A stretch of 61,460 nucleotides of DNA from Solobacterium sp. (lineage in GTDB: Bacteria > Bacillota_I > Bacilli_A > Erysipelotrichales > Erysipelotrichaceae), in assembly GCA_017469885.1 (NCBI GenBank), contig JAFUFO010000012.1:1-61460 (forward strand), in the 5' to 3' direction. The notes under the pieces are model-generated. The model made no database searches. It saw only the letters and a list, made by a program, of their open reading frames with translations, and was not told where the DNA came from. Below are positions 1 through 61,460 of the stretch, in pieces. Every line of letters starts with the position of its first letter. Position 1 is the stretch's first letter. Both the position numbers and the translations under genes were made by a program.

Positions 1-54
1 ACAGGAGCCTGCTAATAAAATGTCAATGGGCTCTTAGCAGATTTCATTAGAAAG

Positions 55-126
55 TTGGTGATGCTTATACGGTTCACGACGAAAAGACCGAATGACCGGT
101 TTGGAGGAAAAATTGGTGATACTTAT
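55..126 (+). repeat. Imperfect 14-bp direct repeat in the IS110 3' flank
   Basis: TTGGTGATGCTTAT at 55-68 and TTGGTGATACTTAT at 113-126 differ at one base and lie 58 bp apart, the second just before the transposase stop. They may mark the element's end or the original target, but their role is unknown. Confidence 0.5.
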
Positions 127-128
127 GG

Positions 129-1352
129 TTAACTCTGAGACTGCTCTGTCTCAAGAGAACGCATGTATTCCTTGACTTTGCCGTAGTAGATGCGGAGGAA
201 CTTATTCGCACCGGCAGTCATATACACGTAGTAAGGCTTGCCTTCAGAACGTTTCTTATCAAGAAACTTGTAGACCGGATCGTCGGACGGCATTTTCTGA
301 ATTAGTGTACTCATGATCTGAAACAGTGTTTTTCTTAGCCGTGCCGGTCCGCACTTTGAGGCGGGAACACTCTTGGAGTTGCGCTGTCCGGAATCATCCT
401 TTCCGGGATCCACACCCGCGAAAGCAGTGAGCGCTTCCCGGTGTGTGAATCGCATGATGTCGCCGATCTCTGCCATGAGCTGCGGACCGAATGTAGGACC
501 TACTCCGTACATACTCATAACGACTGAGTATTCAGGAAGCTGGGAGGCAAGTTCATTCATGTCTGAACGGAGCGTCTCAACATGTTCTGATTCAAGATTA
601 AGCTGCTTGATACTGAACTGGATCAGCTGCTTGTATCCTTCTTCTTTCGGGAATACAGCTACGAGTTCTTTGGCGGCGTTGTAGATCTCATCTGCTTTGG
701 ATTCACTGTACTGATAACCATGTCGCTTACAGAAGGCCATATAACGGTCTCTGAAGGCATTGAGGGTCAGCTTGCGTACACAGTCCACATGCCAGAAGGA
801 ATAAGCGAAATCGACCCATTTCTCACTGCCGTCGCTACGGACGGGTGAATCAAACAGAGTGTTGACACCCGGGTATGTGTTATCGAGAAGTGAGATCAGG
901 TTTGTCTTGGCGGCGGTCTTCTGTTTCATGAAGAAGTCGAACTGTGCATTCATGGTTTTCAGTTGTTCACGCTTGGCATCCATACCTGAATACTCTTGGA
1001 GTCTGTCCCAGTTGTCAAGTGTGTAACGGGCGATCTTCTTAGCGTCTGCCGGGTCTGTCTTGACATTGCGGATCGTGTTGTTTCCGAAATTCTTGATCAG
1101 GTGCGGATTGACCGCTGACACAAAGATTCCGGCACGACGAAGCACTTCAACGATTGGCCGGTGATATGGACCGGTACATTCCATGACTGCCCTTGTCTCA
1201 CCATCAAGCGACTTGATGAATGATGACAGTTCCTTAAGTTCGCTCTGCTTGTGATACACATCGAAGGGCTTACGAACTACGACACCGCCGGACTGCAGGA
1301 CCGCAACGGTGCTTCTGCCTTTTGAAACATCGATTCCTACTGCGTTCAACAT
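129..1352 (-). CDS. IS110-family transposase (DEDD recombinase)
   Basis: 407 residues, the usual size for the family. The N-terminal half has the RuvC-like DEDD fold: GIDVSKGRS (first Asp at residue 8), VMECTGPYHRP (Glu) and KTDPADAKKIARY (two Asp). The C-terminal Transposase_20 part shows MYGVGPTFGPQLMAEIGD, AFAGVDPGKDDSGQ and the ASKCGPARLRKT segment that holds the catalytic serine in this family. All catalytic positions look present, so the enzyme may be active. A ribosome site (GGAGGATAATCAGT) precedes the ATG. In IS110 elements this protein recombines DNA guided by a structured RNA from the element's non-coding end. Confidence 0.95.
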   Translation of the reverse strand: MLNAVGIDVSKGRSTVAVLQSGGVVVRKPFDVYHKQSELKELSSFIKSLDGETRAVMECTGPYHRPIVEVLRRAGIFVSAVNPHLIKNFGNNTIRNVKTDPADAKKIARYTLDNWDRLQEYSGMDAKREQLKTMNAQFDFFMKQKTAAKTNLISLLDNTYPGVNTLFDSPVRSDGSEKWVDFAYSFWHVDCVRKLTLNAFRDRYMAFCKRHGYQYSESKADEIYNAAKELVAVFPKEEGYKQLIQFSIKQLNLESEHVETLRSDMNELASQLPEYSVVMSMYGVGPTFGPQLMAEIGDIMRFTHREALTAFAGVDPGKDDSGQRNSKSVPASKCGPARLRKTLFQIMSTLIQKMPSDDPVYKFLDKKRSEGKPYYVYMTAGANKFLRIYYGKVKEYMRSLETEQSQS

Positions 1353-1625
1353 ACTGATTATCCTCCATGAGTTGAATGTGCAATGGTACCAGCGTTAACT
1401 CATTGCCTATTCAATCTCCTGGGGTATCACGCGAACGCATGCAAGAATCATGGTTCAACCTGCATAAATCGAACGACTGCGAATGAATGGCTGGCTGACT
1501 GGCTCCTGTGCGGACGCAATATGGTCCAAGAATAAACCCGTCACACCAATGCCAGTTCATTCTAACAGTTACAGCAATGAGAGGATGTATGCATGGCTGG
1601 CTGTCATGTACTACACCCTGCGTTT
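1353..1625 (-). ncRNA. Candidate IS110 bridge RNA region
   Basis: This roughly 270-bp stretch upstream of the transposase start has no credible gene. Established knowledge: elements of the IS110 group proper express a bridge RNA from the non-coding left end, upstream of the recombinase; the IS1111 group uses the other end. Position and length fit. The RNA would be read on the minus strand toward the transposase. I could not fold it or identify the target and donor loops, so this is inference from position only. Confidence 0.3.
1487..1603 (+). repeat. ATGGCTGGCTG direct repeat in the IS110 5' flank
   Basis: The 11-mer ATGGCTGGCTG occurs at 1487-1497 and again at 1593-1603, 106 bp apart, inside the non-coding flank. 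It could be a matching pair of guide or end segments of the element, or chance. Confidence 0.4.
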
Positions 1626-1647
1626 ATATAGTAGGAGAATAAATAGT

Positions 1648-2025
1648 ATGAACAGTGAAAAGACATGGGAAGCTCTCAATCTGCGTATTCTGCACATAGG
1701 CATCAACGCGGACGGCGACGAGGATGCGCATCGTCTGGCAGAACAGTTTGACACACTGTTCGGCTTCACACCGAACGAAAACGACCTGTCGATCTTCTCC
1801 TCCCCGCTGATCGAGATCATGAAGAATGACGGTCCGGGAGAGAAGGGACACATCGCGATCGGCTGCGACAACCTCGAAGAGGCATATGCCTGCCTGAGCG
1901 CGCGCGGACTTCATAAGGATGAAGCGCTTACCGCAAAGTATGATCCCGTCGGCGCAAACCGCGTCATCTACTTTGAAGAACAGATCGGCGGTTTTGCCTT
2001 CCATCTCAAGGAATATCCGAAGTAA
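1648..2025 (+). CDS. Stand-alone VOC (glyoxalase-fold) domain protein
   Basis: 125 residues. The sequence (LRILHIGINADGDEDAHRL, then GHIAIGCDNLEEAYACLSAR, then FEEQIGGFAFHLKEYPK) closely resembles the C-terminal VOC domain found fused to 2-keto-3-deoxy-6-phosphogluconate aldolase in many Bacillota. Here no aldolase domain is attached, and the DNA upstream is the IS110 flank. Either it is a genuine one-domain gene or what remains after the IS separated it from its partner. I chose the ATG at 1648 because GTAGGAGAAT lies just upstream; the frame is open upstream to 1483 but through IS flank DNA. Function is unassigned. Confidence 0.75.
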   Translation: MNSEKTWEALNLRILHIGINADGDEDAHRLAEQFDTLFGFTPNENDLSIFSSPLIEIMKNDGPGEKGHIAIGCDNLEEAYACLSARGLHKDEALTAKYDPVGANRVIYFEEQIGGFAFHLKEYPK

Positions 2026-2035
2026 TCCGTTATGA

Positions 2036-2066
2036 AAAAACAGGTTCTGATCAGAACCTGTTTTTA
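2036..2066. terminator. Bidirectional intrinsic terminator
   Basis: ACAGGTTCTG and CAGAACCTGT form a tight hairpin with a T-run on each strand, between two convergent genes. Confidence 0.9.
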
Positions 2067-2082
2067 TCTGCCGCATGTACTA

Positions 2083-2484
2083 CTACGCATGTTTTGTATT
2101 CGTATCGATGGAATCGCGGAATACATAGTAGCGCTGATAAAGAAATTCGAGGACAAAGTTCAATAACATATTCCCGATGGTGACGATGTATTCATTGATG
2201 CCCATGCCGGTCATAAAGTGCTCGATCCAGGTGGATGCCGGAACGAAGACCGCATAGAACAGTGCTACTTTTAACATCGCGGACGGCACATCCGCTGCCG
2301 ACTGGAAGGTATACTTCCGGTTCAGAGTAAAGTTCCAGACAACGGAAAGCACCAAGGCAACCATATAGGACAGCCAGTACGGCCAGTGAAGCAGTTCGTT
2401 GAAGAGGGTAAAGGAGCCAAGTTCAATGAGACCGGCGCTCGCCGAGATCAGGGCAAATTTGAGAAATCGGAAAAATTCTTTCAT
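2083..2484 (-). CDS. GtrA-like family membrane protein
   Basis: 133 residues with four predicted membrane segments, the GtrA/PF04138 pattern: FLKFALISASAGLIELGSF, YWLSYMVALVLSVVWNFTLN, a segment around ALFYAVFVPAS and a last one around VTIGNMLLNFVLEF. The signature NFTLNRKYTF after the second helix is typical (WNFxxNRxxVF). Family members are thought to move or flip lipid-linked sugars for cell-surface glycans. The ATG at 2484 is chosen because GAGGAT lies just upstream; the longer frame to 2679 runs over the divergent gene's promoter. No glycosyltransferase partner sits next to it. Confidence 0.85.
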   Translation of the reverse strand: MKEFFRFLKFALISASAGLIELGSFTLFNELLHWPYWLSYMVALVLSVVWNFTLNRKYTFQSAADVPSAMLKVALFYAVFVPASTWIEHFMTGMGINEYIVTIGNMLLNFVLEFLYQRYYVFRDSIDTNTKHA

Positions 2485-2653
2485 ATATCGATATCCTCGC
2501 TGTGCATACAAGGATACCACCGATTCCTGAAAAATGCGCACCGGAAAGCCAGCCGTACATGAGGAACCGGATGATTTTGTCTGCGGAATCCATTTGCGCA
2601 TCAGGCAGAGCGTATAATAAACATAAAGAAACAACAGAGGGGACAGACGGCAG

Positions 2654-3325
2654 ATGGATAACAACGATAACATCGGCACCTATGTGCTGGAAACACTGAA
2701 GAAACGCTATGAAGTAACGGAGAAAGACATCGGAAGCGACAGAAAACTCGATAAGGGTCTGATGCACTTTACGGTACGGAGCTTTGACATCACCGGCCTT
2801 GGCACATTATGCCTTCTGAATATGAAGGGAATGTTCGGTCTGATGAAGATGGAGACCATTGTGCTTTCATGTGTCACAAAGGATGTCCCGTTATTGAATA
2901 TTGATACGATCAGCGCAATGGGCAGTACCACCCGGATGACGGAACTGTATGATACGCGGATCGGAAAGAAGGATACCGAACTCGAAAACGCCTGTCAGGC
3001 GATCAAAGACGGCGACCGGGATATCCCGGATTATCCTTCCGGCGAACACTGGTACGACTATATGTGCATGGCCTGCAGCTACAGAAAAAAGTCAAAGGGA
3101 AATGATCTCCGGATGAAAACCTCATGCATGAAATACTTTGATGCATATATGAAGGAAGTGGAGCGGGCAGAGGACTGTGATCCTGCCGCAAAGACCGCCG
3201 CAAACCGTGTTCTTCCGCAGGGTTTGCTCGATCACGGCGGACCTGCCGTGGACCAGGTGCGGAAACTCTTCGGCGATGAAACGACATCGCGTCTGGTGCT
3301 TTCCCATATGTACGGCGTGCAGTGA
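2654..3325 (+). CDS. Conserved-looking cytoplasmic protein of unknown function
   Basis: 223 residues with no signal peptide or membrane helix. The central part (GLGTLCLLNMKGMFGLMKME, then VPLLNIDTISAMG, then MTELYDTR) is hydrophobic and fold-like. A Cys-rich stretch follows (MCMACSYRKKSK, TSCMKYFD). The C-terminal half is helical and charged. The AGAGGGG ribosome site at 2636-2642 supports the ATG at 2654. I do not recognise the family with confidence and give no function. It reads away from the GtrA-like gene and is followed after about 90 bp by the metal exporter. Confidence 0.75.
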   Translation: MDNNDNIGTYVLETLKKRYEVTEKDIGSDRKLDKGLMHFTVRSFDITGLGTLCLLNMKGMFGLMKMETIVLSCVTKDVPLLNIDTISAMGSTTRMTELYDTRIGKKDTELENACQAIKDGDRDIPDYPSGEHWYDYMCMACSYRKKSKGNDLRMKTSCMKYFDAYMKEVERAEDCDPAAKTAANRVLPQGLLDHGGPAVDQVRKLFGDETTSRLVLSHMYGVQ

Positions 3326-3418
3326 TAAAACTGCATGCATTATCTGCGGTTTTTCCTGCATGGGAAACGACAGAACAGTACGATAACGAAATAAAACAGT
3401 GTATTTTTAAAGAGAACC

Positions 3419-4525
3419 ATGAACCGGAATGAAGCAATCATAAGAACCAGTGCAGTTGGCATCGCCGGCAATCTTCTGCTGGCGGTTTTCAAACTGATTG
3501 CCGGAACTGCCGCGAATTCGGTGTCGATCATCACCGACGCCATAAACAACATTGCGGACGGCATGTCTTCTCTCGTAACGATCATCGGAACACGGCTTTC
3601 CGAAAAAGAACCGGATAAAGAACATCCGTTCGGCTACGGACGGATTGAATACCTTTCTTCCCTGATCATCGGTCTGCTTATCACATATGCTGGCTTTGAT
3701 GCGCTGCGCACGTCCGTACTGCGCATTATTCATCCCGAACCGGTGGAGTATTCCGCAGTGACCATGATCGTCGTTGCGGCAGGTGTGCTCATTAAAGTGA
3801 TGATCGGTCTCTATACGAAACGAAGGGGAGAAGAACTGTCCTCTCAGCCGCTGATCGCTTCGGGCATCGATGCGCTGAATGATTCGATTGGCTCGGCCGC
3901 AATCTTTCTTGCGGCGATCATCTATCTCATGTCGGGTTATGCGATTGAAGCCTGGATCGGCATCGCAATTTCCCTGCTCATCATGAAAAACGGAATTGTG
4001 ACCCTGCGGGAAACCGCATCCGGCATCCTTGGCGAAGCACCGGATATAAAGCTTGCGGCTGCGGTGCGGAAGTCCATTCAGAGCTTTCCGGAGATCGACG
4101 GCGTGTATGACATTGCGATTCACAGTTACGGCAAGGAACGTCTGGTCGGTACTGCGCATATTGAAGTGTCGGATCAGCTGACGGTTGCCTGGATCGATAA
4201 TCTTCAGCGTGCGGTGATCCGCAAAGTAAAGGAAGATACGGGTGTGGAAATGATGGGACTGTCCATCTATGCCATCAATACACGCTCCGAGGCAACGATC
4301 GCAATCCGTGAAGCAGTGCGCAATATCGTACGGAATACAGAAGGCGGGAAAGAGATGCACGGCTTCTATATCGACCTTGTGGATAAGACGATGAACTTTG
4401 AGGCGGTACTTGAATTCGGAGTACGAAGTATGGAATCCTTCCGGACAGAACTGCTGGAAAAGGTAAAGAAGGCATATCCGGAATACGATATCCAGATCAA
4501 TGTGCTTCACGATTTTACGGAATGA
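3419..4525 (+). CDS. Cation diffusion facilitator (CDF) metal exporter, MntE-like
   Basis: 368 residues. An N-terminal six-helix domain is followed by a cytoplasmic ferredoxin-like dimerisation domain (about residues 205-368). The family signature HPFGYGRIEYLS is present. The metal site reads NNIAD (N-x-x-x-D) in helix 2 and DALND (D-x-x-x-D) in helix 5, in place of the HxxxD pairs of zinc exporters. That combination is associated with manganese exporters such as streptococcal MntE, so Mn2+ efflux is the best guess; Fe2+ is possible. The ATG at 3419 follows AAAGAGA. The gene is probably transcribed alone and ends at a clear terminator. Confidence 0.88.
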   Translation: MNRNEAIIRTSAVGIAGNLLLAVFKLIAGTAANSVSIITDAINNIADGMSSLVTIIGTRLSEKEPDKEHPFGYGRIEYLSSLIIGLLITYAGFDALRTSVLRIIHPEPVEYSAVTMIVVAAGVLIKVMIGLYTKRRGEELSSQPLIASGIDALNDSIGSAAIFLAAIIYLMSGYAIEAWIGIAISLLIMKNGIVTLRETASGILGEAPDIKLAAAVRKSIQSFPEIDGVYDIAIHSYGKERLVGTAHIEVSDQLTVAWIDNLQRAVIRKVKEDTGVEMMGLSIYAINTRSEATIAIREAVRNIVRNTEGGKEMHGFYIDLVDKTMNFEAVLEFGVRSMESFRTELLEKVKKAYPEYDIQINVLHDFTE

Positions 4526-4534
4526 CATACGCAT

Positions 4535-4563
4535 GACAGCTCCCACACGGAGCTGTTTTTTCG
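4535..4563 (+). terminator. Intrinsic terminator after the CDF exporter
   Basis: ACAGCTCC and GGAGCTGT arms with a short loop and a T6 run. Confidence 0.9.
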
Positions 4564-4678
4564 TGAAAACGTGTACGTATACTATAATCATAAGGAAGGA
4601 AATCATAACCGCGGTCTGCGGCTGTTTTAACAGACTATAAAAAATAATAAACATCTTCTGAGGAAGGAGGTTTTTTAC

Positions 4679-7393
4679 ATGGCTGATGTCACGAAAAACC
4701 GGACGGCTGTCATCACAATAACCGGGACAGGAGTTCTGGCATTTCTGCTGTCGGGGACAGCGCTCTGGATGGGACGCAGCGCCCGGCAGGATACCGAATC
4801 GGTTGTCCGTTCCGTCAGTGATCTTTATCTGGATGAGCTCGCCGGCCGCCGCAAACAGGTCGTTGAGCACAACCTTGCGGAAAAGGCGCAGACCTTTGAA
4901 ACGGCGGTTGCCCTGATGACAGAAGACGACCGCACCGACCGTGAACATATGATGGCTTACCAGTCACGCATGGAGCGTCTGCTTCGGCTTGATAAATTTT
5001 CATTTGTGGATGAGGACGGTCTGATCTACAGTTCCGCAGGCTATGAAGCAAACATTGCGGAATATGCGTTTGATCCGCATTCACTCCGGGGACCGGAGGT
5101 TTCGGTTTACGGCCTTGGCGGAGACAGTCCGGATGTCATTATCGCCGTGCCGGCAGATATCATCTTCCAGGGTAAAAAACTCACGGCGGGAATCATCGGA
5201 ATGGACATGGAGGAGATGCTGGAAGGCACTTCCATGACGACAAACACCGATGACACCACCTTCTGCAATCTCTATACCCGAAGCGGAACCGCACTTACCA
5301 ATGCGGTGCTGGGCGGACTAGCGCAGGAAGATAATCTGCTGGATGCCATGAAGAATGCATCCTTCGAATCACCGTATACCTATGCTTTGTTTGCGGACGA
5401 ATTTAAAAACGGAACCCGCGGTTCGGTGTCCTTTACCTACAACGGCATCCGGGAGACGCTGGCGTATATTCCGATTACCGGGACGGACTGGCAGCTGACC
5501 TATCTGATCCGTGAAAGTGTCATCAGTGAGCGTATCTCACATATCTCGAAAGCTGCGGTTACCCGCAGTATCGTGCAGCTGATTCTAACGGTGGCGGCGA
5601 TGCTTGGAATGTTTGCCTTTATCCTTGATCAGATCCGGCAGTCCGCAAAACTGCAGGCGGAGAAGGAGAAGACCGATACGGAAAACCGGATCAAGCAGGA
5701 AGAACTGACCCGGCGTCTTGAACTCAATGAGAAACTGCTGGAAGAAGAACGGGCAAGAAAACAGCAGGAAAACCTGATTGCGGCACTCTCATCCGACTAC
5801 TGGAGTGTTTATTACCTTAACCTCGATACAGACATGGGAATCTGTTATCAGCCCCATGGAGATCTGGACGGCACCGGCCTGAAAGCCGGGGAACACTTCC
5901 ATTACAAGAACACAGTCACAGACTATGCGAATTCCTATGTCACAGAGAGCTTCCGTGATGCCTTCCTGCAGTTTGTTCAGCCGGAGAATGTGAAGAAACA
6001 GCTTGAATCCAGCCGTGTGACGGCATTTACCTATCTGGTGAACCGGCATGGCCGCGAGCGTTATGAAACGGTCCGTTTCGCAGATCCCCGTCAGCCGGAG
6101 AAGCGGGATGGAACACCGGTGAGCGATGTCAGCGCATGCTTTGCGGATACGGATGCGGAGACGAGAAAGAACGCCGCACAGAACCAGGCGCTCAGTGATG
6201 CGCTGAATGCGGCGAAGGAAGCATCCGGCGCAAAGACCGCCTTCCTGTCCAACATGAGCCATGAGATCCGGACACCGATGAATGCGATCATCGGCCTCGA
6301 TACGATTGCCCTGAACGATCCGGAAACACCGGAAAAGACCAGGGAGTATCTTACCCGGATCAGAGGATCTGCCGAACACCTGCTAAGCCTGATCAATGAC
6401 ATTCTGGACATGTCACGTATTGAATCCGGGCGGATGGTGCTGCGAAGAGAACCGTTCTCGCTTCCGGAATTGCTGGAAACCATCAGCGCAATGTTCAGTG
6501 CGCAGTGTCATGACCGGGGCATTGATTACCAATGCCGCATCATCGGAGATATGGATGAGTCCTATGTCGGTGACAGTATGAAACTGCGCCAGGTGCTGAT
6601 CAATATCCTTGGAAATGCGGTGAAATTCACATCAGAAGGCAGTGTCACGCTCGAAGTGAAACGGGTTGCGCAGTTTGACGGAAAGTCCACGATTCAGTTT
6701 ACTGTTACCGATACCGGCATCGGGATGAGTGAAGAATTTCTGCCCGGAATCTTTGAGGCATTCCATCAGGAGGACAACGCAGTGAGCGGACCTTACGGCA
6801 GTTCCGGACTTGGCCTTGCGATCACGAAGCGTATTGTAGAAATGATGAACGGACATATTGAAGTGTCCAGCGCAAAGGGCGCAGGATCGGTCTTTACCGT
6901 GACCGTCACGCTTGATGACGGAAAGACGGAAACCGCGGAAGGAATGCGGGAAACGGATTTGAATGACCATCCTGCAGAGGCCGGCCTGGAAACCGCCGCG
7001 CATCTTGCGGGACGCAGAGTTCTGCTTGCGGAAGATGTCGCAGTCAATGCGGAGATCATGGAAACGATACTTCAGATGCGGGATGTCAGAACCGAGATTG
7101 CCGGAAACGGCAGACTTGCGGTGGAGAAGTTCGCCGCAAGCGAACCTGGTTATTATGATGCGGTGCTCATGGATGTGCGGATGCCGGAGATGGACGGTCT
7201 TACGGCGGCACGGGCAATCCGGGCCATGGAGCGGGAAGACGCCGCGCGGGTTCCGATCATTGCGCTTACTGCCAATGCATTTGACGAAGATGTTCAGCGC
7301 AGCCTGCAGGCAGGGATGAGTGCGCATCTTTCCAAGCCGGTTCAGCCGGATGCGCTGTTTGAAACGCTGGAACGCCTGATCAGAGAATCATGA
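4679..7393 (+). CDS. Hybrid sensor histidine kinase/response regulator
   Basis: 904 residues, membrane-anchored. Transmembrane helices at about 11-31 and 297-317 enclose an extracytoplasmic sensor of about 260 residues, probably Cache-like. A coiled coil (about 320-365) and a PAS-like region follow, then HisKA with SHEIRTPMNAI (phospho-acceptor His at about 528), HATPase_c with NILGNAVKFT (N box, about 642), DTGIGM and SSGLGLAI, and a C-terminal receiver with VLMDVRMPEMDG (Asp at about 832) and LSKPVQP. All catalytic residues appear intact. It has no cognate regulator or HPt protein nearby, so its output partner is elsewhere. GGAAGGAGGT precedes the ATG. The ligand is unknown. Confidence 0.93.
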   Translation: MADVTKNRTAVITITGTGVLAFLLSGTALWMGRSARQDTESVVRSVSDLYLDELAGRRKQVVEHNLAEKAQTFETAVALMTEDDRTDREHMMAYQSRMERLLRLDKFSFVDEDGLIYSSAGYEANIAEYAFDPHSLRGPEVSVYGLGGDSPDVIIAVPADIIFQGKKLTAGIIGMDMEEMLEGTSMTTNTDDTTFCNLYTRSGTALTNAVLGGLAQEDNLLDAMKNASFESPYTYALFADEFKNGTRGSVSFTYNGIRETLAYIPITGTDWQLTYLIRESVISERISHISKAAVTRSIVQLILTVAAMLGMFAFILDQIRQSAKLQAEKEKTDTENRIKQEELTRRLELNEKLLEEERARKQQENLIAALSSDYWSVYYLNLDTDMGICYQPHGDLDGTGLKAGEHFHYKNTVTDYANSYVTESFRDAFLQFVQPENVKKQLESSRVTAFTYLVNRHGRERYETVRFADPRQPEKRDGTPVSDVSACFADTDAETRKNAAQNQALSDALNAAKEASGAKTAFLSNMSHEIRTPMNAIIGLDTIALNDPETPEKTREYLTRIRGSAEHLLSLINDILDMSRIESGRMVLRREPFSLPELLETISAMFSAQCHDRGIDYQCRIIGDMDESYVGDSMKLRQVLINILGNAVKFTSEGSVTLEVKRVAQFDGKSTIQFTVTDTGIGMSEEFLPGIFEAFHQEDNAVSGPYGSSGLGLAITKRIVEMMNGHIEVSSAKGAGSVFTVTVTLDDGKTETAEGMRETDLNDHPAEAGLETAAHLAGRRVLLAEDVAVNAEIMETILQMRDVRTEIAGNGRLAVEKFAASEPGYYDAVLMDVRMPEMDGLTAARAIRAMEREDAARVPIIALTANAFDEDVQRSLQAGMSAHLSKPVQPDALFETLERLIRES

Positions 7394-7445
7394 CATGAAC
7401 GGAATCTGTTCAGATTCCGCACAATACGATATAGTATTGAAACCT

Positions 7446-7931
7446 ATGAAACTGATACTGTTATCGGATTCCCATTTTAATGAGGATGCCCTGAACCTTG
7501 TGAAAGAGAAATACCGTGATGCGGACCTCTTTGTCCATTGCGGGGACTGTCTGCTTACCCCGGAACGGATGAAGGGATTTCTGACAGTGGCCGGCAATCT
7601 TGATGATGCGCGGATGTTTCCCATGGAAGAGACCCTGCAGATCGGGGCACATCATATTCTGATCAAACATGGGCATGATGTGATTTCCGGTTCCTCACCG
7701 GATTACCGTGCACTTGCGGCTTATGCGAAGGAGAAGGGGTTCAATACCGTATTCTTCGGACATACACATACGTACTGCGACCGCAACGTGGACGGCATCC
7801 GTCTTCTGAATCCGGGATCGGTATGGAAAAACCGGGATGAAACCCCGGCATGCCTGATGGAACTGAAGATCACCGATACCGCCATTCAGGCAGTGCGGGT
7901 CAATCTCATCGAACTGAAATTCCGGAAATGA
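7446..7931 (+). CDS. YfcE/MJ0936-family metallophosphoesterase
   Basis: 161 residues. The calcineurin-like motifs are in order: LLSDSHFN (D-x-H), VHCGDC (GD), VAGNLD (GNxD), IKHGHD (GH) and FFGHTHTY (GHTH). The family hydrolyses phosphodiesters with Mn2+; the natural substrate is usually unclear. The ATG at 7446 has no Shine-Dalgarno sequence. Instead a TATAGT box ends 10 bp upstream, so the transcript may be leaderless. The frame is open upstream to 7395, but that stretch is a hairpin (7399-7416) just after the kinase stop. Confidence 0.9.
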   Translation: MKLILLSDSHFNEDALNLVKEKYRDADLFVHCGDCLLTPERMKGFLTVAGNLDDARMFPMEETLQIGAHHILIKHGHDVISGSSPDYRALAAYAKEKGFNTVFFGHTHTYCDRNVDGIRLLNPGSVWKNRDETPACLMELKITDTAIQAVRVNLIELKFRK

Positions 7932-7954
7932 CCGGAACTGCAATGTGTGATATG

Positions 7955-7998
7955 AAAAACGACCAGGTGTGATCCTGCAGGATCGTTCCCGGTCGTTT
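7955..7998. terminator. Bidirectional terminator between convergent genes
   Basis: AAAACGACC and GGTCGTTTC arms enclose a second small palindrome (GATCCTGCAGGATC). Confidence 0.75.
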
Positions 7999-8019
7999 CA
8001 GATGGCTGTTCAGGCGTGA

Positions 8020-8502
8020 TTATTCTTTGAAGTTTTCGATATCGATAAACGGCATGTGTTCTCCGCACTTCACGCATGTCTCCGCGAAGGGGTCATTTTC
8101 CGCGCCGCACTTCGGACAGATGCGCACCGCCGCGGTATGATCCGGAAGCTTTGAGCCGCATTCCGGACAGTAGTTATTGTTCGCATCCGCCGCCTGTCCG
8201 CATTTCGGGCAGATCTTGAATTTGCGGAGTTCCTTTGTCTGGAGTGCCGTGATCATCCGGTCCCATTCCTTTGACTTCGTATCGAAATCCGGAATGGAAG
8301 TACGGTCGGTGGACGGTTCCGGCGCATCTTCGCCAAGCAGCTCTGACAGGCCGGCGGTGATGCCGTCTGCCGCATCATTCAGGGCGCCGACTGCCTTTTT
8401 CATGGTTTTGCCGTTCAGGATCTCACTGTCCATCAGGCTGTCCATTGTCTCTTCAAATTTGCTTTTCTTATCCTTTTGAAACAGATCATCCAGAATTCCC
8501 AT
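8020..8502 (-). CDS. Double zinc-ribbon protein
   Basis: 160 residues. The N-terminal half is helical and acidic (MGILDDLFQKDKKSKFEE). The C-terminal half has two zinc ribbons: ICPKCGQ with YCPECGSK (about 110-130), and ICPKCGA with TCVKCGEH (about 138-155). It is probably a small cytoplasmic metal-binding or protein-interaction factor of unknown role. The ATG at 8502 follows a strong AAGGAG. It is divergent from the alpha/beta hydrolase, sharing an 87-bp intergenic promoter region. Confidence 0.8.
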   Translation of the reverse strand: MGILDDLFQKDKKSKFEETMDSLMDSEILNGKTMKKAVGALNDAADGITAGLSELLGEDAPEPSTDRTSIPDFDTKSKEWDRMITALQTKELRKFKICPKCGQAADANNNYCPECGSKLPDHTAAVRICPKCGAENDPFAETCVKCGEHMPFIDIENFKE

Positions 8503-8589
8503 GGCGGTTGTCTCCTTGTCTTCACATATTATGTTACCTGTTTTCAAAGTGTGAGGCAGAATGAATCGCATCTATACTACAATTTCAGT

Positions 8590-9396
8590 ATGGGAACTGT
8601 GTACGGCGGATCGGTAAATATCGGAAATACTTCCATGGAATATGTGCACTTTGGAAACGGACCGGAAACGCTGATCCTTCTTCCGGGGCTTTCCGACGGT
8701 CTCTCCACGGTAAAAGGCATGGCGTGGGTATTATCCATGCCGTACCGGAAGTACATGCGCGATTATACGATCTATATGTTTTCCCGGAAGAATGAAATGC
8801 CGGAAGGATATACGATCGAAGACATGGCGGATGATCAGGCATCTGTATTGGGACAGCTTGGAATTACAAAGACAGCGGTGGTCGGTGTCTCGCAGGGCGG
8901 GATGATCGCCCAGGCACTGGCGATCCGTCATCCGGACCTCATCACAAAGCTGGTTATTGCGGTCAGTGCGCCGAATGCCAATGATCTGGTGAAGGAGAAC
9001 GTGAACCGCTGGCTGGAGATTGTGTCGGAGAATGATCACAAGGCGCTGATGATCGATACGGCAGAACATTACTATTCCGAAGGATACCGGAAGAAGTACC
9101 AGTTGATGTATCCGTTTCTCGGCATGGTTGGAAAACCGAAAAGTTATGAACGCTTTATCCGCAATGCGCAGGCGATTCTTGCATTTGACACGTTTGATAA
9201 ACTGAACCTGATCAGCTGTCCGACACTGATCCTTGCCGGGCGGAACGATCAGATCGTGGGGGTTCAGGCATCCCTGGACATGCACGATCAGATTGCGGGC
9301 AGTGATCTGTATATTTATGAGGAATACGGCCATGCACCGAATGATGAAGATAAACACTTTTATGACCGCATCTTTGCATGGCTGAACACCCATTAA
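8590..9396 (+). CDS. Alpha/beta hydrolase
   Basis: 268 residues with the canonical fold: oxyanion region LILLPGLSDG, nucleophile elbow GVSQGG (Ser), acidic residue after LAGRNDQIVG, and the catalytic His in EEYGHAPND near the C terminus. It is probably a cytoplasmic esterase or lactonase; the substrate cannot be read from sequence. The ATG at 8590 has no ribosome site, but TATACT at 8573-8578 places the promoter immediately before it, suggesting a leaderless mRNA. The frame extends to 8476 but over the divergent gene. The radical-SAM-like gene follows 14 bp downstream. Confidence 0.88.
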   Translation: MGTVYGGSVNIGNTSMEYVHFGNGPETLILLPGLSDGLSTVKGMAWVLSMPYRKYMRDYTIYMFSRKNEMPEGYTIEDMADDQASVLGQLGITKTAVVGVSQGGMIAQALAIRHPDLITKLVIAVSAPNANDLVKENVNRWLEIVSENDHKALMIDTAEHYYSEGYRKKYQLMYPFLGMVGKPKSYERFIRNAQAILAFDTFDKLNLISCPTLILAGRNDQIVGVQASLDMHDQIAGSDLYIYEEYGHAPNDEDKHFYDRIFAWLNTH

Positions 9397-9410
9397 ACGA
9401 AGGAAAACAA

Positions 9411-10313
9411 ATGCACGATATATGGAATCCCTGGCATGGCTGTAGAAGATGCAGTGAAGGATGCCAGAACTGTTACATGTTTTATCTTGATGACCGGCAC
9501 GGAAAAGACGGGGGCGATATCCGGAAGAATGCGAATGCATTCCGGTATCCGCTGTCAAAAGACCGTGCCGGAAACTATAAAGTAAAGAGCGGAGAAATGA
9601 TCCGGGTATGCATGACCTCGGATTTCTTTTTGGAAGAAGCGGATGCCTGGCGGGAAGAAGCCTGGCAGATCATGCACAAGCGTTCGGATGTGAAATTCTT
9701 TCTGCTTACCAAACGGCCTGAGCGGGTAAAGGACTGCCTGCCGGAGAACTGGGGTGAGGGCTGGGAGAACATCTTCTTCAATGTCACAGCCGAGAATCAG
9801 AAGCGGGCAGAGGAACGGATTCCGATCCTGCTGGACCTTCCGTTTAAGCACAAGGGCATCATGTGTGCTCCGCTGATCGGACCAGTCACGATTGAGAAGT
9901 ATCTTAAGACCGGACAGATCGAACAGGTGCTTGCGGATGGGGAAAACTACGGCGGCTGCCGTCCCCTGCATTATGAGTGGGTAAAGACCCTGAGCGAAGA
10001 ATGCCGGGCGCATGATGTCACCTTTGTCTTCTGTACGACCGGACGGCGGTTTGTCAAAGACGGGAAGACCTATGCGATTGAAAAGGGCAGAGTGATGAGC
10101 GAACAGGCGTACCGCTCCGGACTTTCCTTCAGAGGAAAGGAAATGGAGTTCCGCCTGACCGATTCGTTTGGCCAGCCGATCCCGGAAGAGAAACTTTACA
10201 AACCACGGTTCCGCACCCATTGTATGACCTGCGGAATGCGGCTTTCCTGCAATGGATGCGCCGACTGCGGGAAATGCAGGGATCCGTTTGCCGGGGATGA
10301 AACAGGCTTATAA
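9411..10313 (+). CDS. DUF5131 (phage Gp37/Gp68-type) radical-SAM-like protein
   Basis: 300 residues. It opens with MHDIWNPWHGCRRCSEGCQNCY, which contains the CxxxCxxC cluster typical of radical-SAM enzymes in the DUF5131 family. VCMTSDFFLEEAD and FLLTKRPERV are further family landmarks. A Cys-rich C-terminal tail (CMTCGMRLSCNGCADCGKC) could bind a second cluster or zinc. Family members occur in phages and bacteria, but the reaction is not established. AAGGAAAA supports the ATG at 9411. It is probably co-transcribed with the alpha/beta hydrolase 14 bp upstream; no phage genes surround it. Confidence 0.82.
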   Translation: MHDIWNPWHGCRRCSEGCQNCYMFYLDDRHGKDGGDIRKNANAFRYPLSKDRAGNYKVKSGEMIRVCMTSDFFLEEADAWREEAWQIMHKRSDVKFFLLTKRPERVKDCLPENWGEGWENIFFNVTAENQKRAEERIPILLDLPFKHKGIMCAPLIGPVTIEKYLKTGQIEQVLADGENYGGCRPLHYEWVKTLSEECRAHDVTFVFCTTGRRFVKDGKTYAIEKGRVMSEQAYRSGLSFRGKEMEFRLTDSFGQPIPEEKLYKPRFRTHCMTCGMRLSCNGCADCGKCRDPFAGDETGL

Positions 10314-10336
10314 TTTCAGTAACGAGGGGAATGACT

Positions 10337-11134
10337 ATGGTATCTACAGGAAAATGCGAATACTGCGGTTCCACAATCAAGTCTTCGGACCGGACCTGTC
10401 CGCAGTGCGGTGCGCCGAATCCGAACTATGTACCGGATGGGAAGCGTCAGATCTTCCTGCCGAAGACGATTGAAGAACTGCAGGAATACTGCGCGGAGCG
10501 TGGCATGCCCTTACTGCGCATGCGCTTCTTTATCGGTGAAGACTTTAAGGAACCGAAAGCCTTCGGTATCTTCCGTGACGGACCGGATGTCGTAGTCTAT
10601 AAAAACAAAGCCAACGGGCAGCGTGCCGTCCGTTACCGCGGTCCGGATGAAGAACATGCGGTCAATGAACTCTTCCAGAAGCTGCTGGAAGAATGTCATA
10701 ACCGCGGGATCTATCCGGATGGAAAACCGGTGGAAGGAGCGGGACCGACACGGTCTTCCGGACCTTCGAATTTTGTGAAGAAGGTCTTTCTTCCGATCTT
10801 TCTTTCGATGTTTCTGCTTACCGGAATCGGGATCGGTGCCGGAATGTACATGCATCGGCACGACGGATATTATGTCGTAAACAATCAGGATGTCTATTAC
10901 CACCACGGCAATAACTGGTATCACGATTCCGGAGATGACTGGTATGAAGTCAGTGACTTTCCGTATGACGATTACGAAGATTACTATGCCGGAGATGATT
11001 ATGACAGTGACTGGGGCGGTACGGATTTCAAGGACTCCGCAATCTGGGAAGAGATCCAGGAAAGCAGTTCCTCCAGTTCTTCGGATTATGATTCCTGGGA
11101 TTCTTCGGATACCGACTGGGATTCGGACTGGTGA
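10337..11134 (+). CDS. Zinc-ribbon membrane protein with acidic aromatic tail
   Basis: 265 residues. An N-terminal zinc ribbon (CEYCGSTI, CPQCGAPN) is followed by a soluble domain of about 110 residues, one transmembrane helix (about 153-175, VFLPIFLSMFLLTGIGIGAG), and a tail of about 90 residues almost wholly of Asp, Tyr, Trp, Ser and Gly (for example DWYEVSDFPYDDYEDYYAGD and a run of seven Ser). The ribbon should be cytoplasmic and the tail outside. GAGGGG at 10324-10329 fits the ATG at 10337 better than the one at 10331. A TTATAAT box precedes it. The next gene starts on its stop codon (TGATG). The role is unknown. Confidence 0.8.
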   Translation: MVSTGKCEYCGSTIKSSDRTCPQCGAPNPNYVPDGKRQIFLPKTIEELQEYCAERGMPLLRMRFFIGEDFKEPKAFGIFRDGPDVVVYKNKANGQRAVRYRGPDEEHAVNELFQKLLEECHNRGIYPDGKPVEGAGPTRSSGPSNFVKKVFLPIFLSMFLLTGIGIGAGMYMHRHDGYYVVNNQDVYYHHGNNWYHDSGDDWYEVSDFPYDDYEDYYAGDDYDSDWGGTDFKDSAIWEEIQESSSSSSSDYDSWDSSDTDWDSDW

Positions 11135-12447
11135 TGAAAATGGAAAATACAGTATTTACCTGTCATGCGGGCAGCTTTACGGGAATGGAAACAGAACAAT
11201 GCATTCATATCCGCGGCATCCGCTATGCCTCTTCAAAGCGGTTTGCGGCGCCGGTTCCGTTTCTTTATCCGATTGGAATTCATGCCTGTGTCACACCCGC
11301 ACCGTATGCGATGCAGGGAAATTCCCATCTGGAATCCTATCTGTTTCAGACTGAATACGAATCGTACCGTCAGGAAGAAAGCCCGCAGTTTCTTTCCGTG
11401 CATCTGCCCAAAGGCGTTACAGATCCTCTTCCTGTCATGGTATGGTTTCACGGCGGCGGATTCAAAAACGGAAATGCGGATGCGTCGAACTATAACTACG
11501 ACTATCTGGTATCCGAACAGAATGTCATCATTGTCGGAATCAATTACCGGCTTGGTATTTTCGGCTTTGCGGTGGATGAATACGGAAAGCCAGGGCATCC
11601 GGGGCTTCTGGATGCGATTGAAGGTCTGCGCTGGGTAAAGCGAAATATCGCTTCCTTCGGCGGCGATCCGGACAATATTACGATCTTCGGACAGTCTGCC
11701 GGTGCGGAACTGTGCCGGGCAATTCTGCTTTCAGACGGGACGGAAGACCTGTATCATCGCGTGATCCTGCAGAGCGATCCGATCGGTACGATGCATAACC
11801 GTACAGCGATGGAACAGGACGTCTATGCCCGGGTAAGGGAAATCCCCGACTACTGTCCTGCCGAGAAGATTCTTGAAGTTCAGAAGCGTATCCTGAAGGA
11901 CATAAAGGAGAAGGGGACACCGAAGTATCTGGTGTTCGGACCGCATTACGGTATCGCACCGCTATGTGCGGCAGAGGATACTGCGGCACGGCTTGCGGAA
12001 ATTGCGGCAGACCATGAGCTGCTCATCGGCTGTACCAGCCGGGAAGTCTCGGTATACGGCGGTCAGATCCGGCCGCTGATCCTGCTGGATAACTTCCGGC
12101 CGACACGTGACCTGATTGAGACAAAACTGAAGGCGATGAGCCGGGAGATCTTCAACGAGCCGAGTGAAGCCTTTGCACGGCAGTATCATGACGCCGGCGG
12201 AACCGTGTATGAATATCTCTTTTCCTGGAATGAGGACCGAAGCTTCATCGGGGCGGGACATGCGATGGACCTGCCGCTGCTGTTCGGCGCAGACCATGCG
12301 GAGGGCACGGATGCGGCGCTTGGCTTAACGGCACAGGAAATCTGTGAAGCCGGAAAACCGATGCGTGAACTCTGGGGAACGTTTGCGCGGACCGGCGTGC
12401 TTCCGGAAACAGTAACCAGTGAAATACTTTCCCTGCATAAGCTCTGA
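11134..12447 (+). CDS. Carboxylesterase type B family protein
   Basis: 437 residues. It shows the type-B esterase pattern: oxyanion loop VWFHGGGFKNG, LGIFGF, DPDNITIFGQSAGAEL with the nucleophile Ser in GQSAG, and a C-terminal GAGHAMDLPLLFG that carries the catalytic His. It has no signal peptide, so it is probably cytoplasmic. It is shorter than the usual 490-550 residues, with abbreviated middle loops. Its ATG overlaps the upstream stop codon (TGATG) without a Shine-Dalgarno, implying translational coupling to the zinc-ribbon membrane protein. The substrate is unknown; aryl or sugar esters are possible. Confidence 0.88.
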   Translation: MKMENTVFTCHAGSFTGMETEQCIHIRGIRYASSKRFAAPVPFLYPIGIHACVTPAPYAMQGNSHLESYLFQTEYESYRQEESPQFLSVHLPKGVTDPLPVMVWFHGGGFKNGNADASNYNYDYLVSEQNVIIVGINYRLGIFGFAVDEYGKPGHPGLLDAIEGLRWVKRNIASFGGDPDNITIFGQSAGAELCRAILLSDGTEDLYHRVILQSDPIGTMHNRTAMEQDVYARVREIPDYCPAEKILEVQKRILKDIKEKGTPKYLVFGPHYGIAPLCAAEDTAARLAEIAADHELLIGCTSREVSVYGGQIRPLILLDNFRPTRDLIETKLKAMSREIFNEPSEAFARQYHDAGGTVYEYLFSWNEDRSFIGAGHAMDLPLLFGADHAEGTDAALGLTAQEICEAGKPMRELWGTFARTGVLPETVTSEILSLHKL

Positions 12448-12454
12448 GCATATG

Positions 12455-12485
12455 TGGACAGCGGGAACAGATGTCCCGCTATAAT
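12455..12485 (+). promoter_or_regulatory. Promoter with inverted repeat in its spacer
   Basis: TGGACA at 12455-12460 and TATAAT at 12480-12485 flank a 7-bp inverted repeat, AGCGGGA (12460-12466) and TCCCGCT (12474-12480). The repeat could be an operator, or the hairpin could terminate the upstream esterase mRNA. The 19-bp spacer is long. Confidence 0.45.
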
Positions 12486-12508
12486 ACAGATAAAGGAGAA
12501 AATCAGTG

Positions 12509-12910
12509 ATGACTAACATTGAAAAAGCATGTGAATTTCTGAAGAAATGCGGAACCTATTATCTTGCGACCGTGGAAGGAGACCAGCCGCGCGTACGGCC
12601 GTTCGGCACAGCGCATATCTTTGAAGAGAGACTGTACTTCCAGACCGGTCTTGTAAAGGATGTCGCAAAGCAGATCGCCGCAAATCCGAAAGTCGAACTC
12701 TGCGGTTTCTGCGAGGGCAGATGGATCCGCATCAGCGGCGAAGCAGTCCATGATCCGCGCACCGAAGCACAGGCATCTCTTCTGGAGGCGTATCCGTCCC
12801 TGCAGGGGATGTACAAGGTAGATGACGGAAATACTGCCGTCTATTACCTGAAAAATGCGAAGGCAACAATCAGTTCCTTCACGGAAGCACCGGATTCCTT
12901 CGAATTCTGA
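12509..12910 (+). CDS. Pyridoxamine 5'-phosphate oxidase-fold flavoprotein
   Basis: 133 residues with the split-barrel fold: YYLATVEGDQPRVRPFG at the N terminus, LYFQTGLVKDVAKQI, and a C-terminal YYLKNAKATISSF. Proteins of this size usually bind FMN or F420 and act as small oxidoreductases; they are not the true PNP oxidase. TAAAGGAGAA lies 10 bp before ATG 12509 (7 bp before an alternative GTG at 12506). It is monocistronic, with its own promoter and terminator. Confidence 0.85.
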   Translation: MTNIEKACEFLKKCGTYYLATVEGDQPRVRPFGTAHIFEERLYFQTGLVKDVAKQIAANPKVELCGFCEGRWIRISGEAVHDPRTEAQASLLEAYPSLQGMYKVDDGNTAVYYLKNAKATISSFTEAPDSFEF

Positions 12911-12935
12911 CGCATAAACCGACAGTCGGGTAACA

Positions 12936-12966
12936 AAAACCGCGAAAATGTAACGCGGTTTTTTGT
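12936..12966 (+). terminator. Intrinsic terminator
   Basis: AAAACCGCG and CGCGGTTTT arms, then TTTGTTTT. Confidence 0.92.
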
Positions 12967-15148
<2,182 letters not shown>

Positions 15149-15203
15149 CACATATTCAACAGGTTTCACACAGAAAACATATTAGAGGAGATAGAAAAAA
15201 ATC

Positions 15204-15914
15204 ATGAAAGCATTAATCGCAGAATTTATCGGAACGATGTTCCTGGTTCTTCTGGGTGACGGTGTCTGCTGCAACGTCAGCCTGAACAAGTCCGGCATGA
15301 AGGGCGGAAACACTGTCCACATCCTCATCGGCTGGGGTATGGCAGTCATGGTTCCTGCATTCACATTCGGCGCAGCTTCCGGTGCACACTTCAACCCGGC
15401 AGTTACAATCGGCGCGGCAATCCGCGGCGGTATGAGCTGGGGTCAGGTCCCGGGTTACATCATTGCTCAGATGCTCGGCGGCTTCTGCGGCGCAGCGATT
15501 CTTATGGTTCTCTACGGTGATCACATCAAGGCTACAGACGACGACGCAACCATCCGCGGCTGCTTCGCTACAGGACCTTCGATCCGCAACACCGGTCTGA
15601 ACTTCCTCTCTGAGTTCGTTGCTACATTCATTCTCGTATTCACACTTGCTTCCATCCCTGGTGATGCAGGTGCTTCCGGAGTTTCCTGGGTTCTCGTATA
15701 CGGCGTCATCGTTGCCTGCGGTGCTTCCTTCGGCGGACTTACCGGTTATGCAATGAATGCTGCAAGAGATGCTGCTCCTCGTTTCGCTTATCAGCTCCTC
15801 GCTCCGAACAAAGGCGCAAAAGATCCGGACTGGGCTTACGGCTGGATCCCTGTGGCTGCTCCGATCTGCGGTGCAATCTGCGCTTCCCTGCTCTGGATGG
15901 CAGTATTCGCTTAA
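15204..15914 (+). CDS. glpF: Glycerol facilitator (aquaporin family), atypical second NPA box
   Basis: 236 residues with six membrane helices and two half-helices. The first pore motif is normal (SGAHFNPAVTIG), but the second reads MNAARDAAPR, where most members have NPARDxxPR, so the proline after Asn is Ala. The Arg of the selectivity filter is kept. It should let glycerol diffuse into the cell, to be trapped by GlpK, encoded 55 bp upstream in the same operon. GAGGAG precedes the ATG. Like glpK, it shows highly expressed codon usage. The order kinase-then-channel is the reverse of the common glpFK order. Confidence 0.93.
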   Translation: MKALIAEFIGTMFLVLLGDGVCCNVSLNKSGMKGGNTVHILIGWGMAVMVPAFTFGAASGAHFNPAVTIGAAIRGGMSWGQVPGYIIAQMLGGFCGAAILMVLYGDHIKATDDDATIRGCFATGPSIRNTGLNFLSEFVATFILVFTLASIPGDAGASGVSWVLVYGVIVACGASFGGLTGYAMNAARDAAPRFAYQLLAPNKGAKDPDWAYGWIPVAAPICGAICASLLWMAVFA

Positions 15915-15966
15915 TTCCAACATCTATTAACAAAGACGTACTGTTTGTTAATTAGCACATAAGCTG

Positions 15967-16013
15967 GAGGAATCGGCAAAGCGCATGTGTGTTGAATGCC
16001 GATTCCTCTTTTC
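15967..16013 (+). terminator. Intrinsic terminator after glpF
   Basis: GAGGAATCGGCA (15967-15978) pairs perfectly with TGCCGATTCCTC (15997-16008), followed by TTTTCC. Confidence 0.92.
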
Positions 16014-16100
16014 CGTAATTACCTGGAAACATATGGCCCGGAGCGGGTGAATCCGGGCTGTGTGTTCCAACCATAGATTATTCAAAGAGGAAAACTAATA

Positions 16101-17552
16101 ATGTATGACGTAATTATCATCGGCGCGGGAGTTACCGGCAGCTCTGTCGCAAGAGAACTTTCGCGCTACAACGCAAACGTCTGCGTGCTGGAGAAGTGCG
16201 AAGACGTCTGTGAAGGAACATCCAAGGCGAACTCGGCAATCGTTCATGCCGGATTTGATGCGGCGGAAGGCTCCCTCATGGCAAAGATGAATGTCAGAGG
16301 AAACGAGCTGATGGGCAAGCTGGCAGAGGACCTGGATATTCCGTTCAAGAGGAACGGCGCGATGGTCGTCTGCATCCACAAGGAAGCACTCGACGGACTC
16401 AAGACGCTGTATGACCGCGGCATCGCCAACGGTGTCAAGGAACTCCGCATTCTGAGCAGAGAAGAAGCACTGGAAATGGAACCGAATCTTTCCGACAACG
16501 TCGAAGGTGCGCTCTATGCTCCGACAAGCGGAATCATCTGCCCGTTCATGCTGAATATCGCGATGGCTGAGAATGCAGCGCAGAACGGTGTTGAATTCCG
16601 GTTCAATACCAAGGTGGAGGATATCTGCCATGACGATGACGGAATCTGGCACCTGCGTACCAATAACGGAGAATATACCGCGAAGTATGTCGTGAACGCA
16701 GCCGGCGTCTATGCCGATGTCATTCACAACATGGTCAGCGAAAATAAGATCAAGATCACACCGCGCCGCGGTGACTACTGCCTGCTCGACAAGGAAGTCG
16801 GAAATCATGTAAAGCATACGATTTTCCCGCAGCCGACCAACCTCGGCAAGGGCGTTCTCGTATCGCCGACCATTCACGGCAACCTGATCGTCGGACCGAC
16901 CGCAGTTGACCTTGAAAACAAGGAAGGCAACAATACCACGGCAGCCGGCATTGCGGACCTCATTGCCAAGGCAAACGACCATGTGAAGAACCTGCCGATG
17001 CGCAAGGTCATCACATCGTTCGCAGGTCTGCGTGCGCATGAAGCACATCATGAATTCATCCTTGAGGAAGTCAAGGACGCTCCGCATTTCATCGACTGTG
17101 CAGGAATTGAGTCTCCGGGACTTACCTCCTGCCCGGCAATCGGTGAATACATCGGCGGCATGCTGAAGGAAAAGATGGGCCTCACAGAAAAAGAAAACTG
17201 GATCTCCAAGCGCAAGGGCATTCTGAATCCGTCCGAACTCTCTCTCGAAGAGCGCAATGAGCTCATCAAGAAGAACCCGGCATACGGTCAGATCATCTGC
17301 CGCTGCGAATCCATTTCCGAAGGTGAAATCATTGATGCGATCCACCGGCCGCTCGGTGCCCGCAGCCTTGACGGTGTCAAGCGCCGCACCCGTGCCGGTA
17401 TGGGAAGATGCCAGGCCGGCTTCTGCTCACCGCGTGTAATGGAAATCATCAACCGCGAACTCGGACTCCCGCTCGAGGAAATCACCAAGAGCGGCGGCCG
17501 CAGTAATATTGTCCTGGAACGCACCAAGGGCGCAAACGGAGGCGAAGCATGA
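16101..17552 (+). CDS. FAD-dependent glycerol-3-phosphate dehydrogenase-like protein with BFD [2Fe-2S] domain
   Basis: 483 residues. An N-terminal Rossmann FAD site (VIIIGAGVTGSSVARELSRY) heads a DAO-fold domain with NSAIVHAGFDA, followed by a C-terminal BFD-like domain with four Cys (about 397-447: ICRCESISEGEI, then GRCQAGFC) that should bind [2Fe-2S]. This is the GlpA-like architecture seen in anaerobic glycerol-3-phosphate dehydrogenases. The likely reaction is oxidation of glycerol-3-phosphate to dihydroxyacetone phosphate. It starts a three-gene operon with 4-bp (ATGA) overlap to the next gene. AGAGGAAA precedes the ATG. Related hydroxy-acid oxidases share the fold, so the substrate rests on context. 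Confidence 0.88.
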   Translation: MYDVIIIGAGVTGSSVARELSRYNANVCVLEKCEDVCEGTSKANSAIVHAGFDAAEGSLMAKMNVRGNELMGKLAEDLDIPFKRNGAMVVCIHKEALDGLKTLYDRGIANGVKELRILSREEALEMEPNLSDNVEGALYAPTSGIICPFMLNIAMAENAAQNGVEFRFNTKVEDICHDDDGIWHLRTNNGEYTAKYVVNAAGVYADVIHNMVSENKIKITPRRGDYCLLDKEVGNHVKHTIFPQPTNLGKGVLVSPTIHGNLIVGPTAVDLENKEGNNTTAAGIADLIAKANDHVKNLPMRKVITSFAGLRAHEAHHEFILEEVKDAPHFIDCAGIESPGLTSCPAIGEYIGGMLKEKMGLTEKENWISKRKGILNPSELSLEERNELIKKNPAYGQIICRCESISEGEIIDAIHRPLGARSLDGVKRRTRAGMGRCQAGFCSPRVMEIINRELGLPLEEITKSGGRSNIVLERTKGANGGEA

Positions 17553-18817
17553 TCTCGTACGATATTGTTATCATCGGCGGCGGACCTGCAGGCCTTGCGG
17601 CCGCGGTATCCGCGCGTAAAGCAGGAATCGAAAAGATTCTCATTCTCGAACGCGATAAGGAACTCGGCGGAATTCTGAACCAGTGCATCCACAACGGTTT
17701 CGGTCTTCATACCTTCAAGGAAGAACTGACCGGTCCGGAGTATGCTTACCGCTTCATCGAGCAGGTACTCGAAGAAAAGATCGAATACAAACTCAACACC
17801 ATGGTTATGGACATCTCCCCGGAGCGCGTCGTTACAGCGATGAGCCGGGAAGACGGCATGTATCAGATTCAGGCAGGCGCTGTCATTCTGGCAATGGGCT
17901 GCCGTGAACGTCCGAGAGGTGCCCTGAACATTCCGGGTTACCGTCCGGCGGGTATCTTCTCCGCAGGTACGGCACAGCGTCTGGTTAACATGGAAGGCTA
18001 TATGCCGGGCCGTGAAGTTGTCATTCTCGGATCCGGTGATATCGGTCTGATCATGGCAAGACGTATGACGCTCGAAGGCGCAAAGGTCAAGGTAGTCGCA
18101 GAGCTTCTGCCTTACTCCGGCGGTCTGAAGCGTAACATCGTCCAGTGTCTCAATGACTTCAACATCCCGCTGAAGCTTTCCCATACAGTCGTGGATATTG
18201 AAGGCAAGGAACATGTCACCGCAGTTACGATTGCGGCAGTTGATTCCCACAACAAGCCGATTCCGGGAACGGAAGAGCGCTATACCTGTGACACCCTGCT
18301 TCTCTCCTGCGGTCTGATTCCGGAGAACGAACTCTCCAACAAGGCCGGTATCAAGATGAACCCGGTCACCAGCGGACCGATCGTCAACGAAAGTCTTGAG
18401 ACCAATATCCCGGGCGTCTTCGCCTGCGGCAACGTCCTGCATGTACATGACCTGGTTGACTATGTATCGGAAGAAGCTGCCAAAGCAGGTTCCAACGCAG
18501 CGAAGTTCGTACAGAACGGCGGTAAGGACGAGGCGGCCGGACACATTGTCGAAGTCAAGGCAACCGAAGGCGCACGCTATACCGTTCCGTGCACCATCGA
18601 TGTAAACAAGATGGAAGATCTCCTGACTGTCCGTTTCCGTGTCGGTGCGGTATTCAAGGAATCCTATGTCAGCGTCTACTTCGATGACGAGCGTGTCATG
18701 CACAACAAGAAGCGCATTCTTGCGCCGGGTGAAATGGAACAGGTCATCCTGCAGAAGAAGAAACTGCTGGAGAAACCGGATCTGAAGACCATTACGGTTA
18801 AGATTGAGGCAGAGTAA
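17549..18817 (+). CDS. FAD/NAD(P)-dependent oxidoreductase, partner of the GlpA-like subunit
   Basis: 422 residues. It has two nucleotide-binding Rossmann motifs: VIIGGGPAGLAAAVSARKAG (FAD, N terminus) and VVILGSGDIGLIMARRM (NAD(P), about 168-184), with ILAMGCRERPRGA and TNIPGVFACGNVLHVHDLVD near the C terminus. It belongs to the pyridine nucleotide-disulfide group without the redox-active CxxxxC. Next to a GlpA-like protein and DUF1667 it probably moves electrons between the dehydrogenase and NAD(P)H or another carrier. It overlaps the upstream stop by 4 bp (ATGA), so translation is coupled. Confidence 0.88.
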   Translation: MISYDIVIIGGGPAGLAAAVSARKAGIEKILILERDKELGGILNQCIHNGFGLHTFKEELTGPEYAYRFIEQVLEEKIEYKLNTMVMDISPERVVTAMSREDGMYQIQAGAVILAMGCRERPRGALNIPGYRPAGIFSAGTAQRLVNMEGYMPGREVVILGSGDIGLIMARRMTLEGAKVKVVAELLPYSGGLKRNIVQCLNDFNIPLKLSHTVVDIEGKEHVTAVTIAAVDSHNKPIPGTEERYTCDTLLLSCGLIPENELSNKAGIKMNPVTSGPIVNESLETNIPGVFACGNVLHVHDLVDYVSEEAAKAGSNAAKFVQNGGKDEAAGHIVEVKATEGARYTVPCTIDVNKMEDLLTVRFRVGAVFKESYVSVYFDDERVMHNKKRILAPGEMEQVILQKKKLLEKPDLKTITVKIEAE

Positions 18818-18818
18818 C

Positions 18819-19187
18819 ATGGAAAAAAGAGAACTTACATGCATTGGCTGCCCGATGGGCTGCCAGATCACCGTTGAACTGGAAGGAACCGAAATTCTTT
18901 CCGTCAAGGGAAACACCTGTGCAATCGGCGACAAGTACGCCCGCAATGAAGTAATTCATCCGGAGCGCACCGTCACTTCAACCGTTGTCGTTGACGGTGG
19001 CGACAAGCCGAGATGCTCGGTAAAGACGGCCGGAAACATTCCGAAGGACAAGATTGCGGAATGCATGAAGGCAATTGACGCAGTACGTGTCAATGCGCCG
19101 GTAAAGATCGGCGATGTCATCATCGAGAATGTGCTGGGAACCGGCGTCAATGTGGTTGCGACAAGAAACATCCACACTGTCGCATAA
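18819..19187 (+). CDS. DUF1667 iron-sulfur-type accessory protein
   Basis: 122 residues. It starts with TCIGCPMGCQITVELEG, whose Cys pattern (CxxCxxxC), with a further Cys in GNTCAIGDKYA, suggests an iron-sulfur cluster. DUF1667 proteins are regularly encoded third in operons with the two FAD proteins seen here. It begins one base after the upstream stop (TAACATG). The role in electron transfer is inferred from motif and context. A strong terminator follows, closing the operon. Confidence 0.9.
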   Translation: MEKRELTCIGCPMGCQITVELEGTEILSVKGNTCAIGDKYARNEVIHPERTVTSTVVVDGGDKPRCSVKTAGNIPKDKIAECMKAIDAVRVNAPVKIGDVIIENVLGTGVNVVATRNIHTVA

Positions 19188-19204
19188 CAGGGTTATCAAA
19201 GCGA

Positions 19205-19236
19205 ATGGGACAGGCTGCAGGGCCTGTCCTTTTTGG
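19205..19236 (+). terminator. Intrinsic terminator closing the dehydrogenase operon
   Basis: GGGACAGGC and GCCTGTCC arms with TTTTT. Confidence 0.92.
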
Positions 19237-19584
19237 TGCCCTGATCGAACACAAAGACGAAAAGAGGCTCCGAGTGATATAACACGGTGCCGATATTACT
19301 GGTCTTTCTTCGTTTTCCCGGTCTTACTCGCCGTACTTTTCTTTCAGCATCTGCAGGAAGATACGCGGTGTGCGGGTTCTTTTCTGTTTTACGCGTGGAT
19401 GGCACAATCCTGGTTCGTATCAGTTCATGGAGTGAGAATTCCCGGCCAGGCCGGAAGAAATCAGTTTCACAGAACTTTCACTGACCGGCGTAAGAATCAT
19501 GGAAAAAAGCGTGGACACGGAACCGTGCCTGCGTATGTAAGGTGGTGCACCGGAAAAAGGGTGCCGGAAAAAGGAGAAAAACCG
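19237..19584. other. Intergenic region upstream of the small-peptide pair
   Basis: About 350 bp with no well-supported gene. A TATAAC box near 19278 could start the peptide transcript. On the minus strand, a frame ending in IFLQMLKEKYGE and a stop (around 19340) looks like a gene's C terminus but has no start, and may be a decayed remnant. On the plus strand, a frame with a hydrophobic stretch (WSFFVFPVLLAVLFF) lacks a ribosome site. Confidence 0.4.
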
Positions 19585-19752
19585 ATGCTGAAGAATCAGA
19601 TGAAGCTTGATGAAGAACTCCTCGAGAATATCTGGGGCGGAAGACCAGGGTCCGTGTACGAATTTACATCCAGGAAGATCGAGGGCATGTTTATCGACGG
19701 AAAGAATCAGCCGGGCGGAAATGAAGATATTCTGAAGCCGACTCACAGCTGA
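19585..19752 (+). CDS. Small peptide with double-glycine leader, paralogue 1
   Basis: 55 residues, missed by most size cut-offs. The N-terminal part LDEELLENIWGG fits the double-glycine leader used by class II bacteriocins and quorum peptides: Leu at -12, Leu at -7, Ile at -4 and Gly-Gly at -2/-1 (residues 18-19). Cleavage would release a 36-residue, Cys-free, charged core ending GKNQPGGNEDILKPTHS. AAAGGAGAA lies 9 bp before the ATG. Peptide 2, 131 bp downstream, shares the leader pattern and the GKxQPGGNE(D/E)I motif. No C39 peptidase exporter or immunity gene is adjacent. Function is unknown: secreted signal, bacteriocin-like peptide or another modified peptide. Confidence 0.72.
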   Translation: MLKNQMKLDEELLENIWGGRPGSVYEFTSRKIEGMFIDGKNQPGGNEDILKPTHS

Positions 19753-19837
19753 GCATTCGCTCATAGAGAAACAAAAAGATTTCACATTAAAGCAGCACAG
19801 AATACGTGGATGGAAACAGCATCCTTCGTAAATTAGA

Positions 19838-19863
19838 TATCCTGAACGAAATGATTCAGGATA
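19838..19863 (+). promoter_or_regulatory. 9-bp inverted repeat before the second peptide
   Basis: TATCCTGAA (19838-19846) and TTCAGGATA (19855-19863) are a perfect inverted repeat with an 8-bp loop, ending a few bases before the ribosome site of the peptide at 19884. It could be an operator, or an RNA hairpin limiting translation or processing the mRNA. There is no T-run, so it is not a terminator. Confidence 0.55.
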
Positions 19864-19883
19864 AAGAAAAGAGGTATTACATT

Positions 19884-20057
19884 ATGAAAAACTTCGAAAA
19901 ACTGAGTGATTCCATACTCTCTGATATCTGGGGCGGAAATGGAGCACGGCCCCCGAAACTTGCTTATATCGAACTTCCGGATCCCAAAGGCCACGGAAAA
20001 ACGCAGCCCGGCGGAAATGAAGAAATCTTTGACCGCAGGACAAACATGCCCTGGTAA
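19884..20057 (+). CDS. Small peptide with double-glycine leader, paralogue 2
   Basis: 57 residues. The leader MKNFEKLSDSILSDIWGG matches the classical pattern: L-12, S-11, L-7, I-4, W-3, G-2, G-1. The predicted core of 39 residues begins NGARPPKLAYIELPDPK and contains GKTQPGGNEEI, aligned with peptide 1's GKNQPGGNEDI. It has no Cys, few hydrophobic stretches and a C-terminal Trp. GAGG lies about 9 bp before the ATG; the frame is open upstream to 19806 without a ribosome site. Two paralogues conserved at both the leader and one core motif but diverged between them suggest selection on both parts. Confidence 0.75.
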   Translation: MKNFEKLSDSILSDIWGGNGARPPKLAYIELPDPKGHGKTQPGGNEEIFDRRTNMPW

Positions 20058-20105
20058 CAACGTGCCGCAGACATTCGAAGAAACCAAAGTGTATATCACA
20101 GAGAT

Positions 20106-20134
20106 CAAGCCGGAGTCACCGGCTTCTTCTATTT
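20106..20134 (+). terminator. Probable terminator after the peptide pair
   Basis: AAGCCGG and CCGGCTT arms, followed by an imperfect T-run (CTTCTATTT). Confidence 0.6.
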
Positions 20135-20170
20135 GAGGTACAATAGAAGCGTGTGGGAGGAAAGAATATT

Positions 20171-20695
20171 ATGACGACCGCAAATAAACTGACAATACTT
20201 CGAATTATTCTCGTGCCGGTATTCCTCGGCGTGCTCTACGCAGGATTCCCCGGCTCCAACATCTGGGCACTGATCATCTTCATTGTCGCAAGTCTCACCG
20301 ACCTGCTCGACGGATATATTGCCCGGCATTATAACCAGATCACCAACTTCGGAAAGTTCATGGATCCGCTCGCAGACAAGATTCTTGTCATGTCCGCAAT
20401 GTGCTGGTTCGTGGAAGCACACCAGATGCCGGGATGGGCACTGGCAATTGTGCTGTTCCGTGAATTCGCCGTCTCCGGCATGCGCCTGGTAGCGGTGGAA
20501 CAGGGCAAGGTCATCGCAGCGGCGTGGTCCGGCAAGGTCAAGACCGCTTCGACCATGGTCTGCCTCTGCCTGATGATGCTTAACATTCCTGAATGGCTGA
20601 ACACACTGTGCGTGATCGTAATCGTTGCGACAACGGTATACTCCGGAATTGAATACTTCATGAAGAATGCGGAAGTATTCAAAAACGCAGACTGA
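20171..20695 (+). CDS. pgsA: CDP-diacylglycerol--glycerol-3-phosphate 3-phosphatidyltransferase
   Basis: 174 residues, an integral membrane enzyme making phosphatidylglycerol phosphate from CDP-diacylglycerol and glycerol-3-phosphate. The CDP-alcohol phosphotransferase signature spans LTDLLDGYIARH, NFGKFMDPLADK, i.e. D-x2-DG-x2-AR-x8-G-x3-D-x3-D with all Asp present. The start at 20171 is chosen from GGGAGGAAAG; the in-frame GTG at 20153 overlaps that site. It is followed 21 bp later by plsY, so phospholipid synthesis genes directly follow the glycerol block. Confidence 0.94.
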   Translation: MTTANKLTILRIILVPVFLGVLYAGFPGSNIWALIIFIVASLTDLLDGYIARHYNQITNFGKFMDPLADKILVMSAMCWFVEAHQMPGWALAIVLFREFAVSGMRLVAVEQGKVIAAAWSGKVKTASTMVCLCLMMLNIPEWLNTLCVIVIVATTVYSGIEYFMKNAEVFKNAD

Positions 20696-20716
20696 GAAGG
20701 CAGGGAGGATTAACGC

Positions 20717-21355
20717 ATGTTTAAGTATTTACTTGTTGCGGTAATCAGTTACCTGTTCGGTTCCATTCCGTGGGCGCTTGTCATCGGCAAGGTGTTCTAT
20801 CACAAGGACATCCGCCAGTACGGCTCCGGCAACCTCGGTGCCTCCAATGCAGGACGGGTTCTCGGCAAGCCGGCCGCAATTGCGGTTACCGTGCTTGATG
20901 CCCTCAAGGCAGTCATCTCGATGGCAATCGCTTCGCTGATTTCCAAAGACACCAACCTGATCGCCTTTGCAGGTGTGGCCTGCTGTATCGGTCACTGCTT
21001 CCCGATTTTTGCGCAGTTCAAGGGCGGCAAGGCGGTTGCGACAACGTATGGATATTTCCTGGGTCTTGTGATCTTCGTCAATCACAACTTTTTCTGGGGA
21101 TTCCTGTTTCCGGCAATTGCCTTCTTTGTGATCCTCTATCTTACGCGCATCGTTTCCGTCTCCAGCATGGCTGCGGTCGGACTTGAGGTGCTCGCAAGTT
21201 TCCTGATCATTAAGAATCCGCTGCCGGTATCGCTGTGCCTGCTTGTGATCTGGGTATTCATTGTCTACCGTCACCGCTCCAATATCGAGCGCATTAAAAA
21301 CGGCACGGAATCCAAAGTCAAATGGATGGGTCCACTGCCTGGTGAACAGAAATAA
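20717..21355 (+). CDS. plsY: Acyl-phosphate:glycerol-3-phosphate acyltransferase
   Basis: 212 residues with multiple membrane helices. PlsY uses acyl-phosphate to acylate position 1 of glycerol-3-phosphate, the first committed step of phospholipid synthesis. The motifs are GSIPWALVIGK, YGSGNLGASNAGRVLG and FKGGKAVATTYG, the three conserved PlsY blocks. It is slightly longer at the C terminus than many. GGGAGGATT precedes the ATG. It is in an operon with pgsA, and its partner PlsX is not in the window. Confidence 0.94.
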   Translation: MFKYLLVAVISYLFGSIPWALVIGKVFYHKDIRQYGSGNLGASNAGRVLGKPAAIAVTVLDALKAVISMAIASLISKDTNLIAFAGVACCIGHCFPIFAQFKGGKAVATTYGYFLGLVIFVNHNFFWGFLFPAIAFFVILYLTRIVSVSSMAAVGLEVLASFLIIKNPLPVSLCLLVIWVFIVYRHRSNIERIKNGTESKVKWMGPLPGEQK

Positions 21356-21366
21356 GAATTCGGAAG

Positions 21367-21394
21367 ACCTGCAGGAAATGCAGGTTTTTCTTTT
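21367..21394 (+). terminator. Intrinsic terminator after plsY
   Basis: ACCTGCA and TGCAGGT arms, GAA-type loop, then TTTTTCTTTT. Confidence 0.92.
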
Positions 21395-21465
21395 CTGCAT
21401 GGAAACGGGCAAATCGTCCTCCATGGTGGTACAATAAAATCTGTATTGAAAGGGGATAAAATCAC

Positions 21466-22023
21466 ATGAAAAACTCAGCCACAAAGACAATCGTTGCGAC
21501 AGGTCTCGGTGCGGCGCTGTTCATGGTTCTGTTCATGTTTGTAAAGGTTCCTTCACCGGTACCTGAGACAAACCTGCAGATCGCCTACGGTGTATCCGCA
21601 TTCTTCGCGACACTCTTCGGCCCGGTATGCGGCTTCCTTGTCGCATTCATCGGCCATGCGCTCAATGACTTCATCAACTACGGTTCCCCGTGGTGGTCCT
21701 GGATCATTGCGTCCGGTGTCTGCGCCATGGTAACCGGCTTTGCGTCAGGCAAGCTTGCACCGAAAATTGAAGAGGGCATTTTCGGCGCCAAGGAATCCAT
21801 CACCTTCCTGGTTTATACCGCAATCGGACAGGCCATCGCATGGCTGCTTGTTGCGCCGGGACTGGATATCCTGCTTTACAATGAGCCGAAGGATCTCGTA
21901 TTCGCACAGGGTCTTGTCGCATTCATTCTCGACTTCATCTGTGCAGGTGTCATCGGTCTCCTGCTGCTCAAGGCATATGCCGCAAGCAGAACCGGAAAGG
22001 GAAGCCTTTCCAAAGGCAACTGA
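21466..22023 (+). CDS. ECF transporter S component, UPF0397 family
   Basis: 185 residues with about five or six membrane helices. ATGLGAALFMVLFMFVKVP, FGPVCGFLVAFIGHALNDF and YGSPWWSWIIASG are hallmarks of the UPF0397 S-component family. S components bind a vitamin or nucleobase-like ligand and dock to EcfT plus EcfA ATPases. Its ligand is not established, although databases sometimes call the family riboflavin-type. The matching fused ATPase and EcfT are encoded 8 kb downstream (29.8-32.3 kb); in many Bacillota all three are adjacent. It has its own promoter (TACAAT box near 21431) and terminator. Confidence 0.88.
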   Translation: MKNSATKTIVATGLGAALFMVLFMFVKVPSPVPETNLQIAYGVSAFFATLFGPVCGFLVAFIGHALNDFINYGSPWWSWIIASGVCAMVTGFASGKLAPKIEEGIFGAKESITFLVYTAIGQAIAWLLVAPGLDILLYNEPKDLVFAQGLVAFILDFICAGVIGLLLLKAYAASRTGKGSLSKGN

Positions 22024-22040
22024 GTTTCACAGAACAGCCA

Positions 22041-22072
22041 GCCGCCGTGCATTCGTGCATGGCGGTTTTCTT
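22041..22072 (+). terminator. Intrinsic terminator after the S component
   Basis: CCGCCGTGCA and TGCATGGCGG arms with a TTCG loop and TTTTC. Confidence 0.9.
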
Positions 22073-22210
22073 ATGCCTTCCGGAAAAGTGTGATTTCCGT
22101 CAGAATCCTTCTCGTGAGCGGAAATTGTCTGAAATACGGAAAAGCGCGGAAAGCGGCTTGAATAAAGGCGTTCTGCGAGGTTATGCGCTTACTGGAGGAC
22201 AGGAATTCCA

Positions 22211-22239
22211 TTGACTTTGGAAACGTTCACATCCATAAT
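22211..22239 (+). promoter_or_regulatory. Promoter with overlapping cre-like site
   Basis: TTGACT (22211-22216), 17-bp spacer, CATAAT (22234-22239). Within the spacer, TGGAAACGTTCACA (22218-22231) matches the CcpA consensus with one mismatch. Binding there would block the promoter, so the importer is probably under catabolite repression. Confidence 0.65.
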
Positions 22240-22350
22240 TTAAGTAGTTGCCGGAACGTATGATGTATACACGATCAGCGCTCCGGATTATGCAGAAAAT
22301 AAAACGTTCTGCACATAATTCTTTGACACTAAGGAGGTTTGAACAGAATT

Positions 22351-23412
22351 ATGAAGAAGTTTTTCCAATTGTTGATGACAGGCGCAATGGCTCTTTCATT
22401 GACGGCATGCGGCGGCTCTTCCGCTCCTGCAGCTTCGGGTGATGCTGCAGCACCGGCAGACGGAGGCGGATCGACAACACTCGTTGTTTATTCCCCGAAC
22501 TCTGATACCGAAGTCGACATGGTTATTCCGGCATTTGAGGAAGCAACCGGCATCAAGATCGAACTGGTTTCCGCAGGAACCGGCGAATGCGTTGAACGTA
22601 TTGACGCGGAAAAGGAAAATCCGCAGGCTGACGTTCTCTGGGGCGGCATGAACTACGGTGTCTATGTCCAGCATCCGGATCTCTGGGCGGACTACACATC
22701 ACCGAATGAATCCCTGATCGATGAAGCGTACCGTCAGGGTGATGTAAAGTGCTATACCAACTACATGCTTTCCGGCTCCGGTGCACTTATCATCAACAAT
22801 AAACTCCAGCAGGAACTCGGATTTGAAGTCAACGGCTATGCAGATCTTCTGAACCCGGTACTCAAGGGCAAGATCGCTTCCGGTGACCCGACAAAGTCCT
22901 CTTCCGCATGGGCTGAACTCACAAATATGCTGCTGGTCATGGGTGACGAAGCATATGACGAGAAGGCATGGGAATATGTTGAACAGTTTGTTGCACAGCT
23001 CGACGGCATCCAGCTCGATTCCTCTTCCGCAATTTACAAGGGTGTAGCGGACGGCGAATACGCAGTCGGTGTCTCCTATGAAGATCCGTGCATCAAGATG
23101 CTTTCCGACGGCGCAGATGTTTCCGTTGTATATCCGTCCGAAGGTGCTGTATGGCTCCCGGCAGCGGTCGCAATCGTCAAGGGTGCTCCGCATGAAGACG
23201 CAGCGAAGAAGTTCGTAGACTTCCTGCTCTCCGATGAATGCCAGACACTCTATGCCGGCACAACGGCTCGTCCGACCAACACATCGCTCCCGCTGACCAA
23301 CGAATTCATGAAGCCGTTCAGCGAGATCAATGTTGCGTATGAAGACATCCCGTTCTGCGCAGAGAACAAGACGGACTGGCAGGCTCGCTATGCTTCCATC
23401 CGCGACAAATAA
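22351..23412 (+). CDS. Extracellular solute-binding lipoprotein of an Fe3+/sugar-phosphate type ABC importer
   Basis: 353 residues. A signal peptide with lipobox LSLTACGG (Cys near residue 19) anchors it to the outer membrane face. The mature part starts with a low-complexity Ala/Gly/Ser linker, then TLVVYSPNSDTEVDMVIPAF, characteristic of the FbpA/AfuA type-2 periplasmic-binding fold, and DPTKSSSAWAEL. Relatives bind ferric iron, phosphonates or hexose phosphates. The cre site favours a carbon-containing ligand, but that is inference. AAGGAGGT at 22331-22338 fixes the ATG; the in-frame TTG at 22339 abuts it. Confidence 0.88.
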   Translation: MKKFFQLLMTGAMALSLTACGGSSAPAASGDAAAPADGGGSTTLVVYSPNSDTEVDMVIPAFEEATGIKIELVSAGTGECVERIDAEKENPQADVLWGGMNYGVYVQHPDLWADYTSPNESLIDEAYRQGDVKCYTNYMLSGSGALIINNKLQQELGFEVNGYADLLNPVLKGKIASGDPTKSSSAWAELTNMLLVMGDEAYDEKAWEYVEQFVAQLDGIQLDSSSAIYKGVADGEYAVGVSYEDPCIKMLSDGADVSVVYPSEGAVWLPAAVAIVKGAPHEDAAKKFVDFLLSDECQTLYAGTTARPTNTSLPLTNEFMKPFSEINVAYEDIPFCAENKTDWQARYASIRDK

Positions 23413-23435
23413 TTCTTAAATCATCACATCCATCG

Positions 23436-23470
23436 CATGGGCTGGTCCGATGATCAGCCCATGTTTTTGA
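23436..23470 (+). terminator. Attenuating terminator inside the ABC operon
   Basis: CATGGGCTG and CAGCCCATG arms followed by TTTTT, between the binding protein and its ATPase gene. Such partial terminators commonly make the binding protein more abundant than the membrane parts. Confidence 0.85.
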
Positions 23471-23498
23471 AACAAAGGGAAAGTAAGGGTAAACCACT

Positions 23499-24608
23499 AT
23501 GAGTGTAAAGATTATCGTGAAGAACGCAGTGAAGAAATACGGAGACAATACCGTAATTCCGAATCTGTCGGTAGACATCAAGGAAGGGGAATTCTTCACC
23601 CTGCTGGGTCCGTCCGGCTGCGGAAAGACAACACTGCTTCGAATGATTGCCGGCTTCAACAGTATTGAAGGCGGTGATATCTACTTCAACGAAAAGCGGA
23701 TCAATGATCTTGATCCGGCAAAACGAAACATCGGTATGGTGTTCCAGAACTACGCGATTTTCCCGCATCTGACCGTACGTGACAACGTTGCCTTCGGTCT
23801 CAAGCAGAAGAAAATGGACAAGAAGACGATTGCCGAGCAGACGGACAAGTTCATGAAGCTCATGCACATCGATGAGTATGCGGACCGCATGCCGGAACGC
23901 CTCTCCGGCGGTCAGCAGCAGCGTGTTGCACTTGCCCGTGCGCTGGTCATTCAGCCGGATGTTCTGCTTATGGACGAACCGCTCTCCAACCTCGACGCAA
24001 AGCTGCGTGTGGAGATGCGTACTGTCATCAAGGAAATCCAGCATAACGTCGGCATCACCACGGTCTATGTTACCCACGACCAGGAAGAAGCGATGGCAGT
24101 CTCCGACCGCATCGCGGTCATGAACCTCGGTGAGATTCAGCAGATCGGTTCTCCGAAGACGCTGTATCAGCGCCCGGCAAATCTCTTCGTTTCCTCCTTC
24201 ATCGGCCGCACCAATATCATGGAAGGCAGACTGAAGGTCGAAGGCGGAAAGACCATCCTGTGTCTCGAGAACGGCTATGAAACCGAGCTGACCAATGTCC
24301 GGGAAGAATGCCGCATGGATCAGAATGTCAAAGTCTCGGTCCGTCCGGAAGAGTTTGTGATCAATACCGAAGGAAAGGGCATCGAGGCTACCATTGATGA
24401 CTCTGTATTCCTCGGTCTCAATACGCATTACTTCGTTACCACCAAAGGCGGCGTCAAGGCGGAAATCGTACAGGAATCCCTGATCGACAGTATTCTTCCG
24501 CAGGGTATGAAGATCCATATGACGGTCAAGAGTGAAAAGATCAACGTACTGACGGAAGACGGTTCTGCCAATATTCTGACCGGTGTGCTCAACGACAAGC
24601 CGGAGTAA
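23499..24608 (+). CDS. ABC importer ATP-binding protein (FbpC/PotA-like)
   Basis: 369 residues. Walker A LLGPSGCGKTTLLRM, Q-loop NIGMVFQNYAIFPHLT, signature RLSGGQQQRVALARAL, Walker B VLLMDEPLSNLDAKL and H-loop YVTHDQEEAM are all canonical. The C-terminal part (about 240-369) fits a TOBE regulatory domain. It energises uptake with the upstream lipoprotein and the downstream permease. The order binding protein, ATPase, permease with tight spacing indicates one operon. Confidence 0.93.
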   Translation: MSVKIIVKNAVKKYGDNTVIPNLSVDIKEGEFFTLLGPSGCGKTTLLRMIAGFNSIEGGDIYFNEKRINDLDPAKRNIGMVFQNYAIFPHLTVRDNVAFGLKQKKMDKKTIAEQTDKFMKLMHIDEYADRMPERLSGGQQQRVALARALVIQPDVLLMDEPLSNLDAKLRVEMRTVIKEIQHNVGITTVYVTHDQEEAMAVSDRIAVMNLGEIQQIGSPKTLYQRPANLFVSSFIGRTNIMEGRLKVEGGKTILCLENGYETELTNVREECRMDQNVKVSVRPEEFVINTEGKGIEATIDDSVFLGLNTHYFVTTKGGVKAEIVQESLIDSILPQGMKIHMTVKSEKINVLTEDGSANILTGVLNDKPE

Positions 24609-24614
24609 GCTGAT

Positions 24615-26264
24615 ATGTCTCCCACAAAGAAAAGATTTGATATCTGGACCGTCATATCGCTTGCTATTCTCGGCCTGTACGGACTGTTCCTGCTGTATCC
24701 GCTGTTCCGGCTTCTTCTGGAGTCAATATTCAAGAACGGCGCATTCACCCTGGAATACTTCACAAAGTTCTTCTCCAATCCGTACTACGGCACAACGCTT
24801 GTGCATTCGTTTGCGCTTTCCATTTCCGCCACGATATTCGCACTGATCATCGGTGTTCCGCTTGCTTACTTCTACAACATGTATGAGATCAAGGGCAGGG
24901 CACTGCTTCAGATCATCATCGTGCTCTGCTGTATGTCGGCGCCGTTCATCGGTGCGTATGCATGGGTTCAGCTGCGCGGCAACAACGGTGTCATTACCCG
25001 CCTCATCGAAAGTCTGATCGGCCATAAGCCTCCCAGCATCTACGGTTTCCGCGGCATTGTTACCGTACTGTCGCTTCAGCTGTTTCCGCTGGTGCACATG
25101 CTGGTATCAGGTGCGCTGAAGAATGTCGATAACTCATTGCTTGAGGCATCCGAAAACATGGGTGTTTCCGGTGTGAAGCGCTTCTTCAAGGTCGTTATCC
25201 CGCTGTGTATGCCGACCATTCTTGCGGCAGCGCTGCTTGTATTCATGCGTGCATTCGCCGACTACGGCACACCGTTACTCATCGGTCAGGGTTATCAGAC
25301 CTTCCCGGTTATCATCTATAACGAGTACTTCGGTGAAACCGGAACCGACCATAACTTTGCGGCGGCAGTTGCGGTCATCGCAATCGTCATTACCGCAATC
25401 ATCTTCCTGATTCAGAAGTGGGCATCCAACCGGTTTGAGTTCCACATGAACGCACTTCATCCGATCGAGATGAAGAAGGCGACCGGACTCAAGAACGTTC
25501 TGATTCAGCTCTATACCTGGGGTGTTGTGCTTCTGGCATTCATGCCGCAGGTGTATGTCATGTACTGCAGTTTCCGGGCCACCAGCGGAAAGATCTTCGT
25601 CAAGGGCTTCGCAATGACGTCCTATCAGAAGATCGCCCGTGATGTTCCGCTTGCGGTACGCAATACCTTCGTCATCGGCATCATTGCCCTGGCAATGGTT
25701 GTTCTGCTTGCGGTGCTGATCGCATACCTTGTGGTACGCAGACGTTCCAAGCTCAACGATACGATCGATACGGCATCCATGATTCCGTATATCATTCCGG
25801 GCTCCGTCGTCGGTATTGCGCTTGTCATTGCCTTCAACCGCAAGCCGCTCGTACTGACCGGTACCGCGTTCATCATGATCGTGGCGCTCTGTATCCGCCG
25901 TATTCCGTATACGATCCGTTCCTCAGTCGCGATTCTCCAGCAGATTCCGATCACGGTAGAGGAAGCTGCAATCTCGCTTGGCTGTTCGAAGCTCGAAGCC
26001 TTCTTCAAGGCTACGCTTCCGATGATGGCTAACGGTGTACTGTCCGGCGCGATCCTCAGCTGGGTCACAATCATTACCGAGCTTGCGACCGGTGTTATCC
26101 TGTATAACCGGAATACGATCACCCTGACACTTTCCATCTACACGATGGTATCCCGCGGATCTGACGGTCCGGCCGCCGCATATGCGACGATCCTGAATGT
26201 CCTGACCGTAATATCCATGCTTATCTTCATGAAGTTCTCGAAGAACAAGGATATCTCGTTCTGA
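24615..26264 (+). CDS. ABC importer permease, two fused transmembrane domains (FbpB-like)
   Basis: 549 residues with about 12 membrane helices, formed by two tandem BPD_transp_1 domains (about 50-270 and 340-540). Each carries an EAA-type coupling loop: EASENMGVSGVKRFFKVVIP in the first half and EAAISLGCSKLEAFFKATLP in the second. This double-length layout is typical of ferric and AfuB-type permeases and means a single chain forms the whole channel. It begins 6 bp after the ATPase stop. Confidence 0.93.
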   Translation: MSPTKKRFDIWTVISLAILGLYGLFLLYPLFRLLLESIFKNGAFTLEYFTKFFSNPYYGTTLVHSFALSISATIFALIIGVPLAYFYNMYEIKGRALLQIIIVLCCMSAPFIGAYAWVQLRGNNGVITRLIESLIGHKPPSIYGFRGIVTVLSLQLFPLVHMLVSGALKNVDNSLLEASENMGVSGVKRFFKVVIPLCMPTILAAALLVFMRAFADYGTPLLIGQGYQTFPVIIYNEYFGETGTDHNFAAAVAVIAIVITAIIFLIQKWASNRFEFHMNALHPIEMKKATGLKNVLIQLYTWGVVLLAFMPQVYVMYCSFRATSGKIFVKGFAMTSYQKIARDVPLAVRNTFVIGIIALAMVVLLAVLIAYLVVRRRSKLNDTIDTASMIPYIIPGSVVGIALVIAFNRKPLVLTGTAFIMIVALCIRRIPYTIRSSVAILQQIPITVEEAAISLGCSKLEAFFKATLPMMANGVLSGAILSWVTIITELATGVILYNRNTITLTLSIYTMVSRGSDGPAAAYATILNVLTVISMLIFMKFSKNKDISF

Positions 26265-26277
26265 GTCAGCCTCTCTC

Positions 26278-26315
26278 AAAACAGTTCCCGTTATTCACGG
26301 CGGGGGCTGTTTTTA
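26278..26315 (+). terminator. Intrinsic terminator of the ABC operon
   Basis: AACAGttCCCG and CGGGggCTGTT arms with a T5 run. Confidence 0.85.
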
Positions 26316-26414
26316 ATTGCGCAAATCCGTCTGCGGAAGGTAAACTGAACTATAGTTAGATACACCTAATTAACGAGCCGGAGCGCGGTGCTTCGGCAGA
26401 TCGGGAGAGAAAAC

Positions 26415-27392
26415 ATGAAAGTTCTGGTATATGGTGCCGGTGTGATCGGAGGGCAGATTGCCCATGCATTATGCATTAGCGGAAATGAAGTGACGATCCT
26501 TGCGCGAGGGGCCTGGGCGGAAACGCTGCGCCGGAACGGGCTGCGCATCCATCATTATATTCAGCGTACGGATACCACAGACTGGCCGCATGTGATTGAG
26601 AAGCTTGATGATAAGGAATACGACGCTGTATTTGCGGTCATGCAGTACCGGCAGATGGAGAAGATTCTGCCGGATCTTGCGGCGGTAAACAGTCCGATTG
26701 TTGTGCTTACCGGCAATAATCTCTCCGCCGGAGAGATGAAAGCGATGATCCTGAAAAATACGACCGTTCGGAAGACCGTGCTGTTCGGATTCGGCTCGAC
26801 AGCCGGCGTCCGGGAGAATGGACAGCTGACTGCGGTACATACCGGGGACGGAAAACTGACGATCGGCAGACTGCATGAAGAAGTCCCGGAATCTGTAAAA
26901 ACCATTTTGAAACAGCTGTTTTCCGGCAGCCGTATGGCAGTCGATTACTGCGACGATATGGACGCATGGCTGAAGTATCATGCGGCATTTATCCTGCCGG
27001 TGGTATTTCTTTCCTATAAGACCGGCTGCGACCTGAAAAAATCGACCCGGGCAGAGCGGAAGCTTCTGCTGGATGCGGCAGGAGATGCATATCATCTGTT
27101 AATGGAACTCGGGTATCCGGTGCGCCCGAAGGGGGATGAAAAGACGCTGGAGCCTGGACCGCTGCGCATATTGTCTTCCTTTGCCATTTATATTGTGACC
27201 CGGACAAAACTCGGAGCTCTGTGCACAACGGATCACTGCCGCAATGCGCCCGGTGAAATGGAAGATCTGGATGATGCATTTCAGAAACTCCGCGCGCAGA
27301 AGCCGGACTTTGCAATGCCTGCGTATGACCGGCTTCGGAACTCCATGCCTGCATGGGCGATGATCCGGGAACGGTACGGAGCCAGACGCTAA
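26415..27392 (+). CDS. Ketopantoate reductase (PanE/ApbA) family protein
   Basis: 325 residues. An N-terminal NADP-binding motif, KVLVYGAGVIGGQIAHAL, is followed by VVLTGNNLSAGEM and the C-terminal helical ApbA_C domain (about 190-320). True PanE reduces 2-dehydropantoate to pantoate for CoA, but many paralogues act on other 2-keto acids, and no pantothenate genes lie nearby. GGGAGAGA precedes the ATG. It is monocistronic with its own terminator. Confidence 0.82.
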   Translation: MKVLVYGAGVIGGQIAHALCISGNEVTILARGAWAETLRRNGLRIHHYIQRTDTTDWPHVIEKLDDKEYDAVFAVMQYRQMEKILPDLAAVNSPIVVLTGNNLSAGEMKAMILKNTTVRKTVLFGFGSTAGVRENGQLTAVHTGDGKLTIGRLHEEVPESVKTILKQLFSGSRMAVDYCDDMDAWLKYHAAFILPVVFLSYKTGCDLKKSTRAERKLLLDAAGDAYHLLMELGYPVRPKGDEKTLEPGPLRILSSFAIYIVTRTKLGALCTTDHCRNAPGEMEDLDDAFQKLRAQKPDFAMPAYDRLRNSMPAWAMIRERYGARR

Positions 27393-27478
27393 CGGCTTCT
27401 GCGTGTCCTGACCGGAAGACAGGACGAATATCATTCAAATAAGTGAAAAAAATCGGGGCTGAACTGAACAGTTTATAT

Positions 27479-27514
27479 AACTTCCCAGTGCAATATTGCA
27501 CCGGGAAGTTTTGA
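27479..27514 (+). terminator. Intrinsic terminator after the PanE-like gene
   Basis: AACTTCCCaGTGCA and TGCACcGGGAAGTT arms with TTTTG. Confidence 0.88.
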
Positions 27515-27530
27515 ACCGTTTCCTCTGCCT

Positions 27531-27568
27531 GAAAGAAAAACCCAGCTGAATTATACAGCCGGGTTTGA
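27531..27568 (-). terminator. Intrinsic terminator of the Gfo/Idh operon
   Basis: On the minus strand, AAACCCGGCTG and CAGCTGGGTTT arms lead into TTTTCTTTC. Confidence 0.82.
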
Positions 27569-27600
27569 AACAGAGTGAATCCGGATTATGAGCGCCCTGC

Positions 27601-28596
27601 TTATTCCGGATCACCCGGGAACCGGATACCGGCAGAAGCACGGAGCCGGCACATGGTGTCCACGGTATTGCGGATGATTTCATGACGGCCGTCGATCTCG
27701 TCTTTTGCGTCTTCGAGGAACAGACGGGTCAGTTCTTCCACTTCATAGTACCAGCGGTCCGGATCCGGCTGATGGCTATATACCTTCGTCTCTTCCTTCG
27801 TGCCTAGGGCGATCTCTGCCAGTCCGTTGGATCCGCCGTCGATCCGGATGAAGCCTTCTTCACCCTGGATCTGGAAGGCGTTCGTGCCCCAGGTATCCTT
27901 TGCGCCGGAACATACGGCAGTAAAGTCCGGATATTTGAGCACAGCGACACCGGACGTATCACAGCCGACGCCCGGGAAGATGTTTGCGGTGTAGGTTGCC
28001 TCGTCCGGTTTTCCAAACAGCGCACAGCATAGCAGCACGTTGTAGAAGTTGATATCCATCAGGCATCCGCCGCCCATTTCCGGATTGAAGATGTTCGGCA
28101 GCTCGCCGTTTTTCAGATTGTCATAACGGCTGGAATACTGACTGTAGCTTCCGAGCACGAGGCGGACACGTCCGACTTTGGGAAGATACATCTTAAGCAG
28201 TTTGAAGTTCGGAACGAACATCGGCGGAGCTGCCTCGATCAGATACAGTCCTTTTTCCTCTGCAATGGAGATCAGTTCCTCTGCCTGGGCAAGGGTTGTG
28301 GTGAACGGCTTTTCACACCATACATGCTTGCCCGCAAGCAGCGCCTGCTTTGCCTGTTCATAATGCAGGATGTTAGGTGAGGCGACATAGACTGTATTGA
28401 CGCTCTCATCCCCCAGCATCTTCTCCAGGCTGGTGTAGACATTTGTGCATCCGTATTCATCGGCGAGCTGACGCGCCCGTTCAATCGTACGGGAGTAGAC
28501 CGCCTTGAGGGAAACGCCTTCCACCTTCTGAACGTTGTCGAGAATGTGATGAACGATCGGACCGGAGCCGATGGTGCCGAGACATACTTCTTTCAT
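27601..28596 (-). CDS. Gfo/Idh/MocA family oxidoreductase 1
   Basis: 331 residues. The N-terminal NAD(P)-binding domain begins CLGTIGSGPIVHHIL, with the conserved VWCEKPFTTTLAQAEELI (EKP lysine) and a C-terminal alpha/beta substrate domain with GGCLMDINFYNVLL. The family oxidises or reduces sugars, inositols or trans-dihydrodiols. It starts 2 bp after the stop of the second family member, so both are co-transcribed and may act in sequence on one sugar. AGGAGGTTTGG precedes the ATG. The substrate is unknown. Confidence 0.9.
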   Translation of the reverse strand: MKEVCLGTIGSGPIVHHILDNVQKVEGVSLKAVYSRTIERARQLADEYGCTNVYTSLEKMLGDESVNTVYVASPNILHYEQAKQALLAGKHVWCEKPFTTTLAQAEELISIAEEKGLYLIEAAPPMFVPNFKLLKMYLPKVGRVRLVLGSYSQYSSRYDNLKNGELPNIFNPEMGGGCLMDINFYNVLLCCALFGKPDEATYTANIFPGVGCDTSGVAVLKYPDFTAVCSGAKDTWGTNAFQIQGEEGFIRIDGGSNGLAEIALGTKEETKVYSHQPDPDRWYYEVEELTRLFLEDAKDEIDGRHEIIRNTVDTMCRLRASAGIRFPGDPE

Positions 28597-28598
28597 GA

Positions 28599-29627
28599 TT
28601 ATCCAAACCTCCTGTGGCTTTCCTTGGCGCATGCGGTTGCCTCTTCGAGGATCTCCAGCACGCGGATCACTTCTTCATCCTTGATGCATTTTTCGGCCTT
28701 GCCTTCCATTGCGTCAAACAGGCTGTCGTAGACGCGCTCGTAATGCGCGCAGCCGACCGGCCATTTTTCGTTGACCGTATTGCCTTCCGCATCCTTATAG
28801 GCAAGCGTTCCCCAGCGCTCTTCGGGAGCCGGGGAGGTACTGATCACATGACGGCCGACGACCTTCTTCTTTCCGGAGTTATGCAGGACCGGCGGAAGGG
28901 TGAAACTTCCGTTTGTCCCATGCAGGATGAAGCGGGGCTGGTCGATCAGAACACACATCGAGGTGCTGATCGTGACTTTGGAATTTCCGTAGAAGAAATC
29001 AATGTCGAAATAGTCATCGCCGCTTGCCGGATGGGCAATACTGCGGACATCATAGCGGACCTGATCAGGCATCCCGAAGTATCCGATGATCTGATCGGTC
29101 GTATGTACACCAAGGTTGTACAGTGTACCGAGCGTGTCATACCATCCGTTGGGACGGAAGTAATCATAATGTCCTTCGAGACGCACGACCTTGCCGATCT
29201 TTCCGCTTTCGATGACCTGCTTTAATGCCAGGAAGTCGGCGTCAAAGCGGCGGTTCTGGTTGGGCATGCAGATAAGGCCTTTTTCCTTTGCCAGGGCGAA
29301 GACTTCTCTTGCTTCGGCAGCGGTCGGCGCAAACGGCTTTTCGACCAGGCAGTGCTTGCCGGCATTCAGCACCTGCTTTGCGTAGGGCACATGGAATGCG
29401 TCCGGGGCACTGATCGTTACCACATCCACTTCCGGATCATTCAGAATCTGATCCAGATCGGTTGTGAAGATGATCTCGGGGTAGAAGGGTTCATAATCCG
29501 CAAACTGGGCAATGTCCTGTTCGCGGCGGTAAACATATTTGATTTTTGCGTCTTCGCGGTTTTCCACATAGGGAATGTGGTATTCCCGCACACTGACGCC
29601 GAATCCGATGTAGGCAATGGTATGCAT
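28599..29627 (-). CDS. Gfo/Idh/MocA family oxidoreductase 2
   Basis: 342 residues, first gene of the minus-strand pair. IAYIGFGVSVREYHIPYVE replaces the usual GxGxxA at the nucleotide site. CLVEKPFAPTAAEAREVFAL (EKP) and GTLYNLGVHTTDQIIGYFG (substrate domain) are present. It most resembles the YdgJ/YvaA scyllo-inositol dehydrogenase branch, but the match is only by eye. The ATG at 29627 follows AGGAACATC. Upstream frame extension to 29789 would run across the promoter of the divergent ECF operon. Confidence 0.9.
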   Translation of the reverse strand: MHTIAYIGFGVSVREYHIPYVENREDAKIKYVYRREQDIAQFADYEPFYPEIIFTTDLDQILNDPEVDVVTISAPDAFHVPYAKQVLNAGKHCLVEKPFAPTAAEAREVFALAKEKGLICMPNQNRRFDADFLALKQVIESGKIGKVVRLEGHYDYFRPNGWYDTLGTLYNLGVHTTDQIIGYFGMPDQVRYDVRSIAHPASGDDYFDIDFFYGNSKVTISTSMCVLIDQPRFILHGTNGSFTLPPVLHNSGKKKVVGRHVISTSPAPEERWGTLAYKDAEGNTVNEKWPVGCAHYERVYDSLFDAMEGKAEKCIKDEEVIRVLEILEEATACAKESHRRFG

Positions 29628-29778
29628 AGATGATGTTCCTTTCATTTTCTCTACCCATAGTATATGACGAACGGAGGATGCACTGCCATGCATAATTCCG
29701 GGGCGGCGGAAACGGAAAACGGAACGAAACGATGAATGTTTCGCTGTATAATTTTTAAATACAAGGAAAAACAGAATT

Positions 29779-31512
29779 ATGAACGACACAGTAATCGCCT
29801 TTCACAATTTCGGGTTTCAATATTATGAACAGTCAGAACCGACCCTGTATGGCATCAATCTGGAGATTCATAAAGGGGAGAAGATTCTGATCGCCGGTCC
29901 CTCGGGAAGCGGAAAGAGCACGCTTGGAAACTGTCTGAACGGACTGATTCCCAATGCCTACCGCGGAACAATCACCGGTTCGCTGACCGTCGGCGGAATT
30001 GACACGAAGAATGCCTCGCTCTTTGATCTGTCCCAGAAGGTCGGAACCGTTCTGCAGGACTCCGACGGACAGTTCATCGGCCTGAGCGTGGCAGAGGACA
30101 TAGCCTTTGCGCTGGAAAATGACTGTATCCCCCAGGAAGAGATGAAGGAGCGGGTCAGGAAAATCTCGCAGATCGTCGATATCGAGCATCGTCTGGAAAA
30201 CAATCCGCATGATCTCTCCGGCGGACAGAAACAGCGGGTTTCACTGGCCGGCGTCATGGTCGGGGATGCGGACATCCTGCTGTTTGATGAACCGCTCGCA
30301 AACCTTGATCCGAAGACCGGCAAGGTCGCCATCGAACTGATCGATGAAATCTGTGATTCCGGCAAGACGGTCATCATCATTGAGCATCGTATTGAGGATG
30401 TGCTGCACTGCCCGATCGACCGGATGATTCTGATCAATGACGGACGAATCATCGCGGATGATACGCCGGACAACGTGCTCGCACGCAATATCCTGACGGA
30501 GCACGGCATCCGTGAACCGCTGTATCTTACCGCATGCAGGTATGCGGGCATCGATATTACAGCGGATATGAAGCCGGCTTCCCTGAATACGCTGGATATG
30601 AGCCGGTGTGCAGAGAAACTTCTGAAATGGCATGAATCCAATCCCGATATGGCGGAAGAACCGGAACGCAGGCCGCTGCTGGAAATCAACGACATTACCT
30701 ACAGCTATGACGGCAAGGTGACGGTTCTGAACCATGTCAGCGCAAACGTCAATGAAGGGGAGATGATTTCCATCGTCGGAAAGAATGGCGCCGGAAAATC
30801 TACCCTGGCGCATATCCTGACCGGCTTTATCGTACCGGACTCCGGAAGCGTTGTGATGAACGGAACCGATCTTTCAAAGTTCACCGTATCGGAACGGGCG
30901 GAATACATCGGCATCGTGCTTCAGAATCCGAACCAGATGATCTCACAGACGATGATCTATGACGAGATTGCGCTCGGCCTTCGGATCCGGAAGATTCCGG
31001 AACCGGAGATTGAAGAACGGGTCATGCGGATCATGAAGATCTGCGGCATTGACGAGTTTAAAAAATGGCCGATTGCGGCACTGAGCTTCGGACAGAAGAA
31101 ACGTGTCACGATTGCCTCGATTCTGGTATTGAATCCGAAAGTGCTGATTTTGGATGAGCCGACGGCCGGACAGGACTACCGGCATTATTCGGAGATCATG
31201 GAATTCCTGCGGGAGCTGAATGAAAAAGGACAGACGATCATTCTGATCACGCATGACATGCATTTAATGCTGGAATATACCGGACGTGCCATCGTGCTCT
31301 GCGAAAGCGAAAAACTCGCCGACCAGAAGGCATACGAAGTGCTCTGCGATCCCGATCTCAGCGAACGTGCAAACCTGAAGGAAACATCGCTGTTTGAACT
31401 GGCGCAGAAGGCAGGCATTCCCGAGCCGGAAGCGTTTGTGGAACGCTTCATCCGCTATGAAAGGAAGGTGAAGGACAATGAAACAGAAACTGTTCTCATA
31501 CAGTCAGCTTGA
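29779..31512 (+). CDS. ECF transporter fused ATPase (two ATP-binding domains, DUF3744-type)
   Basis: 577 residues containing both energy-coupling ATPases. Domain 1 (about 1-230): Walker A GPSGSGKSTLGN, signature DLSGGQKQRVSLAG, Walker B LLFDEPLANLDP. A linker of about 60 residues follows. Domain 2 (about 300-535): Walker A GKNGAGKSTLAH, atypical signature ALSFGQKKRVTI, Walker B LILDEPTAGQD. This layout is that of ATPases paired with UPF0397 S components. A TATAAT box and AAGGAAAA precede it. Its last 35 bp overlap the EcfT gene, so the two are translationally coupled. Confidence 0.92.
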   Translation: MNDTVIAFHNFGFQYYEQSEPTLYGINLEIHKGEKILIAGPSGSGKSTLGNCLNGLIPNAYRGTITGSLTVGGIDTKNASLFDLSQKVGTVLQDSDGQFIGLSVAEDIAFALENDCIPQEEMKERVRKISQIVDIEHRLENNPHDLSGGQKQRVSLAGVMVGDADILLFDEPLANLDPKTGKVAIELIDEICDSGKTVIIIEHRIEDVLHCPIDRMILINDGRIIADDTPDNVLARNILTEHGIREPLYLTACRYAGIDITADMKPASLNTLDMSRCAEKLLKWHESNPDMAEEPERRPLLEINDITYSYDGKVTVLNHVSANVNEGEMISIVGKNGAGKSTLAHILTGFIVPDSGSVVMNGTDLSKFTVSERAEYIGIVLQNPNQMISQTMIYDEIALGLRIRKIPEPEIEERVMRIMKICGIDEFKKWPIAALSFGQKKRVTIASILVLNPKVLILDEPTAGQDYRHYSEIMEFLRELNEKGQTIILITHDMHLMLEYTGRAIVLCESEKLADQKAYEVLCDPDLSERANLKETSLFELAQKAGIPEPEAFVERFIRYERKVKDNETETVLIQSA

Positions 31513-32311
31513 TACCTTTGTCCACCGCCTGAGCGGTCTTACCAAACTGGTCTGCTTTATCCTGCTTACCACGTCGGTGATGTTAACGTATGATATCCGG
31601 ATCATTGTCGGAATCATGATTCTCTCACTGATCATGATGAAGATCAGCAGGATCCGGTTCTCCCAGATCCGGCTCATGCTGGTGTATGTTCTGATCTTCC
31701 TGGTGACGAACTTCATCCTGACCTTCCTGTTTTCGCCGCTCTACGGCGTGGAGATCTACGGAACCCGGCATGATCTGTTTCCGATTTTCGGACGGTATGT
31801 GGTCACATTGGAACAGCTGTTCTATCAGATCACCAAGTTCTCCAAGTATCTGTCCGTGATCCCGCTCGGCATGATCTTCATCTTTACGACCAATCCGAGT
31901 GAGTTTGCCTCATCCCTGAACCGCATCGGCGTCAGCTATAAGATCGGCACATCGCTGTCCCTGACGCTGCGCTACTTCCCCGATGTCGCAAGAGACTACC
32001 ATACGATTTCCCTTGCCCAGCAGGCACGGGGACTTGAAATGACATCCAAGGCAAAACTGACCAAGCGCATCCGCAGTATCGCGGCGATTCTGATTCCGCT
32101 CATTTTTACAACGATTGACCGGATCGAACTGATTTCCAATGCGATGGACCTGCGCGGGTTTGGCAAGCATCGGAAGCGCACCTGGTATGCAATGCGTCCG
32201 CTGAAGAAGGAAGACTATCTCTCCATGGCGGTATGCCTTGCGGTGCTTGCGATTACGCTGTATGTGCGTTTTGTTGTGAATAAGAGCTTTTTCTACAATC
32301 CGTTTATCTGA
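31478..32311 (+). CDS. ECF transporter transmembrane component EcfT (CbiQ family)
   Basis: 277 residues with four or five membrane helices at the N and C ends. The cytoplasmic coupling helices contain AQQARGLEM and AMDLRGFGKH, the two Arg-Gly motifs that contact the ATPases. It begins inside the ATPase gene (35-bp overlap) behind GGAAGGTGAAGG. It should form the membrane scaffold that docks an S component, most likely the UPF0397 protein at 21.5 kb. Confidence 0.92.
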   Translation: MKQKLFSYSQLDTFVHRLSGLTKLVCFILLTTSVMLTYDIRIIVGIMILSLIMMKISRIRFSQIRLMLVYVLIFLVTNFILTFLFSPLYGVEIYGTRHDLFPIFGRYVVTLEQLFYQITKFSKYLSVIPLGMIFIFTTNPSEFASSLNRIGVSYKIGTSLSLTLRYFPDVARDYHTISLAQQARGLEMTSKAKLTKRIRSIAAILIPLIFTTIDRIELISNAMDLRGFGKHRKRTWYAMRPLKKEDYLSMAVCLAVLAITLYVRFVVNKSFFYNPFI

Positions 32312-32322
32312 GGTGACAAAAA

Positions 32323-33177
32323 ATGAGTGAACGTAAAATCATGGTCTTCCAGACCGACTTTGGCTGTAAGGACAGCACTGTTTCCGCAATGTACGGCGTC
32401 GTCAAGAGCGTCGACCGGAATCTTGAAATCATTACCGGCACGCATGACCTGCCGCCGTTTGATATCTGGAGTGCATCATACCGCCTCTGGCAGGCAATGC
32501 GCTTCTGGCCGGAAGGTACCGTCTTTGTCTCGGTCGTTGACCCGGGGGTCGGCACCGCGCGGAAAGCATGTGTTGCGCTGACCGAGGACGGCTATTATAT
32601 CGTGACGCCGGATAATGGCAGCCTGACACATGTCCTGCATGACAACGGCATTAAGGAAGTGCGGGAAATTGATGAGACGGTCAACCGCCTGCGCGGTAAG
32701 GGAACCGACGGAACCTCCGTATTCCATGGGCGTGATCTTTTCGGGTTCTGTGCCGCAAAACTTGCGGCGGGAATCATCTCATTTGAGGAGGTTGGTCCGG
32801 TCTATGACGTGTCACAGATCGTAACGATTCCGGTGGAAGAACCTTCCGTAAACGGAGAAGAAATCACCGGCATTATTGAAATCGATGACCCGAACTTCGG
32901 AAATCTCTTTACGAATATTCCGACCGAAATGCTTACCACAATGGGCATTGATTATGGGGAACAGATGCGGATCCAGATTCTGTGTGAAGATGACATTGTC
33001 TTTGAACGCACCATGCCGTTTGTGAAGACCTTCGGCGATGAAGCGGAAGGCAAGCCGGTGCTTTACAACAATGAGCTGCTCAAGCTTTCGCTTGCGGTAT
33101 CGCAGGGAAGCTTTGCGGAACGGTTCCATATCGGCTTCGGAGGCGGATGGAAGATCATCGTCCGGAAGGACAGATGA
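32323..33177 (+). CDS. SAM hydrolase (adenosine-forming), DUF62 paralogue 1
   Basis: 284 residues of the S-adenosyl-L-methionine hydroxide adenosyltransferase family, which splits SAM to adenosine and methionine. This copy is the most canonical: QTDFG (Asp12), VSVVDPGVGTARKA (Asp73), VTPDNGSLTH, VFHGRDLFG (His135), and a C-terminal-domain motif NFGNLFTNI (Phe192, Asn194), the positions that hold adenine and ribose in relatives. It lies 11 bp behind EcfT with GAGGTGAC before the ATG. It ends in an ATGA overlap with paralogue 2. Confidence 0.92.
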   Translation: MSERKIMVFQTDFGCKDSTVSAMYGVVKSVDRNLEIITGTHDLPPFDIWSASYRLWQAMRFWPEGTVFVSVVDPGVGTARKACVALTEDGYYIVTPDNGSLTHVLHDNGIKEVREIDETVNRLRGKGTDGTSVFHGRDLFGFCAAKLAAGIISFEEVGPVYDVSQIVTIPVEEPSVNGEEITGIIEIDDPNFGNLFTNIPTEMLTTMGIDYGEQMRIQILCEDDIVFERTMPFVKTFGDEAEGKPVLYNNELLKLSLAVSQGSFAERFHIGFGGGWKIIVRKDR

Positions 33178-34031
33178 AACCGGCGATTCTGATTCAGACC
33201 GATTTCTCAACGACCTGGAGTGCTGTTGCGGAGATGAAGGGTGTCATGAAGATCGTCGATCCCGAACTTGAGATCGTCGACCTCACGCATGACATCAAAA
33301 AGTTCGATCCGTGGGAGGCTTCCCTCTCCCTTGCCGCAACCGAGCCATACTGGCCGATGGGCACGATCATCGTATCTGTGGTTGACCCGGGGGTCGGCAC
33401 CGACCGCAAGGCGTGTGCCGCAAAGCTCAACGACGGCACGATCGTCATCACCCCGGATAACGGAACCCTGACGCATCTTCTGCATTCCCCGGGTGTACGG
33501 GAAGTGCGCGAGATCGATGAAAGCGTCAACCGCTACCGCGGCGGCGATCATTCGGAAGTGTTCCATGGCCGTGACCTCTTCGGATATACTGCCGCAAAGC
33601 TGGCGTCGGGACTGATCTCCTTTGAGGAAGTCGGGCCGCAGTATCCGATCGTCGAGATCGTGGAATGCGAAGAATACTACAGCCGTCCGGTGCTTACGGA
33701 AGGCTTTGCGGAAGGCTTTATCCTGACCGGGGTGCCGCATTACGGCAGTATCAGTCTGAATATCACCAGTGAGGCATTTGCGGCCTGCGGCTTTAAGCCG
33801 GGAGAGATGGTGCGGGTACTGATCCGCCATGAAGGCAAAGGCATCTTTGCGCAGAGTGTCCGTTACTGCAAGGCATTCGGCGATGTCGAAAAGGGACAGC
33901 CGCTGTTATATGCGGGGTCTTCCGGCTGGCTGTGTCTTGATGTAAACAAGGGCAGCTTTATGGAACAGTACGGTGTGGAAACCGGAAAAGACTGGATCGT
34001 AACGATCCGCAGGGAGGATACAGAACAATGA
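33174..34031 (+). CDS. DUF62 SAM-hydrolase paralogue 2, diverged ligand site
   Basis: 285 residues. It keeps SVVDPGVGTDRKA, ITPDNGTLTH and VFHGRDLFG (His131), but the first motif is QTDFS in place of QTDFG (Ser12), and the C-terminal adenine/ribose motif has become VPHYGSISLN (187-196), losing the Asp and the FGN. It could be a partner subunit whose N-terminal domain contributes to a shared site, or an enzyme with another substrate. Its ATG overlaps the stop of paralogue 1 (ATGA), and its own stop overlaps the start of paralogue 3 (ATGA). Confidence 0.88.
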   Translation: MKPAILIQTDFSTTWSAVAEMKGVMKIVDPELEIVDLTHDIKKFDPWEASLSLAATEPYWPMGTIIVSVVDPGVGTDRKACAAKLNDGTIVITPDNGTLTHLLHSPGVREVREIDESVNRYRGGDHSEVFHGRDLFGYTAAKLASGLISFEEVGPQYPIVEIVECEEYYSRPVLTEGFAEGFILTGVPHYGSISLNITSEAFAACGFKPGEMVRVLIRHEGKGIFAQSVRYCKAFGDVEKGQPLLYAGSSGWLCLDVNKGSFMEQYGVETGKDWIVTIRREDTEQ

Positions 34032-34873
34032 ATCATCTTCTCGTACTGCAGAGTGACTTCGGACTTTCCGACGGCGCAGTCGCGGCGATGGAAGGCGTGG
34101 CCCTCAGCGTGGATCCGTCCCTGCGTCTCTACAGCCTGACGCATGAAATACCGCCGTTTGATACCTATGAGGCATCGTACCGGTTATTACAGGCGGTGCC
34201 ATACTGGCCGGAAGGGTCGGTATTCGTATCGGTGGTCGATCCGGGTGTCGGATCGGCACGGCGCAGCTGTGTCGCAAAAACCGTGACCGGACAGTATATC
34301 GTGACCCCGGACAACGGCAGTCTTTCCCATATCGCGCGGGTCATCGGAATCGAAGAGGTCCGGGAAATCTCAAAAGATGAACGGCGTGCCGGAAGCCAGT
34401 TTACCCAGACATTCCATGGCCGTGACGTCTATGCCTATATCGGTGCCCGGCTTGCGGCGGGGATCCGGAAGTTTGAAGATATCGGCGAAGCATATGATGT
34501 GAAGGATGTGGTCATGCTGGAGATGCCGGAGGCGAAGTTTGAGGACGGGGTTCTTACCGGAACGATTGAAACCCTCGACGTACGCTTCGGAAGTCTCTGG
34601 ACAAATATCTCTTCGGAGCTGTTTGCGCAGCTCGGGGCGGAGCGGAAGGATCTCATTGATATTTCCATCTATAACGGCGACCGCAAGGTGCACCGCTCCT
34701 TTGTGACCTATGCACTGACGTTCGCGGATGTCGAGATCGGTGAATCGCTGATCTATGTAAACTCCATGAACCACATGGCCGTTGCGATCAACCAGGGAAG
34801 CTTTGCGGATGCGTATCATATCGGTACCCGCAACGGCTGGAAGATCACAATGAAAAAAGCATCGGGCCGCTGA
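34028..34873 (+). CDS. DUF62 SAM-hydrolase paralogue 3
   Basis: 281 residues, last gene of the operon. It has QSDFG (Asp10), SVVDPGVGSARRS, VTPDNGSLSH, TFHGRDVYA (His130) and LDVRFGSLWTN (Asp184, Phe187, Ser189), so the Asp and Phe of the C-terminal motif are kept while Asn is Ser. It ends in the typical VNSMNHMAVAINQGSF with GWKITMKK. It is intermediate between copies 1 and 2. The 4-bp overlap implies matched synthesis of all three proteins. No terminator is obvious before the convergent dha terminator. Confidence 0.9.
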   Translation: MNHLLVLQSDFGLSDGAVAAMEGVALSVDPSLRLYSLTHEIPPFDTYEASYRLLQAVPYWPEGSVFVSVVDPGVGSARRSCVAKTVTGQYIVTPDNGSLSHIARVIGIEEVREISKDERRAGSQFTQTFHGRDVYAYIGARLAAGIRKFEDIGEAYDVKDVVMLEMPEAKFEDGVLTGTIETLDVRFGSLWTNISSELFAQLGAERKDLIDISIYNGDRKVHRSFVTYALTFADVEIGESLIYVNSMNHMAVAINQGSFADAYHIGTRNGWKITMKKASGR

Positions 34874-35005
34874 CCATCGACGCGATTCTGAACGATACAC
34901 TGATGCCGGAGTGAGCCGTGCGCAGCTTCGGATAATCCGAACAGAAACAGCGGGAACCTGACATGCATAACCTGCGTGAATGGTTCTCTTTTTTCATGTA
35001 CGCAG

Positions 35006-35040
35006 AGAAAAGCAGTGCGGTCACCCAACCGCACTGCCCT
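35006..35040 (-). terminator. Intrinsic terminator of dhaLMK
   Basis: On the minus strand, GGGCAGTGCGG and CCGCACTGC arms, then TTTTCTC. Confidence 0.88.
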
Positions 35041-35075
35041 GAGATTTAATGTGTAACTTCTGACAGGAAGGGAAA

Positions 35076-36071
35076 TCAGAACTGAACGAATGCCGGTGTA
35101 TCAGCCGGAGCGTCCAGCAGCTTCTTCATATCATCATCGAGCTTCAGCAGCGTGATGGAGAAGCCTTCCATGTCGAGCGATGTCATGTAGTTTCCGACGA
35201 GGGTCTTGTAAACCTTGATGCCCTTGCCTGCGAGAACTTCGGAGACATGCTTGTTCGCAATGTAGAGTTCCATCAGCGGAGTTCCGCCCATGCCGTTGAC
35301 CATGACTGCGACTTCGTCACCGTCATTGTAGATTCCCTCTGCGAGGATCTTGTCGAGCAGCTGATCGGAGATGCCGTTGACAGTGCTGATCTTTTCACGG
35401 TGAGTACCCGGTTCACCATGGATACCGATACCGATTTCGATTTCGTCTTCCGCAAGGTCGAAGCTCTTCTTGCCGGCAGCCGGTACGGTGCAGGCTTCAA
35501 TTGCCATACCCATGGAACGAACGTTTGCGATAACCTTTTCCGCAACTGCCTTGACGTCAGCGAGCGATCCGCCTGCTTCAGCACACGCACCTGCGAGCTT
35601 GTGAACGAAGATGGTTCCTGCGATACCGCGGCGGCCGGTTGTCCATGTGGAGTTTTCAACCGCAACGTCATCTGCGACAACGACCTGGTCAACTTCGATG
35701 CCTTCGTCTCTGGCCATGTCCGCTGCCATTTCAAAGTTCATTACATCACCCGTGTAATTCTTGATAACGAGCAGTACACCCTTACCGCCGTTGGCAGCTT
35801 TAATTGCCTCATAGACCTGGTCCGGTGTCGGGGAGGTGAATACTGCGCCGGCTACTGCCGCGTCCAGCATACCTTTTCCGACGAATCCGCCGTGTGCCGG
35901 TTCATGGCCGCTTCCGCCGCCGGATACGAGAGCTACTTTGCCTTCGGAACCGCCGGCACGGACAAGAACCTCAAGTCCGGGCAGCCGCTTTACATACTTC
36001 GGGCAGGCGGCTACCATGCCTTCCAGCATTTCATCTACTACATTGTCGACTTCGTTAATCAGTTTCTTCAT
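35076..36071 (-). CDS. dhaK: Dihydroxyacetone kinase, substrate-binding subunit DhaK
   Basis: 331 residues, full length. DhaK binds dihydroxyacetone covalently as a hemiaminal through a His, here in [33 protein letters not shown] and [19 protein letters not shown] are family hallmarks. It works with DhaL (carrying ADP/ATP) and the PTS component DhaM to make dihydroxyacetone phosphate. It is the third gene of the minus-strand operon, set off from dhaM by an 82-bp gap with two hairpins. AAAGGAGGTCAG precedes the ATG. Confidence 0.95.
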
Positions 36072-36100
36072 ACAATTATCTGACCTCCTTTAAACTGATA

Positions 36101-36146
36101 AACTATGGCGTTTATGAGACGCCTTAGCTGTGAGAACACAGCTTTG
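36101..36146 (-). promoter_or_regulatory. Two small hairpins between dhaM and dhaK
   Basis: AGCTGTG/CACAGCT (36126-36143) and GGCGT/ACGCC (36107-36123) lie in the 82-bp gap. Neither has a T-run, so they are more likely mRNA-processing or stability elements than terminators. Confidence 0.4.
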
Positions 36147-36153
36147 ATCCAAA

Positions 36154-36546
36154 TTACGACTGAACTTTATGAAACTCCCGTGTTTTTTCGGTTTCTTCGA
36201 GAACCTTCTCAAACGGACTTCCGATGGATGCCTCCACTGCCGCGATCACTGCGCCTTCGACAATCGGCGCATCCGCAAGCTGAACCTTTACCGAGCCTTC
36301 CAGCATGTCGATTGCCATTTCCGCGCTGATGACGCCGCTGCCAAGATCTGCCAGGACAACGACACCGTCGCCGGAGTCGGCGTCCTGGATGGCTTCCATG
36401 ATGCGGATTGGATCGGTTCCGATGGTCTTGTCCTCAAGGCCTGCGGCACAGCGTATTCCTTCAAAGCCCTGCGCCATTTCAAGGGCGAGGTCTTTGATTC
36501 CTTCCGCAATCTTCCAGCTGTGGGATACCAGTACGATACCGACCAT
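36154..36546 (-). CDS. dhaM: PTS-dependent dihydroxyacetone kinase phosphotransferase DhaM (EIIA domain only)
   Basis: 130 residues, a single EIIA-mannose-type domain, without the HPr and EI domains fused in enteric DhaM. The phosphorylated His is in GIVLVSHSWKIAEG near the N terminus. VVVLADLGSGVISAEMAIDM matches the family. It takes phosphate from HPr and rephosphorylates the nucleotide on DhaL. It begins 2 bp after the dhaL stop. Confidence 0.93.
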   Translation of the reverse strand: MVGIVLVSHSWKIAEGIKDLALEMAQGFEGIRCAAGLEDKTIGTDPIRIMEAIQDADSGDGVVVLADLGSGVISAEMAIDMLEGSVKVQLADAPIVEGAVIAAVEASIGSPFEKVLEETEKTREFHKVQS

Positions 36547-36548
36547 AA

Positions 36549-37169
36549 CTATGCTTTCAGGAAATCACGGACTGTTTCGAGGGTCAGGGTAGCGGATGTG
36601 GCACCCGGATCCTGATGACCGATGGAACGGTCGCCGAGGTAGCTGGCGCGTCCCTTGGTGGCACGGATGGTCTTGGTGAATTCGATGCCTTTGTGAGCTT
36701 CTTCAATCGCCGCATCCAGCGCTGTGACGAGGTCTGCGCCTTCCGCAACTTTTGCATGATAGGTTTCACATGCCGGAATCAGCGCATCCAGCATAGTCTT
36801 CTCACCGCGCTCTGCCTTGCCGCGCTTCTGAATACCTGCGATTGCGACATCGAGAATCTGACCGAAGTCCTCGGCAGTCAGTTCGGTTTTGCCTGCCATG
36901 ACCTTTCCGGCTTCCATGTATGCAGTGCCGTACAGCGGTCCGGAAGCGCCGCCGACGGTGGACAGCAGTGTCATGCCCGTCTTCTTGAGGGCAGCACCGA
37001 TGTCGGTTTCATCCTGGGAGAGCTTCTCCGTTACCGCATGGAATCCGCGGGCCATGTTTACACCGTGGTCTGCGTCACCGATTTCACGGTCGAGGTCCGT
37101 CAGGAAGTCCTTGTTGGCCTGGATGGTGTCATTGATCTTTGCAATACATTCATAAACTCTGCTTGGCAT
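36549..37169 (-). CDS. dhaL: Dihydroxyacetone kinase, nucleotide-binding subunit DhaL
   Basis: 206 residues. The nucleotide and Mg2+ site shows LDREIGDADHGVNMARGF with the Asp cluster, and VGGASGPLYGTAYMEAG is also characteristic. It is the first gene of dhaL-dhaM-dhaK; most operons begin with dhaK. A ribosome site (AAGGAGGAAAAAC) precedes the ATG. The promoter should lie in the following 200 bp, which contain a 14-bp palindrome. Confidence 0.95.
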   Translation of the reverse strand: MPSRVYECIAKINDTIQANKDFLTDLDREIGDADHGVNMARGFHAVTEKLSQDETDIGAALKKTGMTLLSTVGGASGPLYGTAYMEAGKVMAGKTELTAEDFGQILDVAIAGIQKRGKAERGEKTMLDALIPACETYHAKVAEGADLVTALDAAIEEAHKGIEFTKTIRATKGRASYLGDRSIGHQDPGATSATLTLETVRDFLKA

Positions 37170-37493
37170 TTCGTTTTTCCTCCTTATCCTGAATCTGTCG
37201 TTGAAAACAATTCTGTCAGCCGATGATACTGTATTGGTCTTCTATGCAGAATTCTGCACAGTCGATACCGGGTTAATGATTCGAAACAGGTTATATGACG
37301 ATAAAATCTGCAGTACCTGTTGTTCACAGTCCTGCAGGGTTGTCGGATTCAGCCCAAAAGTTCCTCGTCTTTTGATACAAAATGATACATAAAGTGTGCC
37401 TGTTCTGTGTCGCTTCTAAATTCATTCTACTCCTTAAAAAAACGGTGTACAAGCATGGTGATAAAAAACCGGCCGACAGATCGCTGAGAAGCG
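37170..37493 (-). other. dhaLMK upstream region
   Basis: About 320 bp without a gene. It includes a perfect 14-bp palindrome at 37245-37258, two CTGCAG boxes at 37308 and 37332, and AT-rich stretches. I saw no coding frame with a ribosome site. The -35 and -10 elements could not be fixed. Confidence 0.5.
37245..37258 (-). promoter_or_regulatory. 14-bp perfect palindrome, candidate dha operator
   Basis: TGCAGAATTCTGCA is its own reverse complement and lies about 75 bp upstream of dhaL. It is a plausible dimeric-repressor or activator site; no regulator gene is nearby to name it. Confidence 0.45.
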
Positions 37494-37525
37494 GAAAAAA
37501 GCGGACAACCTGGCGATTGTCCGCA
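37494..37525 (-). terminator. Intrinsic terminator of icd
   Basis: On the minus strand, GCGGACA and TGTCCGC arms with TTTTTT. Confidence 0.88.
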
Positions 37526-37549
37526 TGAATGCGTTGAAATTTGTTCTGT

Positions 37550-38758
37550 TTACAGGAAAGCGTCGAGTTTTTCCCGGATCGCTCTGATGAAGTCAAGGCT
37601 GTTCACCTTTGTGACATTATCGAGGGTGGTGATCGCCGCAAGATCGCCGGTCATTGTGCCGGAGGCAATCGTATCCAGGGTTGCGGCTTCCAGCTTGTCC
37701 GCAAACGTCTTGAGATCGCTGTTTCCGTCAAGTTCACCGCGCTTGCGGAGGGCACCGGTCCAGGCAAAGATCGTTGCGACGGAGTTCGTGCTGGTCTCTT
37801 CTCCCTTGAGATGCTTGTAATAATGACGCTGTACGGTGCCATGGGCTGCCTCATATTCATAACAGCCGTCCGGGGAAACCAGTACGGATGTCATCATGGC
37901 AAGCGAACCGAAGGCAGAGCTTAACATATCCGAGAAGACATCGCCGTCATAGTTCTTGCATGCCCAGACAAATCCGCCCTGAGAACGCATGACGCGCGCA
38001 ACCGCATCATCGATCAGTGTGTAGAAGTAGGTCAGGCCTTCCGCCTCAAACTGCGCTTTGTATTCGTTGTCGTAGACTGTCTGGAAGATTTCCTTGAACT
38101 GACCGTCATAGGTTTTGGAAATCGTATCCTTGGAAGAGAACCAGAGGTCCTGCTTTACACTCAGCGCATAGCTGAAACAGCTGCGCGCAAAGCTTGTAAT
38201 GGACGAATCGAGGTTATAGGTTCCCTGCAGTACGCCGGGTCCTTCAAACGCAAAGATCGTCTGTTCACTGACGGTTCCGTCTTCACCTTCAAACACGAGT
38301 TTTGCGGTTCCTTTTCCGGGAACGCGGAATTCGGTGTTTTTGTATACATCGCCATAGGCGTGACGGGCAATCGTGATCGGCTTCTTCCAGCGGGATACCA
38401 CCGGTGAGATGCCTTCGCAGAGAATCGGTGTACGGAACACGGTTCCGTCGAGGATGGCACGCAGGGTGCCGTTGGGACTCTTATACATCTTCTTCAGATG
38501 ATACTCGTCCATGCGTGCCGCATTCGGTGTGATCGTTGCGCATTTTACGCCGACCCCGTACTTGCGGATCGCATTGGCCGCATCAACGGTGATCTGATCG
38601 TCGGTTTCGTCCCGCTTGGGAAGACCGAGGTCATAGTATTCTGTGTTCAGGTCGATATACGGTGTTAACAGTTCATCCTTGATCATCTGCCAGAGAATGC
38701 GTGTCATTTCATCGCCGTCAATTTCGACAAGCGGTGTGGTCATCCGGATCTTTTCCAT
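37550..38758 (-). CDS. icd: NADP-dependent isocitrate dehydrogenase, eukaryote-like subfamily
   Basis: 402 residues. MTTPLVEIDGDEMTRILWQ, KCATITPNAARM, SPNGTLRAILDGTVFRTPI and YEYEAAHGTVQRHY are typical of the homodimeric NADP enzyme also found in mitochondria and cytosol, distinct from the E. coli type. It oxidatively decarboxylates isocitrate to 2-oxoglutarate, giving NADPH and a glutamate precursor. No other TCA gene is in the window, so it probably serves glutamate synthesis. AAGGGGTAATTC precedes the ATG. Confidence 0.95.
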   Translation of the reverse strand: MEKIRMTTPLVEIDGDEMTRILWQMIKDELLTPYIDLNTEYYDLGLPKRDETDDQITVDAANAIRKYGVGVKCATITPNAARMDEYHLKKMYKSPNGTLRAILDGTVFRTPILCEGISPVVSRWKKPITIARHAYGDVYKNTEFRVPGKGTAKLVFEGEDGTVSEQTIFAFEGPGVLQGTYNLDSSITSFARSCFSYALSVKQDLWFSSKDTISKTYDGQFKEIFQTVYDNEYKAQFEAEGLTYFYTLIDDAVARVMRSQGGFVWACKNYDGDVFSDMLSSAFGSLAMMTSVLVSPDGCYEYEAAHGTVQRHYYKHLKGEETSTNSVATIFAWTGALRKRGELDGNSDLKTFADKLEAATLDTIASGTMTGDLAAITTLDNVTKVNSLDFIRAIREKLDAFL

Positions 38759-38830
38759 ATGAATTACCCCTTATTGGTTTGTACTTTATCACCGAAGGGC
38801 ACATCCCCGCAACCGAACCGATGCCATCGG

Positions 38831-38861
38831 AGAAAAAAAGCGCTGTCGTCATTGACAGCGC
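38831..38861 (-). terminator. Intrinsic terminator after the 136-residue protein
   Basis: On the minus strand, GCGCTGTC and GACAGCGC arms with T7. Confidence 0.92.
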
Positions 38862-38867
38862 AGTGCA

Positions 38868-39278
38868 TTATGCCTGCATCGGAAATGCGAATGCGGCAGC
38901 GGTTCCGTTCTTCAGCGGATTTCTGCGGCACCAGTCCGCAATCTCCGCAAAGTTCTTTACCACATTGTAATCAACGGATTTCCAGCTGTTGCCGGCACCG
39001 TGGGCATACAGGAAGTCCTCGACACCCATGCCTGCAGTCTCTTCCGGAATCAGCGTCATGGACGGCAGGTTGTCATCAAGACGGTTCCAGCCGAGGATCA
39101 GACCTTCCTCTTCCGGGAGCGGTTCCCGGTGAAGGGCAGACATCCAGTCGCGGCTGTGATTCATTCCCTTTACAGAGAATGTATTTCCGACAAACAGCTT
39201 TCCTTCCTCATCCCGGTAAAGGGTAATAATATTCCGGAATTCATCCAGATTGTCCTTGAATTTAACTACTGTACTCAT
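38868..39278 (-). CDS. Small conserved-looking protein, function unknown
   Basis: 136 residues, no signal peptide or membrane helix. The sequence begins STVVKFKDNLDEFRNIITLY and is acidic, with several Trp (RDWMSAL, ILGWNRLDD, NSWKSVDY, ADWCRRNP). It has no motif I can assign. AAAGGAGG before the ATG and a terminator directly after the stop support a genuine single gene. It lies between icd and glnS. Confidence 0.75.
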   Translation of the reverse strand: MSTVVKFKDNLDEFRNIITLYRDEEGKLFVGNTFSVKGMNHSRDWMSALHREPLPEEEGLILGWNRLDDNLPSMTLIPEETAGMGVEDFLYAHGAGNSWKSVDYNVVKNFAEIADWCRRNPLKNGTAAAFAFPMQA

Positions 39279-39440
39279 ATAACTTTTGAAACCTCCTTTT
39301 TGGATCATCCCCTATTTTTGTCCTCCGGGCAGGGCTTGTCCATCCCTCTCAGCGAAGGTTTTTTCGCTGTATGGGGTTTCAGAAAAAAAGTATCCGCTTC
39401 CAAAAGAAACCGCTTCCGTTCCCAAATATCATTCTCCGAT

Positions 39441-39475
39441 GGATTCCCTGTGGAGGAATCCGGCCTTTTATTTTA
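39441..39475 (+). terminator. Hairpin just upstream of the glnS promoter
   Basis: GGATTCC (39441-39447) and GGAATCC (39455-39461), then GGCCTTTTATTTT. It is terminator-like, but it sits at the -35 region of a TATACT box (39474-39479), so it may be a leftover terminator or an operator. No T-box motif was found. Confidence 0.4.
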
Positions 39476-39510
39476 TACTTATGAGGCGTGATTACAGGAG
39501 ATACACGACT

Positions 39511-41247
39511 ATGGCAGAAGAAATCAAAGAACAGAATGAAGAGGAAGTAAACCTGAACCGGAACTTCATCTATAACTTCATTGAAGAAGATATTGCGCCG
39601 GGAGGACAGTTTGAAGGAAAGACCGTGCATACACGGTTCCCGCCGGAGCCCAACGGTTATCTGCACATCGGCCACTGCAAGGCCATCTGCATTGACTTCG
39701 GCATGGCGGAGAAATTCAACGGTCTGTGCAACCTGCGTATGGATGACACCAACCCGGCAAAGGAAGACACCGAGTATGTCGATGCGATCAAGCAGGATAT
39801 TCACTGGCTCGGCTTTGACTGGGGCGACCGCTTCTTCTACGGTTCCGACTATTTTGAAAAAGACTATGAATATGCGGTGGAACTGATCAAAAAGGGACTG
39901 GCTTATGTATGTGAGCTGACACCGGAACAGTTTAAGGAATACCGCGGGGATGCCCAGACACCGGCAACCTCGCCGTACCGCGACCGTCCGATCGAGGAAA
40001 ACCTGCGCCTGTTTGAAATGATGAAGAACGGCGAAGTGGAAGAGGGCAAGATGACCCTGCGCGCAAAGATCGATCTTGCGTCGGGCAACTTCAACATGCG
40101 TGACCCGGTCATCTACCGGATCCGTCATATCAACCATCACCGTCAGGGCACCAAGTGGTGCATCTATCCGATGTACGATTTCGCTCATCCGATCCAGGAT
40201 GCGCTGGAAGGCATTACGCATTCCCTGTGCTCACTCGAGTTTGAGGATCACCGCCCGCTGTACAACTGGGTGGTATCGAATGTTTCGATTCCTTCCTACA
40301 AGCCGCGTCAGATCGAGTTTGCGCGTCTCGGCATTGACCATACCGTCATGTCCAAGCGAAAGCTGCGTCAGCTGGTTGAGGAAGGCTATGTGTCCGGCTG
40401 GGATGACCCGCGTATGCCGACGCTGTGCGGACTCCGCCGCAGAGGCTATACCGCAAAGTCGATCCGCAACTTCTGCGATTCCATCGGTGTCGCAAAGAGC
40501 GCCAATACGATTGAGTTCCGTGAACTGGAACGCTGCCTGCGCGATGACCTGAACCTTACGGCAGAGCGCACAATGGCAGTCCTGCATCCGGTAAAACTCA
40601 CCGTCACAAACTATCCGGAAGGACAGAGTGAGACCTTCGAAGTGGAGAACAACCCGACCGATCCGTCGCAGGGAACCCATACGATCACCTTCAGCCGTCA
40701 CCTCTGGATCGAACAGGATGACTTCCTGGAAGAACCGATTCCGAAGTACAAGCGAATGTATCCGGGCAATGAAGTCCGTCTCAAAGGCTCCTACCTCGTT
40801 ACCTGTACAGGCTGTGTGAAGGATGAAAACGGCAATGTGACCGAAGTGCTCTGCGAGTACGATCCGGAATCCCGCGGCGGCAACCCGGCAGACGGCCGCA
40901 AGGTCAAGGGTGCTACCATTCACTGGGTAGATTCCGAGAACTGCGCGGATGCGGAAGTCCGTCTCTATGACAACCTGTTCCTCGATCCCAACCCGGACGG
41001 ACCGGACAAGAACTTCCTGGAAGCGATGAATCCGGACAGCCTGACCGTGCTGACCGGCTGTAAGGTTGAGAAGTCCATGGTTGAGGTCGCAAAGGAATTT
41101 GACACCCGTGAGAACCGGACCGGCACGAATGCGCCGACCTTCCAGTTCATGCGTGTCGGCTTCTTCTGCCTCGACAACAAGGACAGCAGCGCTGACCATC
41201 TGGTATTCAACCGCAGCGTTCTGCTTAAGGACGGATTCAAGAAATAA
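39511..41247 (+). CDS. glnS: Glutaminyl-tRNA synthetase
   Basis: 578 residues, a class I synthetase that charges tRNA-Gln. The HIGH motif appears in TRFPPEPNGYLHIGHCKA and the KMSKS-like loop in HTVMSKRKLRQLV. NLRMDDTNPAKEDTEYVD and YRIRHINHHRQGTKWCIYPM are GlnRS-specific blocks, and the C terminus has the two anticodon-binding barrels. Many Bacillota lack GlnRS and use the transamidation route, so the gene may have an old transfer origin. CAGGAG lies 12 bp before the ATG at 39511; the frame is open to 39286 without a start signal. Confidence 0.95.
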   Translation: MAEEIKEQNEEEVNLNRNFIYNFIEEDIAPGGQFEGKTVHTRFPPEPNGYLHIGHCKAICIDFGMAEKFNGLCNLRMDDTNPAKEDTEYVDAIKQDIHWLGFDWGDRFFYGSDYFEKDYEYAVELIKKGLAYVCELTPEQFKEYRGDAQTPATSPYRDRPIEENLRLFEMMKNGEVEEGKMTLRAKIDLASGNFNMRDPVIYRIRHINHHRQGTKWCIYPMYDFAHPIQDALEGITHSLCSLEFEDHRPLYNWVVSNVSIPSYKPRQIEFARLGIDHTVMSKRKLRQLVEEGYVSGWDDPRMPTLCGLRRRGYTAKSIRNFCDSIGVAKSANTIEFRELERCLRDDLNLTAERTMAVLHPVKLTVTNYPEGQSETFEVENNPTDPSQGTHTITFSRHLWIEQDDFLEEPIPKYKRMYPGNEVRLKGSYLVTCTGCVKDENGNVTEVLCEYDPESRGGNPADGRKVKGATIHWVDSENCADAEVRLYDNLFLDPNPDGPDKNFLEAMNPDSLTVLTGCKVEKSMVEVAKEFDTRENRTGTNAPTFQFMRVGFFCLDNKDSSADHLVFNRSVLLKDGFKK

Positions 41248-41257
41248 GAATGAATGA

Positions 41258-41288
41258 AGACCCTGTGCATGCAGGGTTTTCTTTTTGC
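41258..41288 (+). terminator. Intrinsic terminator after glnS
   Basis: ACCCTG and CAGGGT arms with TTTTCTTTTT. Confidence 0.88.
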
Positions 41289-41445
41289 GCGGATCATGAA
41301 AAAATGTCAGTTTTCATGCATGACGCAATGAGTAACACTGAATTGTGTTCTTACTATTATCCGTGCCTTCATACGCCGTAAGCACAGGAAAACTAAAAAT
41401 GTACAGAATACACATATAATGACAGGGTAAACGGAGGAATGAATG

Positions 41446-42510
41446 ATGGTTGAAAGTGTGATGTGGACATACATGAACGAAGAAAAGGGCTGCCTTCAGA
41501 ATCTCCTGGATCATAAGGAAACCATCCGCGCAGCCGCAGAACGCTGTGCTGATCTTCAGGCGCTGTATATCACAGCCCATGGAAGTTCCTTTAATGCCGC
41601 AAGCGCAGCGGCTTCCTTTATCAGCCGGATTGCGAAGATCCGTGTTTATGCATACACACCGTCTTCCTTCCGGTATAATGCATCGTCCATTCATGCGGAA
41701 GATAAAGAACACACGGTCGTGCTCGGCATTTCGCAGACCGGTACGAGCCGGGGCGTGCTTGAGGCGCTGGAATCGGCCGCAGGATTCAAGCGGATCGCGG
41801 TAACCAATGAAAAGGACTCGCCGATCGATGTCATGTGTGATCAGACGCTGTATCTTGGATGCGGCGAAGAATCCAGCAACGCAAAGACCAAGGGCTACAG
41901 TGCAACGCTTCTGACCCTGATGATTTTCGGGATTGAGCTGGCCGCGGTGAAGGGCGTGATGGACGCGGAGGAGATCGCCGCATATTATGAAGAACTTGAA
42001 ACCTGCGTGAATGCGATACCGGAAGTCATTGATCATACCGTGAGGTGGTGCCAGGCGCATGACTACGGCACCGGCATGGATAATCTCTATGTCATCGGAA
42101 ACGGCATGAACTTTGCGACTGCAATGGAAGGACAGCTCAAGCTCATGGAAACCCAGTGCATCCCGACGATGTTCAATGACATCGTGGAATTCTCCCACGG
42201 CATGCACCGGAGTCTGACGGAACACTCCAATGTGATTCTGCTCAACAGTGCAGAAGAACAGGAACTGACCGAACAGACGATGAACTATCTCCGACAGAAG
42301 GGGATTCCGGCAGTGATGCTGAATGGGACGAGTGAAAAGGAAGGAAGCGATGTGATCAATGTCGGATTCTATCCGCTGACCTCTTCCATCCTGACAATGA
42401 CTGCCGCACTTCAGGCTATTTCCGCCTTTGTCCCGGAACATAACGGCATGGATCCCAACCGGGATGCGAACAATGACTATACCGACTTTGTGTCTACGCG
42501 GGTGAAATAA
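41446..42510 (+). CDS. SIS-domain sugar-phosphate isomerase/deglycase-like protein
   Basis: 354 residues with two SIS domains (about 30-170 and 195-330) like the C-terminal half of GlmS, without the glutaminase. Sugar-phosphate motifs are ALYITAHGSSFNAASAA, VVLGISQTGTSRGVLEALE and YVIGNGMNFATAMEGQLKLM. Such proteins include FrlB-type fructosamine 6-phosphate deglycases and AgaS-type isomerases; the substrate cannot be fixed here. GGAGGA at 41433-41438 fits the second of two adjacent ATGs. A TATAAT box lies near 41415. It is monocistronic. Confidence 0.85.
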   Translation: MVESVMWTYMNEEKGCLQNLLDHKETIRAAAERCADLQALYITAHGSSFNAASAAASFISRIAKIRVYAYTPSSFRYNASSIHAEDKEHTVVLGISQTGTSRGVLEALESAAGFKRIAVTNEKDSPIDVMCDQTLYLGCGEESSNAKTKGYSATLLTLMIFGIELAAVKGVMDAEEIAAYYEELETCVNAIPEVIDHTVRWCQAHDYGTGMDNLYVIGNGMNFATAMEGQLKLMETQCIPTMFNDIVEFSHGMHRSLTEHSNVILLNSAEEQELTEQTMNYLRQKGIPAVMLNGTSEKEGSDVINVGFYPLTSSILTMTAALQAISAFVPEHNGMDPNRDANNDYTDFVSTRVK

Positions 42511-42519
42511 CAGAGAATA

Positions 42520-42552
42520 AAAAAATACATGATTGCTCATGTATTTTCTGAA
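42520..42552. terminator. Bidirectional intrinsic terminator
   Basis: AAAATACATGA and TCATGTATTTT arms with A/T runs on both sides, between convergent genes. Confidence 0.9.
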
Positions 42553-42577
42553 CCACAGTGAAATATATCCGGCTGTA

Positions 42578-42925
42578 TCAGTGACCGCCGAACATTTCCA
42601 GCAGGTCCTTAAAACTGAGTCCGTTTCCAAGATTCAGTCCGTTGATTGATTCGGTGATTTCATGGTATCCCTCTGAGATCTCCTGGGAGGTCTGCTGAAC
42701 GCTTTGCATCATGTCGTACAGGTCCCTGAAGAAGGAAATAACGGGCGGCAGGAATTTCACCGCAAGAACTACAATTACCAGCAGGATGAACAGATACCAG
42801 ACAAGTTTGATATAGCGCCAGGTCTCGGCCCGGCGTTTTTCTTCTACCAGCTCCATAAGCAGCTCACGGTCGCTCATGTCGGCCGTTTCATTTCGTTTAA
42901 GTACATGTTTCTGAATCGGGTTCAT
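42578..42925 (-). CDS. Small membrane protein with one helix
   Basis: 115 residues. A charged N-terminal part (DRELLMELVEEKRRAE) is followed by one transmembrane helix (about 40-60, KLVWYLFILLVIVVLAVKFL), and then an amphipathic, coiled-coil-like tail (MMQSVQQTSQEISEGYHEIT). AGGAGGCATC precedes the ATG. It has no recognised family. It may be a membrane anchor or scaffold. Confidence 0.78.
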   Translation of the reverse strand: MNPIQKHVLKRNETADMSDRELLMELVEEKRRAETWRYIKLVWYLFILLVIVVLAVKFLPPVISFFRDLYDMMQSVQQTSQEISEGYHEITESINGLNLGNGLSFKDLLEMFGGH

Positions 42926-43026
42926 TCTGATGCCTCCTGATAATCATTATAGCGATTTTACATACAGTCGATTTAAAAAGCGGGGATTCCTTATTACACT
43001 GAAGATAAGGACAGGAGTGATTAATC

Positions 43027-43524
43027 ATGGAATACCATCTGACATTTGACCGTCTTCCTTTCACTATGGAAGAATTTAAAGCACATCCGATGGCTGCCCT
43101 GAAACAGCCGGAACATACCGCCGCATTGACCGTTGCGGCACTTTGTCTCTACCCGAAAGATAAGGACACCGCACTGGCGATGCTCGACTATCTGCGGGGA
43201 CCGCGTCCGCTTTCCGTCATGGAAAAGCAGTTCATCAATGACCGGTTCATGGACGGAAAGGACTATATCCCGCGCTCCTATTTTGCGGGGGCAGTGCCGG
43301 AAAATGATTACACCCCTACACAGCCATATACGATCCGCATGCAGGATTCCCACGCCCCGATTGCAGAAGAGGGGTATAAGATTCTGGATCTGTTCTCCGG
43401 CGGCGCAGACCATGCCCGTACGGTAACGCTGCGGCTGAAGCCCTCCACCGGCCAGTGGTTCCTGTGGGATCAGCTGCTGCTTGCAGGCATCCGGGAGCCG
43501 AAAAGCAAGGATGCATGGGCATGA
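43027..43524 (+). CDS. DUF6935-like protein
   Basis: 165 residues, cytoplasmic. PEHTAALTVAALCLYPKDKD, MLDYLRGPRPLS and YIPRSYFAGAVPENDYTPTQ are features I associate with a widespread Bacillota family of unknown function (DUF6935). The C terminus has LRLKPSTGQWFLWDQLLLAG. The family is often annotated as hypothetical. GACAGGAGTG precedes the ATG. Confidence 0.78.
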   Translation: MEYHLTFDRLPFTMEEFKAHPMAALKQPEHTAALTVAALCLYPKDKDTALAMLDYLRGPRPLSVMEKQFINDRFMDGKDYIPRSYFAGAVPENDYTPTQPYTIRMQDSHAPIAEEGYKILDLFSGGADHARTVTLRLKPSTGQWFLWDQLLLAGIREPKSKDAWA

Positions 43525-43618
43525 CGCATGAACTGCGCGGATTTTGGCATGCATGTTGAGATGTGGTACTATTGCTAAATAGAGCGAACGTAATCGATTA
43601 TCGGTTATTCAATAACTC

Positions 43619-43648
43619 TTGACAGGTTAATGTGATACTAATAGTATC
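43619..43648 (+). promoter_or_regulatory. degV promoter with overlapping 15-bp palindrome
   Basis: TTGACA at 43619-43624, 17-bp spacer, TAGTAT at 43642-43647. GATACTAATAGTATC (43634-43648) is an inverted repeat with 7-bp arms around one central A and covers the -10 box. A repressor bound there would shut the promoter. Confidence 0.7.
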
Positions 43649-43669
43649 GAGTCTGGGGAGGAAATACGT

Positions 43670-44509
43670 ATGAAGTACAGAATTGTTTCCGATTCAACAT
43701 CCAACCTTCCGGAGCTTCCGGGCGATATTGAGTACAGAACCGTACCGCTGAAGATTCTTGCGGACGGACGTGAGTTCGTTGATGAAATCGGTCTTGATGT
43801 GGAAGAAATGGTCAATGCGGTGGAACATGCCTCAAAGACCGGCACATCCTGCCCGAACAGCGAAGAATACAAACAGGCTTATGAAGGCGCAGACTGCGTC
43901 TTTGCGGTAACGATCACCAGCGGCCTTTCCGGCAGCTACAACGCTGCGGCACAGGGCGCACGGGAATTTGCGGAGGAACATCCCGACGCAAAGATCCGTG
44001 TCATTGATTCCCTGTCGACCGGCGGTGAGATGCATCTGCTGATCGAGAAACTGAAGGAACTGATGGAACAGGGACTCTCCTTTGAGGAAATCAGCGCAAA
44101 GATCGATGAATATCATCAGACCACACAGCTGCTGTTCTCGCTGGAATCTGTCATGAACCTTGCGAAAAACGGACGTCTTCCGGTTGCGGTCGCAAAGATC
44201 GCCAACCTTCTGAATATCCGCTTCATCGGAAAGCCGACCCCGGAAGGCACCATCAAGCCGGTGCACAACGTGCGCGGTGCACGGAAGAACATTTCCAAGA
44301 TCGTGGAAGAGATGCTCAATATGGGATACAAGGGCGGAAAAGTATGGATCTCGCACTGCCTGAATCTTGAGGCGGCTGAGAACCTGAAGAATTCCATCCT
44401 GGAGAAATTCCCGAACGGAATCATCGGAATTGAACCGATGACCGGTCTTTGTTCCTACTACGCAGAGCGGGGCGGAATGATCATCGGCTTTGAAGGAGCA
44501 CATAAGTAA
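43670..44509 (+). CDS. DegV family fatty-acid-binding protein (FakB-like)
   Basis: 279 residues. YRIVSDSTSNLPELPGDIEY, DGREFVDEIGL and TSCPNSEEYKQAYEGAD (the Thr-Ser fatty-acid site), TITSGLSGSYNAAAQGA and RVIDSLSTGGEMHLLI are typical of DegV proteins. They carry fatty acids to the FakA kinase, yielding acyl-phosphate, which is the substrate of PlsY encoded at 20.7 kb. No fakA gene is in the window. The gene has a strong promoter with a palindrome and a very stable terminator. Confidence 0.92.
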   Translation: MKYRIVSDSTSNLPELPGDIEYRTVPLKILADGREFVDEIGLDVEEMVNAVEHASKTGTSCPNSEEYKQAYEGADCVFAVTITSGLSGSYNAAAQGAREFAEEHPDAKIRVIDSLSTGGEMHLLIEKLKELMEQGLSFEEISAKIDEYHQTTQLLFSLESVMNLAKNGRLPVAVAKIANLLNIRFIGKPTPEGTIKPVHNVRGARKNISKIVEEMLNMGYKGGKVWISHCLNLEAAENLKNSILEKFPNGIIGIEPMTGLCSYYAERGGMIIGFEGAHK

Positions 44510-44516
44510 CAGCTCA

Positions 44517-44547
44517 AAACGGCCATCTTCGGATGGCCGTTTTCATG
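44517..44547 (+). terminator. Intrinsic terminator after degV
   Basis: Perfect 12-bp stem AAAACGGCCATC / GATGGCCGTTTT with a TTCG tetraloop. Confidence 0.95.
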
Positions 44548-44633
44548 AATTCGGAAGAAACCGCGCACTCTTTAAAAAGTTGATGCGCCATTTAGAGTCG
44601 GCAGGCAGTAAAATATTTTTACAGGAACGATTC

Positions 44634-44861
44634 ATGACAAGATCAAAGCGCAGAAGTGACAGACCGATGATGCCGGAAGACGGCAGCCGCAAAGCGGTTC
44701 ATGCCTACTGGATTCATCAGAAAGTGAATAATGCCAGCTCGGTAACGGGTTATTTTATCCTGCCGTCCTGTATCTGCAGTAACTGCGGAAACTATGTGAC
44801 AAGCGAGCGGGACCGCTGCCCGAAATGCCGTGCCGTCATGGATGCGGTGCCGAAGAAGTAA
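44634..44861 (+). CDS. Small zinc-ribbon protein
   Basis: 75 residues. A basic N terminus (MTRSKRRSDRP) and a C-terminal zinc ribbon, CICSNCGNY with RCPKCRAVM (about 49-69). It may be a small nucleic-acid or ribosome-associated protein, but its function is unknown. ACAGGAACG lies 6 bp before the ATG; the open frame to 44490 runs through the degV terminator and is discarded. Confidence 0.75.
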   Translation: MTRSKRRSDRPMMPEDGSRKAVHAYWIHQKVNNASSVTGYFILPSCICSNCGNYVTSERDRCPKCRAVMDAVPKK

Positions 44862-44887
44862 TCAGAATCATCACAGACAGTGTATCA

Positions 44888-44911
44888 AAGTCCGGAAACG
44901 GACTTTTCTTT
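44888..44911 (+). terminator. Intrinsic terminator
   Basis: AAGTCCG and CGGACTT arms with GAAA loop and TTCTTT. Confidence 0.85.
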
Positions 44912-45032
44912 ACGCCTGAATCATGATTTCGGGCATAATTGTACTTTTTGTGCAATTTATGCGTCGGCTTTCGATTGTGCTTTTTCGAATTTCGCAGTAC
45001 CCTAATGCATTGTGTGAAGGAGAATAATTACG

Positions 45033-45503
45033 ATGAATCGTTTGTTTAAACTGTGCATGGTCGTATTCCTGTTTCTTGCGGGATGCGGCACAAAAGCACA
45101 GAATAAATCGGGTCTTCCGTTTGTGAATGAAGATCCGGAATCCATGCAGTTCCTGGTACGCCAGTATCATGCGGCGAAGAACTTCACGGATTTCATGCCG
45201 GTAGTGAAGGAAGGAACACCGGATGCGGACAGCCAGACCGTCGAGTATGGCTATACGGCAATCACGGAACTTCAGAACCTCCTGAAGAATGCGGACGTTA
45301 CAGAAACGAAAGATGCGCCGTATGACATGGATATGTTCTATATGGCAAAGCTCGCGGATGGAACACTGTATTACTTCTATTCCACCGGCGCACTGAAGGT
45401 GATCTCCGGGGATGACAAGAAGTTCTATACCGTGGACAGTGAAGACTATCAGATGTACGTCATTGACCTGCATGACCGCCTTGCCGAAGTTCAGTGGCAG
45501 TGA
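45033..45503 (+). CDS. Small lipoprotein, function unknown
   Basis: 156 residues. The signal peptide MNRLFKLCMVVFLFLAGCG has lipobox FLAGC (Cys18), so it should be lipid-anchored on the outer membrane face. The mature domain is acidic and rich in Tyr and Asp (MDMFYMAKLADGTLYYFYST). It looks like a small all-beta or mixed fold without known motifs. GAAGGAG precedes the ATG. Its terminator is immediately before the ABC exporter genes, so it is probably independent of them. Confidence 0.82.
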   Translation: MNRLFKLCMVVFLFLAGCGTKAQNKSGLPFVNEDPESMQFLVRQYHAAKNFTDFMPVVKEGTPDADSQTVEYGYTAITELQNLLKNADVTETKDAPYDMDMFYMAKLADGTLYYFYSTGALKVISGDDKKFYTVDSEDYQMYVIDLHDRLAEVQWQ

Positions 45504-45530
45504 GAACCGTCAGAAAACGACGGTTTTTTT
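45504..45530 (+). terminator. Intrinsic terminator after the lipoprotein
   Basis: AACCGTC and GACGGTT arms with T7. Confidence 0.9.
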
Positions 45531-45571
45531 CTGCCTTGCACATCCTTCTTTTTGTTAAAATGAGCGTGTTT

Positions 45572-47305
45572 ATGGCTCGCTATCTGAAAAAATACTGGCT
45601 GATTGCCCTGCTGGGGGCGCTGTTCATGGTCGGAGAAGTATACGTGGATCTCTACCAGCCGAGAATGATGGAACGCATTGTGAATCAGGGAATTCTCGGT
45701 CTTGGAAACAATGGTGTTCCCGATCTCAGTCTGGTGACTTCCACGGGACTCCGGATGATTCTGGTTGTGATTCTGGGCGGAACCTGCGGTGTGATGTGCG
45801 GTGTTCTGACCAATGTCTTCGGGCAGAATCTCGGAAATGAAGTGCGCAAGGACTGCTTTGAACGGATCATGCATTTTTCCTTTGAACAGACGGATGATTT
45901 CTCAGCCGGTTCGCTGATTACCCGTATCACAGGCGATGTGACGCAGGTTCAGAATCTCGCCATGCAGTTTACCAGAGGCATGGTGCGGTGCCTGATGTTT
46001 CTTGTCGGCGGCAGTATCGCACTGCTTTCCCTGGATCTGTCATTTAAAAAGGTAATCATGATTGCGGTTCCGCTGATCATCCTGGAAGTGGGCTTCATCA
46101 TCTGGAAGACCAATCCGCTGTTTGTACTTCTTCAGAAACGGCTTGACCGGGTGAACTCCGTCATACAGGAGAACATTGCCGGTGTGCGCGTAGTCAAGGC
46201 ATTCGTGCAGGAGAAGCGGGAGACAGACCGCTTCAATGAAGCCAATGACGCACTGGTACAGACACAGCTTCGTGTTCTGATTCTGATTTCCTGGATGCGG
46301 CCGGTTATGAATATCATTCTGAATCTTGCGACGGTCGCAATCATCCGCATCGGCGCAGATCAGGTCCGCGCGGGTCTTATGGCGCCCGGAACGATCATGG
46401 CTGCGGTGACGTATATCTCGCAGATCCTGAACGGAATGATGATGCTGGCGATGATCTTTCAGACACTGTCACGAGGCGCTGTATCGTGGAAGCGTCTGAA
46501 GGAAGTGCTGGATACCGCGCCTGCCCTGAAAGACGGCGGAAAAGAGGCCCCGGAGGAATGCGGCGCGGTCCGATTCGATCATGTGAATTTTCATTATCCC
46601 GGCAATGATGAACCGGTGCTGAAGGACATTTCACTTGATATCCGTCCCGGAGAATTCTTTGCGGTGATCGGATCCACCGGATGCGGAAAGTCATCCCTTG
46701 TCCAGCTGATTCCGCGCTTCTATGACGCAAGTGAAGGACATGTGCTTGTGGATGGAATGGATGTAAAGGACTATGACCTGACCGTCCTGCGGGAACGGAT
46801 CTCCTATGTACTGCAGAAAAGCGAACTGTTCAGCACGACCATCCGGGACAATATTCTGCTCTCCCGTCCGGACGCATCGGAAGAGGACGTGATCCGGGCC
46901 GCAAAAACCGCGCAGGCACATGATTTCATCATGCGGCAGCCGCAGGGCTACGACACCCCGGTGACCGAACAGGGCATGAGTCTTTCCGGCGGCCAGCGCC
47001 AGCGTACGGCAATCGCAAGAGCGCTGCTTAAGAATGCAAAGATCTTCATTTTTGATGATGCGACCTCCGCGCTTGACCTCAAAACCGAGGCGGCATTACG
47101 GGAGGAACTGAACCGGGCGATGCCGGATGCCACGATCATCATGATCGCACAGCGCATCTCCTCGATCATGCATGCGGACCGCATTGCGGTCATGGATGCG
47201 GGAGAAATCGTCGGTCTTGGAACGCATGAAGAACTGATGAATACATGCCGGGTATACCGTGATATCTATGAATCCCAGCTGAAAGGCGGTGTGACATATG
47301 ACTGA
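45572..47305 (+). CDS. Heterodimeric ABC exporter half 1 (degenerate catalytic base)
   Basis: 577 residues: six membrane helices (about 10-300), then an ATPase. Walker A GSTGCGKSSL, canonical signature MSLSGGQRQRTAIA, Walker B IFIFDDATSALDLK. The residue after the Walker B Asp is Asp where the catalytic Glu is expected, the mark of the degenerate half in BmrCD/LmrCD/TM287-288 type exporters. The terminator at 45504-45530 leaves only 41 bp for a promoter; TAAAAT at 45556-45561 then puts the transcript start at or near the ATG at 45572. An alternative ATG at 45560 lies inside that box. The next gene overlaps by 8 bp. Confidence 0.92.
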   Translation: MARYLKKYWLIALLGALFMVGEVYVDLYQPRMMERIVNQGILGLGNNGVPDLSLVTSTGLRMILVVILGGTCGVMCGVLTNVFGQNLGNEVRKDCFERIMHFSFEQTDDFSAGSLITRITGDVTQVQNLAMQFTRGMVRCLMFLVGGSIALLSLDLSFKKVIMIAVPLIILEVGFIIWKTNPLFVLLQKRLDRVNSVIQENIAGVRVVKAFVQEKRETDRFNEANDALVQTQLRVLILISWMRPVMNIILNLATVAIIRIGADQVRAGLMAPGTIMAAVTYISQILNGMMMLAMIFQTLSRGAVSWKRLKEVLDTAPALKDGGKEAPEECGAVRFDHVNFHYPGNDEPVLKDISLDIRPGEFFAVIGSTGCGKSSLVQLIPRFYDASEGHVLVDGMDVKDYDLTVLRERISYVLQKSELFSTTIRDNILLSRPDASEEDVIRAAKTAQAHDFIMRQPQGYDTPVTEQGMSLSGGQRQRTAIARALLKNAKIFIFDDATSALDLKTEAALREELNRAMPDATIIMIAQRISSIMHADRIAVMDAGEIVGLGTHEELMNTCRVYRDIYESQLKGGVTYD

Positions 47306-49109
47306 AAAATACCAGTCCAAGACCGCAGAGCGGGGATTTAACAGACGTCCGAACCGCGGCGCTCCGGTGGAAAAACCGAAGGAAGGAAAACAGACCTTCC
47401 ACCGCCTGATGCAGTATTTCAGTGCGGAACGGCGCCATGTGTTGGTTCTCGGCGCTGTGGTAATGACCGGCGTCGCAGCCTCTGTCGCAGCGCCCGGCTT
47501 TCAGAGCATGGCCATCGATGCGGTCACGCAGGGAAGTTATGACAGTCTTCCGCGGCTTCTCGGGTTTATGACTGCCGGCTATCTGATCTACGGGCTGACG
47601 TCCCTGTGTCAGGGATATCTCAGTGCATCGCTCAGCCAGAAAGTGATCCGCCGGATGCGCAATGATCTGTTTGTACACATAACGGCACTCCCCGTATCCG
47701 CCGTTGACCGGCACTCCCATGGTGATCTGATGAGCCGGATGACAAATGATGCGGAGAATATTTCCAATGTCATTTCGGAATCACTGAGCTCCATGTTTTC
47801 GGGCATCCTGACGCTGATCGGGACGGTCGGAATGATGCTGTGGTTTTCGGTTCCGCTGACACTGCTCACCTGTTCCACGGTCGTGCTTACGGTAGCCGTG
47901 ACCCGGTTCATCACAAAAAAGATGCGTGTCTGGTTTTCGAAACGGCAGACGCTGCTCGGTCAGCTGAACGGAACGATTGAGGAGATGATTGCCTGTTCGA
48001 AGACGGTCACCGCATACAATATGCAGGAGCGGGCATCCGAAGACTTCCGCACCACCGCGGATGAGCTTACGCACGCCGGTATCATTGCGGATATCATTTC
48101 CTCTTCAATGGGGCCGCTCATGAACATGCTCAACAACGTATCCTTCGTCATCGTTGCGGTGTTCGGCGCCTGGTTTGCACTGCGGGGATGGATCTCCATC
48201 GGTGTAATCTCCGCGTTTGTCATCTATTCCAAGCAGTTCTCCCGGCCGATCAATGAGATTGCCCAGCTTTACGGCCAGATTCAGACTGCGCTGGCCGGTG
48301 CGGAGCGCATCTTTGCGGTACTGGATGAGCCGGCGGAATCGACGGAGGGCATGACGCTTCCTAAACTGCAGGAAAGCGTCATTGAATTCCGACATGTGAA
48401 TTTTGCCTATGTGCCGGAGAAACCGGTTATCCGCGACTTCTCTCTGAAAGTGGACTCCGGCCGTCAGATTGCGCTGGTCGGTGCGACCGGTTCCGGAAAG
48501 ACAACCATCATCAATCTTCTGCTGCGGTTTTATGAAATCGACAGCGGAGAGATCCTGCTTAACGGAATCGATATCCGGAAGATTTCCACGGCCAGCCTGC
48601 GCGATCATATCGGAATTGTCCTGCAGGATACCGTCCTGTTCTCCGATACCGTCAGAAACAATCTGACCTATGCCGATCCGGACATTACAGAAGAGCAGCT
48701 TCATATTGCCGCAAAGCAGTCCAATGCGGACAAGGTCATACGCCATCTGCCGCAGAAATATGATACGGTTCTGACAGAATCCGGGGCCGGGCTGTCGCAG
48801 GGCCAGCGCCAGCTGCTTGCCATCGGAAGAGCGTTTGTCTCCAATCCGGACATCCTGATCCTTGATGAAGCAACGTCCAGTGTTGATACGCGGACAGAAA
48901 AGAATATCCAGCAGGCAATGAAAGAACTGATGAAAGGAAGGACTTCCCTGATCATTGCCCACCGTCTTTCAACGATACAGGATGCGGATATGATCGTTGT
49001 CATGGACCATGGGGAGATCAAAGAGACCGGCACCCACGAAGAACTCCTGAAGAAAAAGGGAATTTATCATTCCCTCTATATGACACAGTTTGCAGGCCGC
49101 ACGATCTGA
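47298..49109 (+). CDS. Heterodimeric ABC exporter half 2
   Basis: 603 residues with a basic N-terminal extension of about 35 residues, six helices (about 48-330) and an ATPase. Walker A GATGSGKTTIINL, atypical signature GLSQGQRQLLAIG, and normal Walker B LILDEATSSVDTRT with the catalytic Glu. Together the two halves give one canonical and one degenerate ATP site. Likely substrates are drugs, lipids or peptides; neither half has a peptidase domain. Its start overlaps the upstream stop. Confidence 0.93.
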   Translation: MTEKYQSKTAERGFNRRPNRGAPVEKPKEGKQTFHRLMQYFSAERRHVLVLGAVVMTGVAASVAAPGFQSMAIDAVTQGSYDSLPRLLGFMTAGYLIYGLTSLCQGYLSASLSQKVIRRMRNDLFVHITALPVSAVDRHSHGDLMSRMTNDAENISNVISESLSSMFSGILTLIGTVGMMLWFSVPLTLLTCSTVVLTVAVTRFITKKMRVWFSKRQTLLGQLNGTIEEMIACSKTVTAYNMQERASEDFRTTADELTHAGIIADIISSSMGPLMNMLNNVSFVIVAVFGAWFALRGWISIGVISAFVIYSKQFSRPINEIAQLYGQIQTALAGAERIFAVLDEPAESTEGMTLPKLQESVIEFRHVNFAYVPEKPVIRDFSLKVDSGRQIALVGATGSGKTTIINLLLRFYEIDSGEILLNGIDIRKISTASLRDHIGIVLQDTVLFSDTVRNNLTYADPDITEEQLHIAAKQSNADKVIRHLPQKYDTVLTESGAGLSQGQRQLLAIGRAFVSNPDILILDEATSSVDTRTEKNIQQAMKELMKGRTSLIIAHRLSTIQDADMIVVMDHGEIKETGTHEELLKKKGIYHSLYMTQFAGRTI

Positions 49110-49161
49110 GGCATCCGCTGCAGAAAAGAAATACCGGCAATGCGGATCCGGAATCCGTTTC

Positions 49162-49941
49162 TCATCCGTTGCGAAGCAGTTCTGCCGCGTTTAACGCCGC
49201 ATGAAAAGCCGCAAGCGAGGCAGACTGTTCTTTGTCTCCGAGGATTCTTCTTGCCCATGTGCTGTGCAGGGAATCCGCACCGTAAAAAAACGGAAAGAAC
49301 CGGATCCCGTAATATGCGCATACCGCCTGAACGGATGCGCATTCCATCTCGACACAGACACAGCCTTCTTTTACAAGCCGGTCCCGCTTTGCGGCGGTCT
49401 CCCGGTAGAACGCATCGGTTGTCCAGGTATTGCCGGACACATAGGGTATTTCCAGCTGATCAAAGATGCCGCGCAGGGTCTTTGCCTGCGGAATATCAAT
49501 ATAATCCGATGCCGGCGCATAATGATAGCTGGTTCCTTCATCCCGGTATGCTTTGTCCGGAACGATGAGGCATCCTTCCTTAAGATCAGTCAGGGTTCCG
49601 CAGGACCCGAACAGAAACAGATTTTTTAACGGAAACAGGACCCGAAGTTCTTCCGCATTTCCGGCAGCGGAAGGACCGCCGATCCCGGAAAGCAGGATTC
49701 CGATGTTTGTTCCGCATATGCGGAAGACCGGATGTTTTGCGGAGGCGTCGCCAAGCAGCACCTGCGGGGACAGCTCCTCGATTTCACCGCGCTCCTGAAG
49801 CTTCTGTATCAGACGCTCTGAAAAGACCAGAAGAACGGTATCCAACGGCATGTTCTTTGCGGCCTGTTTTACGGTATCGCTGAGCGTGTCCTGCGGAGTG
49901 AGCAGGGGCGTTCTGTCTCTGTCAAAGGTATCGGTAATCAT
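49162..49941 (-). CDS. Nucleoside phosphorylase family protein
   Basis: 259 residues of the PNP_UDP_1 fold. LLSGIGGPSAAGNAEEL (phosphate and ribose region), FLFGSCGTLTDLKEGCLIVP, and VCVEMECASVQAVCAYYG (the Met-Glu that contacts ribose) are conserved. It probably cleaves uridine or a purine nucleoside with phosphate. It could use adenosine made by the SAM hydrolases at 32-35 kb, but that link is speculative. It is convergent with the ABC exporter. Confidence 0.87.
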   Translation of the reverse strand: MITDTFDRDRTPLLTPQDTLSDTVKQAAKNMPLDTVLLVFSERLIQKLQERGEIEELSPQVLLGDASAKHPVFRICGTNIGILLSGIGGPSAAGNAEELRVLFPLKNLFLFGSCGTLTDLKEGCLIVPDKAYRDEGTSYHYAPASDYIDIPQAKTLRGIFDQLEIPYVSGNTWTTDAFYRETAAKRDRLVKEGCVCVEMECASVQAVCAYYGIRFFPFFYGADSLHSTWARRILGDKEQSASLAAFHAALNAAELLRNG

Positions 49942-50063
49942 AGGTCAGCCTCTTATGTAGTTCAGTATACAGGACAGACCGCCGGTTTCGAACACGGAAA
50001 CGCTGCCCATGCATGGGAATGAATGATATGGTTATAATGATCCGGTAAATGAGGTGAATGACA

Positions 50064-50651
50064 ATGGATGAGAGACTGAAGAAACAGCTGGCATTTGCGC
50101 TTGAGATCGATAAGGAAAAAAGCATTTTCCGCCAGACATCCCTGTCCGGACACGGACGGCTGGAAAATGACGCCGAACATGCATGGCATATGGCCATCAT
50201 GGCGTATCTTCTGAAGGAATATGCCAATGAGCCAATCGATATCGGAAAGACGATGATCATGTGTCTAATCCATGACATCGTGGAAATCGACGCGGGCGAT
50301 ACCTATGCCTATGATGAAGAAAATCTGAAGACTCAGAAGGCGCGGGAAGATGCCGCAAAGGAGCGTATCTATTCGATCCTGCCGGAGGATCAGAAGAAAG
50401 AACTCATTGCGCTGTTTGACGAGTTTGAAAACTACGCCAGCCCGGAAGCGCGCTTTGCGCGTGCGATGGACAACATCCAGCCGCTGATCCTCAATGTCAG
50501 TAATGACGGCGGTGACTGGAAGGAACATGCGGTCACATCAAAGAATGTCTACGGAAGACAGTCCAAAACAAAACTCGGTTCGGAAACGCTCTATGAAGCA
50601 GCGGACGAGCTGATTCAGGATCAGATCAGAAAAGGGAATCTGCCGGAGTGA
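50064..50651 (+). CDS. HD-domain 5'-deoxynucleotidase-like hydrolase (YfbR/HDDC2 type)
   Basis: 195 residues. HD motif residues: His in RLENDAEHAWHMAIMAYLL, then CLIHDIVEIDAGDTYAYD and a distal Asp in RFARAMDNIQPLILN. This pattern is that of metal-dependent 5'-deoxyribonucleotidases. It would remove phosphate from dNMPs and fits a nucleotide-salvage role with the divergent nucleoside phosphorylase. GAGGTG at 50051-50056 is best spaced for the ATG at 50064, not 50058. A TTATAAT box lies near 50034. Confidence 0.88.
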   Translation: MDERLKKQLAFALEIDKEKSIFRQTSLSGHGRLENDAEHAWHMAIMAYLLKEYANEPIDIGKTMIMCLIHDIVEIDAGDTYAYDEENLKTQKAREDAAKERIYSILPEDQKKELIALFDEFENYASPEARFARAMDNIQPLILNVSNDGGDWKEHAVTSKNVYGRQSKTKLGSETLYEAADELIQDQIRKGNLPE

Positions 50652-50674
50652 ACCATAAGCTGCACAGACATAAG

Positions 50675-50706
50675 AAAGGCGAAGCATCGGACGCTTCGCC
50701 TTTTTA
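50675..50706. terminator. Bidirectional intrinsic terminator
   Basis: AAAGGCGAAGC and GCTTCGCCTTT arms with A and T runs, between convergent genes. Confidence 0.93.
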
Positions 50707-50713
50707 AACAGGA

Positions 50714-51793
50714 TTATTGCGGCAGGAGATCAATGACCTCATAACTGCATATGGATTCGTTGCGGACCGGAAGATACCATCCGGCAATCCCCGGGGAAAC
50801 CAGCAGGACGGTGTCATTGACCGGATATTCCCATACGCAGTGCATATCCGAAGCCAGATACATCAGACGCACCGGGAAGAACTGCCCGGCATGCGTATGG
50901 CCGGATAACACAAGATCCGTATCAGGAACCGGTTCCTTCAGCTGCGGAGGGGTATGAACAAGATATATCGTGAACGGGTCTTCCGGGAACGGGGAAAGCG
51001 TATCGGGAGAACGGAACTGTTCCGGACGGCTTGGATCTTCGGATCCGTACATGAACAGATCATCGCGGAGCGAAACCGATTCGTTGTACAGAATCGTGAT
51101 TCCGCTGTCCTCGATTGTTTCCTGCAGTTCCGCTTCCGAGAATGCCGGTCCGTCAAGATAGGATGCGCGGTCCTGACGGTCATGATTTCCGTAAATGTAA
51201 TACGTCGGGATGCCCAGTGCACTGATTTCTTCGAAGATGGAATGCATTTCCGCATTGGTCGTATGTTCGTCGGTAATATCGCCGCCGAGAATCAGATAAT
51301 CCGGCTGTTCCTCCCGGATCTTCGCAAGTGCCGCAGATACGGTTTCCGGTGTCTGGGAAGAACCGTAGTGCAGGTCGGAGAGGAAGACGATGCGGCAGGG
51401 CTCCTTGAGCTTTTCAGACTGATAGGTGTGATACACCGGACGGATCGTGCCCATATTCCACATGGAATATCCAAGATGGGCCAGCGTGCACAGAGAGATC
51501 AGAATCGGCAGAACCTTTTTTCTGCGGATCAGCACATAGATCAGTTCTGCGGTCAGATCTCCCAGCAATGCCAGATAAAGGGCAGTGAGCGCGTAATCAA
51601 ACCGCCATAGGAAGGGACTTGCCAGCGCAATCAGCACATAGGCAAGCCACATCATGAGAAGGACCTTGAGAACCCAGAGAACACATCTGAGCAGCGGCTG
51701 TTTCATTTTCCGCACCGGAATCTGAATGACGTAAAGAATTCCTGCGATCGCAAGCGTCAGTACAATAAAAATTACAAATCGTGTGAATGTCAT
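50714..51793 (-). CDS. Membrane-anchored metallophosphoesterase (YkuE/YaeI-like)
   Basis: 359 residues. The first 125 residues contain about four membrane helices. The cytoplasmic or surface phosphatase domain follows, with RIVFLSDLHYGSS (D-x-H), YLILGGDITDEHT (GD), YIYGNHDRQD (GNHD), LVHTPPQ and LVLSGHTHAGQFFP (GHTH). Relatives act on lipid-linked phosphates such as UDP-diacylglucosamine or phosphoglycolipids. It is probably in an operon behind the MFS gene, 17 bp away. AGAGGTTTTT precedes the ATG. Confidence 0.9.
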   Translation of the reverse strand: MTFTRFVIFIVLTLAIAGILYVIQIPVRKMKQPLLRCVLWVLKVLLMMWLAYVLIALASPFLWRFDYALTALYLALLGDLTAELIYVLIRRKKVLPILISLCTLAHLGYSMWNMGTIRPVYHTYQSEKLKEPCRIVFLSDLHYGSSQTPETVSAALAKIREEQPDYLILGGDITDEHTTNAEMHSIFEEISALGIPTYYIYGNHDRQDRASYLDGPAFSEAELQETIEDSGITILYNESVSLRDDLFMYGSEDPSRPEQFRSPDTLSPFPEDPFTIYLVHTPPQLKEPVPDTDLVLSGHTHAGQFFPVRLMYLASDMHCVWEYPVNDTVLLVSPGIAGWYLPVRNESICSYEVIDLLPQ

Positions 51794-51810
51794 AAAAACC
51801 TCTGTGTGAA

Positions 51811-53028
51811 TCAGGCTCTGGCCTGTTTTTTCTTCATCGCGGTAAGCGTCATGAATACCGCAAGGACACTGACCGCAAGCGCGGACAGAATCATGGCAGT
51901 ATAGCCGAAGGAATCATAGATGAATCCGGTGATCAGATTTGCGGCGATGCCGGAGGCGACCTGGGCCATGGTCATATAGGACTGTGCGGTTACCGCATCT
52001 TCCTTGTTGGTCTCATTGTCCGCGTAGTAGACGACCGCCGGCGCAATGATCGCATAGGAGATCGCGGACAGCGCGGTTCCGAAGATTGCCATCGGCACAT
52101 TGGACGCAAAGAGATACACCACCATGCGGATCACAAATCCGACGGCACCGATCAGGATCATCCTGCTTACAGAGAACTTCTTTGCCAGGGTGGTAAAGAA
52201 GAAGATCATCGGTACTTCGCAGATCGCGCCGACTGCCCCGGCAAGACCGAGGGAGGCGTTGTCTCCGCCCGCATGGGTGACGATCTGGAAGAGGAATCCG
52301 CTTGTGACATTGAATACATACATGATCAGGAATACGGCGGCGACCATGCGGATAAACGACGGATACTTCTTATAGAACGGCGTCCGGTCTCCGTTGTGGA
52401 GTGCTTCCTTCGGATTGGGATCCTGCTTGTAGTCCTGATAATTGAGCGGCTTGTCCTCAAAGCGCGGAAGGAACCATACCGTTGCGGTGAAGAGAATCGT
52501 GGAAATGAGGATGGCAATCGGTACGGTGTGAAGTCCGAAGCGGCTGATCAGCTGTCCCATGACGAAGGACATCAGCGCATAGGATGCCGAACCGAGGGCA
52601 CGGACCCGGCCGAAGTTGATCGAAATGCCGAAGCGCTCGTAATAGAACGGAGACGCAAAGACAAACGGGTTCATGCAGTTGACGCCGACAAGGAAGAGTC
52701 CGAAGAGAATGGCGGACGGAATCTTTGCCCGGAAGATCAGAATGAGCACCGCAATCACTTCGATGGAAATGGAAATGATGAAGAGCTGTTTCTTCCAGTC
52801 AAAGTAGCGCGAGCGGTCTGAGATGCGGCCAAGCACCGGCTGAAGAAAGGCGGCCAGTGCGCCGAAGCCGGCGGACAGGAAGCCGATCTGTCCGGTTGTC
52901 AGTCCCTTATCGGTAAGGTAACTCATCACATATCCGAAGATGCACGCCTGGATGATGTAAAGAAGACACATCATCGCAATATCGAGAATCTGCACTCTGC
53001 GGATCAGTTTCTTATCTGTAATTTTCAT
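51811..53028 (-). CDS. MFS transporter, sugar/nucleoside:H+ symporter-like
   Basis: 405 residues with 12 membrane helices. PVLGRISDRSRYFDWKKQ is the inter-helix 2-3 motif, and the N-terminal half resembles LacY- and NupG-type (MFS_1_like) symporters: IGFLSAGFGALAAFLQPVLG and NFGRVRALGSASYALMSFVMG. The substrate is not readable; neighbours give no clear clue. GAGGGATTT precedes the ATG, and TATATT boxes lie upstream. The metallophosphoesterase gene follows closely. Confidence 0.88.
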   Translation of the reverse strand: MKITDKKLIRRVQILDIAMMCLLYIIQACIFGYVMSYLTDKGLTTGQIGFLSAGFGALAAFLQPVLGRISDRSRYFDWKKQLFIISISIEVIAVLILIFRAKIPSAILFGLFLVGVNCMNPFVFASPFYYERFGISINFGRVRALGSASYALMSFVMGQLISRFGLHTVPIAILISTILFTATVWFLPRFEDKPLNYQDYKQDPNPKEALHNGDRTPFYKKYPSFIRMVAAVFLIMYVFNVTSGFLFQIVTHAGGDNASLGLAGAVGAICEVPMIFFFTTLAKKFSVSRMILIGAVGFVIRMVVYLFASNVPMAIFGTALSAISYAIIAPAVVYYADNETNKEDAVTAQSYMTMAQVASGIAANLITGFIYDSFGYTAMILSALAVSVLAVFMTLTAMKKKQARA

Positions 53029-53095
53029 AAATCCCTCTGTACGATAAATTGTACGCTAATATATACTCGCGTAAGAAAAAAGAATCCCGGGAAAC

Positions 53096-53128
53096 GGAAA
53101 AGAGATAACGACACCGCGTTATCTCTGT
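53096..53128 (-). terminator. Probable terminator between the MBL and MFS genes
   Basis: AGAGATAACG and CGTTATCTCT arms, short T-run (TTTTCC) on the minus strand. Confidence 0.6.
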
Positions 53129-53162
53129 TTCAGAAAGTTATGGAAACGAATCTTATACCATA

Positions 53163-53210
53163 TCAAGGCCGACCGGATGCGTCGGTGCCGGGAATGCCGA
53201 ATTTAATCAT
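53163..53210 (-). CDS. Possible 15-residue micro-ORF
   Basis: On the minus strand, CCAGGAGAAAGG precedes an ATG encoding MIKFGIPGTDASGRP and a stop. It lies between the MBL hydrolase stop and a terminator. The ribosome site is good, but the product is too short to judge by composition. It could be a leader peptide, a decayed gene start or chance. Confidence 0.3.
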   Translation of the reverse strand: MIKFGIPGTDASGRP

Positions 53211-53251
53211 GGTAATACCCTTTCTCCTGGCATATGCAGGGGCTCAATCTG

Positions 53252-54091
53252 TCAGATCTCGATGCTGGTGCGCGGAATCTGCACAAGCAGGCTGATGTCA
53301 TGCGCCTCGCAGTACTTCGCAAGTTTGAAGAATGCTACCTCGGTATGTTCCACAAACGGAATCATGCCGGTTGCCGGCTGATCAAGCCGGGAGAAGAAAT
53401 TATCCCAGTGCAGCGGAATGACAAGCTTCGGCTGTACCTTGGCAACGGTCTCCTCGAAGAACTTCTTTTCTGTCTGTTCGTCTGCCTTGGCAAGACCTGC
53501 CGTTCCGAGAAACAGCACATCACAGTGATATCCGTCATACTGTCCTTCGATGTAATTGAAGCTCGGGCGGATGATATAGGTCTTATCACCATGTTCCACG
53601 ATGAAGTCATAGGAGCCGCCTTCCTTGTAGTCGCGCAGCTTTGCGGGCTGTACCAGCGGTGCGGTGATCGGTTCACCGAGATCGTTGTTCAGGATGGTCG
53701 GCTTGGAATGCAGGGAGTTGATGACCTTTACTTTGAATGCGCCGACGGTACAGGTTTCCTCCGCCTTAAATTCCACGCGCTGTTCCGCCGGGACATTTCC
53801 GCCGATTGCGACATTCATCGCGGACGAAGAGCCGTAAATGACGGCGCCGGTCTTGTTTGCGACATACGGCGCATCCATGACATGGTCATGATGGGTATGT
53901 GAAATAAACATGGCTTTGAGCCGGTCCATCGGGTGGAGACGCAGAAGCTCATCCGCCAGTGCGGTATCCGTCCCTTCACTGCCGCTGATGTATTTTACAA
54001 GCGACGGCCGTGTGAAGTGACAGTCAAAGAGAACCTGATCGGTTCCGTCATCAAACAATAATGTGGTGGTGCCGAAGAATGTAACTTTCAT
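53252..54091 (-). CDS. Metallo-beta-lactamase fold hydrolase (UlaG/YtkL-like)
   Basis: 279 residues. MKVTFFGTTTLLFDDG at the N terminus and the zinc motif MFISHTHHDHVMD (HxHxDH) define the fold. Later His and Asp ligands are probably in INSLHSKPTI and VLFLGTAGLAK, and PLHWDNFFS is the C-terminal His. It belongs to the broad L-ascorbate-6-phosphate lactonase/YtkL-like branch with unknown substrate. A good ribosome site (AAAGGGG) precedes the ATG at 54091. It is divergent from the acetyltransferase. Confidence 0.88.
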   Translation of the reverse strand: MKVTFFGTTTLLFDDGTDQVLFDCHFTRPSLVKYISGSEGTDTALADELLRLHPMDRLKAMFISHTHHDHVMDAPYVANKTGAVIYGSSSAMNVAIGGNVPAEQRVEFKAEETCTVGAFKVKVINSLHSKPTILNNDLGEPITAPLVQPAKLRDYKEGGSYDFIVEHGDKTYIIRPSFNYIEGQYDGYHCDVLFLGTAGLAKADEQTEKKFFEETVAKVQPKLVIPLHWDNFFSRLDQPATGMIPFVEHTEVAFFKLAKYCEAHDISLLVQIPRTSIEI

Positions 54092-54194
54092 GTCTGTTTA
54101 ATCCCCTTTGCCTTTCAGTATACGGCATCCTTTCCTGCGGCAGGCAGGAGAAACGGTATAATCGGGGTAACACAGCAGAAAGGAATCGCAGACC

Positions 54195-54755
54195 ATGCAA
54201 TACGAAGAACTGATTATTGACCAGAAGATCATCGATCCCGAAATGGAACAGGAGGAACAGCGTCAGGCAAAGCTGATCTTTGACCTGAACCATACGTTCT
54301 CCGGAAGTAAGGAGTATACGGATCTCATGAACGAACTGTTCAGCGGCCGGATTGGAGACAACAGTAAGGTGCTTGCGCCGGTGTACGGAAGATACATGCA
54401 TAAGATTCAGATCGGGAAGAATGTCCTGATCAACGGCGGCTTTACCGCCATGGCATTCGGCGGAATCACAATCGAAGATGATGTGGTGATCGCGCCGAAT
54501 GTGCAGTTGCTTACCGACAATCATGACCCGTATGACCGGACGATCCTTATATGCAAACCGATCGTCATTAAGAAAGGCGCCTGGATCGGCGCCGGCGCAT
54601 CGATCCTGCCAGGGGTAACGATCGGCCGTTATGCGATCGTCGGAACGTCTGCCGTTGTCACAAAGGATGTGCCGGATTATGCGGTTGTCGCGGGAGTTCC
54701 CGCCAAGGTGCTGAAGATCCTGGACGGAGAACGGTTTGAGCCGGAGGTGCAGTAA
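54195..54755 (+). CDS. Maltose/galactoside-type sugar O-acetyltransferase
   Basis: 186 residues. The N-terminal maltose-acetyltransferase region is followed by a left-handed beta-helix of hexapeptide repeats (INGGFTAMAFGGITIEDDVV, IGAGASILPGVTIGRYAIVG), with the catalytic His in LLTDNHDPYDR. It transfers acetyl from acetyl-CoA to a sugar. The linker before the helix (LAPVYGRYMHKIQIGKNVLI) is typical of the family. TATAAT and AGAAAGGA lie upstream. It is monocistronic. Confidence 0.9.
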   Translation: MQYEELIIDQKIIDPEMEQEEQRQAKLIFDLNHTFSGSKEYTDLMNELFSGRIGDNSKVLAPVYGRYMHKIQIGKNVLINGGFTAMAFGGITIEDDVVIAPNVQLLTDNHDPYDRTILICKPIVIKKGAWIGAGASILPGVTIGRYAIVGTSAVVTKDVPDYAVVAGVPAKVLKILDGERFEPEVQ

Positions 54756-54762
54756 ACATATG

Positions 54763-54797
54763 CATGACAGGGTATCATCAGGGCTCTGTCATTTTTC
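54763..54797 (+). terminator. Intrinsic terminator after the acetyltransferase
   Basis: ATGACAG and CTGTCAT arms with TTTTTCTTT; the loop is rather long. Confidence 0.75.
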
Positions 54798-54806
54798 TTT
54801 GCGTAC

Positions 54807-54896
54807 AATGAAAATCAGCACGGCACCCTGCGGTTTGTCTCATACGAAGACCCGGATGCGGAAGAATGCGGTGAATACCGCGCACTGTCTGAATGA
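54807..54896 (+). pseudogene. Possible coding remnant without a start codon
   Basis: An open stretch of 29 codons reads NENQHGTLRFVSYEDPDAEE, then CGEYRALSE and a stop, with composition and codon use like real genes here. No ATG or ribosome site precedes it, since it emerges from the acetyltransferase terminator. It may be the 3' end of a deleted gene. The rest of the gap up to 55015 shows nothing I can support. Confidence 0.3.
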
Positions 54897-55015
54897 ACCA
54901 AACGAAAACACCTCTGACCGGCTGCGCAACAATTGCAGATATCGATACCGGGCAGAGATGTTTTTTTGACAACGCAGGAATCCCTGTATCTGATGCATGC
55001 GGTGCTGTATCGCAG

Positions 55016-57817
55016 TTACCGGATTTTCCAGGTCAGTTCAGGATCTGCTTTCGCTGTAAAGGAAAGAACCGTGCCGCGAAGCTCAAAGGATGCCGGATGC
55101 CCGTTCACCTCAAGACTCTGTACGGATCTGGGGTGACGGCAGAGATCGATTGTGACTGTGATGGTCCCTGATCTTACCGGCCGGTAATGTCCGCAGATCT
55201 CGGTTTCTGTCTGCGCATAACCAAGCAGCGGGGAATCGATCCGGTACTGATCCTTCGGAAGGGAAGGGGTAAGGGAAAGCCCGTTTCCGGTATATCGCGG
55301 GCACAGGAAATGAACTGCGGTATACAGCGGCCATGCATGCGGATGCAGACACTGGATGGGCCATTTTACGGCATCGGGGATCTCAAAGTCATCCGGCGTG
55401 CCATCAAGATAATGCTGAAGATTTTTGCGTGCGGAAGCACTGACCCGTGTTGTGCCCGGGTATTCTCCAAGAATGGAAGTATACTGATCATCCGCACTCC
55501 AGATGCCTGCCCAGATATCCGGATATACTTCGGCGTGTCTTGCCATGCTCATTTTCAGAAACTGCTCATAGGCAAGATCCGGGTCATAGCGGGTCAGTCC
55601 GATCATCAGCGGGCCGTTCAGCGCCCACCAGATCCAGCCGTCATTTTCTTCGCCGTCATAATCGGGCGCTTTCCGCTGCTTCATGGCGCCGATCGGCGAG
55701 GGATCCATAACGAGTTCCTTCATGTTTCGGATCAGCGCTTCCGCATGCTCCGGCTCGAGCGCGTCATTCATCAGCGGCCAGCAGTTTCCTTCCATGAAGA
55801 ACTCTTCCAGGTCTCCGACAAAACCATGGTGTTCATTTACCCAGATGCGCGGCACCCATCTGCCGTTGAAAGAAGAATTGACCGCTTCTTTCAGACTGCC
55901 GGAAAACACTCTGACCTCCTGTTCCATCGGATCATTGATCTCCCCCAGGATGTCCGCAAACAGATCCAGGCAGACGGATGCGAGACCTGAGGTATAAAGG
56001 CTTTCGCCGATGGAGGATGCGGTCCGTGCATCCTCCGGCGCTACCGGACGGGCTTTTTTATGTTTCAGGATACGGGACCAGTCCGTCCAGAGCAGGCGGA
56101 TCAGTCCGTGTTTCCCGGTGCCGATCTTATACCGGACATACTGATAAAGCAGCTTGCAGAGATCCAGTACGGTATGCGTTTCCGTATTATTCAGGGAAGT
56201 GCAGCCGGTTTTCCGTTCAGAAAGATAATCAAAGTCTTTTGCGGCGAGGACATATTCACACACCGCCCACAGCGTCCACAGTTCCAGATCATCAAACCGC
56301 TGCTCCATCGGCGGCCTGCGGTCTGTCCGGCTTTGCCCGGGATCTGTTCCGGTTCCTGCTTCGGAAATATAGGAGGCAGCTTCCCTGTTTTCGGAGCGGG
56401 GGTCCTGCATCAGGACACCGTGCCCGGTAAGACCGGTAAAGATATAGCCGTCATTGTCCACCATACTCAGCAGAGAATCATTGATTTCCTTTGCCTTTGC
56501 AGGGTCGGTATAAATGAAGGGAAGAAGATGGGCCGCAATATCACGGACGAAAATATTGAAACCGTGAAGATACTGATAATTGCATCCCTGATTCAGCATG
56601 TGCGTATGCACCGCGTCATCATATGTCATGGAGCTGCGCAGAAAATAACCGTGCCAGATCAGTTCGCGCTTCAGCGCTTTTTCCGCATCGCTTCCGTCCG
56701 TCTCAAAAAGAATCTGTTTTTCCTTCCATTTCGCCATGGTCTGCGCAGGTTCGGCGGATACGCAGGCGCTGTATTTTCGGACCATGGAATCCATGGAAAC
56801 GTCTTCCGGTTCATAACCGGTGAGAAATATGAGTTCTTTTGACTCATCCGGAGAAAGTGAAAACTCCGTGCAGAGAATCAGGGCGTTCTCTTCATCATAG
56901 TTTTCTGCATTGCTGCCCTTGCCGGCCCAGTCGCAGAAGGAGGAATCCGCAAACAGGCGGTGCGGGCTGAAACTGACGGAACAGGTTTCTTCCTGGTTGA
57001 GCAGAAAGGAATACAGGGCAGGCGGATTAAGATCTTCATAAGATACATTGGGCTCGATTTCCGGTCGGATTGCCTGATTCACTTCCTGAATGGAAGCGAT
57101 GTTCCGCTCTTTATCCGCTTCCGGATACTGCCAGCCGGCAAAGCGGTGCTTCACGCCTGCGCCGTGTTCATAAGCCGTGAAGACCCGCTCAAAATTCCGT
57201 GCAAATTCACGCCGGAAATAATAAGGATAATCAGGACGCACATCATGGGCAGACTGATACTGAACCGGACGGGAAGAAAACTGATAGATCTCGGTGCCCC
57301 AATAGGAATACCATTTCAGCTGTTTCACTTCGTCCGTATGGTTTGTGACCGTGACCCGGGTAAGAAACACCGGGTCATCTCCGTATGGCGCAAATGTAAT
57401 CTCCTTTACGGAAAAGGAATCATTGCCTGTTTCCTTAAGGAAGTATCCCATACCGAACACGCGGCGGAACCCGGCCTGCCCGTGATAAAACGTGGAAAGG
57501 CAGTCTTTGCCGTCGAAGAGAAATCCGAATCCGCCGGCATACTGGTTTCGTTCCGGTACATAATCGTTCAGCAGTTTCGGAGCGCCTTCATCCTGGCGTA
57601 TCCGGATATATCCGAAATTGGAAGAGAGACCGATGATCCGGTCATTGCCGATCTGGCTCCAGTGATTTCGGAAATCGCCCCAGATGGAATCTTTGTTCAC
57701 AAACGGCATCTTCTCTTCGAGATGATACTGATTACAGGTGTATTCGTACGCGGGAAGCCCCCATTCATCCGTGATCCAGCTGCCGAAGTTTCCGGATCCG
57801 TAATTATTCTTATGCAT
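55016..57817 (-). CDS. GH94/GH36-like glycoside phosphorylase or hydrolase
   Basis: 933 residues. An N-terminal beta-sandwich (about 1-300, GFGFLFDGKDCLSTFYHGQAG; VKEITFAPYGDDPVFLTRVT) leads to an (alpha/alpha)6 catalytic barrel with GFNIFVRDIAAHLLPFIYT, GLIRLLWTDWSRIL, EGNCWPLMNDAL and NDGWIWWALNGPLMIGLT. The order matches the GH94 (cellobiose phosphorylase-like) and related GT36 families. In the WTDWSR segment an acid candidate Asp is present. It has no signal peptide, so it probably acts on imported oligosaccharides. It is divergent from the GH1/PTS operon. AAGGG and a TTATACT box support the ATG at 57817. Confidence 0.8.
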   Translation of the reverse strand: MHKNNYGSGNFGSWITDEWGLPAYEYTCNQYHLEEKMPFVNKDSIWGDFRNHWSQIGNDRIIGLSSNFGYIRIRQDEGAPKLLNDYVPERNQYAGGFGFLFDGKDCLSTFYHGQAGFRRVFGMGYFLKETGNDSFSVKEITFAPYGDDPVFLTRVTVTNHTDEVKQLKWYSYWGTEIYQFSSRPVQYQSAHDVRPDYPYYFRREFARNFERVFTAYEHGAGVKHRFAGWQYPEADKERNIASIQEVNQAIRPEIEPNVSYEDLNPPALYSFLLNQEETCSVSFSPHRLFADSSFCDWAGKGSNAENYDEENALILCTEFSLSPDESKELIFLTGYEPEDVSMDSMVRKYSACVSAEPAQTMAKWKEKQILFETDGSDAEKALKRELIWHGYFLRSSMTYDDAVHTHMLNQGCNYQYLHGFNIFVRDIAAHLLPFIYTDPAKAKEINDSLLSMVDNDGYIFTGLTGHGVLMQDPRSENREAASYISEAGTGTDPGQSRTDRRPPMEQRFDDLELWTLWAVCEYVLAAKDFDYLSERKTGCTSLNNTETHTVLDLCKLLYQYVRYKIGTGKHGLIRLLWTDWSRILKHKKARPVAPEDARTASSIGESLYTSGLASVCLDLFADILGEINDPMEQEVRVFSGSLKEAVNSSFNGRWVPRIWVNEHHGFVGDLEEFFMEGNCWPLMNDALEPEHAEALIRNMKELVMDPSPIGAMKQRKAPDYDGEENDGWIWWALNGPLMIGLTRYDPDLAYEQFLKMSMARHAEVYPDIWAGIWSADDQYTSILGEYPGTTRVSASARKNLQHYLDGTPDDFEIPDAVKWPIQCLHPHAWPLYTAVHFLCPRYTGNGLSLTPSLPKDQYRIDSPLLGYAQTETEICGHYRPVRSGTITVTIDLCRHPRSVQSLEVNGHPASFELRGTVLSFTAKADPELTWKIR

Positions 57818-57939
57818 TGCGATACCCTTATCCTTTTGCTTAGTATAACATGCGGGGAAAATGCATACAGATGATGTGGAATACCCTGTTTAAGCCGGAT
57901 CCGGCGCCTGGAACAGAGAATTTTTGTTCCTTTGTTACC

Positions 57940-57969
57940 TTGACTTTCCTGTGTTTTTTCAAAGATAAT
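57940..57969 (+). promoter_or_regulatory. Promoter of the GH1/PTS operon
   Basis: TTGACT (57940-57945) and GATAAT (57964-57969) with an 18-bp spacer, about 80 bp before the GH1 start. No clear cre or antiterminator (RAT) motif was recognised. Confidence 0.55.
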
Positions 57970-58033
57970 ATAGACACTCATTTGTGTTAAAGAACACATG
58001 ATGCACAATATTTACAATCATTTTCATATCTGA

Positions 58034-59491
<1,458 letters not shown>

Positions 59492-59554
59492 TTTTCACAA
59501 AACAGCTCGAAACAATATCTGACCATAAGGGAAAATGAAAGGAAAAATATTATT

Positions 59555-60970
59555 ATGGCTCTCGACTACATTGAAACATCAAAACAGATCGTCGACGCAG
59601 TCGGCGGCGTTGACAACATCGCGTCCGCAACCCACTGCATGACGCGGCTCCGCCTTGTCCTCAAGGATGAAGGAAAGGCAAATGACGATGCGGTAAAAGG
59701 CATCAAGGGCGTCAAATCCGTGATCAAACAGGGCGGCCAGTACCAGGTCGTCATCGGAAATGAAGTATCCAACCTGTTCAAGGAATTCAAGAAACTTGGA
59801 AACTTCGGAGATGAAGGAAGTGCTCCGGCGCCGGTGAAGGCACAGGGCAATGCGCTTCAGAGACTGTTCGGCTTTGTGGCAGGCTGTCTTACACCGCTTC
59901 TGCCGGCGATGCTCGGCACAGGTATGGTCAAGGTTCTTCTTGTCCTTCTTACGACCATCGGTGTCATGGACGCGACAGGGCCGACCTATACCATTCTCTT
60001 CTCCATGGCAGACTCCTTCTTCTACATGCTGCCGGTCATGCTCGGCTGGAGTATTGCGAAGAAGACCGGCCACAGCGTTCCGCTGTACATGGTCATCGGC
60101 GCGATGCTGTGCTACCCGGATCTCATTACGCTTCTTGGCGGCGGCTCTGAAGTTGCCCGTTACGGCGTGTTCCTCGGCCAGAACTGCACCTACATTTTCG
60201 GTGTGATTCCGGTTGTCGGCGCTTCCTACACCAGCTCGGTTCTTCCGATGCTGCTGATGACCCCGGTCATGGGCTGGGCGGAAGATTTCGCAGACAGAGT
60301 ATCTCCGAATGTTCTCAAGGCATTCCTCAAGCCGATGCTCTTCCTGCTGATCTGCACCCCGATCATGCTTGTTGTCCTCGGCCCTTTGGGCGCGATTCTC
60401 GGCAATGTTCTTGCGGCCGGCATCACAGCACTCTACAATGCTGTTCCCTGGCTCACGGTTCCGATCCTCTCTGCCGCAATGCCGTTTATCGTCATGACCG
60501 GCATGCACTATGCACTGATTCCGCTTGCCATCAACAACTTTGCGGTTCTCGGCTATGACGTTGTGGTCATTATCACAATGTTCTGCTCGAACATCTGCCA
60601 GGGTGCTGCATCCCTCGGTGTTGCGCTGAAGACCAAGGATACGGAAATCAAGTCGGAAGGTATTGCCTGCGCAATTTCGGCAATCGTTGCCGGTGTTACC
60701 GAACCTGCCATGTACGGTATCAATATGCGGTTTGTCAAACCGATGATCGGTGCGGTAGCCGGCGCGGCCGCGTCAGGTCTTGTCTGCGGCCTCTTCGGCG
60801 TCAGGGGCTATACCATGGGCGGTTCTCCTTCGATTCTCACCCTCATCAACATGATCGGCGGTCCGAATCCGTATCATGGTGTGATCTGGGGCGCGATTGC
60901 GGCAGTTATCGGTATTGTGGTCGCGGTTGCGGTAACCTTTGTGCTTTACAAGGATGAGGACAACGCTTAA
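59555..60970 (+). CDS. PTS beta-glucoside-type EIIBC transporter
   Basis: 471 residues. EIIB at the N terminus carries the phosphorylated Cys28 in ASATHCMTRLRLVLKD. A linker (about 85-105) leads to an EIIC with about ten membrane helices, including GSIAKKTGHSVPLYMVIGAM-like and GMHYALIPLAINNFAVLGYD segments and AGVTEPAMYGINMRF. No EIIA domain is attached, so it must borrow a cytoplasmic EIIA from elsewhere. It imports and phosphorylates a beta-glucoside for the GH1 enzyme. Confidence 0.93.
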   Translation: MALDYIETSKQIVDAVGGVDNIASATHCMTRLRLVLKDEGKANDDAVKGIKGVKSVIKQGGQYQVVIGNEVSNLFKEFKKLGNFGDEGSAPAPVKAQGNALQRLFGFVAGCLTPLLPAMLGTGMVKVLLVLLTTIGVMDATGPTYTILFSMADSFFYMLPVMLGWSIAKKTGHSVPLYMVIGAMLCYPDLITLLGGGSEVARYGVFLGQNCTYIFGVIPVVGASYTSSVLPMLLMTPVMGWAEDFADRVSPNVLKAFLKPMLFLLICTPIMLVVLGPLGAILGNVLAAGITALYNAVPWLTVPILSAAMPFIVMTGMHYALIPLAINNFAVLGYDVVVIITMFCSNICQGAASLGVALKTKDTEIKSEGIACAISAIVAGVTEPAMYGINMRFVKPMIGAVAGAAASGLVCGLFGVRGYTMGGSPSILTLINMIGGPNPYHGVIWGAIAAVIGIVVAVAVTFVLYKDEDNA

Positions 60971-60973
60971 TCC

Positions 60974-61303
60974 ATGAGCATTGTAATGAATCTCTACTAC
61001 ACCGGTGAAAACGGCAATGCACGGAAGTTCGCGCAGGCGATGGAGGACAGCGGAATCGCTGCCCGCATCCGAGCGGAGGAAGGCAATGAGAAGTATGCCT
61101 ACTTCTTCCCGATGGATGATCCGGAAACCGTGCTTCTGATCGACGCCTGGAAAGACCAGGCATCGCTCGACTTCCATCACGCATCTCCGATGATGGGAGA
61201 ACTTGCGGCACTGCGTGAGAAGTATGATCTTCACATGCGCGCCGAACGGTATGTCACAGATACGGCAGATTCTTCGGCGGATGAAAAATTCCTGAAGAAA
61301 TAA
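60974..61303 (+). CDS. Antibiotic-biosynthesis-monooxygenase-fold small protein
   Basis: 109 residues starting 3 bp after the EIIBC stop, so co-transcribed. MNLYYTGENGNARKFAQAME, YFFPMDDPETVLLIDAWKDQ and LDFHHASPMMGELAALREKY fit the ABM ferredoxin-like fold (YgiN/putative quinol monooxygenase), with the conserved His in the LDFHH region. Such dimers may oxidise small aromatics; a link with aryl beta-glucosides released by the GH1 enzyme is conceivable but speculative. Confidence 0.82.
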   Translation: MSIVMNLYYTGENGNARKFAQAMEDSGIAARIRAEEGNEKYAYFFPMDDPETVLLIDAWKDQASLDFHHASPMMGELAALREKYDLHMRAERYVTDTADSSADEKFLKK

Positions 61304-61324
61304 TTGATCACAGAGAAAAGGTAT

Positions 61325-61404
61325 TGTAAATAAACGTAGGGTGTACCCCCTGCCTGTAAATAAACGTAGGGTTTTAGTAAATTCGCTGTAAATAAACGTA
61401 GGGT
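61325..61404 (+). repeat. Three 18-bp direct repeats, likely IS21-type left end
   Basis: TGTAAATAAACGTAGGGT occurs exactly at 61325-61342, 61355-61372 and 61387-61404, spaced 30 and 32 bp. The copies start with TG. IS21-family elements begin with TG and carry several copies of the terminal sequence at their ends that bind the transposase. The element itself would continue past the window, so identity cannot be confirmed here. Confidence 0.7.
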
Positions 61405-61460
61405 GCCCCTGACACAGACATTAAAAGCCTCCTTTCATACAATGGATATGAGCGTATCCA

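Follow-up and report, generated by a model that had tools for sequence, protein, structure and literature searches.

Two short open reading frames of a Solobacterium sp. contig, ORF1 and ORF2, encode peptides with double-glycine (GG) leaders at a site where no C39 peptidase gene was found beside them. The locus raises the question of what such peptides are, how they would leave the cell, and what would control them. The DNA analyzed here, referred to as the window, is the whole stretch of 61,460 nucleotides; other contigs of the same genome, 70 genomes of the genus, and 316 genomes of the order were used for comparison.

Paired Genes for Double-Glycine Peptides

The following features were assigned to the pair, all on the + strand:

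19585..19752, + strand, ORF1, GG-leader peptide of 55 aa (ORF listing and family searches)
19585..19641, + strand, double-glycine leader of ORF1, MLKNQMKLDEELLENIWGG, with predicted cleavage after GG (GG invariant in the family alignment)
19699..19734, + strand, C-terminal family motif of ORF1, GKNQPGGNEDIL (motif search and alignment)
19884..20057, + strand, ORF2, GG-leader peptide of 57 aa (ORF listing; orthologue with 95% identity at the corresponding locus of genome G049)
19884..19937, + strand, double-glycine leader of ORF2, MKNFEKLSDSILSDIWGG (family alignment)
19995..20030, + strand, C-terminal family motif of ORF2, GKTQPGGNEEIF (motif search and alignment)

In the ORF1 precursor the leader is followed by the core RPGSVYEFTSRKIEGMFIDGKNQPGGNEDILKPTHS, and in the ORF2 precursor by the core NGARPPKLAYIELPDPKGHGKTQPGGNEEIFDRRTNMPW. 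Both proteins match L-x4-L-x2-IWGG and GKxQPGGNE(D/E)I, and neither contains Cys. Their tails read GKxQPGGNE(D/E)I(L/F), and the stretches between leader and tail are unrelated. Shine-Dalgarno sites are AAGGAG for ORF1 and AGAGG for ORF2. An earlier note on this DNA had described a pair of 55 and 57 codons with a shared leader, a shared core motif, and ribosome sites, all of which was confirmed in the sequence. It had also placed the pair between glycerol metabolism and phospholipid genes, and glp genes and pgsA/plsY do adjoin it (by-eye reading of ORF translations). No C39 peptidase, kinase, or immunity gene was found beside the pair in the ORF listings, as the note had said.

The pattern GKxQPGGNE has just two matches in the 2.66 Mb genome, ORF1 and ORF2, and the reversed control pattern has none. 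Between the G000 and G049 orthologues, dN/dS is 0.09 for ORF1 and 0.105 for ORF2; for five ortholog pairs pooled, pS is 0.194 and pN is 0.047. Judged by these substitutions, both reading frames are under purifying selection. A chance match was rejected on the basis of the motif count against the reversed control together with this selection. Searches of the two proteins against family models gave no matches in NCBIfam and one sub-threshold match in Pfam, and the KNxPGGNEDIF-type motif was matched by no model of either collection.

A Peptide Family in Six Genomes

Relatives were gathered by protein search and then by profile searches. In total, 29 full-length members were found in 6 of the 70 genomes of the genus, which comprises rumen Solobacterium-like Erysipelotrichaceae. 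The family-bearing genomes are G000, G001, G009, G021, G028, and G049, which include MAGs named Solobacterium that were obtained from cattle duodenum and from reindeer. The family is closed by a gap in score, from E 6e-6 for the last full-length member to 2e-4 for a sequence that matches mainly in the leader, and the profile search of the 316 genomes of the order found no full-length members outside the genus. The short probe GK[ND]xxG[GDE]N alone recovers true members plus many unrelated proteins. The earlier note had staked its proposal on homologues with both motifs in other genomes; these are present in five further genomes, so the proposal stands on this point.

A ribosome site is recognizable in all 29 members, and each of them has a GG leader. 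The GG (in an alignment of 18 sequences) and a Lys of the leader are invariant, and the hydrophobic positions of the leader in the same 18 sequences are those of known GG leaders. Near the C-terminus, all members carry a motif of the K[ND]xxGxNx(1-2)[IV][FL] type. Several members have H, D, E, K, or N where QPGGNE has its second Gly, whereas the K, G, and N of the motif are kept. The suggestion that this second Gly-Gly is another processing point was consequently dropped, since a position so variable is not a general cleavage site. Core length ranges from 18 to 56 aa; the smallest member has an 18-aa core, ATQGKNTGGDNPIFRPKK, with little beyond the motif. In ortholog pairs showing differences, dN/dS ranges from 0.09 to 0.56.

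Members stand alone or in pairs between other genes, many of them by housekeeping genes. Their neighbors, read by eye from translations, include glp/pgsA, infC, gltX, rpoA, serC, and a glutamine synthetase-like gene; the glp/pgsA locus is kept in G049 with a pair and in G001 with one gene. No member has an exporter beside it, and one member of G028 lies about 8 kb from the exporter named B below. Where loci were read from ORF listings, no modifying enzyme, kinase-regulator pair, or immunity gene was recognized beside members. The idea of microviridin-like crosslinking, based on K...E/D spacing, was rejected; no ATP-grasp enzyme was recognized nearby. The earlier note had proposed a new signaling or modified-peptide family. 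The comparisons support a new, uncharacterized family of GG-leader peptides and a signaling role is possible, but neither a modifying enzyme nor a cognate kinase was recognized beside the members.

The family might constitute an antimicrobial, bacteriocin-like arsenal, in which GG leaders serve NHLM export and the conserved C-terminus is a target-docking motif. A GG leader together with a C39 exporter, the many diverged paralogues per genome, and an NHLM exporter family named for bacteriocins are in keeping with this. When 18 members were compared with bacteriocin models (TIGR01847, PF10439), some leaders gave weak, leader-only matches and one equaled the TIGR01847 cut-off (15.7 of 15.7), but no curated cut-off was clearly exceeded. 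The 29 cores are hydrophilic and on average uncharged (mean GRAVY -0.75, mean charge 0.03), with variation among individual cores; the earlier note's view that the Cys-free cores differ from class II bacteriocins is borne out. Neutral hydrophilic cores and the lack of a recognized immunity gene by any member argue against ordinary class II bacteriocins, and the loci are single and next to housekeeping genes. We regard an antimicrobial arsenal as rather unlikely.

Alternatively, the peptides could be pheromones, the exported motif feeding back via a membrane receptor, possibly SpoIIE-type PP2C phosphatases. The minimal core of only 18 aa would suit this, as would the SpoIIE-domain protein whose gene immediately follows the gltX-locus member in three genomes (with the domain tested in a single one of them) and exporter B in G028. 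However, for most members neither a receptor nor a kinase is adjacent, six paralogues with a common motif in one genome are unusual for pheromones, and the SpoIIE-adjacent members are those with no promoter of the kind described below. We regard pheromones as an unlikely reading. The SpoIIE-type PP2C phosphatases observed are at L056 (11871-13652), L176 (1193-2974), L178 (4590-6377), and L195 (11834-13552).

A Shared Two-Block Promoter

A feature overlooked in the earlier note, as was the sigma-exporter operon described below, is a promoter shared by the scattered members. Three sites were found in the window:

19509..19539, + strand, ECF-type promoter of ORF1, TGGA at 19512, N16, CGTA at 19532 (PWM 23.5, best in the whole window)
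19804..19834, + strand, ECF-type promoter of ORF2, TGGA at 19807, N16, CGTA at 19827 (PWM 21.8, second best in the window)
19393..19423, + strand, additional, weaker site that resembles a promoter, upstream of ORF1, GCGTGGATGGCACAATCCTGGTTCGTATCAG (PWM 17.1, third in the window)

The two top-scoring sites on either strand of the window are thus those assigned to ORF1 and ORF2. The weaker site is shared with the G049 orthologue, the strict motif standing at -189/-190 (G000, G049). Two-block promoters with a CGTA -10 element are typical of ECF sigma factors.

In an unsupervised dyad count, TGGA-N16-CGTA was found in 11 of 22 upstream regions of non-redundant members, whereas in shuffles the best dyad reached 4-5. 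A strong site was defined as a score of at least 15, the 99th percentile of controls being 11.0. Such sites precede 22 of the 29 members; of 592 long control ORFs only 2 have one, and a GG-leader protein is the product of one of these two. Among non-redundant members not used for the matrix, 5 of 10 pass, compared with the same 2/592 controls (p = 8e-9). Most sites are 50-80 bp upstream of the start, and two are near -140. The seven members with no strong site include one that stands second in a pair, the three gltX-locus genes, and others.

Promoter and leader might instead be remnants of copied gene cassettes, with no live regulon. The paralogues clearly arose by duplication; nevertheless, the TGGA and CGTA blocks are kept among sites whose 16-bp spacers and flanking sequences show no relationship, and this promoter also stands before GG-leader genes with cores of unrelated kinds (zinc ribbons, repeats) and before a few non-GG genes. 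Such remnants are a highly improbable explanation.

A Sigma Factor Gene in an Exporter Operon

The earlier note had advised looking for a C39 exporter elsewhere in the genome, and two exporters with C39 domains were found. The first, exporter A, lies on contig C49 and has an intact C39 triad of Cys, His, and Asp. It scores above the TIGR03796 cut-off, and its C39 domain matches the solved PCAT protease 6mpz with E 3e-72. Its partners are an ABC2-like protein, just under the cut-off of its model, and a short HlyD-like protein. The operon also encodes an ECF sigma factor of 178 aa (L013 8650-9186) that has regions 2 and 4 only, with matches to Sigma70_r2, Sigma70_r4, and TIGR02937 over cut-off. 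The sigma gene immediately precedes exporter A, has the same orientation, and overlaps the HlyD-like gene.

Sigma orthologues at least 70% identical were found in 8 genomes of the genus, the next matches being at most 35% identical. In 7 of these 8 genomes, the sigma gene is about 1-1.5 kb from the exporter C39 domain; in G260 the two are on different contigs. All six family-bearing genomes are within the eight sigma-bearing ones (p = 2e-7, kinship ignored), and the two sigma-bearing genomes with no peptide family are G032 and G260. Autoregulation of the sigma factor or the exporters via the promoter motif was considered and rejected, as no site was found before them; for the sigma operon, five genomes were checked.

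Exporter B is a second NHLM-type exporter, located at L014 7923-10181 (contig C17) and, in further genomes, at L194-L201, nine genomes in all. In its C39 domain the catalytic Cys is replaced by Asn and, in most cases, His by Tyr, so that it probably lacks peptidase activity. In the genome of the window, the gene for its ABC2 partner is broken into two ORFs. Exporter B might secrete the substrates with no cleavage or with cleavage elsewhere, and its distribution fits this: each of the six family-bearing genomes has it, and only three further genomes of the genus do. Against it, a dead C39 domain cannot cut GG leaders, the exporter is not linked to the sigma gene, and no such promoter precedes it. 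It was also found in G010 and G044, both with neither sigma nor family, which weakens it as the main route. We consider this route quite unlikely.

Promoter Sites Across the Genus

The pattern GTGGA-N16-CGTAYRW was counted in the 70 genomes of the genus, many of them incomplete assemblies. In the seven sigma-bearing genomes first known, sites outnumber control matches 65:1, versus 76:68 in the other 63. With G260 added, the ratios are 68:1 in 8 sigma-bearing genomes and 73:68 in 62 others (p = 4e-14), part of this enrichment being expected because family members of some of these genomes supplied the pattern. Since the genomes are related, counts of presence and absence are not independent; the within-genome test of the pattern is less exposed to relatedness than they are.

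A more independent test than pattern enrichment is provided by the downstream ORFs. With family loci excluded, a GG-leader ORF comes next after 23 of 40 pattern-only sites in sigma-bearing genomes and after 0 of 23 elsewhere; this is an automatic count adjusted by eye (one transmembrane protein out, one GG peptide in), with loci of sigma-bearing genomes shifted from a mixed group to the sigma-bearing group. The targets are GG-leader proteins with unrelated cores (zinc ribbons, repeats, and helical proteins), plus a few non-GG genes, so that the window pair would be a single branch of a wider regulon of GG-leader genes. At the level of sequence, a shared two-block promoter that tracks the sigma gene across genomes, as expected of an ECF sigma regulon, was found.

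Several further loci were observed. In G032, the sigma-bearing genome noted above as having no PGGNE family, ORFs with GG leaders and cores of tandem repeats (VCSGTRLIDGNDMG; ADQANCGxLILRDCQG-type) stand behind the promoter pattern (L305, L262). In G009 and G021 the same pattern precedes a gene for a multi-pass membrane protein, M[ED]FNRAELKAQAKELVKKN..., with no GG leader (L281 and L293), for which an immunity or accessory function is possible. A separate family of the same genus forms a four-gene array in G010 (L188 5679-6889); its GG-leader peptides have similar SREER-type leaders, and most of the cores end in a Cys-containing tail.

Proposed Regulon and Its Significance

The most probable explanation, in which we place reasonable though not high confidence, is an ECF-sigma regulon of scattered GG-leader peptides that are exported in trans by the sigma factor's own exporter and in which the C-terminal motif is the working part. 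The ECF sigma factor of the contig C49 operon would steer RNA polymerase to GTGGA-N16-CGTA before the scattered genes; that this sigma reads this promoter is inferred. Exporter A, of the NHLM type with intact C39, would cut the leader after GG, as predicted, and export the cores in trans. Secretion of the family peptides, predicted from the leader and the apparently co-regulated exporter, is well supported. Outside the cell, K[ND]xxGxNx(1-2)[IV][FL] would be the working part and the preceding stretch a variable spacer. Conservation of the tail, together with a dispensable spacer, suggests a recognized ligand, and the motif may tentatively be viewed as a ligand for a common surface or secreted partner, a proposal that is plausible though short of probable.

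An open-access literature search, most subscription papers being outside its scope, found no paper on this system. Orphan GG-leader peptides of gut and rumen Firmicutes have nothing informative beside them and so are easily left as hypothetical proteins. Taken together, a dedicated sigma factor, a promoter recognizable in the sequence, and an exporter linked to the sigma gene offer a route to listing a genome's whole exported repertoire.

Wider Occurrence and Candidate Anti-Sigma Factors

More distant sigma homologues were found in G003 and in four genomes of a second genus, g22, about 4.3-4.6 kb from an NHLM-type exporter C39 domain on the same contig. GG genes of these genomes often have TTGCC-N17-CGTATA. 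This pattern occurs 34 times versus 4 for the control in six sigma-bearing g22 genomes (hand-summed, and selected after the table had been seen). No such sites were found in three others, so the extension to a second genus is suggestive only. If the g22 promoters belong to the same system, this would be a family-wide mode of controlling peptide secretion.

In nine sigma loci of the G003/g22 type, a small protein with GG and a charged tail at its end is encoded beside the sigma gene. Small LFDYQ[RK]F...GG proteins beside the ECF sigma of NHLM loci were observed at L322, L323, L324, L325, L327, L329, L331, L338, and L339; those tested had no significant NCBIfam match. They are candidate anti-sigma factors with an export motif. 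Two types of inhibitor candidate were seen, LFDYQRF...LSFAAGGK in other Erysipelotrichaceae and ADFSRET...GG here. Conceivably, though improbably, such a neighbor with its GG export signal inhibits the sigma factor and is removed by the active exporter, a FlgM-like, export-coupled switch for the peptide secretome; the basis of this reading is confined to conserved adjacency and the GG motif. If it holds, substrates would be made only while the export machine works.

Comparison with Known Systems

Class II bacteriocins and other double-glycine peptides (TIGR01847, PF10439) resemble the present family in their GG leaders, mostly of 15-23 residues, and in having a C39 exporter in the genome. Here, in contrast, exporter and peptide genes are unlinked, no immunity gene was recognized, and the hydrophilic, near-neutral cores bear a conserved C-terminal motif of the KNxPGGNEDIF type.

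Clostridial sigma factors of the TcdR/UviA type drive toxin and bacteriocin genes and are likewise alternative sigma factors for secreted products in Firmicutes, but they belong to another sigma group and the products use another export route. To our knowledge, no dispersed GG-peptide regulon is known for them. The primary papers on these factors are cited in PMC8103513.

In actinomycetes, lantibiotics are under the control of ECF sigma factors (MibX/MibW, PspX; review PMC6001450). These systems are similar in that an ECF sigma factor is dedicated to a ribosomal peptide system. There the sigma factor serves a single gene cluster, and MibX is paired with a membrane anti-sigma; here the targets are scattered, the cores are diverse, and no anti-sigma is recognizable.

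A close parallel in export is NHLM/NHLP (TIGR03794, TIGR03796, TIGR03797), which exporter A resembles with its ABC2-like partner and HlyD-like protein. For NHLM/NHLP, too, precursors encoded away from export genes have been described (Haft et al., 2010; PMC2887384). In the present system, no modification enzyme was seen, the precursors are short GG peptides rather than nitrile-hydratase or Nif11 leaders, and the operon includes an ECF sigma factor.
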